NCBI GenBank assembly: GCA_029552825.1
Contig: JAKPDL010000224.1
Coordinates: 1-64,000, forward strand
Origin: Bacteroidota bacterium
GTDB lineage: Bacteria; Bacteroidota; Bacteroidia; Bacteroidales; VadinHA17
DNA length: 64,000 bases
Direction: 5' to 3'
How positions within the stretch are numbered: the first letter of the stretch is position 1; each line of letters opens with the position of its first letter. Position numbers and translations under genes: made by a program. The notes below the pieces were generated by a model, which worked only from the letters and a program-made list of their open reading frames with translations, had not been told where the DNA came from and did no database searches. Shown in pieces: positions 1-64,000 of this stretch.

Positions 1-55
1 TTGTTTCCATAATGTTTTAAGTTATTTCTTTCAATTATGAGATTAAGATACGTTT

Positions 56-3000
56 TTATAAGGTTTTTATCATCTTTGGTCTTTTACCATAAATGATCAT
101 GTAGGTCACAGGGAGGAATATAAAGACGAGCAACAGGCCAAATAACACACCTCCGATCACCACTATTGCCATTGGTTTAAGCATTTCCGTTCCGTCTCCC
201 ATTGTAAGAGCCAGTGGAAGTAAGCCAGCCAGACTGTTTAAGTTGGTAATAAGAATTGGCCTCAACCTAATTAGTGCAGCCTGTTTTATTGCTTCCTTAA
301 TATCCATTCCTTTTTCACGAAGTTCATCAATAAATGTGAGCAGGAGGACCCCGTTGTTGATCTCCATTCCTGTAAGCAATATTATTCCGATGAGTGCTGT
401 CACGCTGATGGGTGTTCCCGTAATATAAAGTGCATAGGAGATACCTGCCAGCGATAAAGGTATTCTTATAATTATTATCAGGGGTTTGATAAAACTCTCA
501 AAATAGAGGACCAATACCGCATAACCAAGGAATAGTGCAAACAGCAGGATTATGGCTATCTGTCTCATGTTCTCGGAAAGCATCTGGGACTGGCCCCCAT
601 AGTTGATTCTGTATCCTGAAGGCAGGTTGAAATTATCAAGTTTCTGCTTTATAATATTTGTTGCTTCACCAACACTTATTCCCGCAACGTTTGCAGTTAC
701 TTTAATGAGACGGTCCTGATTCTGCCTGTCGATCTGAACAGGACCTGTGGTCTTAACCACTTCCGCAACAGCAGACAGAGGTATTTTTACCCCTTTAGCC
801 GAATAAACATAAAGATTTTCAAGTGCTTCTGACGACTGAATCTCTCTTTCATCCATAACGACCCTGACCGGGTAATAGTATGCACCCTCTTTATATCGAG
901 TGGGAACGGTACCTCCAACCATTGTCCTGACTGTATTCCCGATATCGCTGTAGCTGAGACCGAGGTCAAATGCTTTTTGCCGGTCAACATGTATTTGGTA
1001 TTCCGGCTTTGTAAGCTGAAGAGAGATATCAAGTCCTGTAAGAAATTCATATTCTCTGACTTCATTTCTTACCGACGAGGCAACGTTGTATATTTCCTGC
1101 ATGGAGACGCTTCGGGGCGCTGAGATCATGACTTCTATGTCAAACTGGCCGATCTGTCGGATACCTTTCATTTTGGCATGCATCACCTTTACTACGGCTC
1201 CCGGTACCTTTACGGCTTTCATAATCTGCGGTCGCAACATCTCCACATATTCGTCAGTATTCATGGGCCTTTGTGAAGCAGGAACCAGTTCAACATTAAG
1301 CTCTCCCAGGAAGCTGCTTTCAGTGGTTACAAGTCCCCATACCTTGCCTCCGGCCAGTGTGGCATATCCTTTAATAAATTCCTGTTTTTTTATTACCTCC
1401 TCTGCCTGGCTTAGCGCTCTGTCAGTCTCTTCCATTGAAGTTCCTGTCGGCATAACGATATTGATGTTTATCAGGCCATCATCGGCTTTTGGCAGAAACT
1501 CTGATCCTGTTCTTTTCAGAAAACTATATCCGGGAATAAGAAGAAGCAGGAATGCAAGCAGAACAATCCACCTGAACTTCAGGGAATACTTAAGTATTGG
1601 TTTGTAAATAAATATAATACCTTTTATGAAATAGTCTGCTCCCCGTGAGATAATGCCATGTTTAGGTATTATCCTTTTCGAAGCAGGATAAAACAGCGCC
1701 ATCAGCATTGGTGTCACGGTAAGTGATACCACCATTGAAAAGAATATTATTATCGCAACGGTAAGAACCAGTTCACGAAAAAGAAGTGATGATAATCCCG
1801 GAACCAGAAGGAAGGGGATAAAAAGAGAAAGGAATGTAACGGTTGACGTAATAATTGCTCCGGTAACCTGTAGTGAACCTAAGGTAACCTGATCTGATGA
1901 TTCAGGTTCGGTTTCCTGTATTCTTGTAATATTTTCGAGTATTACCACACTGTTGTCAAGGACCACTGTCATGGCAACTACCAGCCCGCCCAGTGTGAAA
2001 ATATTAACAGAATAGCCCAGCAGCCACATAAGAAAGAATGTTCCGAGGATCGTAACCGGAAGGCTCAGTATCAGAACCAGCACACGCCTCCATCCCGACA
2101 GGAAGAGTGCAGTGATCAGTACGACAAATATGGCGGCCAGTAATACTGCATCCCTGACACCATTTGTAGCGAGTCTTACATATTCTGCCTGATCATAAAT
2201 TATCTCCAGCCTTGTCGTTTCAGGTAATTCTTCTTTTAATTCCTTCACTCTCCGGGCAATCTCATCAGATACTTCAACTGCATTTGCTTCCGCCTGCTTG
2301 AAAATTGAAATCCGGACTCCTTCATGGCCATTATATTTGGTACGGATTTTCTGTAAGGCATAAAGATCTTCCACTACTGCAACATCCTTCAATAAAATCT
2401 GGGCATCAGTTGATGATTTACGAATAACAAGGTCCTCAATTTCAGAGATCGACTTAAATTCCCCATAGGTTCTGACAATATAATCGCGTGTGGGGGTAAG
2501 CATTCTTCCTCCCACCATGTCAATATTTTCATTTTTAAGTCTCTCGGTGATCTGTGATAAAGTAATATTATATCCCTGCAGTTTTACTGGGTCGACATGT
2601 ATTCTTATCTCACGCATAGTGCCGCCTGAAAGTGCAGTTCCTGCGGAACCCTTAACAGAGGCAAACTGCTCCTGAAATTCATTCTCAATCCAGGTCCTGA
2701 GCTGTGTCAGACTCATATTATCTGATGAAACAAGCAGTTCAACAACAGGCAGCTGTGAGGGATCAGCTTTAAAAATAACCGGTTCAAGGATCTCCTGGGG
2801 CAGTTCTTTTTTGACGAGTCCCATCTTAGCAAGAACATCCTGGTATGCAACGTCCCTGTCGACACTGTAATCAAAATTCACCAGAAGAGTATATACTCCT
2901 TCTTCAGATGTAGATTCAATGTAATCAAGGTTGTCGACAGTAGCCATTTTTCGCTCAATTACCATGGCCACTTCATTTTCCATTTGCTCCGGTGTTGCCC

Positions 3001-3157
3001 CAGGCCAGTAAACATAGACTTTCACCATAGGGTATGTGATGTCGGGAAGCATATTCACCGGAAGGCTTGTAAATCCCGCTATGCCGAGGACCGCTATTAC
3101 GATCATCAGTATAATGGTACCGGCAGGCCTTTTTATCGATTCAAGAGTCAGTTTCAT
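56..3157 (-). CDS. RND efflux transporter, inner-membrane permease
   Basis: A 1033-residue permease of the RND superfamily (AcrB/HAE1-like), the usual length for the family. TM1 lies near residues 13-31, followed by a periplasmic porter domain, then TM helices from about 335, and the second half repeats this plan. In TM4 the relay position reads LDNSV, so Asp401 is kept while the second Asp of AcrB (D408) is Asn402. The TM10 region reads MEINNGVLL, without the AcrB lysine. This suggests a branch away from classical AcrB; the substrate cannot be told from sequence. It is the last gene of an adaptor-permease-TolC set: its ATG overlaps the adaptor stop by one base (TAATG), so translation is probably coupled. 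Energy should come from the proton or sodium gradient. Drugs, metals or lipids are all possible substrates; the arsenic island next door is not evidence for arsenic export. Confidence 0.95.
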   Translation of the reverse strand: MKLTLESIKRPAGTIILMIVIAVLGIAGFTSLPVNMLPDITYPMVKVYVYWPGATPEQMENEVAMVIERKMATVDNLDYIESTSEEGVYTLLVNFDYSVDRDVAYQDVLAKMGLVKKELPQEILEPVIFKADPSQLPVVELLVSSDNMSLTQLRTWIENEFQEQFASVKGSAGTALSGGTMREIRIHVDPVKLQGYNITLSQITERLKNENIDMVGGRMLTPTRDYIVRTYGEFKSISEIEDLVIRKSSTDAQILLKDVAVVEDLYALQKIRTKYNGHEGVRISIFKQAEANAVEVSDEIARRVKELKEELPETTRLEIIYDQAEYVRLATNGVRDAVLLAAIFVVLITALFLSGWRRVLVLILSLPVTILGTFFLMWLLGYSVNIFTLGGLVVAMTVVLDNSVVILENITRIQETEPESSDQVTLGSLQVTGAIITSTVTFLSLFIPFLLVPGLSSLLFRELVLTVAIIIFFSMVVSLTVTPMLMALFYPASKRIIPKHGIISRGADYFIKGIIFIYKPILKYSLKFRWIVLLAFLLLLIPGYSFLKRTGSEFLPKADDGLININIVMPTGTSMEETDRALSQAEEVIKKQEFIKGYATLAGGKVWGLVTTESSFLGELNVELVPASQRPMNTDEYVEMLRPQIMKAVKVPGAVVKVMHAKMKGIRQIGQFDIEVMISAPRSVSMQEIYNVASSVRNEVREYEFLTGLDISLQLTKPEYQIHVDRQKAFDLGLSYSDIGNTVRTMVGGTVPTRYKEGAYYYPVRVVMDEREIQSSEALENLYVYSAKGVKIPLSAVAEVVKTTGPVQIDRQNQDRLIKVTANVAGISVGEATNIIKQKLDNFNLPSGYRINYGGQSQMLSENMRQIAIILLFALFLGYAVLVLYFESFIKPLIIIIRIPLSLAGISYALYITGTPISVTALIGIILLTGMEINNGVLLLTFIDELREKGMDIKEAIKQAALIRLRPILITNLNSLAGLLPLALTMGDGTEMLKPMAIVVIGGVLFGLLLVFIFLPVTYMIIYGKRPKMIKTL

Positions 3158-4206
3158 TACTTACTGTTTTTTTGTGGTGCGGGCAGGGAGACCTTCATAT
3201 TATCTTTTAAAGTTTCCTGGCCAGCCACCACAATCATTTCTCCCTGGTTCAGGCCTTCTGTAATTTCTGTCATTCTGTTCACAGTAACACCAGTTTTTAC
3301 AATTCGCCGACGGGCAATGGTGTCATTGTCAACTACAAACAGGAATCTCTTGCCGTCAGGTGAAGAGAGTATAGCATCATCATTGACAATTATTGCCTTA
3401 TCGTTTCTGTAAACAGGAATTCTAAGGTGTGCCATCATTCCCGGTAAAAGTTTCTTGTTGAATCCCTGCAGCTTCAGATCAAACTTAACTGCTCTGCTTT
3501 CGGAAGAGACAGAAGGGTAAACCAGAGAAACAATACCTGTCAGGGAATCGGAAGGGTAGGCATTCAATACTACAGGAAATTTACGGCCTGGAGCAATTGC
3601 CTCAAAATATTTTTCATTCACTTCAGCCTTGATTACCAGGCTGTTCATATCACTTATGGTGACTATTCTTTCCCTTGCTGCCACCTGGCTCCCAACCTCA
3701 ACCCAGCGCGATGTAACGACTCCGTTCATCGGGCAGATTACGGGTACCGGCTGATACATATCCCTGGCAAATCGCAGGTGGCCTTTAGCCTTTTCCAGGT
3801 CCTTTGCAAGCGAGTCGTATTCGCCAGAATTCTTATCTGCAGATAAGATCATTTTTTCAAGCTCTTCTATGGCAAGTTGATTTGCTGAGATCAGTGACAA
3901 TCTTTCATCCGGGTTTATTACAGCGATAATCTTATCCTTTTCTGTCCTTTGATTCTCACGGTAATTAAGCTGCTCAATTATACCATTCGCAGGTGACTTA
4001 ACATCAGTAGATATGTTTGCCTCTATAGTTCCAGTTACATCAATATATGAGATCATTGTTGTGGATGAGGCTGATTGTACCCTTACCAGTGGTGGAGCTT
4101 TTTTAGCTGCAGATTGCACGGTGTTTTCTCCTTTTTTTCTGTCACATGATGTTAATGCCAGAAGAACTGAAAGTGAAACAAGTATTGTGATTTTAATCTT
4201 ATTCAT
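3157..4206 (-). CDS. RND periplasmic adaptor (membrane fusion protein), lipoprotein
   Basis: A 349-residue HlyD/AcrA-type adaptor that bridges the inner-membrane permease and the TolC channel. The N terminus is a lipoprotein signal ending LALTSC, with the lipidated Cys near residue 21. It is followed by a split biotinyl-lipoyl region (about 55-105 and 155-190), a short alpha-helical hairpin between them (about 105-150), and a beta-barrel domain. It sits between tolC (11-base gap) and the permease (one-base overlap), which marks one operon. No substrate-specific motif is visible. Confidence 0.93.
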   Translation of the reverse strand: MNKIKITILVSLSVLLALTSCDRKKGENTVQSAAKKAPPLVRVQSASSTTMISYIDVTGTIEANISTDVKSPANGIIEQLNYRENQRTEKDKIIAVINPDERLSLISANQLAIEELEKMILSADKNSGEYDSLAKDLEKAKGHLRFARDMYQPVPVICPMNGVVTSRWVEVGSQVAARERIVTISDMNSLVIKAEVNEKYFEAIAPGRKFPVVLNAYPSDSLTGIVSLVYPSVSSESRAVKFDLKLQGFNKKLLPGMMAHLRIPVYRNDKAIIVNDDAILSSPDGKRFLFVVDNDTIARRRIVKTGVTVNRMTEITEGLNQGEMIVVAGQETLKDNMKVSLPAPQKNSK

Positions 4207-4217
4207 TATCTGTTGAT

Positions 4218-5531
4218 TTAATAAGGATTATTATCGTTTCCTGTAAGATACCTAAGCTTTGAAAAGGCCTGAAGAAAGGCAATCGTTGACTTCTGATAAT
4301 TAATTGTGGCCTCTGACAGGATAGTCTGTGCATCAAGCACATCAATAATTGTACCCTGTCCTCCCTGATATAACACTGAAGCATTTTCGAGAGTCTCCCG
4401 CGCCAGATCTATTATCTTCTTATTATTTGAGATTTCTTCCTTTATGTCTTTAATTTCATTGAGAGTGATGTCTATTTCCCTGAGCAGATCAACAAAAAGC
4501 TGAGCCTTCTCGTCATTTATCTGTTCAACCCTGAGATCGCTCTGAAGCATCTTTGTTTTGTAACCAGAACCTCCGAAATATGGTATGGTATAACGTATGC
4601 CTACCCCGATATTATAGTTGAAATTTTTTCCAAAGGGGATATAACCGTGTTCCCATGTACCATTACCGTACGAGTATAACTCCGGACGGTTTAGCAACCG
4701 TGCAATCTCCTTCTGCTTATCTTCAAGAGTTATCTTAAGATTGGCTGCCTTTATTGACGGATGATTATCAAGAGTTTGTTTATAAAGTGAATCGGGGATA
4801 AGAATTCGTGACAGATTTGAAGTAGAAATAGTATCAATATGCCCTTCAATAAGCAAAGGATGCGGCCTCTCCGGGAAGCATAGCCTGCCCAGTTTTATCT
4901 GATGAGCCAGAACTGAATTCACGGATTTCTGAAGTGCTTTTTCTTCGACGGAGATCTGGACATTGATTTTAAGAACATCCACACCCGATACTTTACCTAT
5001 TTTATACAAAGCTTCAGCGTACCTTAAATGAGTTCTGAGCTGGTAAAGAGTATTATGGTGAACAGTAACCTCAGATTCAGCTTTCAAAATTTCATAGTAA
5101 GTATCTTCCACTCCCCATATAATTGTACTTCGAAGCTGCCGCTTTATTTCTTCATTCAATAAAATTTCGTCCTTTATAGCCGACTTCCTGACTTTATTTT
5201 CACCCCACTCATAAATTGTCTGATAAACTGAGATATCTGTATAAACATCAGTAAGACTATTGCCGAGAAGTCGCTGCTTGTTCGGAAGGAGGAATTTCCA
5301 CACGGAGGCTGTTGCAGATGCAGAAATCGTTGGTTGATAGGTAAGTCTTAACAACTCAATATCTGACTGTTTTACAGCAGACTGCTTTTCATTTGCCTTT
5401 ATGAGGTAATTATTTTGCAGAGCGCTGTCAATCAGTTGTTTGAGATTATAGACATATCCCGGATCCTGTCCTGCTGCAGAATAAATGCATATCAACAGCA
5501 AAATGTAAATCAGGACTGCTTTTGTTTTCAT
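4218..5531 (-). CDS. TolC-family outer-membrane efflux protein
   Basis: A 437-residue outer-membrane factor with a cleavable signal peptide (hydrophobic residues about 5-20, cleavage near AAGQD) and the long helical repeats typical of TolC: the signature Asn/Leu-rich helix ISLIDSAL-like near residue 30 and a second copy after about 240. It is the first gene of the minus-strand efflux operon, with an 11-base gap to the adaptor. The 120 bases upstream of the start contain no clear TAnnTTTG box in the expected place. The family assignment is firm; the substrate is unknown. Confidence 0.92.
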   Translation of the reverse strand: MKTKAVLIYILLLICIYSAAGQDPGYVYNLKQLIDSALQNNYLIKANEKQSAVKQSDIELLRLTYQPTISASATASVWKFLLPNKQRLLGNSLTDVYTDISVYQTIYEWGENKVRKSAIKDEILLNEEIKRQLRSTIIWGVEDTYYEILKAESEVTVHHNTLYQLRTHLRYAEALYKIGKVSGVDVLKINVQISVEEKALQKSVNSVLAHQIKLGRLCFPERPHPLLIEGHIDTISTSNLSRILIPDSLYKQTLDNHPSIKAANLKITLEDKQKEIARLLNRPELYSYGNGTWEHGYIPFGKNFNYNIGVGIRYTIPYFGGSGYKTKMLQSDLRVEQINDEKAQLFVDLLREIDITLNEIKDIKEEISNNKKIIDLARETLENASVLYQGGQGTIIDVLDAQTILSEATINYQKSTIAFLQAFSKLRYLTGNDNNPY

Positions 5532-5654
5532 TGTCAGTTATTTTTCAATATCCATCGGTATTAGTTGGCAAAAACCAAGGATTATTAATTGTTTATTTTA
5601 CAGATCTTTGACGTTATTATAATATCGCTTCGTAAGTATCTCTTTTATAGGAAT

Positions 5655-5793
5655 TTATTCTAGCAACAGTAAGCGATAACCACAATTATTCTGGATTTTC
5701 ACAACATTGAGATTAGTGTCCGGGAAGGATTTTATCTTAAGATGCTGCTTTATCCATTTGAAAGACTGAGAAAAATTTCAGTTTTAAAACTCA
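5655..5793 (-). pseudogene. C-terminal remnant of an IS4-type transposase
   Basis: Between the rhodanese and tolC genes the minus strand holds an open stretch of about 45 codons ending in TAA at 5655-5657. It reads FKWIKQHLKIKSF followed by DTNLNVVKIQ. This closely resembles the conserved tail of IS4-family DDE transposases (consensus FFKWIKQHL-IKSFFGTSENAVKTQIW). No start codon, no upstream DDE domain and no terminal inverted repeats are visible, so this is a scar and not an active element. It lies exactly at the boundary between the arsenic island and the efflux operon. Confidence 0.75.
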
Positions 5794-6204
5794 CTATGAA
5801 CAGGAACAGGACCCTGAACAACTGCTGCAGGCTAGCGGCAGGATACTTTCAAAAGGCAGCCCTTTAGCTTTCCACGTTTTCAAGCCGCCATCGAGATTAA
5901 CAGAATTTACGAATCCGTTCCGGTTAAGCATATTTGCAACTTTAGTGCTACGAACACCACCCTGACAAAATACTATAATTGGTTTGTCATCAGGAATATT
6001 CTTCAGATTATCCATTATTGCCGACATGGGAAAATTAAAAACATCATTAAGCGAGATAAATTCAATCATGAACTCAGATTCTTCCCGCACATCGACGAAT
6101 ATTGCTAAACCTTTATCTAATTCTTCCAGCGCATTTTCAGGTGAGATATGCTCAACACCAAATATGTTGAATGACTGAAATGAAGGTGTTTTTGGAGTGA
6201 TCAT
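5794..6204 (-). CDS. Rhodanese-like protein with cysteine-rich tail
   Basis: A single-domain rhodanese of 136 residues that probably carries sulfane sulfur as a persulfide. The active loop reads VFCQGGVRS, with the catalytic Cys near residue 89, and FVDVREESEF matches the usual DVRE strand. The C terminus ends in a four-cysteine tail, CSSCSGSCSCS, which could bind a thiophilic metal or arsenite; that is inference. No signal peptide is seen, so it is cytosolic. It is the last gene of the arsR-led minus-strand operon, two bases after the thioredoxin lipoprotein. The position suggests a role in sulfur or thiol chemistry linked to arsenic. Confidence 0.85.
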   Translation of the reverse strand: MITPKTPSFQSFNIFGVEHISPENALEELDKGLAIFVDVREESEFMIEFISLNDVFNFPMSAIMDNLKNIPDDKPIIVFCQGGVRSTKVANMLNRNGFVNSVNLDGGLKTWKAKGLPFESILPLACSSCSGSCSCS

Positions 6205-6206
6205 TT

Positions 6207-6611
6207 TTATTTTACTCCTTTCTGCTGAAGTACTTTTACAAGCTCTTCTTCGGGAAAATATCCGACATGCCTGAAATATTCACTGCCGTTTTCATCGAGA
6301 AATACCTGAGTTGGTATAGCCTGAATTCTATACTTTTGAGCGTAGGGCGCTCCGGCTTCGGTCCACACATCATAGAATACAACCTTTACTTGATCGCCGT
6401 ACTTTTCCTGAATTGATTTCATTATCGGTTGCATCTGCTGACAGGGAATGCACCGGACGGAACCCAATTCGATAAAAGTCACTTTATACGTCTTTTTTTC
6501 AGACCCTGTGTTATTTTTATCAGCTTTTTTTGTCTGGCCTGAACAATCAGTGCTCAGAATAATTGTTGCCAGGGCTGCAAAAAGCAGCAAAGATTTTCTG
6601 ATTTTTTCCAT
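6207..6611 (-). CDS. Thioredoxin-fold lipoprotein
   Basis: A 134-residue thioredoxin-like protein exported to the periplasm or membrane: the N-terminal hydrophobic segment ends at STDCSG, a plausible lipobox with Cys near residue 23. The redox motif is CIPC (in SVRCIPCQQM) and the cis-proline loop is AIPT, so both catalytic elements are intact. The sequence EKYGDQVKVVFYDVW fits the beta-3 strand. It overlaps the DGC gene by one base and precedes the rhodanese by two bases. In this arsenic operon it may keep extracytoplasmic thiols reduced or serve methylated/thiolated arsenic chemistry, which is inference from position. Confidence 0.85.
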   Translation of the reverse strand: MEKIRKSLLLFAALATIILSTDCSGQTKKADKNNTGSEKKTYKVTFIELGSVRCIPCQQMQPIMKSIQEKYGDQVKVVFYDVWTEAGAPYAQKYRIQAIPTQVFLDENGSEYFRHVGYFPEEELVKVLQQKGVK

Positions 6612-6973
6612 TATGCAATTTTTTTAATGTATTCAACAATTTCGTTTATTTTTTCATCTGTAACAGGTGTTTTTCCCTTAATTATTCCAAAGTCGGTTGT
6701 GTTGACATGAATGATATTGGTAATGGTAATATTTTCTTTACCAAGTATTTTCATGGCACAATTAATTGCGCATCCATCCAGCACTACTATTTTTTTATCC
6801 TGCTGTGTCTTTAATTTATTTATCAGAGACTGGTCACCTACAGCAACCTTGGCAAGGCAAACCATGTTTGCTTCACCACTCTCGTCAAGTTTACGCGCAA
6901 CTTTATCGGCGAATTCACCGGTGTTTGACGCGCCGCTGCAACTGACGATTTGAATTTTTTGTGAGTTTTCCAT
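6611..6973 (-). CDS. DGC-domain putative zinc-binding protein
   Basis: About 120 residues, starting at the ATG at 6971-6973; a TTG nine codons upstream is possible but would overlap the end of the decayed gene before it. The motif LDGCAINCA (centre of the protein) plus an early SCSGASNTGE segment matches the DGC domain family (DUF1847-like/putative zinc-binding proteins), where conserved Asp-Gly-Cys residues are thought to bind metal. Biochemical function is not established for the family. Its place in an ars operon, between an AhpD-like remnant and a thioredoxin, suggests thiol or metal handling. Cytosolic; no signal peptide. Confidence 0.8.
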   Translation of the reverse strand: MENSQKIQIVSCSGASNTGEFADKVARKLDESGEANMVCLAKVAVGDQSLINKLKTQQDKKIVVLDGCAINCAMKILGKENITITNIIHVNTTDFGIIKGKTPVTDEKINEIVEYIKKIA

Positions 6974-6980
6974 ATAGGTC

Positions 6981-7214
6981 TTATTTATTTGCCTTTTCAA
7001 TTAATTTTTCAGCTTGATCATAGATATCTTTTATAGGCCACTGCTTTATCATCTTTCCCGGTCCGATTGCTTCTTTAGCCTGTTCAAAGGTACAGCAGAC
7101 TTCCAGTGCTTTTTAAAAATGGTAATCGAGAGAGAGGCGGCAACCGCCTGCAATTGAAGCTGATATACCTGCCAGTTCTATGGTTCTGGCATCAAGATGT
7201 TTGAATTGCTCCAT
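6981..7214 (-). pseudogene. AhpD/carboxymuconolactone-decarboxylase-like gene with in-frame stop
   Basis: The minus strand encodes a complete small CMD-family frame of 78 codons from ATG 7212-7214 to TAA 6981-6983, interrupted by one TAA at codon 34 (7113-7115). Before the stop it reads ...GGCRLSLDYHF and directly after KALEVCC...GKMIKQ, in the same frame. Relatives usually have YHFKKALE here, so a single AAA-to-TAA change in a T5A5 run explains it. The redox CxxC of the family is also eroded: CRLS keeps only the first Cys. The gene lies between DUF169 and the DGC gene in the arsenic operon. It is either a pseudogene or carries a base-calling error. Confidence 0.8.
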
Positions 7215-7219
7215 AATAA

Positions 7220-7987
7220 TTAGTTTTTAAATGGATCTGTTTTGCTGATTTCTTCTGCCTTTTTTCTTTTTAACATTGCCAGCGCATTTTTACTGCGGGA
7301 ATTTGGGATTGCTTTCCTGTTCAGAAACTCCAGGTTTTCGACAATAGGGAAGAAATCTTTGAAGGGTAATCCCAGAACCGTTTCATTATTACCGATATCC
7401 GTTGCATCGCGGCATCCATAGCACCCCATACTTATATTGAACTTCTGTTCTACATATGGAATCAGGGTTGCATCAACACAGGTCGCCTGCAAAATTGCTG
7501 TACTGCTCTCAATTCGCTTCCCTCCCTTAACGTTCAGATTGGCAAGGGCGATCCACATTAGTTTTTCGGTTTCATCTTCAATTACTACTATGTCAGGTTC
7601 AATATTTGCAGTGTCGAGAGGGAAGAGGTATAATGCTTTAAGTTTACCCATTGGAAGGGTAGTCATTCCTTCGAACATAACCTTGCCTGTAGCCTCTTGG
7701 TTTACGATACCAAAACCGACAAGCCCTTTACCTGTCTTCAAACCTTCGGGCAGTTGTTTAAATCCAAAGGCGGCCGCGGCAGCCGGACAGGCAATGCCTT
7801 CAGCATCAAGAATCACATGTTCACCGTGCCTTGCCTTCATAAGAGCCTGGCAATAACGGTAACCCGTCAATTTTTCTGCCTTCTGCTTAATTTTGTCATC
7901 AGCCCATAAGAATTTTACTCCTACAGGGTATGAATTCAAACCAAGTATTTGTCTTAAACGGGCTCCATTAGATCTTATGGGATTCAT
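7220..7987 (-). CDS. DUF169 family protein
   Basis: A 255-residue protein of the DUF169 family (COG2043), recognised by the N-terminal YPVGVKFL stretch, the CQALMKARHGE segment, IACPAAAAAFGF, and the C-terminal MGCYGCRDATDI motif with two cysteines. The family is common in anaerobes and methanogens; its biochemical role is unknown. The conserved cysteines suggest metal or cofactor binding. It lies 11 bases after a tiny thioredoxin-like gene in the arsR operon. No membrane segment or signal is seen. Confidence 0.85.
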   Translation of the reverse strand: MNPIRSNGARLRQILGLNSYPVGVKFLWADDKIKQKAEKLTGYRYCQALMKARHGEHVILDAEGIACPAAAAAFGFKQLPEGLKTGKGLVGFGIVNQEATGKVMFEGMTTLPMGKLKALYLFPLDTANIEPDIVVIEDETEKLMWIALANLNVKGGKRIESSTAILQATCVDATLIPYVEQKFNISMGCYGCRDATDIGNNETVLGLPFKDFFPIVENLEFLNRKAIPNSRSKNALAMLKRKKAEEISKTDPFKN

Positions 7988-7998
7988 TCTTCTGACTT

Positions 7999-8241
7999 TT
8001 ATTTATTTTCCATCAACCAATGGACCAAAGTGTGTCTGATCGGTAATTTACCCTGTACAAGAAGTTTTCCGTTAACTATAAGGGCCGGTGTAAGCATTAC
8101 TCCGTATTTCCAGAACTCATCGATATTTGAAACCTTTTCGATTGTGGCATCCAGATTGTTTTCAGCAACGACCTCCCGGCACATATCTTCAAGTCTTTTG
8201 CAATTGGGGCACCCGGTTCCGAGGACTTTAATTTCCAGCAT
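7999..8241 (-). CDS. Small thioredoxin-like protein (TM0996/MtH895 type), copy 1
   Basis: An 80-residue glutaredoxin/thioredoxin-fold protein with the N-terminal redox motif GTGCPNCK (Cys about 10 and 13) and the TPALIVNG cis-proline loop. These are the hallmarks of the 'redox-active disulfide protein 2' family. Such proteins often sit next to UPF0718/ArsP permeases. It lies in the arsR operon, 11 bases after the CMD gene, and is paralogous to the gene at 10689-10928. A role in reducing arsenic-linked disulfides is inferred. Confidence 0.9.
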   Translation of the reverse strand: MLEIKVLGTGCPNCKRLEDMCREVVAENNLDATIEKVSNIDEFWKYGVMLTPALIVNGKLLVQGKLPIRHTLVHWLMENK

Positions 8242-8252
8242 ACAAATAGGCT

Positions 8253-8579
8253 TTATAATTTATTTTCCGAAATTAGAGCAAGAGTGTTTGCAACAGTGTC
8301 ATTTACCACTGCCTGTTTCATATATCTGGCTACCATAATAGCTTCAACTATTTCAGGAGTGGTAATTCCAGCATCCCTTGCCTGTTTTACCCACATTCTC
8401 ACGCAGGTATCTGAACCCAGAGCAGCTGCAACTGCAATGCCTGCCAGAAGCTTATACTTTTTCGGAACAGCCTGGTATTTTTCGTTCTCGAAAAGAAGAG
8501 CTTTGTCATTCATTTGATGCTGGGCGAATTCAGGAGCGAATTCCTTCAGCAATTCCATGGGTGTCTTTTTTGTTTCCAT
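8253..8579 (-). CDS. Carboxymuconolactone decarboxylase (AhpD-like) family protein
   Basis: A 108-residue CMD-fold protein. The central segment (KYKLLAGIAVAAALGSDTCVRMWVKQARDAGITTPEIVEAIMVARYM) has the family layout, but the AhpD CxxC is replaced by SDTC, so only one Cys of the pair remains. That argues against a classical peroxidatic disulfide relay. It is the gene after the UPF0718 permease (19-base gap) in the arsR operon; related CMD genes recur in ars operons of anaerobes. Substrate unknown. Confidence 0.85.
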   Translation of the reverse strand: METKKTPMELLKEFAPEFAQHQMNDKALLFENEKYQAVPKKYKLLAGIAVAAALGSDTCVRMWVKQARDAGITTPEIVEAIMVARYMKQAVVNDTVANTLALISENKL

Positions 8580-8598
8580 AACATAATGGTATTAGATA

Positions 8599-9942
8599 TT
8601 AAAAAATTGAACCATATATCAAACCGGTAATTGTAGCCATTATAACCACAAGACTTACATAAACTACAGTTTTCTGGGTTCCTATGACTCCTCTTATTAC
8701 GAGCATATTCGGCAATGAAAGTGACGGCCCGGCAAGCAATAGTGCAAGAGCAGGACCTTTTCCCATTCCCGATGCAATAAGTCCCTGAAGAATAGGCACC
8801 TCGGTTAAAGTGGCGAAATACATGAATGCCCCTACAATAGATGCAAAGAAGTTTGAAAACACCGAATTACCACCTACCAGAGCAGTAACCCATTCGTTGG
8901 GAATAATACCAGGAATGGTTTTCCCATCGTGAGTTGAACCCAGCAGAAATCCTGCAATAACAACTCCTGTTGCAAGTAAAGGAAGTATCTGTTTTGCGAA
9001 ATCCCATGTTGCCAGTGTCCATGCTTTGTTTTCTTCATCAACCTTATCAAAAATCGTAATTATGCTTAATGCAATTATTCCGACAAGCATTGGTACAAGA
9101 GGCCTGAGCTTCTGACTTTCAATCAGATTATTCGACAGGATAACAGATGCAATAACAACTAAGGCAGCACCAAGAACCCACTGCCATTTTATTTTGAGAA
9201 TTTTAATAAGCGAATATCCAAGTACAAGGCTAAAGAAGCCTGTAATCCACCATTTATATTGCCAGATGGAGTACCACAAACTTGTTGTATCACCTTCGGC
9301 AGGTTTGCCCCAGTTTGCAAAAACAAGTATCAGAACGAGGGTAAAGAAGTGCAGTGATGTCTGCCACATAGGCCTTTTCTCCTGTGAGGGAACAATGTTC
9401 ATCTGTTCCTCTTTCTTTGCCTTTTCTTCTTTACGATAAATAATAGCCATTATTGAGCCGATTATGATACTGAATGCAACCGCACCTATGGTTCTGGCAA
9501 CCCCCATTTCAAAGCCCAGAATTCTTGCAGTAAGTATTATGGCAAGAATATTGATTGCAGGACCTGAGTAAAGGAATGCTATTGCCGGTCCAAGACCTGC
9601 CCCTCTTTTATGGATACTTGAAAACAGAGGAAGTATTGTACATGAGCAAACGGCAAGTATTGTACCTGATACTGAGGCCACCGTATAGGCAACCCACTTC
9701 CTGGCATTAGCCCCCAGATATTTGATAACAGATGCCTGGCTTATGAAAACAGAAATAACCCCGGCTATAAAGAATGCAGGAAGAAGACATAAAATGACAT
9801 GTTCCCGTGCATACCATTTGACAAGATCAAATGTGGCAGAAACAGCAGTGTTAAAACGGGTGCTTTCAATAGGAAGAAAGAATGCAACAGCAAACACTAT
9901 AATAATCCAGCCAAGTATTTTAAGTTCTTTCTTTGTTTCCAT
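8599..9942 (-). CDS. UPF0718 (DUF318) permease, ArsP/SO_0444-like
   Basis: A 447-residue membrane protein with about ten predicted TM helices and a long charged loop (about residues 168-190). The motif VCSCTILPLFSSI in the first half and the PNMLVIRGVIG segment in the second are typical of UPF0718 permeases. Members include ArsP, which exports trivalent organoarsenicals, and SO_0444-type metal efflux proteins. The CSC pair could bind arsenite or a thiophilic metal. It is co-directional with arsR and flanked by CMD and ArsF/ArsG-derived genes, so export of methylated or aromatic arsenicals is a reasonable inference given the arsM gene across the divergent promoter. Confidence 0.85.
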   Translation of the reverse strand: METKKELKILGWIIIVFAVAFFLPIESTRFNTAVSATFDLVKWYAREHVILCLLPAFFIAGVISVFISQASVIKYLGANARKWVAYTVASVSGTILAVCSCTILPLFSSIHKRGAGLGPAIAFLYSGPAINILAIILTARILGFEMGVARTIGAVAFSIIIGSIMAIIYRKEEKAKKEEQMNIVPSQEKRPMWQTSLHFFTLVLILVFANWGKPAEGDTTSLWYSIWQYKWWITGFFSLVLGYSLIKILKIKWQWVLGAALVVIASVILSNNLIESQKLRPLVPMLVGIIALSIITIFDKVDEENKAWTLATWDFAKQILPLLATGVVIAGFLLGSTHDGKTIPGIIPNEWVTALVGGNSVFSNFFASIVGAFMYFATLTEVPILQGLIASGMGKGPALALLLAGPSLSLPNMLVIRGVIGTQKTVVYVSLVVIMATITGLIYGSIF

Positions 9943-10024
9943 CTTTTTTATTCAAAAGTTTAATGTTTATTAACGGGATGATTTCAGTTTGTTATTTTCC
10001 AAAATCAAAATGACTAATAAAATT

Positions 10025-10683
10025 TTATAAGTACATTTTTATTGAATAATATATTCCGGTTACAATAAACAAGACTGCAACAGTTCGCCTGAACCAGAAT
10101 TCAAAATTCTTAAGTTTATTGTACACTGAGCCAATTCCTGAAACTGTATAGGCGATAATCCATGCGAAAATTATTACTGGAATTCCTGTGGCAATTGCAA
10201 ATATTACAGGAAGATATAGTCCTGAAGAGCTTGCAACTGTCATAGGTATCAGCATTCCAAAATAGAGCACACCGCTGTAAGGGCAGAAAGCAAGGGCAAA
10301 AAGCAAGCCGAGTAGCATAGCATCAAGGTAACTCCATTTCTTTTTGCCTTTTACAATAATAAGAGCCTGACCTGTAATACCAAATCTCTCTGCAACCGAT
10401 TTATTTACTTCTTCTTCTATATTGAGGGCCTTGAAAGTAATAAGCCCTGCCCTGAGATGATCAGGATAGAGCTCTTCAAGATATTCCTTTGTTTTAGCCT
10501 CGATAGTCAGACATGTAGCACACCGCATTGTAAAATGAAAGTAGTATATTTCAATCCTGTCAGAAACCGGGGAGCCGGTATCTGTGGATGAAATTGACAT
10601 GGTTTTGGGCTGGGAATTGCACGAGCCCAGAAGTATAGTCAATTCAATAATAATGAAGCTAGCAATTTTTTATCTGCTTTCAT
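10025..10683 (-). pseudogene. ArsF-ArsG deletion fusion with frameshifted signal peptide
   Basis: The open frame 10025-10642 (TTG start, 205 residues) joins two unlike halves. Residues 1-99 are a secreted thioredoxin-like domain with MRCATCLTIEA and ITGQALIIVKG, resembling ArsF. From about residue 100 it becomes the C-terminal half of an ArsG-type efflux permease (LLFALAFCPYSGVLYFGMLI, then two more TM helices). The start of ArsG (about three helices) and the end of ArsF are missing, as if one deletion near 10330-10350 joined two neighbouring genes. Upstream, an ATG at 10681-10683 begins MKADKK in another frame; one extra A in the A6 run (10666-10671) would give a perfect lipoprotein signal ending LLGSC. 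Probably non-functional, though a short fusion product is possible. Confidence 0.7.
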
Positions 10684-10688
10684 TTAAA

Positions 10689-10928
10689 TTATTGATTTTT
10701 AAGAATTAATTCTTTAACCTGATTTACTCCGGGCACCTGCCCGCTTATTACAATTTTTTCGTTTATTACAAGAGCCGGAGTGTGCAATACATTGTAACTC
10801 AAAATTTTCATAATATCTTCAACTTTTTCAACAGAAGCATTGACATCAAGCTCCTGCAGAGCCTCAAGTGTTACATTTTCGAGTGTTTTACATTTAGGGC
10901 ATCCGGTTCCGAGAATCTTTATATTCAT
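10689..10928 (-). CDS. Small thioredoxin-like protein (TM0996/MtH895 type), copy 2
   Basis: A 79-residue thioredoxin-fold protein with the redox motif GTGCPKCK near the N terminus (Cys about 9 and 12) and the cis-proline stretch TPALVINE. It is a paralogue of the protein at 7999-8241, with the same length and motif layout. It is the first gene after arsR, separated by 68 bases. Two such proteins in one operon suggest different partners, for example arsenate reductase and a permease-linked reductase. Cytosolic. Confidence 0.9.
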   Translation of the reverse strand: MNIKILGTGCPKCKTLENVTLEALQELDVNASVEKVEDIMKILSYNVLHTPALVINEKIVISGQVPGVNQVKELILKNQ

Positions 10929-10996
10929 AGCTTAAGTATTAAAGGATTTAACAAATTATTTGTCAGAGTAATTATTTTTATTCTTCACAGTAGATC

Positions 10997-11311
10997 TCAA
11001 AAATGTTGATTTTCGTTAAGGAACTTTTCAATTATTGCTTTTGCTTTCTCCCAGTTCTTTCTGTTTAAACAGTACTTAATGTACGGAGGATTAATTTCTC
11101 CCTGAATCATTCCTGCATATTTTAGTTCCTTAAGATGCTGGGATAAAGTGGACCTACCGATAGGAAGCTCTTCAACCAGATCTCCGCTGTAACAGCAGGC
11201 ATCCATTTTTATAAGCTTCTTGATTATGTAAATCCTCACGGGGTGGCTTAAGGCCTTGAATATTTTAGCCAGCTCGAGGATTTCAGTACTGAATTCAGGT
11301 CTTGGTGACAT
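10997..11311 (-). CDS. arsR: ArsR-family transcriptional repressor
   Basis: A 104-residue winged-helix ArsR/SmtB protein. The recognition helix region reads IGRSTLSQHLKELKYAGMI, typical of the family, and HPVRIYIIKKL is the alpha-2/3 segment. A CC pair (ACCYSGDL) at about residues 38-39 is the likely arsenite-sensing site, in place of the classic CVC. It heads the minus-strand operon and diverges from arsC; the intergenic dyad at 11325-11350 is its probable operator. Derepression by As(III) would switch on both arms. Confidence 0.92.
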   Translation of the reverse strand: MSPRPEFSTEILELAKIFKALSHPVRIYIIKKLIKMDACCYSGDLVEELPIGRSTLSQHLKELKYAGMIQGEINPPYIKYCLNRKNWEKAKAIIEKFLNENQHF

Positions 11312-11324
11312 GATATTTTATTTT

Positions 11325-11350
11325 AATATTTCGCGAAATTACGAAATATT
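11325..11350. promoter_or_regulatory. Candidate ArsR operator, inverted repeat
   Basis: A perfect dyad: AATATTTCG (11325-11333) and CGAAATATT (11342-11350), separated by eight bases that create a second inner palindrome, TTTCGCGAAA. It lies in the 57-base gap between the divergent arsR and arsC starts and immediately upstream of the arsC -7 box. Position and symmetry fit a dimeric ArsR operator controlling both directions. The assignment to ArsR is inference. Confidence 0.7.
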
Positions 11351-11352
11351 TT

Positions 11353-11360
11353 TATATTTG
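11353..11360 (+). promoter_or_regulatory. Bacteroidetes-type -7 box of arsC
   Basis: TATATTTG matches the Bacteroidetes -7 consensus TAnnTTTG exactly. It ends nine bases before the TTG start of arsC, so the mRNA leader would be only a few bases long or absent. The presumed -33 region falls inside the dyad at 11325-11350, so a bound repressor would block the polymerase. Confidence 0.6.
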
Positions 11361-11368
11361 CAAAAAAC

Positions 11369-11806
11369 TTGAAAAAAGTGAAGATACTTATATTATGTAC
11401 AGGCAACAGCTGTCGCAGCCAGATGGCTCATGGTTTTTTGCAGTCGTTCGACAGCAGGCTTGAAGTACACTCGGCGGGAACAGAACCGGGCAATGAGGTA
11501 AACAGCAGGGCGGTAAAAGTTATGGCAGAAGTTGGTATTGATATTAGCCGGCATTATCCAAAACATGTAGAAAAGTATATTAACGATGAATGGGATTATG
11601 TGATCACTGTGTGCGACAGTGCAAATGAAACTTGCCCAATCTTTACGGGTAAAGTAAAGCAACGACTGCATATGGGTTATGAAGATCCTTCATTCAAAGT
11701 CGGTCCGGAAGATTATATCATGAACGAATTCCGTAGAGTAAGGGATCAGATAAAAGAAGATTTTTACAGATTATATATTGAAAAAATAAAACCGGAGCTC
11801 AAATGA
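11369..11806 (+). CDS. arsC: Arsenate reductase, thioredoxin-coupled LMW-phosphatase type
   Basis: Reduces arsenate to arsenite. The P-loop is LCTGNSCR with catalytic Cys10 and Arg16; YEDPS supplies the general-acid Asp near 106; and VCDSANETC gives Cys82 and Cys89. With the TTG start, these fall at the same numbers as Cys10/82/89 of the plasmid pI258 enzyme, which supports that start over the GTG three codons later. The Cys triad implies recycling by thioredoxin, fitting the small thioredoxin-like genes in the divergent operon. It is the first gene of the plus-strand ars unit and overlaps the next gene by four bases (ATGA). Confidence 0.95.
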   Translation: MKKVKILILCTGNSCRSQMAHGFLQSFDSRLEVHSAGTEPGNEVNSRAVKVMAEVGIDISRHYPKHVEKYINDEWDYVITVCDSANETCPIFTGKVKQRLHMGYEDPSFKVGPEDYIMNEFRRVRDQIKEDFYRLYIEKIKPELK

Positions 11807-12243
11807 CAAAATCAGAAAAAGCAGTTGATTATTTCAGGAAGAATTATAACTGTGCACAGTCAGTGTTAACAGCTTTTGGACCGGATTACGGATTATCGGA
11901 AGATTTTTGTATGAAAGTTGCTTGTGCTTTCGGCGGGGGAATGGGACGACAGCAATACACATGCGGAGCAGTTACCGGTGCACTCATGGTGCTTGGACTT
12001 AAATACGGAAAAGGGTTGAATAATCCTGAAGAAAAAAAGAGACATACTTATTCACTGACAAAAAAGTTTATCAGTGAATTTATAAGGATTAACGGTTCGT
12101 CGAATTGCCGTGAGTTACTCGAAGGATTGGATATGAATAATGAAGATGATTTGAAAGTCATAAAAGAAAAAAATCTTTTTGAAACGAGATGTGAAAAATT
12201 TATTGCTGATGCGGTAGATATTCTTGAAAAGATTCTAAAATAA
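11803..12243 (+). CDS. C_GCAxxG_C_C family putative redox protein
   Basis: A 146-residue member of the C_GCAxxG_C_C family: NCAQSV near residue 19, an FCMKVACAFGGGMG stretch, the signature TCGAVTGALMVLG near 60, and later NCRELL and RCEKFI cysteines. The family is thought to be redox active but has no confirmed reaction. Translation is coupled to arsC by an ATGA overlap, and arsM follows 9 bases later, so a role in arsenic thiol chemistry is likely. Cytosolic. Confidence 0.88.
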   Translation: MTKSEKAVDYFRKNYNCAQSVLTAFGPDYGLSEDFCMKVACAFGGGMGRQQYTCGAVTGALMVLGLKYGKGLNNPEEKKRHTYSLTKKFISEFIRINGSSNCRELLEGLDMNNEDDLKVIKEKNLFETRCEKFIADAVDILEKILK

Positions 12244-12252
12244 ATCATTAAC

Positions 12253-13053
12253 ATGAAACCAGATGAAATAAAAAATATTGTAAGGGATAAATATGAAAAT
12301 ATTGCAGGTTTTGAGGGTGAAAATAAAGCATCATGTTGCAGCAGTGCATGTTGTTGTACAGGTGAAGATATTACTGCATTCAACGAAAAATATGGAGAAC
12401 GTCCCGGATATATTTCTGAAGCTGATCTGGGTCTGGGGTGCGGCATTCCAACAGATTTTGCAGGGATAAAACAGGAGGATCATGTTCTTGACCTGGGTAG
12501 TGGCGCCGGGAATGACTGCTTTGTCGCCAGGGCACTTGTAGGGGAAAAAGGTCGTGTTACAGGAATAGATTTTACCCGGAAAATGGTTGAAAAAGCGCGT
12601 GAAAACTGTCAGAAGCTGGGTTATAACAATGTTGAATTTGTGGAAGGAGATATTGAGGCAATGCCTTTTGAGGATAATTCATTTGATGTTGTTCTGTCCA
12701 ATTGTGTTCTTAATCTTGTTCCCGACAAGGCAAAAGCTTTCAGCGAAATATACAGGGTCTTGAAACCAGGAGGACATTTCTGCATCTCAGACGTTGTTCT
12801 GAAAGGACAACTCTCTGAAAAAACCAGGCATAATGCTGAATTATATGCTGGATGTATTTCTGGAGCATGCAGTATTGAAGAATATATTGGTATTATAAGC
12901 AAAACAGGTTTCAGGAATATTACTGTTCATAAACAGAGAAAAATCAGCATACCTCCTGAAATTGAATTTGAAATGGAATCACAATCATTAAATGATGAAA
13001 TTGAAGGTGACGAGAAAGGTATTTTCAGCATAACAGTTTCGGCAATAAAATAA
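12253..13053 (+). CDS. arsM: Arsenite S-adenosylmethionine methyltransferase
   Basis: Methylates As(III) stepwise with SAM. The SAM-binding motif [10 protein letters not shown] starts near residue 79 and the acidic end of strand 2 is VTGIDFT. Cysteines 63 (LGCGIP), 151 (SNCVL) and 201 (AGCISGAC) sit in the same order and context as the three As-binding cysteines of characterised ArsM enzymes. The N-terminal cluster CCSSACCC (28-35) is common in bacterial ArsM. At 266 residues it is a normal size. It lies third in the arsC unit. Its products may be substrates for the UPF0718 permease of the divergent operon. Confidence 0.95.
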
Positions 13054-13102
13054 AAAAGTTCAAATTGATTCCAAATCTTCAAATTTTTATATTATTAATC
13101 CT

Positions 13103-14146
13103 ATGGAAGCAATTAAAAGACTATCATTTTTTGACCGCTATCTGACATTATGGATTTTTCTTGTGATGTTTGCCGGCGTAGGTGCAGGATATTTTTTCCC
13201 GCGTATAGCTGATTTCTGGAATTCATTAAGCTCCGGTACTACGAATATACCAATTGCCATCGGGCTTATATTAATGATGTATCCTCCTCTTGCAAAGGTC
13301 AGGTATGAAAAGTTGCCACTTGTTTTTAAAAATTTCAGATTATTGGGTCTTTCTCTATCAATGAACTGGATAATAGGACCGATTGTGATGTTTCTTCTGG
13401 CGATTTTATTTCTTCACAATCATCCCGGACTTATGGTTGGGGTGATTCTTGTAGGTCTTGCAAGATGCATTGCAATGGTACTTGTATGGAACGACCTTGC
13501 AAAGGGGGACACTGAACTTGCAGCTGGACTGGTAGCTTTCAATGCACTTTTCCAGGTGTTCTTTTACTCGGTATATGCATATGTTTTCATTACCCTTTTA
13601 CCACCTCTTTTCGGATTGAAGGGTGAGATTGTGGAGGTTTCGATATCTGAAATTGCAGTTACGGTTCTTATATATCTTGGTATTCCTTTTTTCGCCGGAC
13701 TTATAACGAATATCATCCTAAGACGTACAGCAGGGGATGAATGGTATTACAGGAAATTTATCCCAAAAGCATCATGGCTGACTCCGATAGCCCTTCTTTT
13801 TACGATTTTTGTAATGTTTTCCCTGAAGGGAGAAAAAATTATTGAACTGCCCCTTGATGTGGTGAGAGTAGCCATTCCTTATACAATATACTTTGCCGTA
13901 ATGTTTTTCTCCACATTTTTTATTGCTAAACTGATGGGATCGGGTTATGAAAAATCGACTACTATGGCTTTCACCGCAGGTAGCAATGATTTTGAACTGG
14001 CAATAGCAGTGGCAGTTGCAGTGTTCGGTATCGCTTCTCCTGCTGCATTTGCAACGGTAATTGGTCCTCTTGTGGAAGTGCCGGTTTTGATAATGCTCGT
14101 GAATGTTGCACTATATTTCAGAAAAAAGTATTTTGCTGAAGCATAA
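13103..14146 (+). CDS. acr3: Arsenite efflux permease Acr3
   Basis: A 347-residue, ten-helix BASS-superfamily transporter that exports arsenite. The Acr3 signature [13 protein letters not shown] with Cys122 is intact, as are the second-half motifs [20 protein letters not shown] and [11 protein letters not shown]. ArsB-type features are absent. It follows arsM by 49 bases and probably ends the plus-strand arsenic unit; no clear hairpin terminator is seen after it. Confidence 0.95.
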
Positions 14147-14311
14147 AGAATAGTCTGCATTAAAGTATTTTTACTTCATTCAATCTTTGCTCTTATCGTT
14201 AAAGAGAGGGGGTATTAATTTCTATATAATTTTAAGGTTGTTTAATATTCCATTTTGTTAGTCTTGTTTTCGTAAATAATTCTGAAATTAGGAGTGAAAA
14301 TATTTTTAACC

Positions 14312-15217
14312 ATGAGAAATAAGTTCTGTTTAAAATCGGCGGTCAATGGAATTGTAACACTGATTCTTTTCTTTGCTCTGAGTGGTTGTAAAGGAAAGAG
14401 CGATTCTTTCTCGTTTGTTTTTATGAGTGACATTCACCTCACCTACGAAAGAAATGCAATTCCGGGTTTTAAAAAAGCCATTGAAGAGGTCAATAAACTT
14501 AAACCCGATTTTGTTATTACAGGCGGTGACCTTATTATGGATGCCCTATCGCAAAGATATACAATGGCTGATTCTCTTTATAACCTTTATTCTGAAATGG
14601 TAAAAGAGATTAAAGCTCCTGTTTACAACACTATGGGGAATCACGAGCTTTATGGTATATACAGCCGCAGCGGTGCTGACCCATCTAATCCGGAATACGG
14701 AGAAAAGATGTTCGAAAAAAGATTGGGGAAATCATATTACTCATTTGACTATAAAGGCTGGAAATTTTTAGTGTTGAATTCAGTGGAAGACACTGGAAAA
14801 GACAGATATATAGGGTTTATTGACAGTACACAGATAAACTGGATTAAAGAGGAACTGCAGAAAACGGATACACTTACACCAGTTGTTCTGGTAACCCATA
14901 TGCCGTTTATCACGGTTAACTCTCAAATGTACAGATATTCTACAGCATCAAACGATTCCGGCCTTGTGGTGGTCAATTCCAGGGAAGTGCTGGATCTTTT
15001 CAGCCATTATAACCTGAAGCTTGTTCTTCAGGGTCATCTGCATATGGTTGAGGATATATACATAGATGGCATAAGATTCATTACCGGAGGAGCTGTATCA
15101 GCAAACTGGTGGAGAGGGCCTTACCGTGGTGATGAGGAAGGATTTATCCTTGTAAATGTGAAAGGTGATGATTTTACATGGAAATTTATAGATTACGGAT
15201 GGGAAGTACAAAAATGA
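14312..15217 (+). CDS. Calcineurin-like metallophosphoesterase lipoprotein
   Basis: About 301 residues, starting at the ATG at 14312; a GTG 18 bases upstream is in frame but gives a poorer signal peptide. The lipobox is ALSGCKG, so the protein is lipid-anchored outside the cytoplasm. All metal motifs of the fold are present: SDIHL, GGDLI, GNHE, VTHMP and GHLHM. It therefore hydrolyses a phosphoester in the periplasm; the substrate is unknown. The next gene, also a phosphatase, starts four bases later, suggesting a shared phospholipid or nucleotide task with dgkA downstream. Confidence 0.9.
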   Translation: MRNKFCLKSAVNGIVTLILFFALSGCKGKSDSFSFVFMSDIHLTYERNAIPGFKKAIEEVNKLKPDFVITGGDLIMDALSQRYTMADSLYNLYSEMVKEIKAPVYNTMGNHELYGIYSRSGADPSNPEYGEKMFEKRLGKSYYSFDYKGWKFLVLNSVEDTGKDRYIGFIDSTQINWIKEELQKTDTLTPVVLVTHMPFITVNSQMYRYSTASNDSGLVVVNSREVLDLFSHYNLKLVLQGHLHMVEDIYIDGIRFITGGAVSANWWRGPYRGDEEGFILVNVKGDDFTWKFIDYGWEVQK

Positions 15218-15220
15218 AAT

Positions 15221-15997
15221 ATGTCTGCTGAGAAATATGAATATCAGGCCATGCTGAAATCAGTGATGAATTTCAGGGATGCAGGTGATTCAGACCCTGC
15301 AGGTGGTACCGGACTGAGAAAAGGTCTGATTTACAGGTCTGGTAGTCTTGACAGGATAAAACGGGAAGACATTAGAAGGTTGCAACAGCTTGGTATCAAG
15401 GCCATTGTTGATTTGAGAGCTCCTGCTGAATATAGTAAAAGAAAAGTTGTGATACCGGGGATTAATGTGTTTTCCATGCCACTTGATTTTGAGTACGTTA
15501 CACGTGAAAGGCTGAAGCCCCTTATAATGAGCGGGAATCAGGAGGAAGCAGTTCAGAAAGTAATAACTGAACTATATCGAGAGATTCTTGATGCTGCAAT
15601 ACCAATTTACAGAGAAATTGTTGAAATGATACTAGACGGAGGGCATACCCCGATGCTTATACATTGCCGGGCAGGAAAAGACCGGACAGGTATCATATGT
15701 GCTCTTCTTCAAATGGCTGCAGGTAGCAGCGAAGATTCAATTATTCGAAATTTTATGAAATCGAATGATGTAATTGTGCCCTACTACCGGAAAAGGCTCT
15801 GGATACGAAAAATATTATCTCTCGGGTTTTTTCCTGCTGATGCCATTCTTGATGCCATTACCCTGCGTGGAGAAAATATCAGAGAAGTTATTAAGAGAGT
15901 CAGGGTGCATTATGGCGGGATTGCTGGTTATTTATCGGTTTCCGGATTTGATATGTCGAAGTTTATGTTATTGAAAGGCAAATTGAATAACATATAA
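15221..15997 (+). CDS. Tyrosine-phosphatase-like protein (Y_phosphatase3)
   Basis: A 258-residue protein-tyrosine/dual-specificity phosphatase-like enzyme. The P-loop is HCRAGKDRTG with Cys149 and Arg155, and the N-terminal FRDAG and IYRSGSL motifs are those of the Y_phosphatase3 family. No signal peptide. It sits between a metallophosphoesterase and dgkA with gaps of 3-4 bases. Family members act on phosphotyrosine or on phosphoinositide/lipid phosphates; the dgkA neighbour makes a lipid-related substrate worth considering. Confidence 0.88.
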   Translation: MSAEKYEYQAMLKSVMNFRDAGDSDPAGGTGLRKGLIYRSGSLDRIKREDIRRLQQLGIKAIVDLRAPAEYSKRKVVIPGINVFSMPLDFEYVTRERLKPLIMSGNQEEAVQKVITELYREILDAAIPIYREIVEMILDGGHTPMLIHCRAGKDRTGIICALLQMAAGSSEDSIIRNFMKSNDVIVPYYRKRLWIRKILSLGFFPADAILDAITLRGENIREVIKRVRVHYGGIAGYLSVSGFDMSKFMLLKGKLNNI

Positions 15998-16001
15998 AAT
16001 T

Positions 16002-16415
16002 ATGATGGTACAGGCAAATGATGAAAAAGTCAGGGAGGCTTCAGAAATAAAAAAAAGGATTTACAGTTTCAGAAATGCTTTCAGAGGGATTTGGACAGTA
16101 TTCAGGTTTGAAAAAAATTTCAGGATTCAGTTTATAATTTTTTTATTGGTTATTGCTGCAGGTATTGTCCTTGACATATCAGTGGTAGGGTGGATTGCTG
16201 TTATAATTGTATCGGGGCTGGTATTTGCCAGCGAATGTTTTAATACTGCTGTTGAGTATCTTGGTGATGCAATAACTGAAGGAGAAGACATAAATATTAA
16301 GAAAGCAAAAGATGTTGCTGCTGCAGGAGTATTGATTTCAGCAATTATTTCAGTTATAACAGGTTTTATTGTTTTTCTACCAGCTGTATTAAGGTCTCTG
16401 GGTTTACGGGTTTAG
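16002..16415 (+). CDS. dgkA: Diacylglycerol/undecaprenol kinase
   Basis: A 137-residue prokaryotic DgkA-family membrane kinase with three TM helices (about 44-62, 65-83 and 110-130). The active-site segment ASECFNTAVEYLGD matches the ExxNTAxE signature, with Glu and Asn as catalytic/metal residues. It phosphorylates diacylglycerol or undecaprenol. The start has two Met codons in a row; either may be used. It is the last gene of the phosphoesterase-phosphatase-kinase string. Confidence 0.92.
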   Translation: MMVQANDEKVREASEIKKRIYSFRNAFRGIWTVFRFEKNFRIQFIIFLLVIAAGIVLDISVVGWIAVIIVSGLVFASECFNTAVEYLGDAITEGEDINIKKAKDVAAAGVLISAIISVITGFIVFLPAVLRSLGLRV

Positions 16416-16750
16416 GTGATGTTTTATCTGTAAGTCTTTAATTTTCATAAAACATAACTAATTGAATTGCATTATTTTATCAAATAGTAAATATTTCTAA
16501 ATGATAAAATATATCAGTTGATAAAATTTTTTAAATGATAAAAAATACTAACTAGTAGTTATTATTATTTGATAAAATTTCTTATCCGTCGAATTAACTT
16601 CCTCATATTTAATTACAAAATAAACTCCAGTCTGAATAAACCTTTTGATTTATAAATTAACCACTAATTCCAATACTACCAGAATTGAAAGATGTGGAAA
16701 TATTTAACTTTTCAGTGTTATGAAATAAATTTGTGTAAAATTATCGTGCT
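16416..16750. other. AT-rich intergenic region
   Basis: This 335-base gap has no plausible gene. It contains the 17-bp-spaced TGATAAAA array described separately (16475-16586) and otherwise only AT-rich sequence. The remainder up to the start at 16751 shows no convincing hairpin. Confidence 0.6.
16475..16586. repeat. TGATAAAA direct-repeat array with 17-bp period
   Basis: The 8-mer TGATAAAA starts at exactly 16502, 16519, 16536 and 16570: spacings of 17, 17 and 34 bases, so one unit (16553) is degenerate. A further weak unit lies one period upstream (16485), and an inverted copy, TTTTATCA, is at 16475. Flanking sequence between the 8-mers is not conserved. This pattern fits a tandem protein-binding site more than a CRISPR or simple repeat. 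It lies between dgkA and the small membrane protein gene. Confidence 0.6.
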
Positions 16751-17197
16751 ATGACACTTAAATTTATCCTTCTTGCTGTTTTCGGAATTGCAATGGCACA
16801 CCTCGAAGGAGTAGTGGTAGTCTATCTGAGAAAAGCAATTGGAATCCTCGACTCGGATTCCAACAAGGAGGCTGTTAACCAGATTAATCCATGGTATCTA
16901 AAAGTTGAAATGACCCGTGAAGCCGCAACAATAATAATGCTGGCAGTTATTGCTTATCTTACAGGTACTTCATGGGTTGAGAAAGGTATATTCTTTCTCT
17001 GGACTTTTGCCTTCTGGGACCTTTTTTATTACCTGTCACTTTTTATACTGATAAAATGGCCTCCCTCATTGAATACAATTGATGTACTGTTTCTCATACC
17101 TAAACCATGGATTGCCCCGGTATGGTTCCCGATAGGAGTTTCATCACTGACAATAATAGTTATCGCAATACTCTATTTATTTAGAATTATTCCATGA
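16751..17197 (+). CDS. Conserved small membrane protein, four TM helices
   Basis: I do not recognise the family. The 148-residue product has four hydrophobic segments (about 3-24, 56-73, 78-100 and 118-146). Polar residues lie in or near the membrane (HLEG near 18, EMTREAA near 54, FWDLFYY near 90), and a long loop holds WYLKVEM. The loop charge pattern and aromatic residues suggest a folded membrane protein and not a spurious frame. It stands alone, after the repeat array and before the decayed glycosidase. Confidence 0.75.
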   Translation: MTLKFILLAVFGIAMAHLEGVVVVYLRKAIGILDSDSNKEAVNQINPWYLKVEMTREAATIIMLAVIAYLTGTSWVEKGIFFLWTFAFWDLFYYLSLFILIKWPPSLNTIDVLFLIPKPWIAPVWFPIGVSSLTIIVIAILYLFRIIP

Positions 17198-17218
17198 TAT
17201 CAACTTGGAGATTGTGAA

Positions 17219-17480
17219 TTATTGCGACGTTATCTCGTAAACCACACTGGTAAGAGGTGTTGCCGAGCCGATACTGAGACCGGTTTTCATCAGATAATCA
17301 CCTGTATAGCTGCGGCCGCTGTCAGTGCCCTGACGGCGTAACCCAGGCATAATATTTATCTCTTCTATCCTGTAAGTTTTTTCAGGGTCGAGCCCCAGAT
17401 GCGCTGCAGGTAGTAAAAAAAGAGAAGTAAAGCATCAGGTTTATAATGCTGACTGGAAAAAATAACTTTGAAGATTTCAT
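17219..17480 (-). pseudogene. Alpha-galactosidase (GH36-like) gene reduced to its two ends
   Basis: On the minus strand, ATG at 17478-17480 opens a 32-codon frame with a classic lipoprotein signal (MKSSKLFFP..., then FFTTCSA) and stops at 17382. Overlapping it in another frame, from about 17412 to TAA at 17219, is a run reading LGLDPEKTYRIEEINIMPG, then SGRSYTGDYLMKTG and a final VVYEI. This is the C-terminal domain of GH36-type alpha-galactosidases. The roughly 600 codons between are gone. The simplest reading is one gene that suffered a large internal deletion near 17395-17412, leaving its signal peptide and its tail. Confidence 0.72.
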
Positions 17481-17661
17481 AATATTAATATTTGACTTAA
17501 ATGAACAACAAATTTAACAATATTAAAAGGTAGATAAATCTGCTGGGCTTGCGTTAGAAAAATTAAAAATTTTTAAAGGGGTTAATTAATTGTAAAAAAG
17601 TCATCATATAAACCATTTGCAATATATATTTTTATAAGCTTAAGTTTATAGCTCATTGCTT
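17481..17661. other. AT-rich upstream region of the DUF5916 gene
   Basis: No gene seen. It contains an AAAAATT/AATTTTT-type inverted repeat near 17558-17575 and a TATATTTTTA stretch near 17626-17635 that may serve as a -7 region, though it does not match TAnnTTTG fully. Confidence 0.4.
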
Positions 17662-20331
17662 ATGAAAAAAATAATAGCCCATTTAATAATCATACTGTTC
17701 ACGGCGACTTTATTGCCGTTTCAAAAGCTATATGGTGCGTTTCAGCAATATGAAGCAGCACCGCACGATACAATAAAGAAGCTTAAAACCTATTCAGGTC
17801 AGCCTGTTTATATAACATCCCGTCTCGTCACCTCCCGGCCTGTGATAGATGGGAAGCTTGATGATGAATGCTGGAAACACGGTAACTGGGCAGGGGATTA
17901 TACCCAGTTTATACCCAATGAAGGAGCAAAGCCAACATATCCTACTGAATTTAACATACAATATGATGATAAGTACCTTTACATAGCATTCAGAGCGTAC
18001 GATGGTGAACCGGGAAAGATTCAGAAATTTGCCGGTGCACGCGATGAAACAGTGGGAGATATGGTGGGAGTTACGTTCGACAGTTATCGTGATTACCGGA
18101 CTGGTTTTGAATTTACAATCACTGCATGGGGTCAAAAGGTAGATCTTGTGTTGTTTAATCCGATGAACTGGGATTTCAACTGGAATGCTGTATGGAAGGG
18201 GAAGACAGGTCTGGAAGATTCGGCATGGGTGGCAGAGCTTGAGGTCCCTCTTTCTCAGCTTCGATACAGTAACCAGTATGAACAGGTATGGGGGATGCAC
18301 ACATGGAGATGGATTAACAGGCTCCAGGAGGAGAGTAACTGGGAGAGACAGTCCAAAACGGGTCCAGGTATGCTGTACAATTTTGGTGAACTTAGAGGAA
18401 TAAATGGATTGAAGAAATCGAGACGACTTGAAATAATGCCTTTTATGCTTGGAAAGGTTGAAACGATGAAGACGGAACCCGGAAATCCTTTTACTGCAAA
18501 CGGGAAAATATGGGGAGGCAATGCCGGACTGGATGCAAAAATAGGCGTTTCAAGCAATTTCACAATTGACCTGACTGTCAATCCCGATTTTGGTCAGGTC
18601 GAATCAGATCCTTCAGTGATGAACCTGACCGCTTTTGAAACATTTTATGAAGAAAAGCGTCCATTTTTCCTCGAAGGATTAACAATATTTGATTATAAAT
18701 TTGATGACAAAACACTCTTTTATTCACGAAGAATAGGCCATTCACCATCACTCTTAATTAAAGGCGGGGATGATCTTTTCGTCAAAATGCCTGATATGAC
18801 CACCATATTAAGTGCTCTAAAGTTTTCTGGAACAACTTCAAAAGGGCTCTCTTTAGGTTTTATACAGGCACTAACGTCAGATGAGTATGCAAGAGTAAGT
18901 GACGGCGGAGGAAATAGGAGCAGAAAAATGGTTGAGCCGCTGACCAACTACATGGTTGCAAGGGTTCAGAAAGGCTACAATGAGGGTGCAACAGTTCTAG
19001 GTGCAATGATGACATCAACCAGCAGGTTTATTAAAGATCCCGAGCTTGAATTTCTGGCAAGAAACGCAATTACTGGAGGGCTGGATCTGATCCACCGGTG
19101 GCATGATAAGGAATTTTACATTGATGCCCGGCTGCTGGGAAGTTTTGTTGAAGGCAGTCAACGTGCAATAAGAGAACTACAGGAATCTTCGGCGCGTTAT
19201 TATCAAAGACCCGGAGCTGATTATCTTGATTACGATACTTTGCGTACAAGCCTGAGCGGTTTCGGTGGAAAATTCAGAATAGGGAAAGGAGCAAAAGGAT
19301 TCTGGAGATATTCAACAGGCGTGTCCTGGCTTTCTCCAGGACTTGAACTTAACGATCTTGGTTATATGAGAACAAGTGATGAAATAAACCAGGAAAATGA
19401 AATATCATATTTTGTTAACCAGCCAGTATCAGTTTTCAGAACTTATACAATAACTCTTGAACAATTTAATTCATGGAATTTTGGTGGAATTTACCTGGGC
19501 TCGGGAAGCCATCTCTCATTTGAATCGGAATTTAAAAATAACCTGGCTTTAAGCACAAATTTTATAATTCATTCCGGTTCATCCGATCCTAGACTTCTAA
19601 GAGGAGGATCTGATTTCAAAGTTCCTTATAGCGTAATGTCATTTGGCAAGATAAGAACAAACCCTGCAAAAAAGTTAATAATTTCTTTAAACTATGATTA
19701 TAGTTATTCGGGACATGATTCCAGGACTAATTACGAAATCACCCCCGGTATTTCCCTGAGACCTTTTAATGCCCTCAGATTTGAAATGACTGCATCCTTC
19801 GGGAAGAACAAGGATGAGCTTCAATACGTAACAACTTTGAATACAAATGAAGGTAAACGTTATATTCTCGGGACGATTGACCAGCAGACACTCAATCTGA
19901 CTTTCAGGGTAGATCTTAATATTACACCTGAATTTTCGGTTCAGTATTATGGTAGTCCATTTGTATCTAAGGGACGGTATTCAGAATTTAAAAAGGTTAC
20001 AAACCCTCTGGCAAGAAATTATTCAGACAGATTTTCTGTTTTTGAGAATCCTGTACTGTCAGGAAATATGTACTTCCTTGATGATAATGGTAATTTTATA
20101 CCCGATTATTCAATAGAGAATCCCGATTTCAATTTTCATCAGTTCCGCTCCAACCTGGTTGCAAAATGGGAGTACAGGCTGGGATCATATATTTATCTTG
20201 TATGGTCGAGTGACCGTACAGGTTTTATGGATCAGCCCGCTTCATCAATCGGTGAATCATTCCGCCAGCTATGGAAAGTATTTCCGAAAAATATCTTTCT
20301 AATAAAATTAAATTACTGGTTCTCTTTGTGA
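17662..20331 (+). CDS. DUF5916 protein with CBM9-like domain
   Basis: About 889 residues from the ATG at 17662; an in-frame TTG two codons earlier is less likely. A signal peptide (about 1-25) is followed by a carbohydrate-binding-family-9-like domain (RPVIDGKLDDECWKH... DDKYLYIAFRAYD, about 55-230). The long C-terminal DUF5916 region is rich in alternating aromatic strands and ends LIKLNYWFSL, which suggests an outer-membrane beta-barrel. Function is unknown; such proteins are frequent in Bacteroidetes. It is monocistronic, 54 bases before the MFS gene. Confidence 0.85.
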   Translation: MKKIIAHLIIILFTATLLPFQKLYGAFQQYEAAPHDTIKKLKTYSGQPVYITSRLVTSRPVIDGKLDDECWKHGNWAGDYTQFIPNEGAKPTYPTEFNIQYDDKYLYIAFRAYDGEPGKIQKFAGARDETVGDMVGVTFDSYRDYRTGFEFTITAWGQKVDLVLFNPMNWDFNWNAVWKGKTGLEDSAWVAELEVPLSQLRYSNQYEQVWGMHTWRWINRLQEESNWERQSKTGPGMLYNFGELRGINGLKKSRRLEIMPFMLGKVETMKTEPGNPFTANGKIWGGNAGLDAKIGVSSNFTIDLTVNPDFGQVESDPSVMNLTAFETFYEEKRPFFLEGLTIFDYKFDDKTLFYSRRIGHSPSLLIKGGDDLFVKMPDMTTILSALKFSGTTSKGLSLGFIQALTSDEYARVSDGGGNRSRKMVEPLTNYMVARVQKGYNEGATVLGAMMTSTSRFIKDPELEFLARNAITGGLDLIHRWHDKEFYIDARLLGSFVEGSQRAIRELQESSARYYQRPGADYLDYDTLRTSLSGFGGKFRIGKGAKGFWRYSTGVSWLSPGLELNDLGYMRTSDEINQENEISYFVNQPVSVFRTYTITLEQFNSWNFGGIYLGSGSHLSFESEFKNNLALSTNFIIHSGSSDPRLLRGGSDFKVPYSVMSFGKIRTNPAKKLIISLNYDYSYSGHDSRTNYEITPGISLRPFNALRFEMTASFGKNKDELQYVTTLNTNEGKRYILGTIDQQTLNLTFRVDLNITPEFSVQYYGSPFVSKGRYSEFKKVTNPLARNYSDRFSVFENPVLSGNMYFLDDNGNFIPDYSIENPDFNFHQFRSNLVAKWEYRLGSYIYLVWSSDRTGFMDQPASSIGESFRQLWKVFPKNIFLIKLNYWFSL

Positions 20332-20385
20332 TGCTACGGTTAAATAAAACTCAGGAGAGGTATAACTATTTATAATATAAAGAGA

Positions 20386-21717
20386 ATGGGAATGAAAAGG
20401 CTTGACATAGCTGCCAGAATTAATTTAATATTCCGTTCGCTCCGATACAGAAATTACAGGTTGTTTTTTGGAGGGCAGAGTATTTCGCTTATTGGTACAT
20501 GGATGCAGCGGATAGCTTTGCCGTGGATGGTTTACCGTATGACTGGATCGGCATTTATGCTTGGATTGGTTGGTTTTGTTGGTCAGATTCCGACTTTTAT
20601 ACTTGCACCTGTTGCCGGGGTTGTAACCGACCGGTTTCACAGGTACAGGGTTCTTATTATAACTCAAATAGTTTCGATGGCGCAGGCATCTGTGCTTGCA
20701 TATCTGACCTTATCTGGTGATATCAAACTCTGGCATATAATTGTATTGAGTATTATCCTTGGTTGCGTAACCGCTTTTGATGTACCTTCAAGACATTCTT
20801 TTGTTGTGGATATGGTTGAGAAAAAGGAAGATCTGGGTAATGCAATAGCTCTTAATTCAATGATGTTCAACGGTGCACGTCTTATAGGTCCTTCAATTGC
20901 CGGTGTAATTCTGGCAGTGACCAGTGAGGGCATCTGTTTTTTATTGAATGCTATCAGTTTTATTTTCGTTATAGCTTCACTTTTAATGATGAAAGTGGAT
21001 GGTAAAAAGAAATCTGCAACAAAATCGGGATTATTTTCTGACTTGAAAGAAGGATTTCTTTACGCATTCGGTTTTGCTCCCATTAAGCATATCATTTTAC
21101 TGCTGGCACTTGTAAGCCTAATGGGTACCTCCTATCAGGTACTTATGCCTGTATACGCCAAAGAAGTTTTAAAAGGAGGTTCTGAAATTTTTGGATTTCT
21201 GATGGGAGCCGCCGGACTCGGGGCATTTCTTGCAGCTCTTTATCTTGCATCGCGTGAAACAGTTATTACACTTGGAAGAATAATTCCTCTGGCTACGGGG
21301 ATAGCAGGTGCAGCTCTTACTATTATTTCTCTTGAAGATCTTTTCTTCCTTACATTTTTCCTGATGGTTTTTGTCGGCCTTGGATTAATGCTTCACACAG
21401 TATCAAGCAATACAATTCTGCAAACTATTACTGATGATGACAAAAGGGGCAGGATTATGAGCTTCTATACAATGTCAATAATGGGTATTGCACCTTTCGG
21501 AAGCTTGATTGCAGGCGCAATGGCAAAGGCACTTGGAACGCGTCTGACTTTATTGATTGGGGGTATTTCCTGCCTTGCAGGGGCATATTTTTTCTACCGC
21601 AAATTACCTTTGCTTAAAAAAATTGCCAGACCTAAATATGAAAAAATGGGCATGATACCTGAAATTGTGACTGGCATACAAATTGCTTCTGAACCAGATC
21701 TTAAAACTGAAGAATAA
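20386..21717 (+). CDS. MFS transporter, enterobactin-exporter-like
   Basis: A 443-residue major facilitator with twelve predicted TM helices. FRSLRYRNYRLFFGGQSISLIGTWMQ at the N terminus, DRFHRYRVLI in loop 2-3 and DDDKRGRIMSFYTM after the midpoint are typical of the EntS/MFS_3 group, which exports siderophores or small molecules. The substrate cannot be deduced. Its end lies 61 bases before the radical SAM start, so the two may be co-transcribed. Confidence 0.88.
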   Translation: MGMKRLDIAARINLIFRSLRYRNYRLFFGGQSISLIGTWMQRIALPWMVYRMTGSAFMLGLVGFVGQIPTFILAPVAGVVTDRFHRYRVLIITQIVSMAQASVLAYLTLSGDIKLWHIIVLSIILGCVTAFDVPSRHSFVVDMVEKKEDLGNAIALNSMMFNGARLIGPSIAGVILAVTSEGICFLLNAISFIFVIASLLMMKVDGKKKSATKSGLFSDLKEGFLYAFGFAPIKHIILLLALVSLMGTSYQVLMPVYAKEVLKGGSEIFGFLMGAAGLGAFLAALYLASRETVITLGRIIPLATGIAGAALTIISLEDLFFLTFFLMVFVGLGLMLHTVSSNTILQTITDDDKRGRIMSFYTMSIMGIAPFGSLIAGAMAKALGTRLTLLIGGISCLAGAYFFYRKLPLLKKIARPKYEKMGMIPEIVTGIQIASEPDLKTEE

Positions 21718-21778
21718 TTTTGAAGCAATAGGAATTGCAAACACTTTTATAAATTGGTTTGAGTTTTTCTCAGGATAT

Positions 21779-22921
21779 ATGAGTGAAGAATTAGATGACT
21801 TCCAGATTTTCGTAAAGCCAATCGGTGCAAAATGCAATCTGCATTGCAGTTATTGTTATTACCTGAACAAAGAGAACCTTTATGCTTCGGAAAGTTATAA
21901 AACTTTACCGGAGGATATTCTGGAAGAATATATCATTCAGCATTTTGAGGCCAGTTCGGGCACTGATGTTTTCTTTTCATGGCACGGAGGAGAACCATTG
22001 CTGGCGGGAATTGAATTTTATAGAAAAGCCATTGAACTGCAAAATAAACATAAACCTGAATCTTTTACGGTTTATAATGGTATCCAGACAAATGGTATTC
22101 TGTTGAATGATAAATGGTGCAGGTTTCTGGCTGGAAATGATTTTTACGTTGGTATCAGCCTCGATGGTCCTGCAGAATTTCACAATGCATTCAGAGTTTA
22201 CAGAGACGGTAGGTCGTCTTTTGATAAAGCCCTTGAAGGGTACAGATTATTGCAGCAATACAATATCAGAAATGAGATTCTATGTGTGGTCAGTTCAGTA
22301 AATGTAAGAAAGCCACTCGAAATTTACAGATTCTTTAAAAGTCTTGGAGTAAGGTTCCTGACTTTCCTGCCTCTTGTTATCAGGGATATTTCAAAACCGG
22401 GACAAGTTTCTGACATTTCTGTACCGGCTGAGGAATTCGGGCAGTTTTTGTGTAAAATATTCGACGAATGGGTTTTGGAAGATATAGGGAGGATTAAGAT
22501 ACAGATTGTTGAGGAGGCTATCAGGCCTGCATTCGGGCAGGAGCATTCGCTTTGCATCTTTAAAAAAATCTGCGGGAGGGTTCCTGTTGTTGAGCTTAAC
22601 GGAGACTTCTATTCCTGTGACCATTTTGTTGATCATGAACATCTTGTGGGAAATATTATGAAACAATCAGTTTCAGACCTCCTGAACTCGGATAAACAGA
22701 AAAATTTTGGAATGGCAAAACTGATTACTCTTCCGGAATATTGCAGGCAATGCGATGTTAGAGAAATGTGTAATGGTGAGTGCCCTAAGAACAGATTTGT
22801 AACTGCTCCCGGAGGTGAACCCGGGCTAAATTACCTGTGTGCAGGTTACAGGATGTTCTTCAGGCACGTAAAGCCATTTGCCGAAGCTGTTGGGGCTGAA
22901 TGGAGGCGTCGGAACAGGTAA
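21779..22921 (+). CDS. Anaerobic sulfatase-maturating enzyme-like radical SAM/SPASM protein
   Basis: About 380 residues from the ATG at 21779, preceded by AGGAT; the open frame extends 32 codons further upstream but overlaps the MFS gene and lacks a good ribosome site. The radical SAM motif is KCNLHCSYC (Cys19, 23, 26), GEPLL follows, and the C-terminal half has the seven-cysteine SPASM pattern (CGRVP... CDHF... CRQC... CNGECPKNRF). This layout matches anSME, which makes formylglycine in sulfatases without oxygen. No sulfatase lies in the window, so its targets must be elsewhere. Other SPASM modifiers remain possible. Confidence 0.82.
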   Translation: MSEELDDFQIFVKPIGAKCNLHCSYCYYLNKENLYASESYKTLPEDILEEYIIQHFEASSGTDVFFSWHGGEPLLAGIEFYRKAIELQNKHKPESFTVYNGIQTNGILLNDKWCRFLAGNDFYVGISLDGPAEFHNAFRVYRDGRSSFDKALEGYRLLQQYNIRNEILCVVSSVNVRKPLEIYRFFKSLGVRFLTFLPLVIRDISKPGQVSDISVPAEEFGQFLCKIFDEWVLEDIGRIKIQIVEEAIRPAFGQEHSLCIFKKICGRVPVVELNGDFYSCDHFVDHEHLVGNIMKQSVSDLLNSDKQKNFGMAKLITLPEYCRQCDVREMCNGECPKNRFVTAPGGEPGLNYLCAGYRMFFRHVKPFAEAVGAEWRRRNR

Positions 22922-22924
22922 TAT

Positions 22925-23776
22925 CTATTTCAGTTTCTTTTTGAAGAACTCCACGGTTCGTTGCCATGCCAGTTTGGCTGCTTCTTCATTATATCTTGGA
23001 CCTGTGTCGTTATTGAAAGCATGGCTTGTTCCGGGATACATATAAATATAATGTTCAATATTTGCCTTTTTCAGTGCCTGTTCGAAGTTCTGAATTCCTG
23101 CATTGATCCCCGGATCATTTTCGGCATAGTGAGCCATTATGGCAGCTTTGATTTTCGGCACATCCTCAACTGCAGGCTGGCGTCCGTAATAAGGCACTGC
23201 AGCTTTCAGGGTGGGAGCATTTACAGCAACCTGGTTGGTCATAGCACCACCCCAGCAGAAACCGGTACACCCTACCTTGCCATTAGAATTGGGATGGGTT
23301 TCAAGGTATTTGACTGCTGCAACAAAGTTCTTAACCGTGTCATCGTTGTTGAGTTTCTTGAACAGCTCACCAACATTGCTAACGTCGTCGGGTGTTCCGC
23401 CAACCGGTGAAAGTGCATCGGGTGCGAGAGCCAGAAATCCTTCCTTCGCCATTCGCCTGGTCACATCCTGTATATGAGGCACCAGCCCCCTGTTTTCATG
23501 TATCACAATTACTGCAGGGTTTTTTCGGGGCTTAACCGGCCTGGCAAGGTAAGCCCTCATATCGCAATTGAATCCAGGATATTTTATGAATTCAGTTACC
23601 AGTCCGGGAAAATCCTGATATTCAGCCAGAGCAGTGTGCTCATCACCAAGTTCAGGGAGTATTGCTAGGGCGGCCGTAACGCTGCCAGTGTACAATATAA
23701 GCTTCCTCAGAAATTCCCGGCGCGAAGTTTCTCCGCGTTTGTATTCCTCATATAAAGACTTAATTTCTTTTTCCAT
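22925..23776 (-). CDS. Dienelactone hydrolase family protein with Tat-type N terminus
   Basis: A 283-residue alpha/beta hydrolase. The nucleophile elbow GFCWGG puts a Cys at about 174, and the triad is completed by Asp in AENDPG and His in GTSHAF, as in dienelactone hydrolases. The N terminus carries SRREFLRKL followed by a hydrophobic stretch, a plausible twin-arginine signal, so it probably acts outside the cytoplasm. It converges with the radical SAM gene (3-base gap). Natural substrate unknown; general ester/lactone hydrolysis is likely. Confidence 0.88.
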   Translation of the reverse strand: MEKEIKSLYEEYKRGETSRREFLRKLILYTGSVTAALAILPELGDEHTALAEYQDFPGLVTEFIKYPGFNCDMRAYLARPVKPRKNPAVIVIHENRGLVPHIQDVTRRMAKEGFLALAPDALSPVGGTPDDVSNVGELFKKLNNDDTVKNFVAAVKYLETHPNSNGKVGCTGFCWGGAMTNQVAVNAPTLKAAVPYYGRQPAVEDVPKIKAAIMAHYAENDPGINAGIQNFEQALKKANIEHYIYMYPGTSHAFNNDTGPRYNEEAAKLAWQRTVEFFKKKLK

Positions 23777-23971
23777 AACCTTAAATTTTTAAATATTGGT
23801 ACAAAATTCCATATTGAATTAAAACATTGTTAAAATATTAAATAAATGGAACATGATGAAATTTTTAATATATTTTAAATATTTTTTCTGTCAGAATAAA
23901 TTTTATTATCTTGGAAAGTACGTTGAAACAATTCTTATTAAATAACCCGTTAAATAATTATTTTGTAAAAT

Positions 23972-24322
23972 ATGCCGAAAAGTGTACTCAAAATTCATGC
24001 AAGCAATACTGATAAAATAGGCAATGAGCTTTTATATGAGCATATTGTTTATCTGGCAAAGGAGAAGGGAATAGCTGGAGTAACAGTATACAGGGGAATT
24101 ATGGGTTATGGCCTGAGTTCAAAGGCTGTGACTTCTACAAAGTTCTGGGAACTGACTGAGAAACTTCCAGTTATGATTGAAATAATTGACGAAGCAGATA
24201 AACTGGAGGAGTTTTTCAAGCTCATTGAACCGGAACTGATCAGGATGCCCAAAGGGTGCCTGGTTACCATCGAACCGGTAACAGTATTGCTTCATAAGCC
24301 AGGAAGTAAAGCACAGTATTAA
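23972..24322 (+). CDS. DUF190 family protein
   Basis: A 116-residue DUF190 protein with the ferredoxin-like/PII-like fold pattern: LYEHIVYLAKEKGIAGVTVYRGIMGYG and LPVMIEIIDEADKLEEFF. Members are small regulators or binding proteins, often beside CrcB or CBS-domain genes. Here it ends two bases before nrfH and must be co-transcribed with nrfHA. A signalling or nucleotide-sensing function for nitrite reduction is inference. Confidence 0.85.
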   Translation: MPKSVLKIHASNTDKIGNELLYEHIVYLAKEKGIAGVTVYRGIMGYGLSSKAVTSTKFWELTEKLPVMIEIIDEADKLEEFFKLIEPELIRMPKGCLVTIEPVTVLLHKPGSKAQY

Positions 24323-24324
24323 GA

Positions 24325-24903
24325 ATGAGTTCATTCATAAAATTTCTTCCTTCCGGTCCGTGGAGATTGCCTGTAATAGTGTTGTCGGGTATTTTCTCTG
24401 GTATTGTAATATTTTCTGTTTATGTATCGGAAGCTTTTTCATATCTGGGAGACAAGCCGCAGACCTGTGTCAATTGCCATATAATGGCTCCGCAATATGC
24501 AACATGGTTTCACAGTTCGCACAGGGAAAAGACAAACTGCAACGACTGTCATGTTCCGCACAATAATGTTTTCAGTAAATACTTTTTCAAGGCAAAAGAC
24601 GGCTTACGGCATGCTACAGTTTTTACCCTGCGGAAGGAGCCTCAGGTTATATTTATAAAGGAAGCTGGAAGCAGAGTGGTTCAGAATAATTGCATAAGAT
24701 GTCATTCAGAGTTGATTAAAGATTCGAGGTTGTCGGTTTATAGCGCTGAATTATGGAGAATTCGAACGGAGCGCAATTGCAGGGATTGTCACAGGGAGAC
24801 ACCACACGGAAGGGTGAACAGCCTGTCGAGTGTTCCCGATGCACGGGTTCCTCTGCCTCCTTCTCCTGTGCCTGAATGGTTGAAAGCCATGATTAATAAC
24901 TAA
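24325..24903 (+). CDS. nrfH: Cytochrome c nitrite reductase small subunit
   Basis: A 192-residue NapC/NirT-family tetrahaem quinol dehydrogenase that passes electrons from menaquinol to NrfA. One N-terminal TM anchor (about 14-33) is followed by four haem sites: CVNCH 48-52, CNDCH 72-76, CIRCH 123-127 and CRDCH 152-156. Met54 after the first site is in place to ligate haem 1, as in known NrfH. It lies between DUF190 and nrfA, with an 10-base gap to nrfA. Confidence 0.95.
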   Translation: MSSFIKFLPSGPWRLPVIVLSGIFSGIVIFSVYVSEAFSYLGDKPQTCVNCHIMAPQYATWFHSSHREKTNCNDCHVPHNNVFSKYFFKAKDGLRHATVFTLRKEPQVIFIKEAGSRVVQNNCIRCHSELIKDSRLSVYSAELWRIRTERNCRDCHRETPHGRVNSLSSVPDARVPLPPSPVPEWLKAMINN

Positions 24904-24913
24904 TAATATATTT

Positions 24914-26395
24914 ATGAATATTAATGAATTACTGAAGAAGAAGTCATGGCTGGGCTGGGTATTGTTTTTAATAACTGTAGTGGCAGTATTCTTTCTTGGG
25001 TTGCTGGCATCGTCAATTATTGAAAGAAGGAGCGAAGCAGTTTTTGCTTATGCTCCACAAATAACATTTCCCCCCAATGAACCTGATAATTCGAAATGGG
25101 GAGAGATATTTCCGAGGGAGTATAATTCATATTTAAAGACTTCGGATACTTCTTTTCGCAGCAGATATAACGGAAGCGCATCAATTGACATGCTTGAGAC
25201 TAACCCTGAGATGGTTATTCTTTGGGCTGGGTATTCATTTTCGAAGGATTACCGGCAGGGAAGGGGACATTATTACTCTGTTACAGATATACGTCAGACT
25301 CTCCGTACAGGTACACCTGTAAATGATGTTCCTTCTCCAGCGCCCAATACATGCTGGACATGCAAAAGCTCGAACGTACCAGGGATTATTGAAGAGGAAG
25401 GAGCTGCCGGTTTCTACAGGGGAACATGGGAAAAGAGGGGGAAACAGATTATAAATCCAATAGGATGTGCCGATTGTCATGATTCAAAAACCATGAATCT
25501 GAGAATTTCAAGGCAGGCACTGCTGGAAGCATATAAAGCAGCAGGAAAGGATATCGGCAAGGTATCTTTTCAGGAAATGAGGAGTCTGGTATGCGCACAG
25601 TGCCATGTAGAGTACTATTTCAATAAGAATATTGTTGAGGGGGTTGATTACCTTGTCTTTCCTTGGAAAAACGGATTGACTGCCGAAGATATTGAACGAT
25701 ATTACGATGAGCTTCGTTTTACAGATTGGACACATGCTTTAAGTCGTGCCCCGATGCTTAAAGCACAGCATCCCGATTATGAGGTTTATATGACTGGCAC
25801 CCATGCCTCAAGAGGAGTATCCTGTGCCGACTGCCACATGCCTTTTATAAGTGAGGGAGGGCAGAAATTTACTGACCATCATATACAGAGCCCGCTCAAC
25901 AATGTTGCAAATTCATGTCAGGTTTGTCACAGGGAGGAAACCGAACGGCTGGTGAATGATGTTTATCTGCGGCAGGACAAAATAATGGAAAGCCGCAAAA
26001 TACTGGAAGGCCTTCTGGTTAAATGTCATTTTGAGGCAAAGGCAGCCTGGGATAAAGGTGCAAAGGAAGATCAGATGAAAGAGATTCTCAATGATATTAG
26101 ACGAGCACAATGGCGCTGGGATTTTGCAACGGCAGGTCATGGCAATTCTTTTCACTCCCCACTTGAGACATTAAGGTTAATAACAAGCGGAATATCAATT
26201 GCTTCTGAGGCCAGGCTGAAACTATCAAAGGTACTTGTTTCTCTGGGATATACCGGGGAAGTAAAAGTGCCGGATATTTCTGAAAAAGCAAAAGCACAGA
26301 GGCTTATTGGATTGGATATTGAAAAATTAACAGAAGAAAAATCGGAATTCCTGAAAAAGGTTGTGCCGGTCTGGAACAAATCAGAAGCAAACTAA
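24914..26395 (+). CDS. nrfA: Cytochrome c nitrite reductase, ammonia-forming
   Basis: A 493-residue pentahaem NrfA that reduces nitrite to ammonium with six electrons. The active-site haem motif is CWTCK at 147-151 (lysine-ligated); the other four are CADCH 185, CAQCH 227, CADCH 304 and CQVCH 335. THASRG (about 296) and the DHHIQSP histidines provide distal ligands. The N terminus keeps an uncleaved-looking hydrophobic anchor. With NrfH it forms a menaquinol-nitrite reductase, which gives the cell a respiratory electron sink that could be fed by the hydrogenase cluster downstream. Confidence 0.96.
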   Translation: MNINELLKKKSWLGWVLFLITVVAVFFLGLLASSIIERRSEAVFAYAPQITFPPNEPDNSKWGEIFPREYNSYLKTSDTSFRSRYNGSASIDMLETNPEMVILWAGYSFSKDYRQGRGHYYSVTDIRQTLRTGTPVNDVPSPAPNTCWTCKSSNVPGIIEEEGAAGFYRGTWEKRGKQIINPIGCADCHDSKTMNLRISRQALLEAYKAAGKDIGKVSFQEMRSLVCAQCHVEYYFNKNIVEGVDYLVFPWKNGLTAEDIERYYDELRFTDWTHALSRAPMLKAQHPDYEVYMTGTHASRGVSCADCHMPFISEGGQKFTDHHIQSPLNNVANSCQVCHREETERLVNDVYLRQDKIMESRKILEGLLVKCHFEAKAAWDKGAKEDQMKEILNDIRRAQWRWDFATAGHGNSFHSPLETLRLITSGISIASEARLKLSKVLVSLGYTGEVKVPDISEKAKAQRLIGLDIEKLTEEKSEFLKKVVPVWNKSEAN

Positions 26396-26404
26396 GTAAA
26401 TAGC

Positions 26405-26911
26405 TCAATAAAGCTCATTTTTTAACTGGTTAACCCACCTGATAATCCTCTCTTTGTTTTTTGAAGCCTGATTTTCAAAATCGAGAGGTAGTCCCATAAA
26501 TTTATCACCTCTGAGTGCAAGTGATTTTTCGAAGTTATATTCATCTGCAGGAACAAAACCTACCAGTTCAGCACCCCTTTCTTCCAGAAGTCGGCCAAGA
26601 ATACCAATACCGTCAACAAAGTTCTCAGGATAGTTTTTCTGGTCGCCCGGTCCGAATATTGCAACTCTGAGTCCATTCAAATCAAGTTCCTCAAGTTCCG
26701 GAACAAACTCATCCCAGTAATTCGGAAGTTCTCCATCGAACCATGTAGGAACACCGAGGATCAGATTTTTGTACTGAAGAAATTTCTCTCCGGTAATATC
26801 TTCGGCATTTATCATTTCAATATTTTTATCTGAAAAATTTTCATAAATGAGTCTGGCTGCCTGTGCGGTTTTTGCCGTGTTAAAACTGTATATGATAGCA
26901 GTCTTTTCCAT
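26405..26911 (-). CDS. Flavodoxin
   Basis: A 168-residue long-chain flavodoxin. The phosphate-binding loop is YSFNTAKTAQ, the first FMN-contacting loop PTWFDGELPNYW, and the second GPGDQKNYPENFVDG. It carries low-potential electrons in the cytosol. It is the last gene of the E2-E1-flavodoxin set (14-base gap), so it may be co-expressed with oxo-acid oxidation. It converges with nrfA. Confidence 0.92.
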   Translation of the reverse strand: MEKTAIIYSFNTAKTAQAARLIYENFSDKNIEMINAEDITGEKFLQYKNLILGVPTWFDGELPNYWDEFVPELEELDLNGLRVAIFGPGDQKNYPENFVDGIGILGRLLEERGAELVGFVPADEYNFEKSLALRGDKFMGLPLDFENQASKNKERIIRWVNQLKNELY

Positions 26912-26925
26912 AGTTTATTGAGAAA

Positions 26926-28968
26926 TTAATATTTTAACAAATCAATAGCTGCCCGGTATATTTTATCAGTATCTGGTAAAATGGTTTTTTCAAGTATTTT
27001 GTTGAATCCAACAGGTGTAAAGAGTGAGCCCACTCTTACAACAGGACCATCGAGGTATTCAAATGCCTTTTCTGATATCAATGCGGCTATTTCTCCACCG
27101 AAACCACCAAATACTTTATCTTCATGGACTACAAGAATTTTCCCTGTTTTCTTTACTGTTTCCATGATAGCCTCTTCGTCAAGTGGATTAAGAGATCTCA
27201 GATCGAGGACACGCGTTGTAAAGCCATGTTCCTTTCTGAGTCGTTCAGCTGCTTCGAGGCAGAATATTGTTGTGTTGCCGTATGATATCATTCCAATATC
27301 ATCACCTTCCATTCTGATTCTAGCCTTGCCGAACGGTACTTCAAAATCATCGGGTACAGGAGTAGCGGCCCGGATGTCGTTGTAAAGAGCTTTCGGTTCA
27401 AGAAAAACCGTTGTGCCTCTCGACCTAATTGATGTGCGCAACAGCCCTGCTGCATCGTCAGCAAATGACGGATATACCACACGAATTCCTGGAAAAGTTG
27501 TCAATGCTCCTTCAATGGTTTGCGAGTGGTAAAGTCCTCCTCCAATGTAACCTCCTGATGCAAGACGGATTGTTATGTTTGGTGAAAATTTACCATTTGA
27601 TCTCCAGTAATCATGAGAAGTATCTACAAGCTGTTCCATAGCAGGCCAGAAATAGTCGGCAAACTCAGCACCTTCAATTACTATTCTTATCCTGTCGCTG
27701 AAACGGCTCATACCGTTAGCCGTCCCAACAATGAAATCTTCAGCAATGGGAGCATTGAAAACCCTTTCTTTACCAAACTCTTTCTGCATCCCTTTTGTCA
27801 CATTAAATATCCCTCCTTTTTCCTTGTTTGCTATGTCCTGCCCCCAGATATAAGTATCCGGATTATGACGAAATTCCGCCTTAAGAGTTTCATTGAGTGC
27901 TTCGATAAGTTTTTTTGGTTCTCCCTTGAAGTCATGTGTTCCGTCGGGATATTTGGATGCGGGATAGGGCTCGGGAATGACAAAATTGAATACGGATGAT
28001 GGTTCAGGGTCAGGAGCACTCATGGCTTCCCTGTGTGCCTGTTTGATAATCTCTTTTGTCTCACTTTCTATATCTTCCAGCTCTTCAGCTGTGAATCTTT
28101 TATATCTCAGAAGAAGACGCTTGAATTTTGCGAGAGGGTCATATTCGGCAACATAATTTCTTTCGTTTTCATCACGGTACAATTCATGCCGATCAGAATT
28201 GGAGTGTGAATGAATGCGTACGCAGTTGGCATGAACGATAGCAGGGTTACCGGTGGATTTCACATATTCTTTTGCTTCGGACATCACATTCATTGAATCA
28301 AAGACGTCTTTCCCGTTGCAGAAGAAGAGGCGGAGGTTTTTAAAACCGGAAAAATTGTTTGCCACTTTACGGTTGGCAGTCTGGTCGCTTTTTGGTACGG
28401 AAATTCCGTATCCGTTATCCTGTATTACGAAGATGACGGGAAGCTGTTCACGCGATGCCCCATTTATCGCTTCATAGACGTAGCCTTCCGATACAGCCGA
28501 TTCTCCCATTGAACATATTGCGACACCGTCGGCGCGATATTTCCTTATTGCGCGTGCAACACCAACAGCATGAAGTGCATGGTTGCCTGTACATGATGAA
28601 ACATTCTGAATATTCCATTCAGGTTTTGCAAAGTGGTTTGACATGTGCCGTCCGCCACTGGCAGGGTCGGTTGCCTTTGAAATCCCGTTAAGAATAATCT
28701 CGGTTGCTGTCAGCCCTGCCGACAGGTTAGTAAGCATATCCCTGTAGTACGGGAAAAGGAAATCTTTATTTTTCTCAAAAACCTGCCCTATGGCAAGCTG
28801 AATACCATCATGTCCCGCATAGGGTGCATGATATGACCAGCCGATAGACTGCTTCAGATAATTTGGTGCCCTCTCGTCAAGAGCTCTGCCAAGAGTCATC
28901 AGTCTGTACCACCTTTCAAGTACTGATTTATCGGTCGTCTTGATGTGATATTTTTTGTTTGCTGACAT
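26926..28968 (-). CDS. 2-oxo acid dehydrogenase E1, fused alpha and beta subunits
   Basis: About 680 residues from the ATG at 28966-28968; the frame runs 20 codons further but would overlap the E2 gene. Residues 1-340 are the alpha part with the thiamine diphosphate motif GESAVSEG...DNGYGIS (GE instead of GD, as in branched-chain E1 alpha). Residues about 360-680 are the transketolase-like beta part (EDFIVGTANGMS, then ESFxxxL-type EALYND). Fusion is common in Bacteroidetes and points to the branched-chain/2-oxoisovalerate type. No E3 gene is nearby. Confidence 0.9.
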   Translation of the reverse strand: MSANKKYHIKTTDKSVLERWYRLMTLGRALDERAPNYLKQSIGWSYHAPYAGHDGIQLAIGQVFEKNKDFLFPYYRDMLTNLSAGLTATEIILNGISKATDPASGGRHMSNHFAKPEWNIQNVSSCTGNHALHAVGVARAIRKYRADGVAICSMGESAVSEGYVYEAINGASREQLPVIFVIQDNGYGISVPKSDQTANRKVANNFSGFKNLRLFFCNGKDVFDSMNVMSEAKEYVKSTGNPAIVHANCVRIHSHSNSDRHELYRDENERNYVAEYDPLAKFKRLLLRYKRFTAEELEDIESETKEIIKQAHREAMSAPDPEPSSVFNFVIPEPYPASKYPDGTHDFKGEPKKLIEALNETLKAEFRHNPDTYIWGQDIANKEKGGIFNVTKGMQKEFGKERVFNAPIAEDFIVGTANGMSRFSDRIRIVIEGAEFADYFWPAMEQLVDTSHDYWRSNGKFSPNITIRLASGGYIGGGLYHSQTIEGALTTFPGIRVVYPSFADDAAGLLRTSIRSRGTTVFLEPKALYNDIRAATPVPDDFEVPFGKARIRMEGDDIGMISYGNTTIFCLEAAERLRKEHGFTTRVLDLRSLNPLDEEAIMETVKKTGKILVVHEDKVFGGFGGEIAALISEKAFEYLDGPVVRVGSLFTPVGFNKILEKTILPDTDKIYRAAIDLLKY

Positions 28969-28996
28969 AATTGTAAATTTTAATTTAATAACACCT

Positions 28997-30307
28997 TCAG
29001 ATAGTTCTTTCTGTATCAAAAGTTTCAAGATAATCGGCCAGTCTTCTCAGATATGAGCCTGCATATGCCCCATTAATAATTCTATGGTCATATGTAAGGG
29101 AAAGAAACATTTTATGGCGTATCGCAATAACATCTCCGTCGGGAGTTTCTAAAACAGACGGCTTTTTCTCAACCGTTCCGATTCCAAGAATGGCAACCTG
29201 GGGCTGATTTATTATAGGAGTACCTATTGTATTGCGGAAAGTTCCGAAATTTGTAACAGTAAATGTTCCGTCGTTCACATCATCCGGAAGAAGGTCATTC
29301 TTACGGGCGTTTTCTGCAAGTCGGTTTATTTCTTTAGCAAGTCCTGTTATATTGAGGTAATCAGCATTTTTTATTACAGGGACAATCAGATTTGAATCAG
29401 GCAATGCAACTGCTATCCCTATATTTATTCTTTTCTTAAGAATTATCCTGTTTCCGTCAACCGAAGAATTCAGCATCGGAAATTCCTTGAGGGATTTTAT
29501 TACTGCCTCTATTATTAAAGGAAGATAAGTAAGCTTTATACCTTCCCTTTTCTCAAATTCATTTTTGATTTTATTTCTCCAGTTAACAATTGCAGTTACA
29601 TCAGCCTCAAGAATATTAGTAACATGAGCTGAAGTCTGTTTTGACCTGATCATGTGCTCGGCCGTAATCTTCCGTATACGGTCCATTTCAATTATTTCAT
29701 CTTCCTGATAGACAGGCATAGAATATTTCAATGCCTCGCTCTTAACAGGAGTATGGTCATTAACAACGGATGCCGAAGTTGCTGAAGCGACTTTCCTTTT
29801 TTCCAGGTAAGCAAGGATATCTTTCTTCTGAACCCTCCCATTTATCCCGCTTCCCGGTATTTTCTCCAGTTCTTCTGCGGAAATATTTTCCCTTCTGGCA
29901 ATGAGCTTTGCAAGCGGAGAGTAAAATCTTGCTGAGGCTTCTTTCTTATCTGGTTTAATTATTTCATCAGAGGTATTTAAATTTTTCTCCTCCAGCTGGT
30001 TTTTTTCAGTTTGCTGCAACCCGCTATTTTTTTCATCTATGTTTTTATTTTTTCCTGAAGAGTTTGCTTCAGTATCTATAATTGCAATAACTTCCCCAAC
30101 CTGAACAATGGCATTTTCCTGGTAGAATATCTTTTTTACAGTTCCAGCTACAGGCGACGGAATTTCAGAATCTACTTTATCAGTTGCGATATCAAGCAGA
30201 ACATCATCCTCTTTAACATAGTCACCTTCTTTGACGAACCACCTGATAATAGTTGCCTGGGTTATACTCTCTCCCAGTTTAGGCATTTTTATTTCAAACA
30301 GAGCCAT
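28997..30307 (-). CDS. 2-oxo acid dehydrogenase E2 (dihydrolipoyl acyltransferase)
   Basis: A 436-residue E2 with one lipoyl domain (lipoylated Lys44 in ATDKVDS), a Glu/Lys/Asn-rich linker (about 80-120), a peripheral subunit-binding domain (FYSPLAKLIARRENI..., about 128-162) and the catalytic domain. The active-site motif reads DHRIING: the catalytic His408 is present, but the usual Asp is Asn412. It is the first gene of its operon, unusually ahead of E1. It should transfer acyl groups to CoA; the acyl group is probably branched-chain. Confidence 0.9.
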   Translation of the reverse strand: MALFEIKMPKLGESITQATIIRWFVKEGDYVKEDDVLLDIATDKVDSEIPSPVAGTVKKIFYQENAIVQVGEVIAIIDTEANSSGKNKNIDEKNSGLQQTEKNQLEEKNLNTSDEIIKPDKKEASARFYSPLAKLIARRENISAEELEKIPGSGINGRVQKKDILAYLEKRKVASATSASVVNDHTPVKSEALKYSMPVYQEDEIIEMDRIRKITAEHMIRSKQTSAHVTNILEADVTAIVNWRNKIKNEFEKREGIKLTYLPLIIEAVIKSLKEFPMLNSSVDGNRIILKKRINIGIAVALPDSNLIVPVIKNADYLNITGLAKEINRLAENARKNDLLPDDVNDGTFTVTNFGTFRNTIGTPIINQPQVAILGIGTVEKKPSVLETPDGDVIAIRHKMFLSLTYDHRIINGAYAGSYLRRLADYLETFDTERTI

Positions 30308-30607
30308 ATTATTTTAAATAATATTCGACGTAATTTTAATATTATAACAATCGAGAAGGCAGGTTGTTTAATTTCAGACTATTATCGGTGAGATTTTATT
30401 ATGGCAATTATTATTGATAACCTTTTTATGAATGATTCAAACAGAATTTTCTTTGTTTTTGTTAATTTAAGCTATGACAGAGGGGATCAGACAGGAAATA
30501 AAAAATACCTCATATTCAAAAGGAATATTTTTATTATTTTTAGTTAAATTATTGTCAGAATCAGGAGTCTAATAATGTAAAAATAACAGCATCTTATTTA
30601 TAAGGAT
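30308..30607. other. Divergent promoter region without genes
   Basis: This 300-base stretch separates the E2 operon (left, minus) from the Tat protein (right, plus). No plausible coding sequence or RNA gene is seen. A good ribosome site, AAGGAT, lies directly before the ATG at 30608. Confidence 0.5.
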
Positions 30608-32188
30608 ATGGATGATAAATTGGACAATTCAGTTAATTTTCATAAGCACAGCTCTTTAAGATGCTGTTGCGGAAACACTGACATGGGGCATCAGGGCATC
30701 AGCAGGCGAAAGTTTGTGCAGATGACAGGTGCCGGCACTCTTGGTATAATAACAATTCAGAGGCTTACATGGGATATGCTGGCCAATGAAAGGCCAGTAG
30801 ATGAATATCTTCCAGCAAGGCAACCTCTGGTTGTCAAACCTGTTCTCACCTATGAAGTGCCTGAAAGGAGGGAGAAAACAAGCTGGAGAGCATGGGGTGG
30901 AATACAGACCGAAAATGACGCCTCGGCTGAAATAGCAAGAATTAACAGCGAGCTTAAAAAGCTAAAATCTGATGCTGATTTTCCGGTTGATTTTCTTCCT
31001 GTCTCTGCTGTACGGAGCCGGCAGGATCTGGCCGGAATAACTGACATAGACAGGGCAGATCTGATTCTTATATATGCTGCTGGTGGCGGCATGAATATTT
31101 TTGCAGAATTAAACAGCAGGGGGAAAGATATTATTTTCTTCTGCCGCCACAGGTCTGGTCCGGTTTATCTCTGGTATGAGATAATAAGTCCGCGTTACCT
31201 TCGCCAGCATACAGATGAATTGAAAGTTAAAGGGGTTGATGACAGTGATGTTGTTATTGACAGCCAGGATGAGCTCTTGTGGCGGATGAGGGCACTATGT
31301 GGGCTGAAAAACACAAGAGGTTCAAGAATTCTAGCTATAGGAGGTTTCGGAGCATGGTCGCAGCCGCTCGAAACAACAATGAAAATGGTAAAGGAGCATT
31401 ACAACTTTGAAATAAGGGATATATCTTATGAAAATCTCGGGAATCTGATTAAAGAAGCAAGGGAAGACAGGGCACTCGTTAAGCAGGCAAAAAGCAGTAG
31501 TGACAGATATCTGGCAGATACCGGGATTAAGCTTGAAACTGAAAGAAAGTATGTGGAGAATTGTTTCGTGCTCGGGGAAGTTTTTCGCAGGCTTATGGAA
31601 AGGGAAGGATGCAGGGCAATAACTGTTAATAATTGCATGGGAACAATTATGCCGATTGCTGATACAACAGCCTGTCTTACACTCAGTCTTCTCAACGATG
31701 CCGGATTCCTGGCATTCTGTGAATCGGACTTTGTAGTTATTCCTGCTGGCATCCTGCTGGCTAACATATCAGGCAAACCATCATTTCTGAATGATCCTAC
31801 ATATCCACATGATTGGCTCATTACTCTTGCACACTGCACTGCTCCGCGCAGAATGAATGGAATAACGCTTGAGCCTGCACGAATAATGACCCATTTTGAG
31901 TCAGATTTCGGAGCCGCTCCTAAGGTCGAAATGAAAAAAGGCCAGGTTGTGACAAATGTCATACCTGATTTTGAATTCAGAAAATACATCGGTCTTCCCG
32001 GCAAGATTGTTGAAAATCCGTTTATGGACATTTGCCGTTCACAGATTGAAGTGAGCTTTTCGTGTGAGAGCGAAAAGGTGGCAAAAAATATGCGAGGTTT
32101 TCATTGGTTGACTGTATATGGTGATTATTTAAAAGAAACCGGATATGCCTTAAAGAAAATAGGGATAGAGTTTGAAATTCTGACTTGA
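30608..32188 (+). CDS. Tat-exported protein, sugar-isomerase-like
   Basis: A 526-residue protein with a twin-arginine signal (SRRKFVQMTGAGTLGII) after a long 31-residue n-region that includes a CCCGN cluster. The C-terminal half resembles the L-fucose/arabinose isomerase fold (NNCMGTIMPIADTTACLTLSLLNDAG, FCESDF, THFESDFGAAP). Metal-ligand residues Glu/Asp/His appear to be present. The substrate is unknown and the similarity is distant, so function remains open. The gene stands alone on the plus strand ahead of the hydrogenase cluster. Confidence 0.7.
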   Translation: MDDKLDNSVNFHKHSSLRCCCGNTDMGHQGISRRKFVQMTGAGTLGIITIQRLTWDMLANERPVDEYLPARQPLVVKPVLTYEVPERREKTSWRAWGGIQTENDASAEIARINSELKKLKSDADFPVDFLPVSAVRSRQDLAGITDIDRADLILIYAAGGGMNIFAELNSRGKDIIFFCRHRSGPVYLWYEIISPRYLRQHTDELKVKGVDDSDVVIDSQDELLWRMRALCGLKNTRGSRILAIGGFGAWSQPLETTMKMVKEHYNFEIRDISYENLGNLIKEAREDRALVKQAKSSSDRYLADTGIKLETERKYVENCFVLGEVFRRLMEREGCRAITVNNCMGTIMPIADTTACLTLSLLNDAGFLAFCESDFVVIPAGILLANISGKPSFLNDPTYPHDWLITLAHCTAPRRMNGITLEPARIMTHFESDFGAAPKVEMKKGQVVTNVIPDFEFRKYIGLPGKIVENPFMDICRSQIEVSFSCESEKVAKNMRGFHWLTVYGDYLKETGYALKKIGIEFEILT

Positions 32189-32443
32189 AATATTATATAC
32201 AGATTGTATAGCTACAAAACATTATTTAAGAAATTTTTATATTACATTTTAACAAACCTGTCGTCCCCCTGCAGTCTGAAACCAGTATTTAATTTAAGTG
32301 CGATTTTATTTTCTTTCATTGATATATATCCAAAAAATCATGCTATGAATAAATGAATAATTCAGATTTAAAAGGAACTTTTAATAAATTAAATTTGCCG
32401 TTATTTGCATAACACTATTTAAATGGATGAACATCTTTATTAA
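32189..32443. other. AT-rich gap before the hydrogenase cluster
   Basis: No gene seen. A perfect TAnnTTTG match (TAAATTTG, 32390-32397) on the plus strand could be the -7 box for the downstream small frame and the hydrogenase protease gene. Confidence 0.45.
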
Positions 32444-32570
32444 ATGAGACCTTCAGACGTTAAAGTGGCGGTAGAAAGAAAAAAACTGGATTGCATGGGA
32501 CAGAATTGAGAATGAAGATGATGTATCAGCCGGAATAGTTAGAATTGAAATTCAGTTTAATGTATTGTAA
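32444..32570 (+). pseudogene. Short frameshifted ORF of unknown function
   Basis: ATG at 32444 opens MRPSDVKVAVERK, then hits an A7 run (32479-32485). In the frame one base away the sequence continues NWIAWDRIENEDDVSAG and IVRIEIQFNVL to a TAA at 32568-32570, directly before the next ATG. A one-base indel in the A run would fuse both into an approximately 42-residue protein. I cannot assign a family. It may be a decayed small gene or a sequencing error. Confidence 0.4.
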
Positions 32571-33044
32571 ATGGTAAAGAATAAAAAAACTCTGGTTCTT
32601 GGTATTGGAAATACAATACTTTCGGATGATGGAATCGGCCCAAAAATTATCCGCGATCTTTCTTTGGTGTTTGATGACAATAATATTAGTTTTAAGGAAG
32701 CCTGCTGTGGAGGTATTGAAATAGCAGAACTGATTTCAGGATATGACTGTGTGGTTTTTATTGATGCAATCCATACAGGGGAAGGCAAACCTGGAGATGT
32801 TTATTTTTTTGATATTTCTGACTTCAGGGAGACAATACATCTATCCAATGTCCATGATTTAAGTTTTATTACTGCCATTGAACTTGCTAAATCTCTCGGA
32901 ATGGACCTTCCAGCGAGTATAATTATTGTCGGGGTTGAAATACTTACAGATTCAGAATTTGGTGAAGAGCTCTCACCACCATTAAAAGAAAGATATGAAA
33001 CAATACTTGAAGAGGTTAAAACCTTTGTAAAAGGATTGGTGTAA
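32571..33044 (+). CDS. [NiFe]-hydrogenase maturation endopeptidase
   Basis: A 157-residue HybD/HycI-type protease that removes the C-terminal peptide of the large subunit after nickel insertion. It has GIGNTILSDDGIG near the start (Asp20 in the nickel-ligand position), FIDAIH (Asp65) and SNVHDL (His95), matching the three ligands of HybD. Its natural target is the MvhA-like subunit 2.4 kb downstream, which retains a 26-residue C-terminal extension. Other hydrogenase maturation genes (hypA-F) are not in the window. Confidence 0.92.
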   Translation: MVKNKKTLVLGIGNTILSDDGIGPKIIRDLSLVFDDNNISFKEACCGGIEIAELISGYDCVVFIDAIHTGEGKPGDVYFFDISDFRETIHLSNVHDLSFITAIELAKSLGMDLPASIIIVGVEILTDSEFGEELSPPLKERYETILEEVKTFVKGLV

Positions 33045-33232
33045 TCTTGAGAACAACATAGTATCGGTGAAAAAGGAAGATCTGTAAAAATTTTAAAGCC
33101 TTATATCTATTGTTCGGTAATATTTTTATAATTTTATTACAGATAAAAGATATGGTTTTTAGACTGATCTTATTTAGAATAAGTTAAAAATTTTTCATCA
33201 ATACGGATTAATAATCAGGGAGGGAATAAATA

Positions 33233-33673
33233 ATGAGTTCAAAAGCAAAAATTCTGGTTGTCGAGGACGATGCAGACCTTGTAGCTGCAATAGTTAAAAT
33301 GCTGGAAGTAAAAGGTTATGAAGTTGCATGTGCATATGATCCTCAGGAAGGATGGGAAAAACTGAAGATTCATGTGCCTGACCTGATCATTCTTGATGTA
33401 ATGTTTGGAGCTAAAGGCGAATCAAAAGGCTTTGATTTTGCACAGAAAGTAAGGCTTGACAGGCAATACTCGCACATTCCCATTCTGATGATCACCGCAA
33501 TTAATGCTCAGAAGCCTTATTTTAACTTTTCACCCGAAACAGATGCTGAGTTTCTTCCGGTGGATTCCTTTATTGAGAAGCCGGTCAGATCTGAGGAATT
33601 GTTTCTTAAAGTCGAAGAACTTCTGCAGCAGAAAGTTAGTAAGTGGCATAAATGGCCTGAAAAAAATAGTTGA
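33233..33673 (+). CDS. Receiver-only response regulator
   Basis: A 146-residue CheY-like receiver without an output domain. The acidic pocket is EDD (11-13), the phospho-acceptor Asp55 (LIILDVMFG), the conserved Thr/Ser switch lies in LMITAI, and Lys116 in IEKPV. A loop insertion (FGAKGESKGFDF) follows Asp55. A strong ribosome site, GGGAGGG, precedes the start. It probably relays or binds a partner and not DNA. The histidine kinase at 41664-43013, on the far side of the hydrogenase genes, is a likely partner. Confidence 0.9.
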   Translation: MSSKAKILVVEDDADLVAAIVKMLEVKGYEVACAYDPQEGWEKLKIHVPDLIILDVMFGAKGESKGFDFAQKVRLDRQYSHIPILMITAINAQKPYFNFSPETDAEFLPVDSFIEKPVRSEELFLKVEELLQQKVSKWHKWPEKNS

Positions 33674-33997
33674 TTTTAATTCTGGTTATATTACCTGCTT
33701 GAAGATAAATATTTTATTAATAATCTGATAATTCCGCACTATATTCAGCGAATATTCTCTGGCAATTCTTCACCTAAGCAATATCTTTACATTACCGGAT
33801 CCAGGAGAAATTTGATTGTTTCCAGGTTGAGCTAATAGCATATATTAAATCTTCCCTTCTGCTACCGGAAGAAAATAATGAGTTATTGTGAAAAAAGTCA
33901 CGATAACTGAAAGAAAATCAGTTTAATTACTTACTTTGAATATTTTTTATTTATATTTAATGCATGTACCTTTTAAACTAACCTAATAACTATTTCT
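33674..33997. promoter_or_regulatory. Upstream region of the mvh-hdr operon
   Basis: A 324-base non-coding gap. It holds the CRP/FNR-like dyad at 33883-33906 and a -7-like TACTTTG at 33932-33938 (one base shorter than TAnnTTTG), about 60 bases before the mvhD start. The left part shows no gene or remnant that I can identify. Confidence 0.5.
33883..33906. promoter_or_regulatory. Candidate CRP/FNR-family operator
   Basis: TTATTGTGA (33883-33891), six bases, then TCACGATAA (33898-33906): a dyad with one mismatch in nine. Its core TGTGA-N6-TCACG matches the CRP/FNR-type consensus and resembles the TTGTGA-N6-TCACAA sites attributed to HcpR regulators in anaerobes. It is 92 bases upstream of mvhD and close to the presumed promoter. 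Which regulator binds is unknown; none is encoded in the window. Confidence 0.6.
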
Positions 33998-34423
33998 ATG
34001 GAATTCAAGCCACGGATAGTTGCGTTTTTATGTAACTGGTGTTCATACACCGGTGCTGATCTTGCAGGAACCTCAAGGATGGAATATAAGCCCAATGTCA
34101 GGATAATCAGAGTGATGTGTTCCGGGCGGGTTGAGCCGACTTTTGTCCTTAAAGCATTTGCAAATGGTGCTGACGGAGTGCTTATATGTGGTTGCCACCC
34201 TGGCGACTGCCATTACCAGGAAGGTAATTACCGCTGCCTTCGCAGGTATTTGCTGCTTCAGAAGTATATCAGACAAATTGGAATTGAACCTGAACGCCTT
34301 AAACTGGAATGGATAAGTGCCAGTGAAGGGAAGCAGTTTGCTGAGCTGGTCAATAGTTTCACTGAAAAAATTAAAGAGCTGGGGCCAAGTAAAATTAAAG
34401 ATACAATCAGAACATTTGCCTGA
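33998..34423 (+). CDS. mvhD: MvhD-like iron-sulfur electron-transfer subunit
   Basis: A 141-residue [2Fe-2S] protein that links the hydrogenase to HdrA in methanogen Mvh-Hdr complexes. Its cysteines fit the family: Cys12 and Cys15 ([10 protein letters not shown]), Cys41 (VMCSGRV), Cys64, 66 and 71 ([10 protein letters not shown]) and Cys80. It is the first gene of the operon; mvhG starts 17 bases after it. As an independent subunit it differs from QmoB proteins, where an MvhD domain is fused to HdrA. Confidence 0.94.
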
Positions 34424-34440
34424 TTTAAAAACAAGAACCC

Positions 34441-35415
34441 ATGGAAGAAACAAAACCAAAGTTAAAACTGGCTGTATACTGGGCAGCTGCATGCGGTGGC
34501 TGCTGTGTATCGGTTCTCGATGTACATGAAAAGTTGTTTGATATTATCTCTGCTGCGGATCTGGTATTCTGGCCTATAGCCCTTGATACCAAATACCATG
34601 ATGTTGAAAAAATGCCTGATGGATATATTGATATAACACTTTTTAATGGGGCAATAAGGAACACTGAAAATGAAGAGATGGCAAAGCTTTTAAGGAAAAA
34701 AAGCAAAATTCTTGTTGCCTATGGGAGTTGTGCTCATCTGGGTGGTATTCCCGGACTTGCCAATTTTACAACAAAGGATGAAATATTTAAAAGAGTATAC
34801 TTTGAAAGTGAATCAGTAGTGAATGAGAAGAACTTAATTCCGGTTCCTGAATACAAGGCAGAAGAAGGTACACTTTTCCTGCCTTCGTTTTATAATGATG
34901 TAAGGGCTCTGTCGCAGGTTACCGAACCGGATTACTATTTACCGGGATGTCCACCCCAGAGTGAAAGGTTGCTCGAGGTTTTCAAAGCAATTGTAAGTGG
35001 TGCGGAACTGCCTCCCAAAGGTTCGGTTATTGGAGCTGAAACAAAGACCCAGTGTGATGAATGTATACGTAAAAAGACTGAGAACAAGCGTATAAAGAAG
35101 TTTTACCGCCCCTGGGAAATTAAGGATGATGGTATTACATGTTTTATGGAACAGGGAGTTTTGTGCATGGGACCTGCAACAAGGGCAGGATGCGGGTACC
35201 GTTGTATAAAAGGTAATGCTCCATGCAGGGGATGTTATGGTCCGCCGCCGGGCGTCCCTGACCCGGGAGCCAAGATGATGTCGGCCGTTGCAAGCATTAT
35301 TGATGAGAAAGACCCTGAAGGGATAAACAAAATTCTTGAAGATTTGGCAGATCCTGCCGGTACTTTTTATCGTTTTAGCCTTCCAGTGTCATTGATAAGA
35401 AGAAAAATTTTATGA
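34441..35415 (+). CDS. mvhG: [NiFe]-hydrogenase small subunit, MvhG-like
   Basis: A 324-residue iron-sulfur subunit. The proximal cluster ligands are in CGGCCVS (Cys18, Cys21), YGSCAHLGG and LPGCPP. The C-terminal part holds two further clusters (CDECIRKK, GPATRAGCGYRCIKG, CRGCYGP). No Tat signal is present, so the enzyme is cytoplasmic, as in group 3 hydrogenases. Its stop overlaps the mvhA start by four bases, so the two subunits are made together. Confidence 0.94.
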   Translation: MEETKPKLKLAVYWAAACGGCCVSVLDVHEKLFDIISAADLVFWPIALDTKYHDVEKMPDGYIDITLFNGAIRNTENEEMAKLLRKKSKILVAYGSCAHLGGIPGLANFTTKDEIFKRVYFESESVVNEKNLIPVPEYKAEEGTLFLPSFYNDVRALSQVTEPDYYLPGCPPQSERLLEVFKAIVSGAELPPKGSVIGAETKTQCDECIRKKTENKRIKKFYRPWEIKDDGITCFMEQGVLCMGPATRAGCGYRCIKGNAPCRGCYGPPPGVPDPGAKMMSAVASIIDEKDPEGINKILEDLADPAGTFYRFSLPVSLIRRKIL

Positions 35416-36875
35416 AAAGAATTACAATTGATCCCATAACCCGCCTTGAAGGTCATGGAAAAATTGAGATTTTCCTTGATGAAGAAGGTGAAGTAAAGAA
35501 TGTGTTTTTTCAGGTACCTGAACTAAGGGGCTTTGAGAAATTTTGTGAGGGAAGGCCTGCTGAGGAACTTCCTTCCATAACAGCAAAGATTTGCGGTGTA
35601 TGTCCCGGTTGTCACCATATGGCTTCCGGCAAGGCTGTTGATGCGGTGTTCGGTCTGGTTCCTCCAGCTACTGCCAGAAAGCTGAGGGAACTTTTTTATA
35701 TGGCCCATTTTATTCACAGCCATACAGCACATTTTTATGCACTGGCGGCACCTGATTTTGTCCTTGGGCCTGGTGCACCACCCGAAAAAAGAAATATTGT
35801 GGGTCTGATTGAGAGAGTGGGTAAAGAGATAGGTACAGAAGTCATTAGGCAGCGTAGAATAGCCCAGGAGATACAGGCCCTTCTCGGTGGTCACCAGACA
35901 TTTGTTGTGATGAATATCCCTGGAGGCGTACGAAGAGGACTCTCGGAAGCTGAACGAGACTATGTTGTTGAAAAGGCAAAAGGATTTGTGGAATTTGCTC
36001 AGTTTACCCTTAAAATATTCAATGATTTTGTACTTGGAAATAAAGATTATGTCGATCTGATAGTTAACGGGCCTTATAAGTTAACGCTTCATTCCATGGG
36101 GCTGGTTGATGCTGACAACAGGGTAAATTTTTATGATGGGAAGGTAAGAGTTGTTGATACCCATGGAAATGAGTTATGTAAATATGGCCCGGATGAATAC
36201 CTCGAATATGTGGCAGAACATGTTGAACCATGGAGTTATCTTAAGTTTCCGTATCTTAAAAAAATAGGGTGGAAAGGTTTTATCGACGGACAGGATTCGG
36301 GAGTATATCATGCAACGCCGTTATCAAGACTGAATGCAGCAGATGGGATGGCTACTCCTCTGGCACAGAAAGAATACGAACGAATGTATTCAACTCTCGG
36401 AGGTAAACCTGTTCATGCTACACTTGCAATGCATTGGGCAAGACTTGTAGAACTTTTATATTCAGCCGAACGCTGTCTCGAACTTGCTATGGATCCCGAT
36501 ATAACCGGAAGTGAACTGAGGGCTGAGCCCGGCCCCATTGTTGGAGAAGGTGTTGGAATTGTCGAAGCCCAGAGGGGAACATTAACCCATCATTACTGGA
36601 CAGATAAAAAGGGCATTATTACCAAAGCCAATATCATTGTTGGCACAACAAACAACAATGCAGCGATCTGCATGTCAATCAAGAAAGCATCGGAAGGATT
36701 AATAAAGAAAGGAATTGTTGTTGACCAGGGCATTCTTAATATGATTGAAATGGCTTTCAGAGCATATGACCCATGCTTTTCGTGTGCAACACACAGTTTA
36801 CCGGGACGAATGCCATTTATTTTAGAAATCCGTGATGCTAACGGAGGATTGTTACAGAAGATAAAAAGGGATTAG
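35412..36875 (+). CDS. mvhA: [NiFe]-hydrogenase large subunit, MvhA-like (group 3c type)
   Basis: A 487-residue catalytic subunit. All four nickel-ligating cysteines are present: Cys61 and Cys64 in KICGVCPGCHH (with His68), and Cys455 and Cys458 in DPCFSCATH. After His461 a 26-residue tail remains for removal by the maturation protease encoded at 32571. Context with mvhD and hdrA points to group 3c; the L1 motif has Lys where many groups have Arg. It splits H2 or makes it, passing electrons through MvhG and MvhD to the HdrA proteins that follow (37-base gap). Confidence 0.95.
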   Translation: MKRITIDPITRLEGHGKIEIFLDEEGEVKNVFFQVPELRGFEKFCEGRPAEELPSITAKICGVCPGCHHMASGKAVDAVFGLVPPATARKLRELFYMAHFIHSHTAHFYALAAPDFVLGPGAPPEKRNIVGLIERVGKEIGTEVIRQRRIAQEIQALLGGHQTFVVMNIPGGVRRGLSEAERDYVVEKAKGFVEFAQFTLKIFNDFVLGNKDYVDLIVNGPYKLTLHSMGLVDADNRVNFYDGKVRVVDTHGNELCKYGPDEYLEYVAEHVEPWSYLKFPYLKKIGWKGFIDGQDSGVYHATPLSRLNAADGMATPLAQKEYERMYSTLGGKPVHATLAMHWARLVELLYSAERCLELAMDPDITGSELRAEPGPIVGEGVGIVEAQRGTLTHHYWTDKKGIITKANIIVGTTNNNAAICMSIKKASEGLIKKGIVVDQGILNMIEMAFRAYDPCFSCATHSLPGRMPFILEIRDANGGLLQKIKRD

Positions 36876-36912
36876 TTTTCAGAATGAGAAACGTAATAAT
36901 AAATAAATAAAC

Positions 36913-38715
36913 ATGCGAACAGGAGTCTTTTTCTGTCAGACTGCTTCAGCAGGTACCCTGAATATTGATGCAATAGCAAAATATTCAGCCAATCTGCCAG
37001 AGGTTGAAACCGTACAGATACTCAGGGTTGAGCCTTATCCGGATTTAAAATTTCTTAGTGATACAATAAAGGCATATAATCTTGAACGTATTGTAATTGC
37101 AGGAGAAACACCCGGATATTACAAACCATTATTAACCAGGGCAGTGGCCATGGCAGGAGGCAATACAGATGAGATATATCTGGCATCTTTTCAGGAACAT
37201 GGAGCAAGAGGAGAGAATGCACTCGACCGTGCCAAAGCAATTGTAGCCTGTGCTGTAATGGGTGTTCCATTCCCTCTTGCTGCAATACCTGGCGGAAACC
37301 CGGTTAACCATGCAACCCTCATAATCGGTGGTGGGATTGCCGGTATTCAGGCAGCCCTTGAAATAGCAAATGCAGGTAAATTGGTTTATCTCGTTGAACA
37401 AACAGGTACAATAGGAGGGCATATGGCAATGTTCGACAAGACATTTCCGACACTCGATTGCGCCGCCTGCATACTAACTCCCAAGATGGTATCAGTTGGA
37501 CAACATGAGATGATTCGCCTGATGACAAAGTCGAAGGTTATTGCTGTTACCGGAAAACCGGGTTCTTACAGGGTTAAAATAAAACAGGCGCCACGCTATG
37601 TTGATATTAAATCGTGTGTGGCATGCAGCGAGTGTGCCGATGTTTGTCCTGTTAAGGTAAAAAGTGAATTTGATGCCGGTATATCAATGCGTAAAGCTAT
37701 TTACATTCCTTTTCCTCAGGCCGTTCCGAATGCTTACCTGATTGATGAAAACAGCTGTACATACCTGCTCTCCGAAGGAAAAAAATGCGGAGTATGTGCA
37801 AAAAAATGTCCCAAGGAGTGCATCAATTTCAATGAGAAAGAGCAGATTATAGATATTGAAGTTGGCAATATTATACTGGCTACCGGATACGAGATGCTTG
37901 ATGCCAGTAAGATTGAGCAGTATGGATACGGGGTATATCCTAATGTTCTTACATCTCTTGAATTTGAGCGTTTAACAAATGCTTCCGGAGTTACAGGGGG
38001 CAGGATTGTGACCAAAACGAAGGTATTCAACAAGAAAACCAATAAGGAAGAATGGATTTTTTCACCTGAGGGCGTTCCACCGCGCAGCATAGCGCTTATA
38101 CATTGTGTAGGATCAAGAAGTAGAAAATATAACCCTTATTGCTCGCGCGTATGCTGCATGTATTCGTTGAAATTTGCGCATCTTATCAGGGAAAAAGTTC
38201 CGAATGCCAGTGTTTATGAATTTTATATCGATATGAGGGCATTCGGTAAGGGATATGAGGAATTTGCCGAGAGAATAAAGCAGGAGGGAACATTTGTTGT
38301 AAGGGGCCATTCAGCTTCGGTTACAATGAGCCATGGCAAAATGTATGTAAAAGGTGAGGATATTATCAATGACAGACTGGTTCAATTCGAGGTTGACATG
38401 GTTGTACTGGCAGTGGGGCTCATCCCTTCACAGGGTACTGAGGAACTGAGCAGGATGCTTGGAATACGACGTGACAGTGACGGATGGTTTTCGGAGCTTG
38501 ATTATAACGGAAGTCCAACCGACACAGATAAAGGTGGAATATATGTTGCCGGAATGTGCCAGGGACCAAAAGATATCCCGGATACTGTTGCACAGGCTTC
38601 GGCTGTGGCTGCAGGTGTCCTTAAGAGTTTAACAAGCGGTAAAGGACTTGGACATTTGAGCAGCCTTTCACTGAGTGAAATCGAATCAAGAGCTAAAGCA
38701 TTGCATAAAATATAA
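36913..38715 (+). CDS. hdrA: HdrA-like flavoprotein 1 (lacks N-terminal cluster cysteines)
   Basis: A 600-residue FAD protein of the HdrA/QmoA family. The FAD motif is IIGGGIAG (137-144), followed by LDCAAC (Cys183, 186) of the unusual HdrA cluster and an inserted ferredoxin domain with two [4Fe-4S] sites (Cys235, 238, 241, 245 and Cys282, 292, 295, 299). The N-terminal domain is recognisable but degenerate: FCQTASAG replaces CxCG, and the later cysteines (in YMCSxPG and ACSPxxHE of relatives) are gone. It has no C-terminal ferredoxin. These losses are exactly complemented by the paralogue at 39892. Probably the central flavin subunit. Confidence 0.92.
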   Translation: MRTGVFFCQTASAGTLNIDAIAKYSANLPEVETVQILRVEPYPDLKFLSDTIKAYNLERIVIAGETPGYYKPLLTRAVAMAGGNTDEIYLASFQEHGARGENALDRAKAIVACAVMGVPFPLAAIPGGNPVNHATLIIGGGIAGIQAALEIANAGKLVYLVEQTGTIGGHMAMFDKTFPTLDCAACILTPKMVSVGQHEMIRLMTKSKVIAVTGKPGSYRVKIKQAPRYVDIKSCVACSECADVCPVKVKSEFDAGISMRKAIYIPFPQAVPNAYLIDENSCTYLLSEGKKCGVCAKKCPKECINFNEKEQIIDIEVGNIILATGYEMLDASKIEQYGYGVYPNVLTSLEFERLTNASGVTGGRIVTKTKVFNKKTNKEEWIFSPEGVPPRSIALIHCVGSRSRKYNPYCSRVCCMYSLKFAHLIREKVPNASVYEFYIDMRAFGKGYEEFAERIKQEGTFVVRGHSASVTMSHGKMYVKGEDIINDRLVQFEVDMVVLAVGLIPSQGTEELSRMLGIRRDSDGWFSELDYNGSPTDTDKGGIYVAGMCQGPKDIPDTVAQASAVAAGVLKSLTSGKGLGHLSSLSLSEIESRAKALHKI

Positions 38716-38725
38716 ACAGAATTCT

Positions 38726-39883
38726 ATGGCTATCAGAGTTAATCCTGAGTTTATCAATGAGCTTGACCGCTTTGGTGCAGAAGATGTTCAGCTATGTTAC
38801 CAGTGCGGAGATTGCTCCACTGTCTGTCCTCATGCAGATGAGGTGTACAGGTTTCCCAGAAAATCTATGAAACTGCTTCAGATGGGCCTTGAGCAGAAAA
38901 TAGAAACTACTCTGGAACCATGGCTTTGCTACTATTGCGGGCAGTGTTCTGAACAATGTCCGAGGGAAGCTGATCCCGGTGAAACGATGATGAGCCTCAG
39001 GAGATGGCTGATCTCAAAATATGATTTTACCGGTATTTCAAGGGCTTTCTATAAATCGAGAACTGTTGAGGTTTTAACAATTATTTTCGTGGCAATACTC
39101 ACCGGAGCCCTTCTGCTCTATTACGGATTTACAAACGGTAATATCGGTATCTACGACGGTGAAGGAGCATTTCTTCCAAGCCATTTTGTTCACAGGTTTG
39201 ACCTTAGCGTAGGTGCAATCTTGCTCGTTTTTCTTCTTATTAATGCTTTCAGGATGTGGAAAATGGTTATGGTCAGGGGAACAAATTTTCCGGTACCATG
39301 GTGGTTGTATATTAAAAAGTTTTACCAGCTTCCGTGGCATTTTTTCACTCAGAAACGCTATTCGGAGTGTGAAAAAAAACGTGGTCATAAAATCTATATG
39401 CCGTGGCTGATTCACCTCGGACTGATGCTCGGATATGTTACAATGCTTGTGCTGGTGATGGTTTTCGTTGAATTGCTTCAAAAGGGTCCGGAAATAAGAT
39501 GGGAAGTACATGTCTTTGGTTATCTGGCCACAATAGGACTATTGGCGGGAACTATCTATTTCATCAGAGGACGTTTTAAAAAACATTATATTCAGTATAA
39601 AAAATCACATGGTACTGACTGGGTTTTTGTGATTCTCCTGTTTATGATTGTTATAACCGGAATTTCACAGCATATTTTTCACCGTACCGGTTTGATTGAA
39701 ATGGCCAATATAACTTATGTTATTCACCTGATGAGTGCTGTGCCATGGCTTTTAAGAATGCCGTTTACAAAATGGGCTCATCTTGTTTACCGGCCTCTTG
39801 CAATGTATTTTGCATCAATCAGACGTGAAGCAATTGAAAGGGATACAGCAGTTAAAGAATTATATCCTCTTGTAATTAAATAA
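38726..39883 (+). CDS. QmoC-like membrane subunit (HdrC-HdrE fusion)
   Basis: A 385-residue protein from the ATG at 38726; the frame extends 17 codons upstream but only inside the hdrA1 gene. The N-terminal part has two [4Fe-4S] motifs, CYQCGDC...CP (Cys24, 27, 30, 34) and CYYCGQC...CP (Cys68, 71, 74, 78), as in HdrC. The rest has about six TM helices with several His residues in or near the membrane (HFVHRFDL, LIHLGLML, SQHIFHR, VIHLMS), as in NarI/HdrE haem-b proteins. This is the QmoC architecture. It would pass electrons from the HdrA pair to menaquinone, or the reverse. Confidence 0.9.
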   Translation: MAIRVNPEFINELDRFGAEDVQLCYQCGDCSTVCPHADEVYRFPRKSMKLLQMGLEQKIETTLEPWLCYYCGQCSEQCPREADPGETMMSLRRWLISKYDFTGISRAFYKSRTVEVLTIIFVAILTGALLLYYGFTNGNIGIYDGEGAFLPSHFVHRFDLSVGAILLVFLLINAFRMWKMVMVRGTNFPVPWWLYIKKFYQLPWHFFTQKRYSECEKKRGHKIYMPWLIHLGLMLGYVTMLVLVMVFVELLQKGPEIRWEVHVFGYLATIGLLAGTIYFIRGRFKKHYIQYKKSHGTDWVFVILLFMIVITGISQHIFHRTGLIEMANITYVIHLMSAVPWLLRMPFTKWAHLVYRPLAMYFASIRREAIERDTAVKELYPLVIK

Positions 39884-39891
39884 CCTTTACT

Positions 39892-41631
39892 ATGGAAAAT
39901 CTCAGAATTGGTGTTTATATATGCATGTGCGGGACCAATATTGCAAAGATTGTTGATGTTGAAGCTGTTGCAAAATTTGCATCAGAAGTTCCCGAAGTGG
40001 TTCTGGCAAAAAGTTATAAATACATGTGTTCCAATCCGGGTCAGGAAATGATAATTCAGGATATTAAAGAAAATAACCTGAACAGGATTGTTGTTGCAGC
40101 CTGCAGCCCCAATATGCACGAGCGCACATTCCGGAGCGCATTGCGTATAGCAGGGCTGAACCAGTATCTGCTTGAAATGGCAAATATCAGGGAACAGTGT
40201 AGCTGGGTTCACTCCGATCCTGTTGAGGCCACCGAAAAAGCAAAAGCACTTGTTAATGCAGCCATCTCCCGTGTTAAACTTCATGAGGAACTGGAGAGTG
40301 TATCCGCCCGGATGTGCCCCAATGTTCTTGTTATAGGCGGAGGAATAGCAGGGATGACTGCTGCACTTGAACTTGCAGATGCAGGAAATACCGTTTATCT
40401 GGTTGAAAAAGAAAATCACCTTGGAGGCAACCTTGCCAGGGTCGACCTTACAGCACCTTATCTCTATTCGGCAAGAGATTTGTTGACTGAAAGAATAACA
40501 AGGATTAACAACAATAAAAACATAAAGGTATTCTTAAGTTCCAAAGTAACAAGCCTCACCGGATACATCGGAAACTTCAGAGCCGTAATTCAAAACCTTG
40601 TTTCTATTCAGGAGGGTAAAACAAGAGATACTGAAGTTGAAATCGGTAATGTAATTGTATGCACGGGATACAAGGAATTTGATGCTTCACGCATTGTACA
40701 CTACGGATACGGAAAACTGCCAAACGTCATCACTTCATTTGAATTTGAAAAAATGCTTCGGGCAGGCAGGATCGAGACAAAGGAAGGAAAAACTCCGAAG
40801 TATGTAGCAATTATTCACTGTGTAGGAAGCAGAAGTCAGGAATTTCATTCATATTGTTCAAGAGTATGCTGTATGACAGCACTAAAATATGCTCATGAAA
40901 TCAAATCAGCAATTCCCGACTGCTATGTTTCTGATATATACATAGATATGCATGCTTTTGGCAAAGGGCATGAAGATTTTTACCGCAGTTCCTCACAGGC
41001 AAAAACTCTTTTCCTGATGTACGAAAAGGGTGACCGACCTGTAATTCACAAGGCAGGGCCAAAGGATGATTGTGGGATGCTGATTGAAGTGAATGAAAAA
41101 CTTTCGGGCGAAACAATTGAAATTCCTGCAGACCTCGTCATACTTATGGTGGGGATGGAAGCAAGGGAAGATGCCTATGAAGTGGCAAGGATAGTGAATA
41201 TAAGTCAGGATAAAGAAGGATGGTTCATTGAAAGCCATCCAAAGCTTGAACCTGTTGCTACCACAACTGATGGTGTTTTTATTGCCGGTACATGTGTGGC
41301 TCCTAAGGATATTCCGGATACTGTTGCTCAGGCAAGGGCAGCTGCTGCAAGAATCCTTGCACGAATAGCGAAAGAAAAAATTGAAATTGATGCACTCTAT
41401 TCAGAAGTGAATCCAAATCTGTGTTCGGGATGTCGCCTCTGCAACCTTCTCTGTCCTTACAGCGCTATAGAGTTTCTTGAAGATAAAAAACAGAGTCATA
41501 TTATCAGTGCTCTCTGCAAGGGATGCGGAGTGTGTGTAGCAGCCTGCCCCTCATCAGCAATTAAAGGAAGACATTTCACCGACCAGCAGATTCTCGCTCA
41601 GGTTGAAGGATTACTGGCTGAGAAACTGTAA
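39892..41631 (+). CDS. hdrA: HdrA-like flavoprotein 2 (QmoB-like, without MvhD domain)
   Basis: A 579-residue paralogue of HdrA. The N-terminal cluster domain is intact: Cys11 and Cys13 (YICMCGTNI), Cys46 (YMCSNPGQ), Cys71 (ACSPNMHER) and Cys103. FAD motif VIGGGIAG ends at 154. The LDCAAC segment and the inserted ferredoxin found in HdrA1 are missing; instead, two C-terminal [4Fe-4S] motifs follow (CSGCRLCNLLCP and CKGCGVCVAACP, about 505-556). It resembles QmoB but has no fused MvhD domain, which here is a separate gene. It starts 8 bases after the QmoC-like gene. Confidence 0.92.
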   Translation: MENLRIGVYICMCGTNIAKIVDVEAVAKFASEVPEVVLAKSYKYMCSNPGQEMIIQDIKENNLNRIVVAACSPNMHERTFRSALRIAGLNQYLLEMANIREQCSWVHSDPVEATEKAKALVNAAISRVKLHEELESVSARMCPNVLVIGGGIAGMTAALELADAGNTVYLVEKENHLGGNLARVDLTAPYLYSARDLLTERITRINNNKNIKVFLSSKVTSLTGYIGNFRAVIQNLVSIQEGKTRDTEVEIGNVIVCTGYKEFDASRIVHYGYGKLPNVITSFEFEKMLRAGRIETKEGKTPKYVAIIHCVGSRSQEFHSYCSRVCCMTALKYAHEIKSAIPDCYVSDIYIDMHAFGKGHEDFYRSSSQAKTLFLMYEKGDRPVIHKAGPKDDCGMLIEVNEKLSGETIEIPADLVILMVGMEAREDAYEVARIVNISQDKEGWFIESHPKLEPVATTTDGVFIAGTCVAPKDIPDTVAQARAAAARILARIAKEKIEIDALYSEVNPNLCSGCRLCNLLCPYSAIEFLEDKKQSHIISALCKGCGVCVAACPSSAIKGRHFTDQQILAQVEGLLAEKL

Positions 41632-41663
41632 ATTCGGAATTATTATACTGACAGTATATTTTT

Positions 41664-43013
41664 ATGGAAGAAAAGCTGGTTCCGGCACATATATTCTTCC
41701 TGAGATGGTTTATCAGAATCAGGTGGATAGCTGTTTCAGCATTGATTGCCTCAGATTTTATTGTTTCACATTTTCTGAACATATCTGTCGAGGAAGATAA
41801 AATCTATATTATCGCCGGAATTCTTTTTTTACTTAACGTTTTTCACTGGATTGTTCTCAGGAGAATAAACAGAGATTCGGGTGCCAATGTTATAGGAAGG
41901 ATAAAAAGAAATATCCATTTTCAGATAATAACTGATCTGATCCTGCTTACATTCGTTATACATTATTCGGGGGGAATAGAAAATCCCCTGATATTATTCT
42001 ATTTTTTTCATCTTATTATTGCAAGTTCAATATTCTCGACCTTTCTGAGCTACCTGTATGCTGCCTTTGCTTTAATACTGGCTTTGTCGCTGAGTTTTCT
42101 GGAATGCTTTCAGATTATCCCCCATTATCCTCTGGAGGGATTTGTTAATCACGAACTTTATAAAAATGTTCTGTACGTCTCAGGTGCAGGTTTTGTATTT
42201 GCATGTACATCTGTTATGGTTGTATGGCTCTCTCATATGATTATTAACCGGTCGATAAAAAGTGAAGAGACATACGTTAGAACGAATATTGAGCTACAGA
42301 ACAAAGACAAGCTTAAAAACGAATATGTTCTGAGGGTTACACATGACATTAAAGGACATGTTGCTGCTGTCATGAGTTGTCTTGAAGTTGTCAGGTCAAA
42401 AATAACAGGGTCGCTTAACGAGGTTCAGGAAGAATTTATTAACCGGGCTTATGATAGGGCGGAATTTCTTTCGGAATTCATAAGAGATTTACTCAACCTG
42501 ACGAAAAAAAGACTTCAACGTAACGTTGAATTTGAGGATTTCAACCTTGCAGAACTTATCAACCGGGTAGTTGCTCCTGTTCAGATTCTTATCAGCGACA
42601 AAGGAATTAATTTCAATATATATGTTGACAGTTCGGTCGGGATTATCAGAGGTAATCCATATGCTATAGAGGAACTTTATTCGAACCTTTTGCTTAATTC
42701 TGTAAAATATACCCCTGGTGGAGGTCATATCGAACTGACGATTAGACGGCGTATGAACTATATTATATCTGAAATTTCAGATTCAGGTATCGGGATCCCT
42801 AAAGATGAAATCCCGAAAATATTTGATGAATTTTACAGGGCATCAAATGTTCAGCGCGATGTAAAATCCGGAACAGGGCTTGGTCTTTCAATCGTAAAGG
42901 AAATTGTCGATAGGCATAAGGGAAAAATAAAAGTAGAAAGTGAAGAAGGAGTGTGGACTAAATTTACAGTTATGCTCCCTGTTAATCCGGAAGAACTTTC
43001 AACCTCAACCTGA
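41664..43013 (+). CDS. Membrane sensor histidine kinase
   Basis: A 449-residue kinase. Five or six TM helices fill residues about 12-195 with no recognised ligand domain, so the sensor may be membrane-embedded. The H box is RVTHDIKGHV with phospho-acceptor His227; N box NLLLNSVKY, G1 DSGIGIPKDEI, F and G2 GTGLGLSIVK are complete. It follows hdrA2 by 32 bases and is likely in the same transcript. With the receiver-only regulator at 33233 it brackets the hydrogenase genes, suggesting control by redox or quinone state (inference). Confidence 0.92.
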   Translation: MEEKLVPAHIFFLRWFIRIRWIAVSALIASDFIVSHFLNISVEEDKIYIIAGILFLLNVFHWIVLRRINRDSGANVIGRIKRNIHFQIITDLILLTFVIHYSGGIENPLILFYFFHLIIASSIFSTFLSYLYAAFALILALSLSFLECFQIIPHYPLEGFVNHELYKNVLYVSGAGFVFACTSVMVVWLSHMIINRSIKSEETYVRTNIELQNKDKLKNEYVLRVTHDIKGHVAAVMSCLEVVRSKITGSLNEVQEEFINRAYDRAEFLSEFIRDLLNLTKKRLQRNVEFEDFNLAELINRVVAPVQILISDKGINFNIYVDSSVGIIRGNPYAIEELYSNLLLNSVKYTPGGGHIELTIRRRMNYIISEISDSGIGIPKDEIPKIFDEFYRASNVQRDVKSGTGLGLSIVKEIVDRHKGKIKVESEEGVWTKFTVMLPVNPEELSTST

Positions 43014-43061
43014 AAAGATACACTTCTGTGTTTTTGTGGAATAATCTGTTCATCAATCTTG

Positions 43062-43145
43062 TACCCGGAGCCGGGGTCGAACCGGCACGGCATCGCTGCC
43101 ACTGGTGTTTGAGACCAGCGCGTCTACCATTTCCGCCATCCGGGC
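43062..43145 (-). tRNA. tRNA-Leu (anticodon CAA)
   Basis: An 84-base class II tRNA. Acceptor arms GCCCGGA and TCCGGGT pair (one G-T), the D arm is TGGCGGAAATGGTAGA, the anticodon stem CTGGT/ACCAG encloses loop CTCAAAC (anticodon CAA), a long variable arm follows, and the T arm contains GGTTCGACCCC. The 3' CCA is not encoded. It reads UUG. The 5' end lies near 43145. Confidence 0.93.
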
Positions 43146-43203
43146 ATCCTCAAATTGTATATTCACCCCGGGTGCGAATATATATAAATTTACGGTTGAA
43201 ATT

Positions 43204-43992
43204 TTACTTTTTACCTGCTTTCCCAAGGTCGAGTAGTTCCACTTTTCTGAACTCGGTTGGATGACTTTCGGCCTGGAGTGCAATATATCCCTCTTTCAGC
43301 AGTGTGCCGTCAGGGACAGGATAATCAGCTGGTTTGTTTGTCCCTCCAACCTGAGGTTTCGAATAAGTAAGAACAGTATCCCCATTGACAATATGGTGAA
43401 TAATGCTGTCGCCATATACAACAAGCTCAGCTGTAACCCATACATCACCATGATAAGTCTTTGATTTTGAATTTACACAGTGCTGGGTTACAAGATTGCC
43501 ATCCATCACAATATGAGTACCGGGAGTACAGACGTTCATTGTAGTTCGTTCCGATACACCGTCGCCACCAAGTAATTGAGCTTCAATAGATACTGGAAAA
43601 TCCTGATCTAGCAGCATTGACTCGGGCGACTGACAATGAAACATAATACCGTTGTTCCTGAATGCCCACGAAGGTCCTTCAGGACATTGCTCTCCTACAA
43701 ACCTGTATTCAACCCTTACCTTGTAATGTGAAAAGGGTGTTTTGTAAAATATATGCCCGTAGCTCGAGTTGAATTTGTCATATTTATCATAGCTAATTCT
43801 CAGAACACCATCTTCAACCCTGAATGTATTATTGTAGTTCTCACCCAGAGGATGTCCTTTTATTTTAATTACCCAGCCATCAAGATTCTTGCCGTTGAAA
43901 AGCTGAATCCATTCTTCTTTTTCTTTTTTGCTGCTCTGAGAGCATGAAACGGCAATCAGTAGAATTGTGAAAAAAATAACAGTATATTTCAT
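43204..43992 (-). CDS. DUF1080 (3-keto-disaccharide hydrolase-type) lipoprotein
   Basis: A 262-residue protein with a lipoprotein signal (LIAVSCSQ, Cys near 17) followed by a concanavalin-like DUF1080 domain: WIQLFNGKNLDGWVIKIKGHPLG, GILRISY-like VLRISYD, YRFVGEQCPEGPSWAFRNNGIMFHCQ, and HPTEFRKVELLDL at the end. Several DUF1080 proteins cleave 3-keto-glycosides, so polysaccharide or glycoside breakdown is likely. It is monocistronic and lies beside the tRNA gene. Confidence 0.88.
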   Translation of the reverse strand: MKYTVIFFTILLIAVSCSQSSKKEKEEWIQLFNGKNLDGWVIKIKGHPLGENYNNTFRVEDGVLRISYDKYDKFNSSYGHIFYKTPFSHYKVRVEYRFVGEQCPEGPSWAFRNNGIMFHCQSPESMLLDQDFPVSIEAQLLGGDGVSERTTMNVCTPGTHIVMDGNLVTQHCVNSKSKTYHGDVWVTAELVVYGDSIIHHIVNGDTVLTYSKPQVGGTNKPADYPVPDGTLLKEGYIALQAESHPTEFRKVELLDLGKAGKK

Positions 43993-44099
43993 GACACCAT
44001 TTTTCCAAAATTAATTAATTTTTTTGAATGTACCGGCAGATGAATTAATAACTATTTTAATTGTAGAACAATACAGGGTATGATTTAAACTTAATATTT

Positions 44100-46073
44100 C
44101 TATTTTTTCCCTGGAAAAACCCGGTTGAATTTAGGTATTATATTCAGATTATCAATGTTGTAATTCTTTTTAGTGCTACGCAGGACCATTTCTCTTACAG
44201 TCCTCACAATGCCTTCAACGTCGAAGCCGCACTCGGCAGTGAGTTCTTCCTGTGTGCCATGCTCAACGAAATAATCCGGAATGCCAAGGCGTCTGATTTC
44301 AGCATGGTAGCCATGGCTTGTCATGAATTCGATTATTGCACTTCCGAAGCCTCCTTTCAGTATACCGTCTTCGACAGTAACTACCTTTTTAAACTTTTTA
44401 AAAACTGAGTGCAGAACCTCCTCATCAAGTGGAGATACAAACCTCATATCGTAGTGAGCTGGTGATATACCTTCGTTCCTGAGTATCTCTGTTGCTTTTA
44501 CTGCATAATTGCCAGGATGTCCGAATGTTAGTATTGCAATATCTTTTCCTTCAGAAATAAGACGGGCTTTGCCCGGTTCAATTTCTTCGAAAGGTTTTCT
44601 CCAGTCAGTATGTATTCCATTTCCTTTAGGATATCTGATACTTATGGGGCATTTTATTTTCCCAAGTTGTGCAGTATAAAGCAGATTGCGCAGTTCTATT
44701 TCATCCATCGGGGCACTGACTATAACATTCGGAATGTTTCTCATGAATGCAATATCGAAGAATCCATGGTGTGTGGCACCGTCACTGCCTACCAGTCCAC
44801 CGCGGTCGATGCAGAAAACAACATGAAGGTTTTGAAGGGCAACGTCATGAATTATCTGGTCATAAGCCCTTTGCAGGAATGACGAGTAAATATTGCAATA
44901 CGGAATGAATCCCTGTGTGGCAAGGCCTGCTGAAAATGTTACAGCGTGTTGCTCGGCAATTCCAACATCAAATGTTCTGTCGGGAAACTCTTTCATCATG
45001 AGGTTAAGGGCACAACCCGTGGGCATTGCAGGGGTTATTCCACATATTTTGTCGTTGAGGCGGGCAAGCTCCACCATGGTTTCACCGAATACTTCCTGAT
45101 ATGTTGGAGGTGTACCGGGAGGAGATGTGTCAATAATTTCGCCGGTTTCTTTTATAAATGGACCCGGTGAATGAAATTTTGTCTGGTTCTCTTCAGCAAA
45201 TTTATAACCCTTACCCTTGATGGTGCGGCAATGGAGAAGCTTTGGACCCGGTAGTTTTTTAAGGTCGTTAAGTACATCAATAAGATGAAGCAGGTCGTGT
45301 CCGTCGATGGGCCCAAAATATCTGAAATTCAATCCTTCAAACAAACTGCTGCGGTCGAGTATGGTACTCTTCAGACCAGCTTCAAGCTGGGCTGCAAACG
45401 ACCTGGCATCGGGCCCCATCCTGCTGATTTTGCCGAGAGCTTTCCATATCTCGTCCTTGATCCTGTTGTATGTACGGCTGGTGGTTATATCAAGAAGGTA
45501 CTCTTTAAATGCTCCTACATTTGGATCAATGGATATGTTGTTATCATTCAAAATAACAAGAAGGTTCGATTTCTGGATTCCGGCATTGTTCATTCCTTCA
45601 AAAGCCAGACCGGCAGTCATGGCTCCATCGCCAATAACTGCCACAATGTGCCTGTTTTCTTTTTTTCTTTCCGCTGCTATAGCCATACCAAGAGCAGCTG
45701 AAATAGAAGTGGAGGAATGCCCTGTGCCAAATGCATCGTATTCACTTTCTGACATCTTCGGAAAACCGCTCAGTCCTTTATACTTACGGTTTGTATGGAA
45801 TTTGTCGCGCCGGCCTGTAAGTATCTTGTGCCCATAGGCCTGATGCCCTACATCCCAGATAATTTTATCGTAGGGAGTATTGAATACATAATGCAGGGCA
45901 ATTGTTAGCTCAACCACACCCAGACTTGCACCCAGATGACCCGGATTAGTACTTACCGAATCAATTATAAATTGCCGGAGTTCGTTTGCAAGAACAATAA
46001 GATCCTCCTTCCTGAGTTTCCGTAAATCTGAGGGATCCGAAACTTTCGACAGGATACGGTATTCTGAAGTCAT
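44100..46073 (-). CDS. dxs: 1-deoxy-D-xylulose-5-phosphate synthase
   Basis: About 657 residues from ATG 46071-46073 (a longer frame to 46100 would include the promoter). The enzyme makes DXP from pyruvate and glyceraldehyde-3-phosphate with thiamine diphosphate, the entry to the MEP isoprenoid pathway. VGHQAYGHKILTGR, GDGAMTAGLAFE...LNDNNISI (ThDP motif), GIAEQHAVTFSAGLA and DRGGLVGSDGATHHG are all present. Normal length; domains I, II and III complete. Confidence 0.97.
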   Translation of the reverse strand: MTSEYRILSKVSDPSDLRKLRKEDLIVLANELRQFIIDSVSTNPGHLGASLGVVELTIALHYVFNTPYDKIIWDVGHQAYGHKILTGRRDKFHTNRKYKGLSGFPKMSESEYDAFGTGHSSTSISAALGMAIAAERKKENRHIVAVIGDGAMTAGLAFEGMNNAGIQKSNLLVILNDNNISIDPNVGAFKEYLLDITTSRTYNRIKDEIWKALGKISRMGPDARSFAAQLEAGLKSTILDRSSLFEGLNFRYFGPIDGHDLLHLIDVLNDLKKLPGPKLLHCRTIKGKGYKFAEENQTKFHSPGPFIKETGEIIDTSPPGTPPTYQEVFGETMVELARLNDKICGITPAMPTGCALNLMMKEFPDRTFDVGIAEQHAVTFSAGLATQGFIPYCNIYSSFLQRAYDQIIHDVALQNLHVVFCIDRGGLVGSDGATHHGFFDIAFMRNIPNVIVSAPMDEIELRNLLYTAQLGKIKCPISIRYPKGNGIHTDWRKPFEEIEPGKARLISEGKDIAILTFGHPGNYAVKATEILRNEGISPAHYDMRFVSPLDEEVLHSVFKKFKKVVTVEDGILKGGFGSAIIEFMTSHGYHAEIRRLGIPDYFVEHGTQEELTAECGFDVEGIVRTVREMVLRSTKKNYNIDNLNIIPKFNRVFPGKK

Positions 46074-46097
46074 CAAGCGTTCTGGGTATAGACAGCA

Positions 46098-46105
46098 CAA
46101 AGATA
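46098..46105 (-). promoter_or_regulatory. -7 box of dxs
   Basis: On the minus strand TATCTTTG matches TAnnTTTG perfectly, 25 bases before the chosen dxs ATG. This position supports the internal start at 46073 over the longer frame. Confidence 0.6.
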
Positions 46106-46149
46106 GTTAATTATTTCTGTGCCTGTTTATGCATCAAACAGGTTTTTTA

Positions 46150-46157
46150 TATTTTTG
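46150..46157 (+). promoter_or_regulatory. -7 box of the OmpA-family gene
   Basis: TATTTTTG matches TAnnTTTG perfectly, 66 bases before the start at 46224. It diverges from the dxs promoter 45 bases away. No clear -33 TTTG at the standard distance. Confidence 0.5.
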
Positions 46158-46223
46158 TTCATGCGTTTGTTTAAACTGCACACAGGGAAAAGTATCACTT
46201 ATTAACTTTAAAAATAAGGTGTA

Positions 46224-47234
46224 ATGTCAAAAATTAGAGGGTTAATACTTCTGGTAGTATCAGTTCTGGCTGTATCATCATGTGTACCCGGAACTAAATA
46301 CAAATCAATGCAGGACACCGCCAAAATGTATATGAATGAGCGAGATGAACTGAAGACGGAAAACATTATGCTTGCCATGGAAAGGAAAGAGCTTGAGGCA
46401 AGAGTTCAGAAACTGGAAGAAGAAACAAAATCCATGACAGGCGAGTTAACAGCTTTGCGAAGTGAGAGAGACAGGCTTAAAGAAGAATATAACATTCTGC
46501 AGGGTAAGGTAAATGATCTGGAAAAGGCGAGAGAAGACCTGATTAAGGGCAATGTTACTGAAACAAGAAGATTATTGTCGGAGTTACAGGCAGCACAGGA
46601 GAATCTTCAGAAAAAAGAGGATTTGCTTCGTCAGCTTGAAGCGAATCTTGATATGAAGAAAGCTTCACTTGATGAGCTTTCATATGAGCTTGAAAAGCGG
46701 AATGCCAGAATGGCTGAGCTGGAAAAGATTCTTGAAACCCAGAAAAGGATTGTTCAGGAGTTGAAAAACAAAGTTTCAGAAGCGTTGCTGGGGTTTGAAA
46801 ATATGGGACTTTCTGTAACAATCCGCGACGGCAAAGTTTATGTTTCACTTGAAGAAAAGTTACTGTTCAAAACTGCCAGCTGGGAGATTGATGCCAATGG
46901 CCGGAATGCTTTAAGAAAGCTGGCCGCGGTACTTGAGAAAAATCCTGATATTCAAATAACAATTGAAGGACATACCGATAATGTTCCATATAATCCATCA
47001 GGAGGTCAGCTTCGCGATAACTGGGATCTGAGCGTAAAGAGGGCAACCACAGTGGTCAGGGTGCTTCTGGAAAGCGCGAAAATAGATCCTAAACGACTTA
47101 CTGCCGCAGGTCGCAGCCAGTACCTGCCGGTAGACCCACGAAATACTCCTGAAGCCAGACAAAAAAACAGAAGAACCGAAATAATACTTACACCCGACCT
47201 GTCGGAATTGTATAATCTGATAAACAAATATTGA
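46224..47234 (+). CDS. OmpA-family lipoprotein with long coiled coil
   Basis: 336 residues. Lipoprotein signal with Cys20 (VSSCVPG), then a coiled coil of heptads rich in Glu/Lys/Leu (about 35-185), then an OmpA/MotB C-terminal domain (about 210-330) with EGHTDNVPYNPS, NWDLSVKRA and NRRTEIIL, the peptidoglycan-binding signature. The coiled coil suggests a spacer that reaches across the periplasm to the cell wall. Divergent from dxs. Confidence 0.9.
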   Translation: MSKIRGLILLVVSVLAVSSCVPGTKYKSMQDTAKMYMNERDELKTENIMLAMERKELEARVQKLEEETKSMTGELTALRSERDRLKEEYNILQGKVNDLEKAREDLIKGNVTETRRLLSELQAAQENLQKKEDLLRQLEANLDMKKASLDELSYELEKRNARMAELEKILETQKRIVQELKNKVSEALLGFENMGLSVTIRDGKVYVSLEEKLLFKTASWEIDANGRNALRKLAAVLEKNPDIQITIEGHTDNVPYNPSGGQLRDNWDLSVKRATTVVRVLLESAKIDPKRLTAAGRSQYLPVDPRNTPEARQKNRRTEIILTPDLSELYNLINKY

Positions 47235-47303
47235 AAGAGTAGTTCACCCTGACTTTTTCAATTAACATTACTTCAGGTTCAGCATCAGGATGAAAGAATT
47301 CTG

Positions 47304-48863
47304 TTATTTGCCTTCTTCCTTTGAGAAGATTTGCAAACGGGCTTTCATGTTGTTGAGTTCATTAAGAAGGTTGTCTTCAGGCTTGAGAAAATCGAAGTCG
47401 CCCCAGAAATCGTAATCATAACCTGTAATGGTTTTTGAAAAGACAGACTGAAGAGGTGCTGTTTCATCCCTTTCAAACCTTGTAACATTTTCAGTACGGA
47501 TATCGGTTACGGCCATTTCAAAAAAGACAAGGAAATTTGTTGTAAATAAATGGTTTTTCTGACGGGCTGTAAAATTCAGGTCGCCTCTTACGTGATTAAG
47601 AAAATACCGACCGTTGATATTTTTATAGCTTACTCTGTATTTTATTGATATAGGTAAAATTGTGTATCCTTTCGCCTGATAGGTAATAAAATCTTCTTTG
47701 TTCTTTTTGATATATGCAGGATTAACTTCAAATTCTGCATATTCGATGGCATAATTGAGAGTATTAATATATATACTGCCTGTAAAAAGGGGAATTTCAA
47801 CTTCTGGTTTCTGGACAAATTCAACAACAAAAGCCGTTCCTTCATCAACTTTTACAATGTCAGTCATTCTATAATCATATTGCGAAAAATTCTCAGGATA
47901 CAGGAAATCGAATGTGTTTTTAGCTCCGTCGAGTTCAAGGCAACTATTTAAACCTGCTTTAAGCCTGACTGTAATAGTATCTTTCAGGCCGATATTTTCC
48001 ATTTTCCTGCTTTTGAAGATCTTTATCTGGTCACCCAGCAATGATGAGGTGTAAGGTGATTTATATATCCCGATGATAGCTTCGGAGTATATCTGCAGGT
48101 CATTTTTTTTGATGACAGCTTCCCTGTAAAAACCTGTAAGCATTGCTGGTGTGTTGCCATAGTTTCGAGAGACATAAGTGTAAGCTTTTCTGAGAATCTC
48201 CTGCGGAGGCTGGTTGCGGATTATGATTTCCGGAATCGGAATGTAATCCCTTTTTAATTTTATGTTGAACTCGTTACCTATAGCCTGCCAGACAGGAATT
48301 TTTCTTTGCTGGTAGCCTATGTGTGATATTACCAGGGTATCTTTTATCCAGTCGCGGTTAATCTTAAAAAGGAATTCTCCGTTATTGTTTGCAACAGTTC
48401 CACGTCCCACCGACCTTATGCCAATTGTAGCATATGGAATTGGTTCACCGGTTTCAAAGTCTGAAATGGTTCCTGTCAGATCCTTATATTCCCATTCAGG
48501 TATTTCAATAGCATAGGGCTGGTATGGAGTGATTTTGTAAATGATTATATATTTATTGATTACCGTAAAATCAACAGAATCATTTGAAATTATCTGATTA
48601 AGTATTTCTCTCAACTGGGTTCTCTGAAAGGTTAAAGAGACTTTTTTGTCAGGATTAATCAGCTTGCTGTCGTAGGTAAAGGAGTAACCCGTCTGCCGGC
48701 TGATAATGTTAAAAGCATTGCTGACCTTAACAGTTCCGGACTTAAAAGTAAACAATGAATCGAGAATATTCTCCTGTCCATTCAGCCAGATGCTGCAACA
48801 GAGTAAAACAAGCAATGCAATGCCTGTTTTTTTTCTTACCAGCCAGACATTGCAGTTTTTCAT
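47304..48863 (-). CDS. STN plus carboxypeptidase-regulatory-like protein
   Basis: 519 residues, signal peptide about 10-28. An STN (secretin/TonB N-terminus) domain at about 35-108 (KVSNAFNIISRQTGYSFTYD, LREILNQII) is followed by a carboxypeptidase-regulatory-like domain (TGTISDFETGEPIPYATIGI, about 128-205) and a region shared with the protein at 50413 (GFYREAVIKK, YDYRMTDIVKVDEG, VEIPLFTGSIYINT). No TonB receptor barrel is attached. Last gene of the sigma-FecR operon; it may pass a cell-surface signal to the anti-sigma factor. Confidence 0.85.
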   Translation of the reverse strand: MKNCNVWLVRKKTGIALLVLLCCSIWLNGQENILDSLFTFKSGTVKVSNAFNIISRQTGYSFTYDSKLINPDKKVSLTFQRTQLREILNQIISNDSVDFTVINKYIIIYKITPYQPYAIEIPEWEYKDLTGTISDFETGEPIPYATIGIRSVGRGTVANNNGEFLFKINRDWIKDTLVISHIGYQQRKIPVWQAIGNEFNIKLKRDYIPIPEIIIRNQPPQEILRKAYTYVSRNYGNTPAMLTGFYREAVIKKNDLQIYSEAIIGIYKSPYTSSLLGDQIKIFKSRKMENIGLKDTITVRLKAGLNSCLELDGAKNTFDFLYPENFSQYDYRMTDIVKVDEGTAFVVEFVQKPEVEIPLFTGSIYINTLNYAIEYAEFEVNPAYIKKNKEDFITYQAKGYTILPISIKYRVSYKNINGRYFLNHVRGDLNFTARQKNHLFTTNFLVFFEMAVTDIRTENVTRFERDETAPLQSVFSKTITGYDYDFWGDFDFLKPEDNLLNELNNMKARLQIFSKEEGK

Positions 48864-48875
48864 ATTTCCTTTAAG

Positions 48876-49862
48876 TTAATTTTTCAATAGGTGGAAATGT
48901 TTTCCATCCTTGATATAACTCAAGTTAAAGGTAGTACAAATTACGCGAATAATTGTTTCTACAGGGTCATTGTTGAATACTGCCGTAATAGTTTTATCAA
49001 GTATTGAAGAATCAGCAACTGAGATATCTATATTGTATGCTCTTTTAAGATCCCTGAAAACATCTGTCAAACTTGTTCCTTCATATACTAGAAGGGAGGT
49101 TTTCCATGACAAGTAATTTCTGTTATTATTCAGGGTTTTGTTGAGTTGGCCCGGAGCTGTTGTTCCGATATAGCCAGGCTCAAGCAGTATGCTGCCGCCT
49201 TTTTCATCGGCAAGGAGAACCTTCCCGCTTTCCACGAACACTTCCACCTCTCCTTCAAGGTTACGTGTAATAACATTGAAAGAGGTTCCTACAACCTTTA
49301 TTTCTGCTTTACCAGCATCTACTGAGAAGGGATTTTTTTCATCAGGGACTATGTCGAAGTAACCTTCTCCGCTTAAGGTCACCTTTCTTCCCGTCCTGTT
49401 CCAGTTTTTTGAATATGAGATTTCCGAACTGTGATTAAGCCAAACCTTGCTGCCATCGGGAAGGACAATCTCCCTGTTCTTTTCCTCTTCACCTGTTGCA
49501 ATAATAATCCTGCTTCCTGACACAGCTTTATCAAATAAAACATAAGTGACTGTCCCGAGAGCTGCAAGGAGCAAAACAGCAGCAGCTATTCTGAGATACA
49601 GGGATATTGATTTTCTTACCCCAGCCTGGTGAGGGTGGACTTTTTCACTGGATATTTTTGACCTGATTATGTTCCAGGCATTCTCAACGTTTATTTCTTC
49701 TGAATTTATTTCTGAACCTGCAGATTTCCAGTATCTTTCGAGCATTTTTTCAGTTTCAGAACTGACATTGCCAGAAAATTCATCTCCGGTTGTTTCTTCG
49801 CCTGAAAACCTTGCAGCAAGCCTTTCCCAGTACTGATCCGTAAATTTTTCAGATGGTTTCAT
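48876..49862 (-). CDS. FecR-type anti-sigma factor
   Basis: About 328 residues from ATG 49860-49862; a longer frame overlaps the sigma gene and is unlikely. The N-terminal cytoplasmic anti-sigma part (FTDQYWERLAARFSGEE) is followed by one TM helix (about 87-105, SLYLRIAAAVLLLAALGTV) and the periplasmic FecR domain (GEEKNREIVLPDGSKVWLNHSSEI, GEGYFDIVPDEKNPFSVDAG, VVGTSFNV) plus DUF4974. It binds the ECF sigma factor encoded just upstream (5-base gap) and releases it on a signal. Confidence 0.93.
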   Translation of the reverse strand: MKPSEKFTDQYWERLAARFSGEETTGDEFSGNVSSETEKMLERYWKSAGSEINSEEINVENAWNIIRSKISSEKVHPHQAGVRKSISLYLRIAAAVLLLAALGTVTYVLFDKAVSGSRIIIATGEEEKNREIVLPDGSKVWLNHSSEISYSKNWNRTGRKVTLSGEGYFDIVPDEKNPFSVDAGKAEIKVVGTSFNVITRNLEGEVEVFVESGKVLLADEKGGSILLEPGYIGTTAPGQLNKTLNNNRNYLSWKTSLLVYEGTSLTDVFRDLKRAYNIDISVADSSILDKTITAVFNNDPVETIIRVICTTFNLSYIKDGKHFHLLKN

Positions 49863-49867
49863 ATTAG

Positions 49868-50401
49868 TTAATCCTCTATAATTTTCCTTAGTTCTTTTAA
49901 TGCTTTTCCCATGCATGCTTCCACTGTCTTGACAGAAATTGAAAGTTTTTCTGCTATTTCTTTATATTTAAGACCTTCAAACCTGTTCATGCAGAATATT
50001 TTACAACACCGTTCCGGAAGTTTTTCAAGCACACGTGCTATTTTATCTTCGAGTTCCTTCAGGTTAATTTCTCCATCAGCTTCATCAGCTATCCCGGTGT
50101 TCGTTTCATATATTCTCTCAGCGTGTTTTTCAACTACTTTCAGATGCTGAAGATGATGGAGGCAACGGTTATGTACAGACCTGAAAAGATAACCTGTTAA
50201 GGAACTTTTAATATTGAGGTTTTTTCTTTCGTTCCATATTTTCACAAAAAGATCCTGAACAATTTCTTCAGCTGTATCTCTGTCTTTAACAAGTGTGCCA
50301 GCATATTTTACAAGGGAAATATAGGAGGAGCGGAAAAGTGTTTCGAATTCTTTTATGTCACCTTCTCTTATCCTCCTTATTATTTCCCTTTCTTCCGGCA
50401 T
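49868..50401 (-). CDS. ECF sigma-70 factor
   Basis: 177 residues with region 2 (FETLFRSSYISLVKYAGTLVKDRDTAEEIVQDLFVKIW) and region 4 (LPERCCKIFCMNRFEGLKYKEIAEKLSISVKTVEACMGKALKELR), as in the Bacteroides expansion group of ECF sigma factors. It is paired with the FecR gene. Targets in the window are not evident. Confidence 0.94.
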   Translation of the reverse strand: MPEEREIIRRIREGDIKEFETLFRSSYISLVKYAGTLVKDRDTAEEIVQDLFVKIWNERKNLNIKSSLTGYLFRSVHNRCLHHLQHLKVVEKHAERIYETNTGIADEADGEINLKELEDKIARVLEKLPERCCKIFCMNRFEGLKYKEIAEKLSISVKTVEACMGKALKELRKIIED

Positions 50402-50412
50402 TATTTCATGAG

Positions 50413-51726
50413 TTATTTTTCTTCAGGCGGACGGTCGCTGAATTTGACTTTTCTAGCGAGTCTTCTAATAGCCTGTTCAATACTCTGGTCGGGTTCAATT
50501 ATATTATATTCACCCCAGAAATTCTCATCGGCAAAAGCTGAAACTTCATCGAGGAAGATATCAGTATACCTTAGTTTTTCCTTCCCTGCAAATTTAATAA
50601 CTTCCTCTTCAGTGCGATCAGTGACTGCTATTTCTGACATTGTAGTATAGTGAGGATTGAAGAGTTTCCTCTTCCAGTTGACCTTAAATCTGACTTCTGC
50701 TCTTGAATATGCAAAGTACCATTTCCCGTCCTGTTCGCGGTACTTTATCATATATGATGCTACTTCGGGAGTTACTTCCATGCCAAGAGGTTTTTTCTTG
50801 ATAAATAATGCTGTGGCTTCCTCTTTGTTTTCAAGGTTAAGTCCGAATTCAGCTGCCGAAAGGGCGAAAGTCTTGGTGTCAATATAAAGTTTACCCATAA
50901 ACAATGGCATTGTGATATCTTTCTTCTGGCTGAATTCAACTATATAGTTAGGCCTTTCATCTATTTCCACCATTCCAGTAAGCCGGTAATCGTAGTATTT
51001 TATTGCCTCAGGAGTCAGAATAGCCTCCGGATTTTTTATCAGGTCAAGCTCCAGTGCGGTTACAGGTCCGCCCTGCAGCTTAAAGAGAACAGTATCAGAT
51101 TTTGCCATATCAGTATTCTTTCTGCCTTTATATATTCGTGTGGCATCAAACCTCAGATCATTCTGATATGGAGCCTTGAATATTTCCACTAGAGCTTCAC
51201 CAATAGAAATGTACTGCCTGTTTTTTCTTATAGTTTCTCTGTAGAAGGCAGTCATCATATTTGGTATGTTTGGGTAATTCTTTGAAATTGAACTGAGAAG
51301 TTTGCTGATGATTTCATCAGGCATAATTGGTTTGATGATTATTTCCTTCAGTGGAACAGGAGCAGACTCCATTGTAATGATGTTCCTGAATCCGTCATCT
51401 TTCAACTCTATCAATGGAATAACCTTGTTTTTATAACCAATATGGGTTATTTCAAGATTCTTAGATACTTCAGTTTCAGGTATCTTAATAATAAATTCGC
51501 CGTCAATATTGGTTATCGTTGCAACGTTTGTTTCTTTAACTGCAACTGACGCAAAAATAAGAGGCTGAAGAGTCTCTTTATCTACCACCCTACCCCTGAG
51601 TACCAGAATTGATTGCTGGTCGGGATTCTTTGTTGCCTTCGGCTTCCCTGCCAGAACAGGAAAAGCCGTGGATAAAACAAGAAGAATTGTAAGAACAATT
51701 CCCGGATAAATGCTTAACTTTTTCAT
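50413..51726 (-). CDS. Carboxypeptidase-regulatory-like exported protein
   Basis: 437 residues, signal peptide about 5-26, then a carboxypeptidase-regulatory-like domain (LRGRVVDKETLQPLIFASVAVK... LEITHIGYKNKVIPL, about 43-125) and a long C-terminal part paralogous to that of the protein at 47304 (TAFYRETIRKN, YDYRLTGMVEIDERP, ITMPLFMGKLYIDT). It lacks the STN domain. It heads the sigma-FecR operon, 11 bases before the sigma gene. An outer-surface sensor or assembly function is possible. Confidence 0.82.
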   Translation of the reverse strand: MKKLSIYPGIVLTILLVLSTAFPVLAGKPKATKNPDQQSILVLRGRVVDKETLQPLIFASVAVKETNVATITNIDGEFIIKIPETEVSKNLEITHIGYKNKVIPLIELKDDGFRNIITMESAPVPLKEIIIKPIMPDEIISKLLSSISKNYPNIPNMMTAFYRETIRKNRQYISIGEALVEIFKAPYQNDLRFDATRIYKGRKNTDMAKSDTVLFKLQGGPVTALELDLIKNPEAILTPEAIKYYDYRLTGMVEIDERPNYIVEFSQKKDITMPLFMGKLYIDTKTFALSAAEFGLNLENKEEATALFIKKKPLGMEVTPEVASYMIKYREQDGKWYFAYSRAEVRFKVNWKRKLFNPHYTTMSEIAVTDRTEEEVIKFAGKEKLRYTDIFLDEVSAFADENFWGEYNIIEPDQSIEQAIRRLARKVKFSDRPPEEK

Positions 51727-51809
51727 GGCTGCAGAGTTTTTGGTTTATAGTTTATAATTGTGTTGAATTTTTTCTGTTCTTGATTTTTTCATATATAAGA
51801 CCTTCAAAG

Positions 51810-51859
51810 TATAGGTATACCCTATAGAAAAATTCCAATAGTTTTTCTGTGGAATTTTT
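51810..51859. promoter_or_regulatory. Palindrome and adjacent stem-loop in divergent region
   Basis: Between the sigma operon (minus) and a radical SAM gene (plus) lie two symmetric elements. First, TATAGG-TATAC-CCTATA (51810-51826), with GGTATACC at its centre. It overlaps a -7-like TATACTTTG on the minus strand (51805-51813). Second, a perfect 10-base inverted repeat AAAAATTCCA (51828-51837) / TGGAATTTTT (51850-51859). The first may be an operator; the second would be in the leader of the plus-strand gene. Confidence 0.5.
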
Positions 51860-51894
51860 TACCTTCACAATAAACCTGCAAGCGAGAGTTACAA

Positions 51895-52860
51895 ATGGTA
51901 AGGATAATTAATTTAACCGGAGGACTTATATCGTACCTTACAAGTCTTCTAGTGCACAGAGCTGTAGTTTATGGAATGCCAGCAGCTCTGAATGTGGAGA
52001 TTTCCGGAAAATGTAACCTCAGATGCCCTGAATGCCTCACGGGATCAGGGCAAAGCAAAAGGCCATCAGGATTTATGGAGGTGGAACTTTATAAAAAAAT
52101 TTTAAGTGAATTAAAGTCTTATTTGTTGAATGTTAACCTCTACTTTCAGGGCGAGCCGATGCTCCACCCAGATTTTTTTAAATTCGTTTCGCTTTCCAGA
52201 GGCATAAGGCTTACCCTCTCAACAAATGGACATTATTTGACGGATGAGAATATCAGTAGGATAATTGAATCGGATATAAGAGAAATAATTGTTTCACTCG
52301 ACGGATATGACAGGCAAACCTATTCTGCCTACCGCAGGGGTGGAGATTTTGAAAAAGTCAGGGAGGGGATATTAAAACTTGCAGCAGCTTTGAAAGAGAA
52401 GGACTCCCGGACAAAACTTGTAGTGCAGTTTCTTGTTAACAGGCACAATGAGCAACAAATTCAGGAAGTCAGAAATTTTGCCGTGGGAGCAGGTGCCAGA
52501 TTTCACCTGAAATCGATGCAGATAATTAATCCCAAAGGATTTGAAGAGTGGCTGCCATCGCATGAGAAATTCAGAAGGTATTTCAAAGATGATAATGGAG
52601 ACTACAAACTTAAGAGCCGGCTTAAAAACAGGTGCTTCAGGTTATGGCTTAGTCCGGTTATAGCATGGAACGGTGATGTTTTGCCCTGCTGTTTTGACAA
52701 AAATGCCGAATTTGTTCTAGGAAACATTGGTGAATCTTCTTTCAGGGAGATCTGGCACGGAGAAAGGAACAGAGCGTTCAGGGAAAAAGTGCTCCACAAC
52801 AGGGCAGGCATTGATATTTGCAGAAATTGTACCACCGGACTCAGGGGAGTAATTATTTAA
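51895..52860 (+). CDS. Radical SAM/SPASM protein
   Basis: 321 residues. The radical SAM triad is KCNLRCPEC (Cys40, 44, 47), with QGEPMLHP and STNGHYL as further core motifs. A C-terminal SPASM-like region contains NRCFRLW, LPCCFDKNAEF, LGNIGESSFREIWHG and ICRNCTTG. It probably modifies a peptide or small molecule using S-adenosylmethionine; the target is unknown. No precursor peptide is seen next to it. The following penicillin acylase gene starts 49 bases later. Confidence 0.88.
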   Translation: MVRIINLTGGLISYLTSLLVHRAVVYGMPAALNVEISGKCNLRCPECLTGSGQSKRPSGFMEVELYKKILSELKSYLLNVNLYFQGEPMLHPDFFKFVSLSRGIRLTLSTNGHYLTDENISRIIESDIREIIVSLDGYDRQTYSAYRRGGDFEKVREGILKLAAALKEKDSRTKLVVQFLVNRHNEQQIQEVRNFAVGAGARFHLKSMQIINPKGFEEWLPSHEKFRRYFKDDNGDYKLKSRLKNRCFRLWLSPVIAWNGDVLPCCFDKNAEFVLGNIGESSFREIWHGERNRAFREKVLHNRAGIDICRNCTTGLRGVII

Positions 52861-52909
52861 ATATTCCGGATAAAATTGTAAATTGAATAAAAATTTAATT
52901 TTCATATAT

Positions 52910-55303
52910 ATGAGAACTTTAAGAATCATTTTGTTATCCTTTCTCTTCCTGATACTGGCCGCACTTGTTGCTGTTCTAATTGTTGTCAGAAACATCAGCA
53001 GAGGAGCTTTACCTTCATATCAGGGGGAGATGCAGCTAAGTGGGTTGATTGATGAGGTTACTGTATACCGCGATGAGCGCGGCATACCTCACATATACGC
53101 TGCAAATGAACACGATCTCTATTTTGCCACAGGCTATATTATGGCTCAGGAGAGACTCTGGCAGATGGATCTTATACGAAGGGTGACAACAGGCCGTCTT
53201 TCAGAAATATTCGGAAAAGACTATATCAAGACAGACCTTTTTCTCCGTAGCCTTAATATGACTGAAAAATCAGAAAAAGTAATCAGTAACACGGAGACTG
53301 AGATAATGGAGTGCCTTCAGGCCTATGTGGATGGTGTGAACTGCTATATTCATGAAAGAGGCAGGAAATTACCCCCGGAGTTCAGAATACTTTCATATAC
53401 ACCGGAGCCATGGTCGGTTATTGATATGACAAACATAATAGGTTACATGGGCTGGGATCTGGCTTCCGACAATCTCTATTCAGATCTTTTTAATTACCGT
53501 CTGGTAAAGAAAATGGGAGAACAAAAGGCTTCATCTCTGATACCCGACTGGAAGGCACCCTGTACAACGGTCTTCCCCGACTTCAAGCTTGATGACAATT
53601 CTGCTTTGGCACTCATGAAACTTATTTCATATACAGATAAAATAACATCTTCTGTTTTTGGTCCATTTTCAGGAAGCAACAACTGGGCTGTCTCAGGGAG
53701 TAAAACAGAAACAGGAAAACCTGTAATGTGCAATGATATGCACCTGAGTTTTGGCTCTCCTGGAATATGGATACAGATGCATCAGGTAATTCCTGGTAAA
53801 ATAAATGTAACAGGAGTTCTTATTCCGGGAGAACCTTTTGTGGTGGCAGGACACAATGAAAAAATTGCTTGGGGGTTAACTAACCTTATGGTTGATGATA
53901 TTGATCTGTATGAAGAAAAGATTAATCCGTCCGATACTAACCAGTATTTCTTTAATGGCGAATGGGTCAATATGAAGGTGAAAAAGGAGCTCATCAGAAT
54001 AAAGGGAGGAAGTGATACTGCAATGATTATCAGATTTACTCATCGTGGACCAATAATATCGGAATTTGAGAATGTGAAAGATGCAAAGCTTTCCATGAGA
54101 TGGTCGGGATATGATGAAAGTAACGAGATAAAGGCTGTATATCTATTGAATAAGGCTTCAAATTTTGATGAATTCAGAAATGCGATAAGCCATTTCAGAT
54201 CGATAAGCCAGAATTTTGTCTATGCCGATATTGAAGGTAATATAGGGTTGAATACCGGGGGAGGTATTCCTTTAAGAAAGGGTCCAGGGACGATAATCAG
54301 GGATGGGCAGAGCGGTGAATGGGATTGGAAAGGATATGTACCTTTTGCACAGTTGCCTTTTGTTTATAACCCGCCTGAAGGTCATGTGTCATCAGCAAAT
54401 AATAAAACAGTGGAGGATTATCCGGTTTATATAAGTTCTGAGTTTGCACTACCATACCGGATTAACAGAATCAGGCAGATGCTGAATGAAAAAGAAGTGA
54501 TGACAATTGAAGATTTCAAGAGGATGATTACAGATCAGCATTCCGACTATGCGGCCAGGTTAACTCCGGAGATATTGAAGGTAGTGGCATTAAGAATGGA
54601 TTCACTGAATGAGACTGAGAGGAAGGCATTTGCATCACTGCAGAAATGGGATTATGATATGAATAAAGATCTGGTGGCTCCATCGGTTTTCGAATTCTTC
54701 AGATTTACCTTTCCGGAAAACATTCTTGCAGATGAACTGGGTGAATTGTATGAAACTATAGGAGAAACTTGCAGAGATTATTATTTATACCGGATAATGA
54801 CAGAAGGACCTGATGAATGGATCGATAATATTAAAACGGATAAGAAGGAAACTCTGGATGACATAATATTTAAAAGTTTCAGGGATTGTGTTGCTGAGAT
54901 TTCTTCAAAATATGGTACAGATACAGCAAAGTGGAAGTGGGGAGATATTCACAGGATAAAATTATCGCATCCTCTTGGCTCGGTTAAGCTTCTTGACTTT
55001 CTTTTCGGGTTGAATTCAAAGGAATACAGGGTTGGTGGGAGCAATCATACTATTTCACCCTATACATATCGGAAAGGATTTGAAGTATATCATGGGGCCT
55101 CTGAGAGGCATATTTTCAATACATCGAACTGGGATGAGTCGTTTACAGTTGTCCCAACAGGAGTTTCGGGTATTCCTGCCAGTGAATTTTATTTGTCACA
55201 GACCGATGCTTATATAAACTGCAGGTTTTACATGGATCATTTCAGTGAGCCTGCAGTAAAAGCATCAGCGAAATATAAAGCTATTTTTAAGCCGGCAAGG
55301 TAG
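52910..55303 (+). CDS. Penicillin acylase family (Ntn-hydrolase) protein
   Basis: About 797 residues from the ATG at 52910; a TTG nine codons upstream is less likely. An N-terminal hydrophobic segment (about 5-27) anchors or exports it. The chain has the usual order: alpha chain (RDERGIPHIYAANEHDLYFATGY), spacer, and beta chain starting at the autocatalytic Ser256 in GSNNWAVSG. PVMCNDMHL, GHNEKIAWGLTN and SANNKTV follow. It cleaves an amide bond, often of acyl-homoserine lactones or acyl-amino acids; substrate unknown. Confidence 0.92.
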   Translation: MRTLRIILLSFLFLILAALVAVLIVVRNISRGALPSYQGEMQLSGLIDEVTVYRDERGIPHIYAANEHDLYFATGYIMAQERLWQMDLIRRVTTGRLSEIFGKDYIKTDLFLRSLNMTEKSEKVISNTETEIMECLQAYVDGVNCYIHERGRKLPPEFRILSYTPEPWSVIDMTNIIGYMGWDLASDNLYSDLFNYRLVKKMGEQKASSLIPDWKAPCTTVFPDFKLDDNSALALMKLISYTDKITSSVFGPFSGSNNWAVSGSKTETGKPVMCNDMHLSFGSPGIWIQMHQVIPGKINVTGVLIPGEPFVVAGHNEKIAWGLTNLMVDDIDLYEEKINPSDTNQYFFNGEWVNMKVKKELIRIKGGSDTAMIIRFTHRGPIISEFENVKDAKLSMRWSGYDESNEIKAVYLLNKASNFDEFRNAISHFRSISQNFVYADIEGNIGLNTGGGIPLRKGPGTIIRDGQSGEWDWKGYVPFAQLPFVYNPPEGHVSSANNKTVEDYPVYISSEFALPYRINRIRQMLNEKEVMTIEDFKRMITDQHSDYAARLTPEILKVVALRMDSLNETERKAFASLQKWDYDMNKDLVAPSVFEFFRFTFPENILADELGELYETIGETCRDYYLYRIMTEGPDEWIDNIKTDKKETLDDIIFKSFRDCVAEISSKYGTDTAKWKWGDIHRIKLSHPLGSVKLLDFLFGLNSKEYRVGGSNHTISPYTYRKGFEVYHGASERHIFNTSNWDESFTVVPTGVSGIPASEFYLSQTDAYINCRFYMDHFSEPAVKASAKYKAIFKPAR

Positions 55304-55343
55304 TTATGTAAAGCAAAACAGAGCCGGGGAAGAGTTGCAACCC

Positions 55344-55907
55344 TTAAACGGTCATTATTTCTTTTTCTTTAATAGCAAGTACTTTTTCGACTTTAGCGAT
55401 AAAGTCATCCGTCATCTCCTGAACGTCTTCGATTGCTTTTTTCTCGAGGTCTTCAGGCAGTCCTTCTTTACGGAGCCTCTTCAATTCATCGTTAGCCCAT
55501 TTACGGGAGTTACGAATGCTTATCCTTGCTGTTTCCCCTTCGTTTTTCACCTGTTTTACCAGCTGAAGCCGCCGTTCTTCAGTAAGTGGTGGAATAGTAA
55601 TTCTAATAACTTCGCCGTTATTTACAGGAACCAGACCGATATTAGCTGCAAGAATAGCTTTTTCAATGGTTGTAAGCATGCTCTTTTCCCATGGCTGGAT
55701 TAGGATAGTTCTGGGGTCGGGTGTATGGATGTTTGAGACCTGGGATAGGGGTGAGTTGACGCCGTAATATTCTACAGTTATTCCGTCGAGAAGAGCCGGA
55801 TTAGCTCTGCCAGCGCGCATTCTTGCGAGCTCATGTTCAAGATGCTCAAGGGCTTTCTGCATTCTTTCCCTGGCTTCTTCCATTACCAGTTCTATTTCTT
55901 CATTCAT
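55344..55907 (-). CDS. frr: Ribosome recycling factor
   Basis: 187 residues, the normal length. RMQKALEHLEHELARMRAGRANPALLDGITVEYYG, PLSQVSNIHTPDPRTILIQPWEK and the helical tail VEKVLAIKEKEIMTV identify RRF, which splits the post-termination ribosome together with EF-G. It follows pyrH by 63 bases, the common pyrH-frr order. Confidence 0.97.
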   Translation of the reverse strand: MNEEIELVMEEARERMQKALEHLEHELARMRAGRANPALLDGITVEYYGVNSPLSQVSNIHTPDPRTILIQPWEKSMLTTIEKAILAANIGLVPVNNGEVIRITIPPLTEERRLQLVKQVKNEGETARISIRNSRKWANDELKRLRKEGLPEDLEKKAIEDVQEMTDDFIAKVEKVLAIKEKEIMTV

Positions 55908-55970
55908 ATCCTGAAATGTTTATTTATCCATTAAAGCGAAACAAAAATAATAAATTATAGATATTGAGTA

Positions 55971-56684
55971 TTAAATTGCCATATGTACAAGGGTGCCAAT
56001 TTTCTCCCCGTTCACTATTTTAAAAAGATTTCCCCTGATATTCATATTAAAGACAACAATAGGCATGTTATTATCACGACACATGGTAAACGCCGTTGAG
56101 TCCATTACTTTGAGGTTTTTCTGGATTGCCTCGTCGAATGATATTGTTTCAAATTTTTTTGCTGAATGGTCTTTTTCCGGGTCGGATGTATATACTCCGT
56201 CAACTCTTGTGCCTTTCAGCAATACATCGGCAGAGATTTCCACAGCTCTAAGTGCTGCTGCAGTGTCGGTAGTGAAAAAGGGGTTGCCCGTTCCAGCTGC
56301 AAGCAGGCAAATTGTCTTGTTTTTGAGTGCTTCTATTACACGGTCGCGGTTATAAAGCTCACCTACTGGCTCCATTCTTATTGCTGTAAAAAGTCTTGCT
56401 TTTCCGCCCTGCTGATGAATTTCGCTTTCGAGGGCCAGGCTGTTTATGACTGTAGCAAGCATACCCATCTGGTCTCCTTTTACCCTGTCAATTCCTGATT
56501 GTGTTCCGCTAAGCCCCCTGAAAATATTGCCTCCTCCCGTAACGACAGCCACCTGGCATCCGGCTTCCGATATTTCGATAATTTGCGATACATATTCCTG
56601 GAGTACCTTTTTTGAAATTCCGTGACTTTCACTTCCCATCAGTGCTTCGCCGCTGAGTTTTAGCAAAATACGTGAGTATTTCAT
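55971..56684 (-). CDS. pyrH: UMP kinase
   Basis: Hexameric bacterial UMP kinase of the amino-acid-kinase fold, about 237 residues from the Met of MKYSRILLK; a Met four codons upstream (56696) is also possible. KLSGEALMG, VVTGGGNIFRG, GTGNPFFTTDTAAALRA and DGVYTSDPEKD are all intact. It phosphorylates UMP to UDP. It lies after the tsf terminator, so it probably has its own promoter in the gap 56697-56727. Confidence 0.97.
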   Translation of the reverse strand: MKYSRILLKLSGEALMGSESHGISKKVLQEYVSQIIEISEAGCQVAVVTGGGNIFRGLSGTQSGIDRVKGDQMGMLATVINSLALESEIHQQGGKARLFTAIRMEPVGELYNRDRVIEALKNKTICLLAAGTGNPFFTTDTAAALRAVEISADVLLKGTRVDGVYTSDPEKDHSAKKFETISFDEAIQKNLKVMDSTAFTMCRDNNMPIVVFNMNIRGNLFKIVNGEKIGTLVHMAI

Positions 56685-56727
56685 TGTTTTTATCACTTGC
56701 CTTCTGTCAGCTAAGGTAATAATAAAA

Positions 56728-56754
56728 TAAAAAAGCCATCTCTTCGGATGGCTT
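56728..56754 (-). terminator. Rho-independent terminator of rpsB-tsf operon
   Basis: On the minus strand AAGCCATC and GATGGCTT (56747-56754 and 56733-56740) form an 8-bp stem with a six-base CGAAGA loop, followed by a run of six T. It lies 28 bases after the tsf stop and closes the r-protein operon before pyrH. Confidence 0.88.
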
Positions 56755-56781
56755 CAGTTTATCATATTTTGAATTAAAAAA

Positions 56782-57612
56782 TTATGAATTCAGGGCATAA
56801 CGTATGAACCCTGTAATTTTTATTTCTTTGTCGACCGATTGAATATATTGTCTAACAGTCAGTTTGCTGTCTTTTGTAAATTCCTGATTCAGGAGAGTGC
56901 TCTCCTTGAAAAACTTATTTAATTTGCCCTGGGCTATTTTTTCCAGCATTTCTTCTGGTTTACCTTCCTGTCGGGCCTGTTCCTTGCCGATTTCAATTTC
57001 TTTTGCAATGATTTCAGGGTTTACATCTTCTTTATCGATTGCAACCGGATTCATTGCAGCAACCTGCATTGCAATGTCCTTGTAGAACTGGAGGTCGAGG
57101 CCTGCTTTAGAAAATCCCACCAAAGATGCAAGTTTATTTCCGGGATGTACGTATGCCTGTACATAAGGAGCTTCTATTTTGTCGTAAAAAGAAAGCTCAA
57201 TTTTTTCCCCTATGACTCCTATATATTCCACAATTTTTTCTGCAATGGGGGTACCATCGAGTTTAAGAGATTTCAGGCTTTCAAGATCGGCAGGTTTATT
57301 TGCGAGTGCGATATCGAGTATGTTGTTAGCCAGTTTCAGAAATTCTGCATTTCTTGCAACAAAGTCAGTTTCACTGTTAAGTACGATAATTGCACCATGT
57401 TTTCCGGTGGGGCATACTTTTGCAAGTACTGCACCTTCAGTTGCTGTTCTATCGGCACGTTTATTTGCAACTGCCTGACCTTTCTTACGTATGATTTCAA
57501 CAGCTTTATTGAAATCTCCATCTGCTTCTTCAAGAGCTCTTTTGCAGTCCATCATTCCTGCAAGTGTAGCTTTTCTGAGTCTTACAACATCTTCAGTTGT
57601 TATATTAGCCAT
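56782..57612 (-). CDS. tsf: Elongation factor Ts
   Basis: 276 residues. TEDVVRLRKATLAGMMDCKRALEEADGDFNKAVEIIRKKG is the N-terminal UBA-like module, and LNSETDFVARN with the TDFV core follows. It exchanges GDP for GTP on EF-Tu. Located 29 bases after rpsB, as in most bacteria. Confidence 0.97.
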   Translation of the reverse strand: MANITTEDVVRLRKATLAGMMDCKRALEEADGDFNKAVEIIRKKGQAVANKRADRTATEGAVLAKVCPTGKHGAIIVLNSETDFVARNAEFLKLANNILDIALANKPADLESLKSLKLDGTPIAEKIVEYIGVIGEKIELSFYDKIEAPYVQAYVHPGNKLASLVGFSKAGLDLQFYKDIAMQVAAMNPVAIDKEDVNPEIIAKEIEIGKEQARQEGKPEEMLEKIAQGKLNKFFKESTLLNQEFTKDSKLTVRQYIQSVDKEIKITGFIRYALNS

Positions 57613-57641
57613 AATATCTGTCTTTAAATTTAATTAATGAT

Positions 57642-58574
57642 TTAACTTTCCTGCTGTTCCTCTTCTTCTTCCTCTTCAGATTCTTCGATTTCTTCTTTTA
57701 CAAGAATTTCATGTTCAGGTGAAAATTCTTCCTCGAACATTTCAAGAGATTTTCTTGCTGATTTTATTTTTATCTCCTCGTCCTCGCTAACAATAACATC
57801 AATAATTGAATCCGGAACGGCCTGGGTTTCAAGTTCTTTACGTATTTCCTTCTTGTCTTTTGGAATTACTTCTTTGTCTTTTTCAAGTTTTCTTTCATTA
57901 AGGCCTTCCTCAATTGCCTTACAAAGAACATCGACTATGACTGCAATGGATTTGGATGCATCGTCATTTGCAGGTATAGGGAAATCGATATCTGAAGGGT
58001 CTGAATTTGTGTCCACCATTGCAAAAACAGGGATTCCAAGCCTCTTAGCTTCACGTACTGCTATATTTTCTTTGCAGACATCAACCACAAATATTGCTGA
58101 TGGCAGCCTTGTCATATCGGCAATACTTCCGAGAAGTTTTTCCAGCTTTGCGCGTTGGCGTGTAATCTGGAGTTTTTCACGTTTGGAGAGGTTTGCAAAG
58201 GTCCCGTCGGCTAGCATTTTATCGATCGATGCCATCTTTTTGACTGCTTTCCTGATAGTAGGGAAGTTGGTTAGCATACCTCCCGGCCATCTCTCGGTAA
58301 CGTAAGGCATATTTACCTTTTTGGCTCTTTCAGCAACGATTTCCTTTGCCTGTTTTTTTGTGGCCACGAAGAGAATCTTTTTGCCTGAACGGGCTATATG
58401 CTTCATTGCCGAAGCAGCTTCTTCAAGTTTTTCAATGGTTTTTTCCAGGTCGATAATATGGATTCCATTGCGCTCCATAAATATATAAGGAGCCATAGCT
58501 GGATTCCACTTTCTTTTCAAATGGCCGAAGTGTACACCGGCCTCCAGTAATTCTTCAAAAGTAACTCTTGGCAT
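57642..58574 (-). CDS. rpsB: 30S ribosomal protein S2 with acidic C-terminal tail
   Basis: About 310 residues from ATG 58572-58574 (MPRVTFEELLEAG); the longer frame upstream is the leader. GVHFGHLKRKWNPAMAPYIF, ERWPGGMLTNFPTI and GIPVFAMVDTNSDPSDIDFPIPANDD are S2 signatures. The core ends near 230. The remaining 80 residues are charged and end in a Glu-rich stretch, a tail longer than in most bacteria. Upstream is a two-stem hairpin that may be an autoregulatory leader. Confidence 0.96.
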   Translation of the reverse strand: MPRVTFEELLEAGVHFGHLKRKWNPAMAPYIFMERNGIHIIDLEKTIEKLEEAASAMKHIARSGKKILFVATKKQAKEIVAERAKKVNMPYVTERWPGGMLTNFPTIRKAVKKMASIDKMLADGTFANLSKREKLQITRQRAKLEKLLGSIADMTRLPSAIFVVDVCKENIAVREAKRLGIPVFAMVDTNSDPSDIDFPIPANDDASKSIAVIVDVLCKAIEEGLNERKLEKDKEVIPKDKKEIRKELETQAVPDSIIDVIVSEDEEIKIKSARKSLEMFEEEFSPEHEILVKEEIEESEEEEEEEQQES

Positions 58575-58607
58575 TTTATGGTTTTTAAGTTTACATTCTG
58601 TTTTATC

Positions 58608-58647
58608 AACCGCAGAGTAGTTCCGCTTTGCGGAAGTCAATGCGGTT
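58608..58647 (-). promoter_or_regulatory. Candidate S2 leader, nested hairpin upstream of rpsB
   Basis: In the transcript, AACCGCA (58641-58647 complement) pairs with TGCGGTT (58608-58614 complement), seven base pairs. It encloses a 5/6-base internal loop and a six-base inner stem TTCCGC/GCGGAA (58630-58635, 58621-58626) with loop AAA. It sits 34 bases before the rpsB ATG and has no U-run after it, so it is not a terminator. An r-protein-binding leader is the likely role (inference). Confidence 0.6.
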
Positions 58648-58691
58648 TAGATACTAAACTTATATCTTAAATAAATTCACAGATTTCTTTC

Positions 58692-59078
58692 CTAACGTTT
58701 ACTGAACTGGAATCTTTTCCTTGCTTTGGGTCTTCCGGGTTTTTTTCTTTCAACTTCCCTTGGATCGCGGGTAAGAAAACCATTATCTTTCAGAACTGAC
58801 CTGAATTCAGGATCAACTTTAACAAGTGCCCGGGAGATGCCAAGTCTGAGAGCTTCAGCCTGACCTTTTATTCCGCCTCCGTCGAGATTGGCTTTAATGT
58901 CGTATTTTTCTGCAACATTCAGAAGAACCAGTGGCTGAGTAACCACACTGGAAAGAATTTCGTGTCCGAAATATTCTTTATAATCACGGTCATTTACCGT
59001 AATATTCCCTTTACCCGGGGTTAAATAGACCCTTGCGACAGCAGATTTCCTTCTTCCTGTAGCGTTAATAACTTCCAT
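58692..59078 (-). CDS. rpsI: 30S ribosomal protein S9
   Basis: 128 residues, complete. [18 protein letters not shown] at the N terminus and the basic tail [18 protein letters not shown] (the C-terminal residues that reach P-site tRNA) are present. Five bases follow rplM, the conserved L13-S9 pair. Confidence 0.97.
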
Positions 59079-59083
59079 GCGAA

Positions 59084-59539
59084 TTATTTAATGTTTGTTA
59101 TATCGATTTTTTTGGGTTTCTGTGCCTCATGCTTGTGCTCACTTCCAGCGTATACATGCATATTTTTAAACAGGGCTCTTCCCAGCCTGTTTTTCGGTAG
59201 CATACCCTTAACTGCATGCTCAATGAGATAAATCGGATTTTTCCTGAGCATGTCTTCAGCTTTTGTTATTCTCTGTCCTCCAGGGTAACCTGTATGCCTT
59301 ACATATTCTTTTTCATTCCATTTTTCACCGGTGAGAATTACCTTCTCAGCATTGATGACCACTACATTGTCGCCACAGTCAACATGAGGTGTGAAATATG
59401 GTTTGTGCTTCCCACGCAGCAGAGAAGCAATTACCGATGCCAGACGACCCAGAACCTGTCCTTCAGCATCAACAAGTACCCATTCCTTTTGGACTGTAGA
59501 TTTATTAGCCGATTCTGTTCTGTAACTTAAAGTATTCAC
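59084..59539 (-). CDS. rplM: 50S ribosomal protein L13
   Basis: 151 residues beginning at a GTG (59537-59539). The N-terminal [34 protein letters not shown] fits Bacteroidetes L13, followed by [20 protein letters not shown] and [12 protein letters not shown]. It starts the rplM-rpsI-rpsB-tsf operon. Confidence 0.97.
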
Positions 59540-59583
59540 TTTATATTGTTTTTATTTGATTTACTTATATTTATAAAATATTT

Positions 59584-59609
59584 ACCCGATTAACGGGTCT
59601 GCAAAAATA
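59584..59609 (-). promoter_or_regulatory. rplM promoter -7 box and leader hairpin
   Basis: On the minus strand TATTTTTG (59602-59609) matches TAnnTTTG. Nearby, ACCCG (59584-59588) and CGGGT (59594-59598) form a 5-bp hairpin with a five-base loop in the 60-base rplM leader. It could be a regulatory leader of the L13 operon; that is inference. Confidence 0.5.
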
Positions 59610-59821
59610 CAACATATTTTCAAAAAAAAGAACTGTATGAGTAATTTTATTTAATTCTTATTTAAGCCAGCAATCCGCCATATATCTTTAATTGGTTAAT
59701 TAATAGATTATTATCTGATACTTTTAACTTCTTTTAATCATTGAATCGGCATAATACATAAATACGATTTCGATATTTATAAAAATTAAGATATTAGCAG
59801 AGAACTTTTCCTGAATAGGTT

Positions 59822-60367
59822 ATGGTATCGAAGAAAAGTGATGAAACATATTGCGGTAAAAGACTTATGGCTGATTTTTATGAGCAGGATGTACTCACCG
59901 TTGCTCCTTCACTTCTAGGGAAAATACTTGTCGTGAAGCAGCCATCAGGGGATGTCTTAAGGTATAAGATAACAGAGACTGAAGCCTACAGGGGACATGA
60001 AGACAGGGCCTGTCATGCCTCAAAGGGTAAAACTCGGCGCACAGAGGTTATGTTCAGGCGTGGGGGATATGTTTATGTTTACTTTGTTTATGGTATGTAC
60101 TGGATGCTCAATGTTGTAACCGGGCCTGAAAATGAACCACAGGCAGCGTTGATAAGAGGAATTGAAGGCTATGAAGGACCTGGGAGACTGACCCGTGTAC
60201 TCGGAATTGATGGAACTTTCTACGGAGAAGACCTTACATCTTCAAAGCGGATATGGATAGAAGACAATGGTTATAAAGCTTCCTTTATTACATCACCACG
60301 GATCGGGATCAACTATGCAGGTCAGCCATGGGTTGATATGCCCTGGAGATTTATTCTCACAGCCTGA
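59822..60367 (+). CDS. 3-methyladenine DNA glycosylase (AAG/MPG type)
   Basis: 181 residues of the MPG family, which removes alkylated purines. ITETEAYRGHEDRACHASKGKTRRTEVMF carries the catalytic-Glu region, and GGYVYVYFVYGMYWMLNVVTG with YFVYG is the diagnostic core. RGIEGYEGPGRLTRVLGID follows. No neighbours in an operon. The 282 bases before it on the rplM side show no gene. Confidence 0.93.
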   Translation: MVSKKSDETYCGKRLMADFYEQDVLTVAPSLLGKILVVKQPSGDVLRYKITETEAYRGHEDRACHASKGKTRRTEVMFRRGGYVYVYFVYGMYWMLNVVTGPENEPQAALIRGIEGYEGPGRLTRVLGIDGTFYGEDLTSSKRIWIEDNGYKASFITSPRIGINYAGQPWVDMPWRFILTA

Positions 60368-60373
60368 ACTTAT

Positions 60374-61471
60374 TTATTCCTTGATATTGAACAGAGTTAT
60401 TCTCCTGTCGAAGTTTATATGAAGTGCAATGGCGGTGTCCATACGTTTGAGATTGAAATCATAATATCCTTCGAACCCCAGCATAAATTCAAAAAGCTCA
60501 TGTGGAAACAGATTAAGATAAACAGCTCCGGTCCAGATTTTTCTTCTTGAAATAATATATCCAGGCTGGTAATCAGAAACACTACCATAAATCTGATTGC
60601 CATCGGGAGCATAAAAATTGTGAGAGAACCAGAAATAAGAGCCTATATAAAGTGACCGGTAACTGTAATGTAACCTCAGCCATGAAGCATTTCCTTCCGT
60701 TATGCCCATATCGCCCTTTCCTGTAAGTTCCCTGTAAACGAAATGGAGATATTCAACTCCGGGAACCCCTGCTTTTGCGCCAATATTGAAATTTAACCTG
60801 GCTCCTCCTGCGATATTTAAAAAAGTCAGTACATGTCCATTGTAGTTACTTATCTGACCTCCGAAATGTTTGAATTTTAACTGAACGGGGATATTTAAAC
60901 TTATAAAACCATCAATAAAGTCACATTTGTAACTGAAAGATTCTCCCGCAGTAAATACCTCCCGCACTGTATCTCCCCTGAAAATAAAATTCTCCCAGTT
61001 TAGCCATAAGTCGCTGAAGAGTTTACCTGTCTCAGTTACAAATGATGCACCATTTTCGGTATAGGAAGTGTAAATTCGTTCAGAATCAAAATGCGGGTCG
61101 AACATTCTGTGTTTGTTACCTCCATCAAATGCTCCGAGAGTAAGAGTACTGTTCCGGGTTACTTTCCATCTGGTGCTCAGAAGAAGTTGTGGTTTAATGG
61201 AAAAAGGTTCACCCGAATAAATTTGTTGGTGCATTCCTGCACTTATTTCAAACTTTTCTGAAGGGGCATAAGTAATAACAGGCCTTAAAAAACTTCCTAT
61301 CAGAGTATAGCCTTCTACAATAGGATTGAAATATTCGTTGTTCTTAATAAAACTTATGTTTTTAAGATCCAGAAAAACTTTACCGTTACTTTCCACTAAA
61401 GATTCATTCTCCTGAGCTGTTAATGTTGTCGCGCAACAGATCAAAAACAAAAAAGAAAAAATCTGTTTCAT
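60374..61471 (-). CDS. Exported beta-barrel-like protein
   Basis: About 365 residues from ATG 61469-61471, which gives a clean signal peptide (MKQIFSFLFLICCATTLTAQE, cleavage near TAQ). The frame extends 74 codons upstream but runs over the divergent gene and is not coding. The mature part alternates aromatic and polar residues in short strands (FSIKPQLLLSTRWKV, SFYKCDF, YLNLFPHELFEFMLGFEGYYDFNL), which suggests an outer-membrane beta barrel. I do not recognise the family. Divergent from the DUF2723 gene. Confidence 0.75.
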   Translation of the reverse strand: MKQIFSFLFLICCATTLTAQENESLVESNGKVFLDLKNISFIKNNEYFNPIVEGYTLIGSFLRPVITYAPSEKFEISAGMHQQIYSGEPFSIKPQLLLSTRWKVTRNSTLTLGAFDGGNKHRMFDPHFDSERIYTSYTENGASFVTETGKLFSDLWLNWENFIFRGDTVREVFTAGESFSYKCDFIDGFISLNIPVQLKFKHFGGQISNYNGHVLTFLNIAGGARLNFNIGAKAGVPGVEYLHFVYRELTGKGDMGITEGNASWLRLHYSYRSLYIGSYFWFSHNFYAPDGNQIYGSVSDYQPGYIISRRKIWTGAVYLNLFPHELFEFMLGFEGYYDFNLKRMDTAIALHINFDRRITLFNIKE

Positions 61472-61592
61472 CAGTTTTATTTGAGCCATTAAAAATAATA
61501 AATTGTATTGTTTACAGGTTAAAATGGCATCATAATGAATCACAAGTGATTTTTTTTGCGTTATTTGTCTGGCATTTGTAATCAATTCTATC

Positions 61593-64000
61593 ATGGATTC
61601 ATCATACATCATTTTCAGGCGATGGAATAGCATTACCGGGTGGTTGATGTTTCTGATTTCCACTACAGTATATTTGATTACCATGGAACCCACTGTAAGT
61701 TTCTGGGATTGTGGTGAGTTTATTCTTTCAGCTTTCAGGCTTCAGGTAGGGCATCCTCCCGGTGCTCCGATGTTTATTATGCTTGGGCGTATTGCTACGT
61801 TGTTTGCAGGAGGAGATACATCAAAAGTGGCAGTTACAATGAATGCCCTTTCAGCGATATGCAGTGGATTTACGATTTTGTTCCTCTTCTGGACTATAAC
61901 TCATCTTGTTAGAAAGGCTCTTTGTAATGATGGTATTCCTGCTTCAAATCAGATTTTTCCGGTCCTTGCAAGTGGTGTAACAGGAGCTCTGGCATATACT
62001 TTTTCTGACACTTTCTGGTTTTCAGCTGTCGAAGGTGAGTTATATGCAATGTCGTCTCTTATAACCGCTCTTGTATTCTGGGCGATGCTAAAATGGGAAG
62101 ATGAAGCTGATGAACCCTCTGCTGGACGGTGGATCGTTCTGATAGCATACCTGATGGGACTGGGCATGGGTATTCACCGGCTTAATCTGCTTGTGCTTCC
62201 TGTTCTGGTGTTCATTTATTATTTCAGGAAATATGAAGTGACTGTAAAAGGGTTACTTAAAACATTTGTTATAGCAGTAGCTCTTCTATGGTTTGTAGTT
62301 TTCGTTTTTATTCCTGGAGTTCCAAGGGTGGGAAGCTGGTTTGAACTTCTATTTGTTAATGTATTCGGTCTGCCTTATAATTCAGGACTTTTATTTTATG
62401 TGGCATTTCTCATTGCACTTTTAGTAATACTTGTAAGATATTCTCTAAAGAAGCAAAACATTCTCCTTAACTATATTGTTACCATATTGACGGTTATTCT
62501 TATAGGCTATTCATCATATGCCATGATAATTATAAGGTCATCGGCAAAGCCGCCTATGAACCAGAATGACCCGTCAAACATTTTTTCGTTTATCTATTAT
62601 ATAAACATGGAGCAGTATGGCAGTTCACCAAAAGTTTATGGTAATTATTACAATGCTCCGGTAACGAGAGTCAGGGAAGTTATTGCTGGATACAACAAGA
62701 TAAACGGAAGATATGAACCTTATTACAGGCCGAAATACGGATACCATGAGAAATTCGAAACAATTTTCCCTCGCATGTACAGTTCAGAACCTGACCATGA
62801 AGCTGCATACAAATACTGGGGGAAAATAAAGGGCAGGCGTTATACTGTTGAATCTTCATCAGGTAAAACGACTCTTGTTTGTCCTACTTTTGTGGAGAAT
62901 CTGAGATTTTTTTTCAGGTACCAGGTAGGGTTTATGTATTTCAGGTATTTTATGTGGAATTTTGCGGGCAGGCAGAATGATATTCAAGGGAATGGAAATC
63001 CTCTTTACGGCAACTGGATAAGCGGGATAAAATTTATAGATAACGCAAGGCTTGGCGATCAGGATAAAATACCGGAGGAATTAAGGAAAAATCCAGGGCG
63101 GAACACATATTACTGTTTGCCTCTGCTCCTGGGCCTGGCAGGAATGCTCTGGCAATACAAAAGGGACAAGTACAGGTTCTGGGTGCTCTTTGGCTTCTTT
63201 TTCATGACAGGGCTGGCAATTATTGTATATCTGAATCAATATCCAAATCAACCTCGCGAAAGGGATTATGCCTATTCAGGTTCGTTTTATGCATTTTCTG
63301 TCTGGATTGGAGCAGGCTTTATGTTTTTTTATGAGTTTATTAAAAAGCTTGTTCCTGAGAAACCTGCAGCTATTCTCACATTTGTATTGTTGCTGGCTGC
63401 AGTTCCGGCTCTTATGGCATCACAGAACTGGGATGATCATGACAGGTCGGGCCGCTACACAGCACGGGCTATAGGTGCAAACTATCTTAAGTCTGTTGCA
63501 CCGAATGCAATTCTGTTTACTTATGGAGATAATGATTCATTTCCTCTCTGGTATGCTCAGGACGTTGAAGGAACCAGAACAGATGTAAGGGTAGCAAATC
63601 TGAGTTACATTCAGGCTGGGTGGTATATTGAAATGATGAGGCAGAAGGCATGGGATTCTGATCCTCTGCCCTTCTCACTCAGTCAGGATAAATATATTGA
63701 AGGCAAGAGAACTCAGTTGCCAGTTGAAGACCGTGTTGGGAGGCCTGTGCCGCTTAAACAGGTGGTGAATTTTGCCGGACTTGACGACCGGCAGGCAAAA
63801 TTAGATATTACAGGAAGAGGAGATTTTCTCAATTACCTGCCGGCAAGTAAATTTATAATTGATGTTGACACTGCGTTTGTACTTGCAAACGGAACAGTAA
63901 AGAAATATTTTGCCGACAGCATAGTATCACCGATGATTTGGGAGTATACCGAAACAGATGCATTTAAGGGGGACCTTGCAATTATGGATATACTCGCGAC
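61593..64000 (+). CDS. DUF2723 membrane protein, 3' end outside window
   Basis: The frame opens at ATG 61593 and stays open to the window edge (about 802 codons). The N terminus has SFWDCGEFILSAFRLQVGHPPGAP, the DUF2723 signature, with a WDCGEF motif like that of protein O-mannosyltransferase-related enzymes. Many TM helices follow (residues about 15-320), then NIFSFIYYINMEQYG and, in the soluble part, YGDNDSFPLWYAQDVEG. Probably a lipid-linked sugar-dependent glycosyltransferase (GT117-like). In Bacteroidetes these are often linked to surface glycan or protein glycosylation. Confidence 0.9.
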   Translation, partial: MDSSYIIFRRWNSITGWLMFLISTTVYLITMEPTVSFWDCGEFILSAFRLQVGHPPGAPMFIMLGRIATLFAGGDTSKVAVTMNALSAICSGFTILFLFWTITHLVRKALCNDGIPASNQIFPVLASGVTGALAYTFSDTFWFSAVEGELYAMSSLITALVFWAMLKWEDEADEPSAGRWIVLIAYLMGLGMGIHRLNLLVLPVLVFIYYFRKYEVTVKGLLKTFVIAVALLWFVVFVFIPGVPRVGSWFELLFVNVFGLPYNSGLLFYVAFLIALLVILVRYSLKKQNILLNYIVTILTVILIGYSSYAMIIIRSSAKPPMNQNDPSNIFSFIYYINMEQYGSSPKVYGNYYNAPVTRVREVIAGYNKINGRYEPYYRPKYGYHEKFETIFPRMYSSEPDHEAAYKYWGKIKGRRYTVESSSGKTTLVCPTFVENLRFFFRYQVGFMYFRYFMWNFAGRQNDIQGNGNPLYGNWISGIKFIDNARLGDQDKIPEELRKNPGRNTYYCLPLLLGLAGMLWQYKRDKYRFWVLFGFFFMTGLAIIVYLNQYPNQPRERDYAYSGSFYAFSVWIGAGFMFFYEFIKKLVPEKPAAILTFVLLLAAVPALMASQNWDDHDRSGRYTARAIGANYLKSVAPNAILFTYGDNDSFPLWYAQDVEGTRTDVRVANLSYIQAGWYIEMMRQKAWDSDPLPFSLSQDKYIEGKRTQLPVEDRVGRPVPLKQVVNFAGLDDRQAKLDITGRGDFLNYLPASKFIIDVDTAFVLANGTVKKYFADSIVSPMIWEYTETDAFKGDLAIMDILA

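Follow-up and report, generated by a model that had tools for sequence, protein, structure and literature searches.

In a 64,000-nt stretch of DNA from a Bacteroidota bacterium of the VadinHA17 lineage (contig JAKPDL010000224.1, assembly GCA_029552825.1; hereafter the window), we found that six consecutive genes, mvhD-mvhG-mvhA-hdrA1-qmoC-like-hdrA2, join an Mvh-type hydrogenase to two complementary HdrA subunits and a QmoC-like membrane protein. Judging from gene content, cluster-binding motifs, a reciprocal division of ligands between the two HdrAs, and the conservation of the genes as a unit, it is reasonably likely that the products form one membrane-anchored complex, an H2:menaquinone/ferredoxin oxidoreductase that works reversibly and probably by flavin-based bifurcation.

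All six genes lie on the forward strand, and open reading frames and family matches agree on the order that the sequence-only reading had given them. MvhD (33998..34423), the [2Fe-2S] adapter between hydrogenase and HdrA, matches Pfam FlpD (2.3e-58) and, over query residues 2–137 of 141, methanogen MvhD 5odc_D (phmmer, 1.7e-54). The hydrogenase small subunit MvhG (34441..35415) gave 1.2e-63 and 215 bits with the VhuG model, not reaching the cut-off of 450, and the [NiFe] large subunit MvhA (35412..36875) gave 390.8 bits with the VhuA model, under the cut-off of 800. The nearest solved structure for the latter is MvhA 5odc_F (2.2e-117), and the presence of both CxxC metal-site motifs, CGVC (61–64) and CFSC (455–458), together with MvhD places the enzyme in group 3c of the [NiFe] hydrogenases, at a VhuA score below the cut-off. 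HdrA1 (36913..38715) and HdrA2 (39892..41631), identified by family models and ligand alignment and, for HdrA1, an AlphaFold model, are QmoA-like and QmoB-like by ligand pattern, respectively; the QmoC-like gene between them (38726..39883) scored 198.1 bits with NCBIfam qmoC, under the curated cut-off of 300. Intergenic distances in gene order are 17, −4, 37, −41, and 8 bases. The open frame of the QmoC-like gene may extend from 38675 (GTG); the aligned Met is used by three of four relatives, and ATG 38726 is more likely the start, in which case the 41-base overlap with HdrA1 disappears. Family-model searches gave no HdrB match among the six genes, which bears out the reported lack of this subunit in the operon. 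Promoter and terminator scans returned sites no commoner than in shuffled sequences (25 vs 24.4 and 8 vs 8.2, respectively). On the same strand, a HycI-type hydrogenase maturation protease (32571..33044; TIGR00072, 95.9 bits, cut-off 47.45) and a stand-alone response regulator (33233..33673; family match) lie upstream, and a membrane histidine kinase (41664..43013; HATPase_c, 7.4e-29), a probable operon member or regulator, begins 32 bases 3' of HdrA2.

The term "split HdrA pair" used in the sequence-only reading proved apt, since each subunit lacks a different ferredoxin domain. HdrA1 has the FAD domain, the inserted ferredoxin domain, and the Cys197-equivalent cysteine, and lacks the N-terminal cluster set and the C-terminal ferredoxin domain, whereas HdrA2 has an N-terminal CxCG domain, the FAD domain, and a two-cluster ferredoxin domain at the C-terminus, and lacks the inserted domain and the Cys197 equivalent. 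The HdrA1 model (mean pLDDT, 83.6) had methanogen HdrA as its top Foldseek matches. In the part of PMC9012536 cited here, the N-terminal cluster of methanogen HdrA is ligated by Cys197 of the other copy, the C-terminal ferredoxin domain is the electron entry, and HdrBC and the inserted domain are the proposed electron exits. The iron-sulfur ligands of one such HdrA are shared out reciprocally in all 45 scorable pairs of the 48 considered, the Cys197 equivalent and eight inserted-domain Cys being kept in HdrA1, and four N-terminal and eight C-terminal Cys in HdrA2. This split leads us to predict an obligate HdrA1-HdrA2 heterodimer. A 1490-aa protein (L167) considered as a natural fusion of the two was dropped; about 400 extra residues separate its halves.

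The QmoC-like protein consists of an HdrC-type domain with two CxxCxxCxxxC motifs fused to a membrane domain, and its eight cluster Cys and His 247, 312, 333, 351, and 369 are invariant in an alignment of 37 sequences. The predicted structure shows long helices, and in the Foldseek search the membrane part matched NarI weakly (E 3.3). This domain would presumably carry haem b and exchange electrons with quinone.

The arrangement is not unique to this genome. A search for the same gene set elsewhere, suggested by the sequence-only reading, found all six genes in 40 of 79 loci with QmoC relatives, under seven phylum labels, which makes a chance arrangement untenable. All 40 have the trio ordered HdrA1-QmoC-HdrA2; the hydrogenase genes precede the trio in 15 loci and follow it in the other 25. 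A HycI-type protease relative lies nearby on the same strand in 25 of the 40, a histidine kinase relative follows HdrA2 within 1.5 kb in 15 of the 79 (L033 by a short match), and response regulator relatives precede mvhD in L021, L022, L023, L026, and L035. In two Acidobacteria (L054 and L058), Flx-like NAD(P)H genes, whose gene letters are our assumption, stand beside the trio in place of MvhGA; this replacement points to HdrA-QmoC as an adapter to quinone of general use.

In the proposed complex, the Mvh hydrogenase would dock on a membrane-anchored, Qmo-type HdrA1-HdrA2-QmoC core. MvhA would split H2 and pass electrons through MvhG to MvhD, from which they would enter HdrA2 at its C-terminal ferredoxin domain and reach the FAD of the heterodimer. 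At the flavin the path would divide, one branch running through the HdrC-like clusters of QmoC and haem b to menaquinone, and the other reaching soluble ferredoxin by way of HdrA1 and its inserted ferredoxin domain. Gene anatomy and conservation back the earlier picture of one operon with H2 input, HdrA flavins, and a membrane exit at QmoC, and of an H2:menaquinone oxidoreductase having ferredoxin as a possible third partner. In favour of this reading, the genome also encodes ferredoxin users, namely Rnf (RnfC, 6.8e-32, with Rnf-like neighbours) and a Mrp-linked hydrogenase (named by eye). Against it stand the sub-cut-off scores of QmoC, MvhA, and MvhG and the co-occurrence of an HdrB cluster in many Bacteroidota carriers.

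Bifurcation is not obligatory for HdrA homologs, and QmoC alone would be a complete exit to quinone, so that the same complex could pass electrons from H2 to menaquinone and nothing else, with ferredoxin domains that serve purely as relays. We consider this unlikely, because every scorable HdrA1 keeps the eight Cys of its inserted domain, which in methanogen HdrA is the proposed exit to ferredoxin. Moreover, in the scorable Mvh-linked pairs, HdrA1 and HdrA2 alike keep Lys409, the lysine beside the flavin, whereas the HdrA2-like subunit of Qmo-type loci has H, Q, or R at this position in 12 and K in 5.

It is improbable that the bifurcating complex runs mainly in reverse, producing H2 from menaquinol and reduced ferredoxin by confurcation as electron disposal in syntrophy. 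The genome does encode Rnf as well as further [NiFe] and [FeFe] hydrogenase genes; the class names of the C18 and C109 hydrogenases, like the name ORP, are provisional. The potential of menaquinone is about −74 mV. From this value and E0' of −420 mV for ferredoxin and −414 mV for H2, as given in the part of PMC5861303 cited here, we estimate that the balance lies near 0.2 Pa H2, a value that would rise with a more reduced ferredoxin pool in the cell. Reverse running would require very low H2. A dedicated link to NrfHA, earlier suggested as a menaquinol consumer, was rejected: relatives of NrfH/NrfA lie within the retrieved flanks of 1 of 79 loci (L026), and in the window other genes separate nrfHA from the operon.

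The HdrB-like gene of the same genome lies on a separate contig, C135, in a cluster ordered HdrC-HdrB-HdrA-HdrC2-650aa, an order that presumably resembles sulfur-oxidation Hdr sets. That the operon is the input arm of a larger disulfide-reducing system including this cluster is very improbable. Of 23 other genomes that carry a type-1 trio, 17 have the C135 HdrB, as do 21 of 37 genomes overall (36 carriers and G159), vs 2 of 247 class genomes, these two being our own and G141, both operon carriers; in the genome of L023, the operon is followed at a distance of about 4 kb by an HdrC-HdrB pair. However, an HdrA is already part of the C135 cluster, common ancestry or niche may account for the co-occurrence, and an HdrB HMM found no match at 1e-10 in 9 of 20 carriers, including G172 (96% complete), in a sample enriched for earlier negatives (15 picked as such from the first search, our own genome, and four new ones). 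An hdrB gene co-conserved elsewhere, named earlier as grounds for refutation, is therefore common in Bacteroidota carriers and not universal. A Qmo module serving sulfate reduction was rejected, as the genome gave a single weak AprA match (27.9 bits vs a cut-off of 641.75), in line with the earlier remark that the Apr partner is absent, and no DsrA at E 0.001.

Among known systems, the closest is the Mvh-Qmo-Hdr cluster of Ca. Methanoglobus hypatiae and nevadensis in the Archaeoglobi, which, in the part of PMC10945360 cited here, comprises MvhAGD, two HdrAs, and a QmoC-HdrC fusion, is HdrB-free and transcribed at high levels, and is proposed to bifurcate electrons from H2 to menaquinone and ferredoxin. 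Both content and hypothesis being in print, the window operon is not unprecedented; the literature searched yielded no bacterial report of the gene set. Compared by published gene content, our set differs in occurring in Bacteroidota and other bacterial phyla in two gene orders, in having its reciprocal ligand split tabulated, and in the HdrB-like gene outside the cluster. Methanogen HdrABC-MvhADG (5odc) shares MvhDGA, the HdrA domains, and the HdrC-like domain, whereas here two complementary subunits stand in for the one HdrA that carries both the inserted and the C-terminal ferredoxin domain, and a membrane module takes the place of HdrB in the cluster. QmoABC of sulfate reducers likewise combines QmoC with a pair of HdrA-type subunits that divide the ligands in this way (L083 and L086); here the order is A1-C-A2, A1 retains its N-terminal domain, MvhD is a separate gene with the hydrogenase, QmoC scores below its cut-off, and no AprA above cut-off was found. 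FlxABCD-HdrABC offers an alternative MvhD-type input module, as at the two Acidobacterial loci, with output to HdrBC there and to QmoC here.

The window hydrogenase groups in trees with other Bacteroidota/Chlorobiota, whereas the HdrA1-QmoC-HdrA2 trio nests among other phyla, so that the operon looks chimeric. When genes were analysed singly, with distant outgroups as the root, the alternative grouping was not rejected (AU p 0.172 for MvhG and 0.142 for HdrA2). In root-free concatenated trees, the trio rejected a clade of other phyla with the two Flx loci (p 0.012) and one without them (p 2e-73), and the hydrogenase placed the other phyla in one clade (support 100). These were quick trees of 33 trio rows (10 of 20 type-1, 8 of 13 type-2, 13 of 14 other-phylum, and 2 Flx) and 31 hydrogenase rows, with odd letter make-up in nine trio rows and a long branch for L062; the sister of type 1 is L044, with a support of only 89.

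The HdrA bifurcation systems covered in the part of the review cited here end on heterodisulfide or methylene-tetrahydrofolate (PMC5861303). A broader proposal, quite possible and held tentatively, is that membrane-bound HdrA complexes form a family widespread in bacteria and bifurcating to menaquinone and ferredoxin, with swappable donors (MvhDGA for H2 and FlxABCD for NAD(P)H) and an obligate heterodimer having each entry, exit, and inter-subunit cluster once, the window copy being a two-lineage chimera. The operon design would couple H2 to quinone-pool-driven ferredoxin reduction in a bacterium with neither AprA nor DsrA found, and it makes electron passage through the HdrA dimer testable, as one HdrA1 cysteine should be required for an HdrA2 cluster.

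The six genes mvhD, mvhG, mvhA, hdrA1, qmoC-like, and hdrA2 lie head-to-tail at 33998–41631 on a 97.6-kb contig (C89) of a draft genome of 3.38 Mb (97.6% complete), and gene calls and family matches in the window bear out the order proposed in the sequence-only reading. The intergenic gaps from mvhD to hdrA2 are 17, −4, 37, −41, and 8 bases, the −41 overlap disappearing if qmoC starts at ATG 38726, where three of four aligned relatives begin. A histidine kinase gene follows 32 bases after hdrA2; upstream of the six, one gene encodes a stand-alone response regulator and another a hydrogenase maturation protease. In the same window, a 526-aa protein with a twin-arginine-like start (30608–32188) matched nothing in Pfam or NCBIfam at E 0.001.

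MvhD matched its methanogen counterpart across almost the full length (1.7e-54), and methanogen MvhA was the closest solved relative of MvhA (2.2e-117), in which both CxxC metal-site motifs were found; neither MvhA nor MvhG reached the curated Vhu cut-offs. Two [4Fe-4S] motifs of the QmoC-like protein have eight cysteines that are invariant in 37 relatives, as are His 247, 312, 333, 351, and 369. Among the matches listed, its nearest relatives come from Bacteroidales metagenome genomes (74–77% identity). Its model consists of long helices and a small head (mean pLDDT 80.7, weak at ~45–61), for which Foldseek returned HdrC at probability 1.00, yet with a best E of 0.014, and NarI weakly.

The two HdrA proteins are complementary. 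HdrA1 covers residues 5–568 of methanogen HdrA (5odc_A), with the inserted ferredoxin domain present and the C-terminal one absent, and HdrA2 aligns in two main pieces, skipping the inserted domain and keeping the C-terminal one. According to PMC9012536, one ligand of the N-terminal cluster of methanogen HdrA, Cys197, is donated by the other HdrA copy. Its equivalent is Cys186 in HdrA1 (alignment numbering) and an Asp in HdrA2, while the N-terminal cysteines 11, 13, 46, and 71 are retained in HdrA2, with at most one of these in HdrA1 (Cys8 in the window). The full reciprocal pattern was found in all 45 scorable pairs among 48 Mvh-linked ones, the window included (L035, L051, and L096 were too short as extracted). 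From this split of ligands, we infer that HdrA1 and HdrA2 must pair as a heterodimer, each such dimer then having a single entry for H2, a single exit for ferredoxin, and a single cluster between the subunits. The same split occurs in the Desulfobacteria Qmo-type loci L083 and L086, and is therefore a trait common to QmoAB-like pairs; it is less clean at other Qmo-like loci. At another locus (L167, 1682–10414), a qmoC-like gene is followed by that of a protein of 1490 aa, in which segments resembling HdrA1 and HdrA2 flank an extra stretch of ~400 aa, and then by mvhDGA.

The gene set recurs widely. A QmoC alignment scan of genome contigs confirmed 534 stretches, of which the best 80 were kept; these gave 79 loci, with more beyond them, whose genes were scored by tblastn with the window proteins and then classified. 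All six genes were present in 40 of these best-scoring loci (the same 40 in an order-blind count), from Bacteroidota (24), Acidobacteriota (5), Actinomycetota (4), Krumholzibacteriota (2), Sumerlaeota (1), Chlorobiota (1), Myxococcota (1, in a record titled Deltaproteobacteria), and two unlabelled genomes titled Aminicenantes. Seven loci carried the HdrA1-QmoC-HdrA2 trio with partial Mvh at a contig end, five carried the trio without MvhG/A, and 27 had other layouts or were cut short. Among the five, L040 adjoins a second operon with Mvh genes, and L038 and L064 are close to contig ends. In acidobacterial L054 (193–8051) and L058 (4897–12893), Flx-like NAD(P)H genes replace MvhGA. Upstream of the trio, the gene of an MvhD relative is accompanied by three others, whose products in L058 are of FeS, Fer4_22, and FAD/NAD-binding type; the donor there is therefore probably NAD(P)H. 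Within the class of the window, a QmoC relative was detected at 1e-20 in 4 of 247 genomes drawn, beside Mvh genes in three (our own, G141, and G172) and with no Mvh genes in the surrounding 20 kb in G159. At L156, L157, and L158, MvhDGA (MvhA, 62–65%) lies near an HdrA-like protein of 586–588 aa and genes that by eye are NuoE-/NuoF-like; no CCG motif was found in the ORFs, which make up a further partner set of Mvh, apparently lacking HdrB.

The order of the window, which the sequence-only reading had proposed to seek elsewhere, was found in 15 of the 40 six-gene loci (type 1), the trio preceding MvhDGA in the other 25, that is, type 2 (other Bacteroidota and one Chlorobiota) and other phyla. 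Mean identities of type 1 to type 2 and to other phyla were 72 and 61% (MvhD), 70 and 53% (MvhG), and 78 and 60% (MvhA) for the hydrogenase, versus 51 and 62% (HdrA1), 41 and 53% (QmoC), and 54 and 68% (HdrA2) for the trio, with overlapping ranges for MvhD, HdrA1, and QmoC. Type 1 is nested among the other phyla in the tree of the concatenated trio, for which a single clade of other phyla and Flx loci was rejected (p 0.012); in the concatenated hydrogenase tree, other phyla form one clade (support 100). Rooted single-gene topology tests did not reach significance. We read the type-1 operon as a trio from outside, reassembled with a resident hydrogenase. In two type-1 operons, L067 (3178–4284) and L069 (3166–4293), only QmoC belongs to a different subfamily (50–51% identity to the type-2 reference, 45–46% to the window), as would follow from a replacement of this one gene.

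The sequence-only reading held HdrB to be absent and named an hdrB co-conserved elsewhere as grounds against its proposal. HdrB-type genes occurred in the fetched flanks of 2 of the 40 loci, L023 and L052, the latter in a separate HdrC-HdrB-HdrA-Mvh set on the opposite strand. Another contig of the same genome, C135 (L012, 5821–10882), carries an HdrC-HdrB-HdrA (339 aa)-HdrC2-650 aa cluster ending in a protein with Fer4_8 and two CCG domains, conserved in Bacteroidota L126, L129, and L130 (HdrA of ~340 aa, last protein of ~610–650 aa); its gene order resembles sulfur-oxidation Hdr sets. This HdrB was found in 21 of 37 genomes searched individually: 17/23 with a type-1 trio (L024 by partial match), 3/8 of type 2, 1/5 of other phyla (L052, 31% identity), and 0/1 without Mvh. 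Co-conservation is thus partial: 17/23 type-1 genomes versus 2/247 in the class draw (our own and G141), whereas 9 of 20 operon carriers, 15 of the 20 being earlier negatives, had no HdrB HMM match at 1e-10 in draft genomes that can miss genes, the other 11 having putative HdrB. We count this co-occurrence against exclusivity, not against the complex. A second HdrC-HdrB pair occurs close to ATPases of ParA/MRP type and small NifX-like proteins in L122 (9173–11019, ~4 kb beyond the Mvh operon), L123, L124, L125, L127, and L128, a neighbourhood we take, by eye, to be an ORP-like set.

Published work describes a bacterial Mvh with HdrA but without HdrB or HdrC (PMC4053972) and Archaeoglobi with MvhADG and HdrA but without HdrB (PMC7380581), and mentions a QmoC/HdrA/Mvh complex (PMC12008871, citing Buessecker 2023). 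In PMC10945360, Ca. Methanoglobus shares with the window MvhAGD, a pair of HdrA, and a QmoC-HdrC fusion, transcribed there at high levels, and the same bifurcation hypothesis is given (citing Buessecker 2023). No such six-gene set appeared in the portions covered of PMC10553843, PMC6085437, PMC3685469, PMC2702500, PMC12142623, PMC5165239, and PMC8542988, and no report of it in bacteria was found in the full-text literature searched, most subscription papers lying outside the search.

AprA and DsrA were not found in the genome of the window. Its Rnf-like genes, [FeFe] hydrogenase domains in five places, and two [NiFe] hydrogenases that by eye are NuoEF-linked and Mrp-linked, respectively, fit a ferredoxin-using, H2-cycling anaerobe. 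Collectively, the gene set is real, conserved, and modular, and its product is most likely an H2:menaquinone/ferredoxin oxidoreductase with putative bifurcation.
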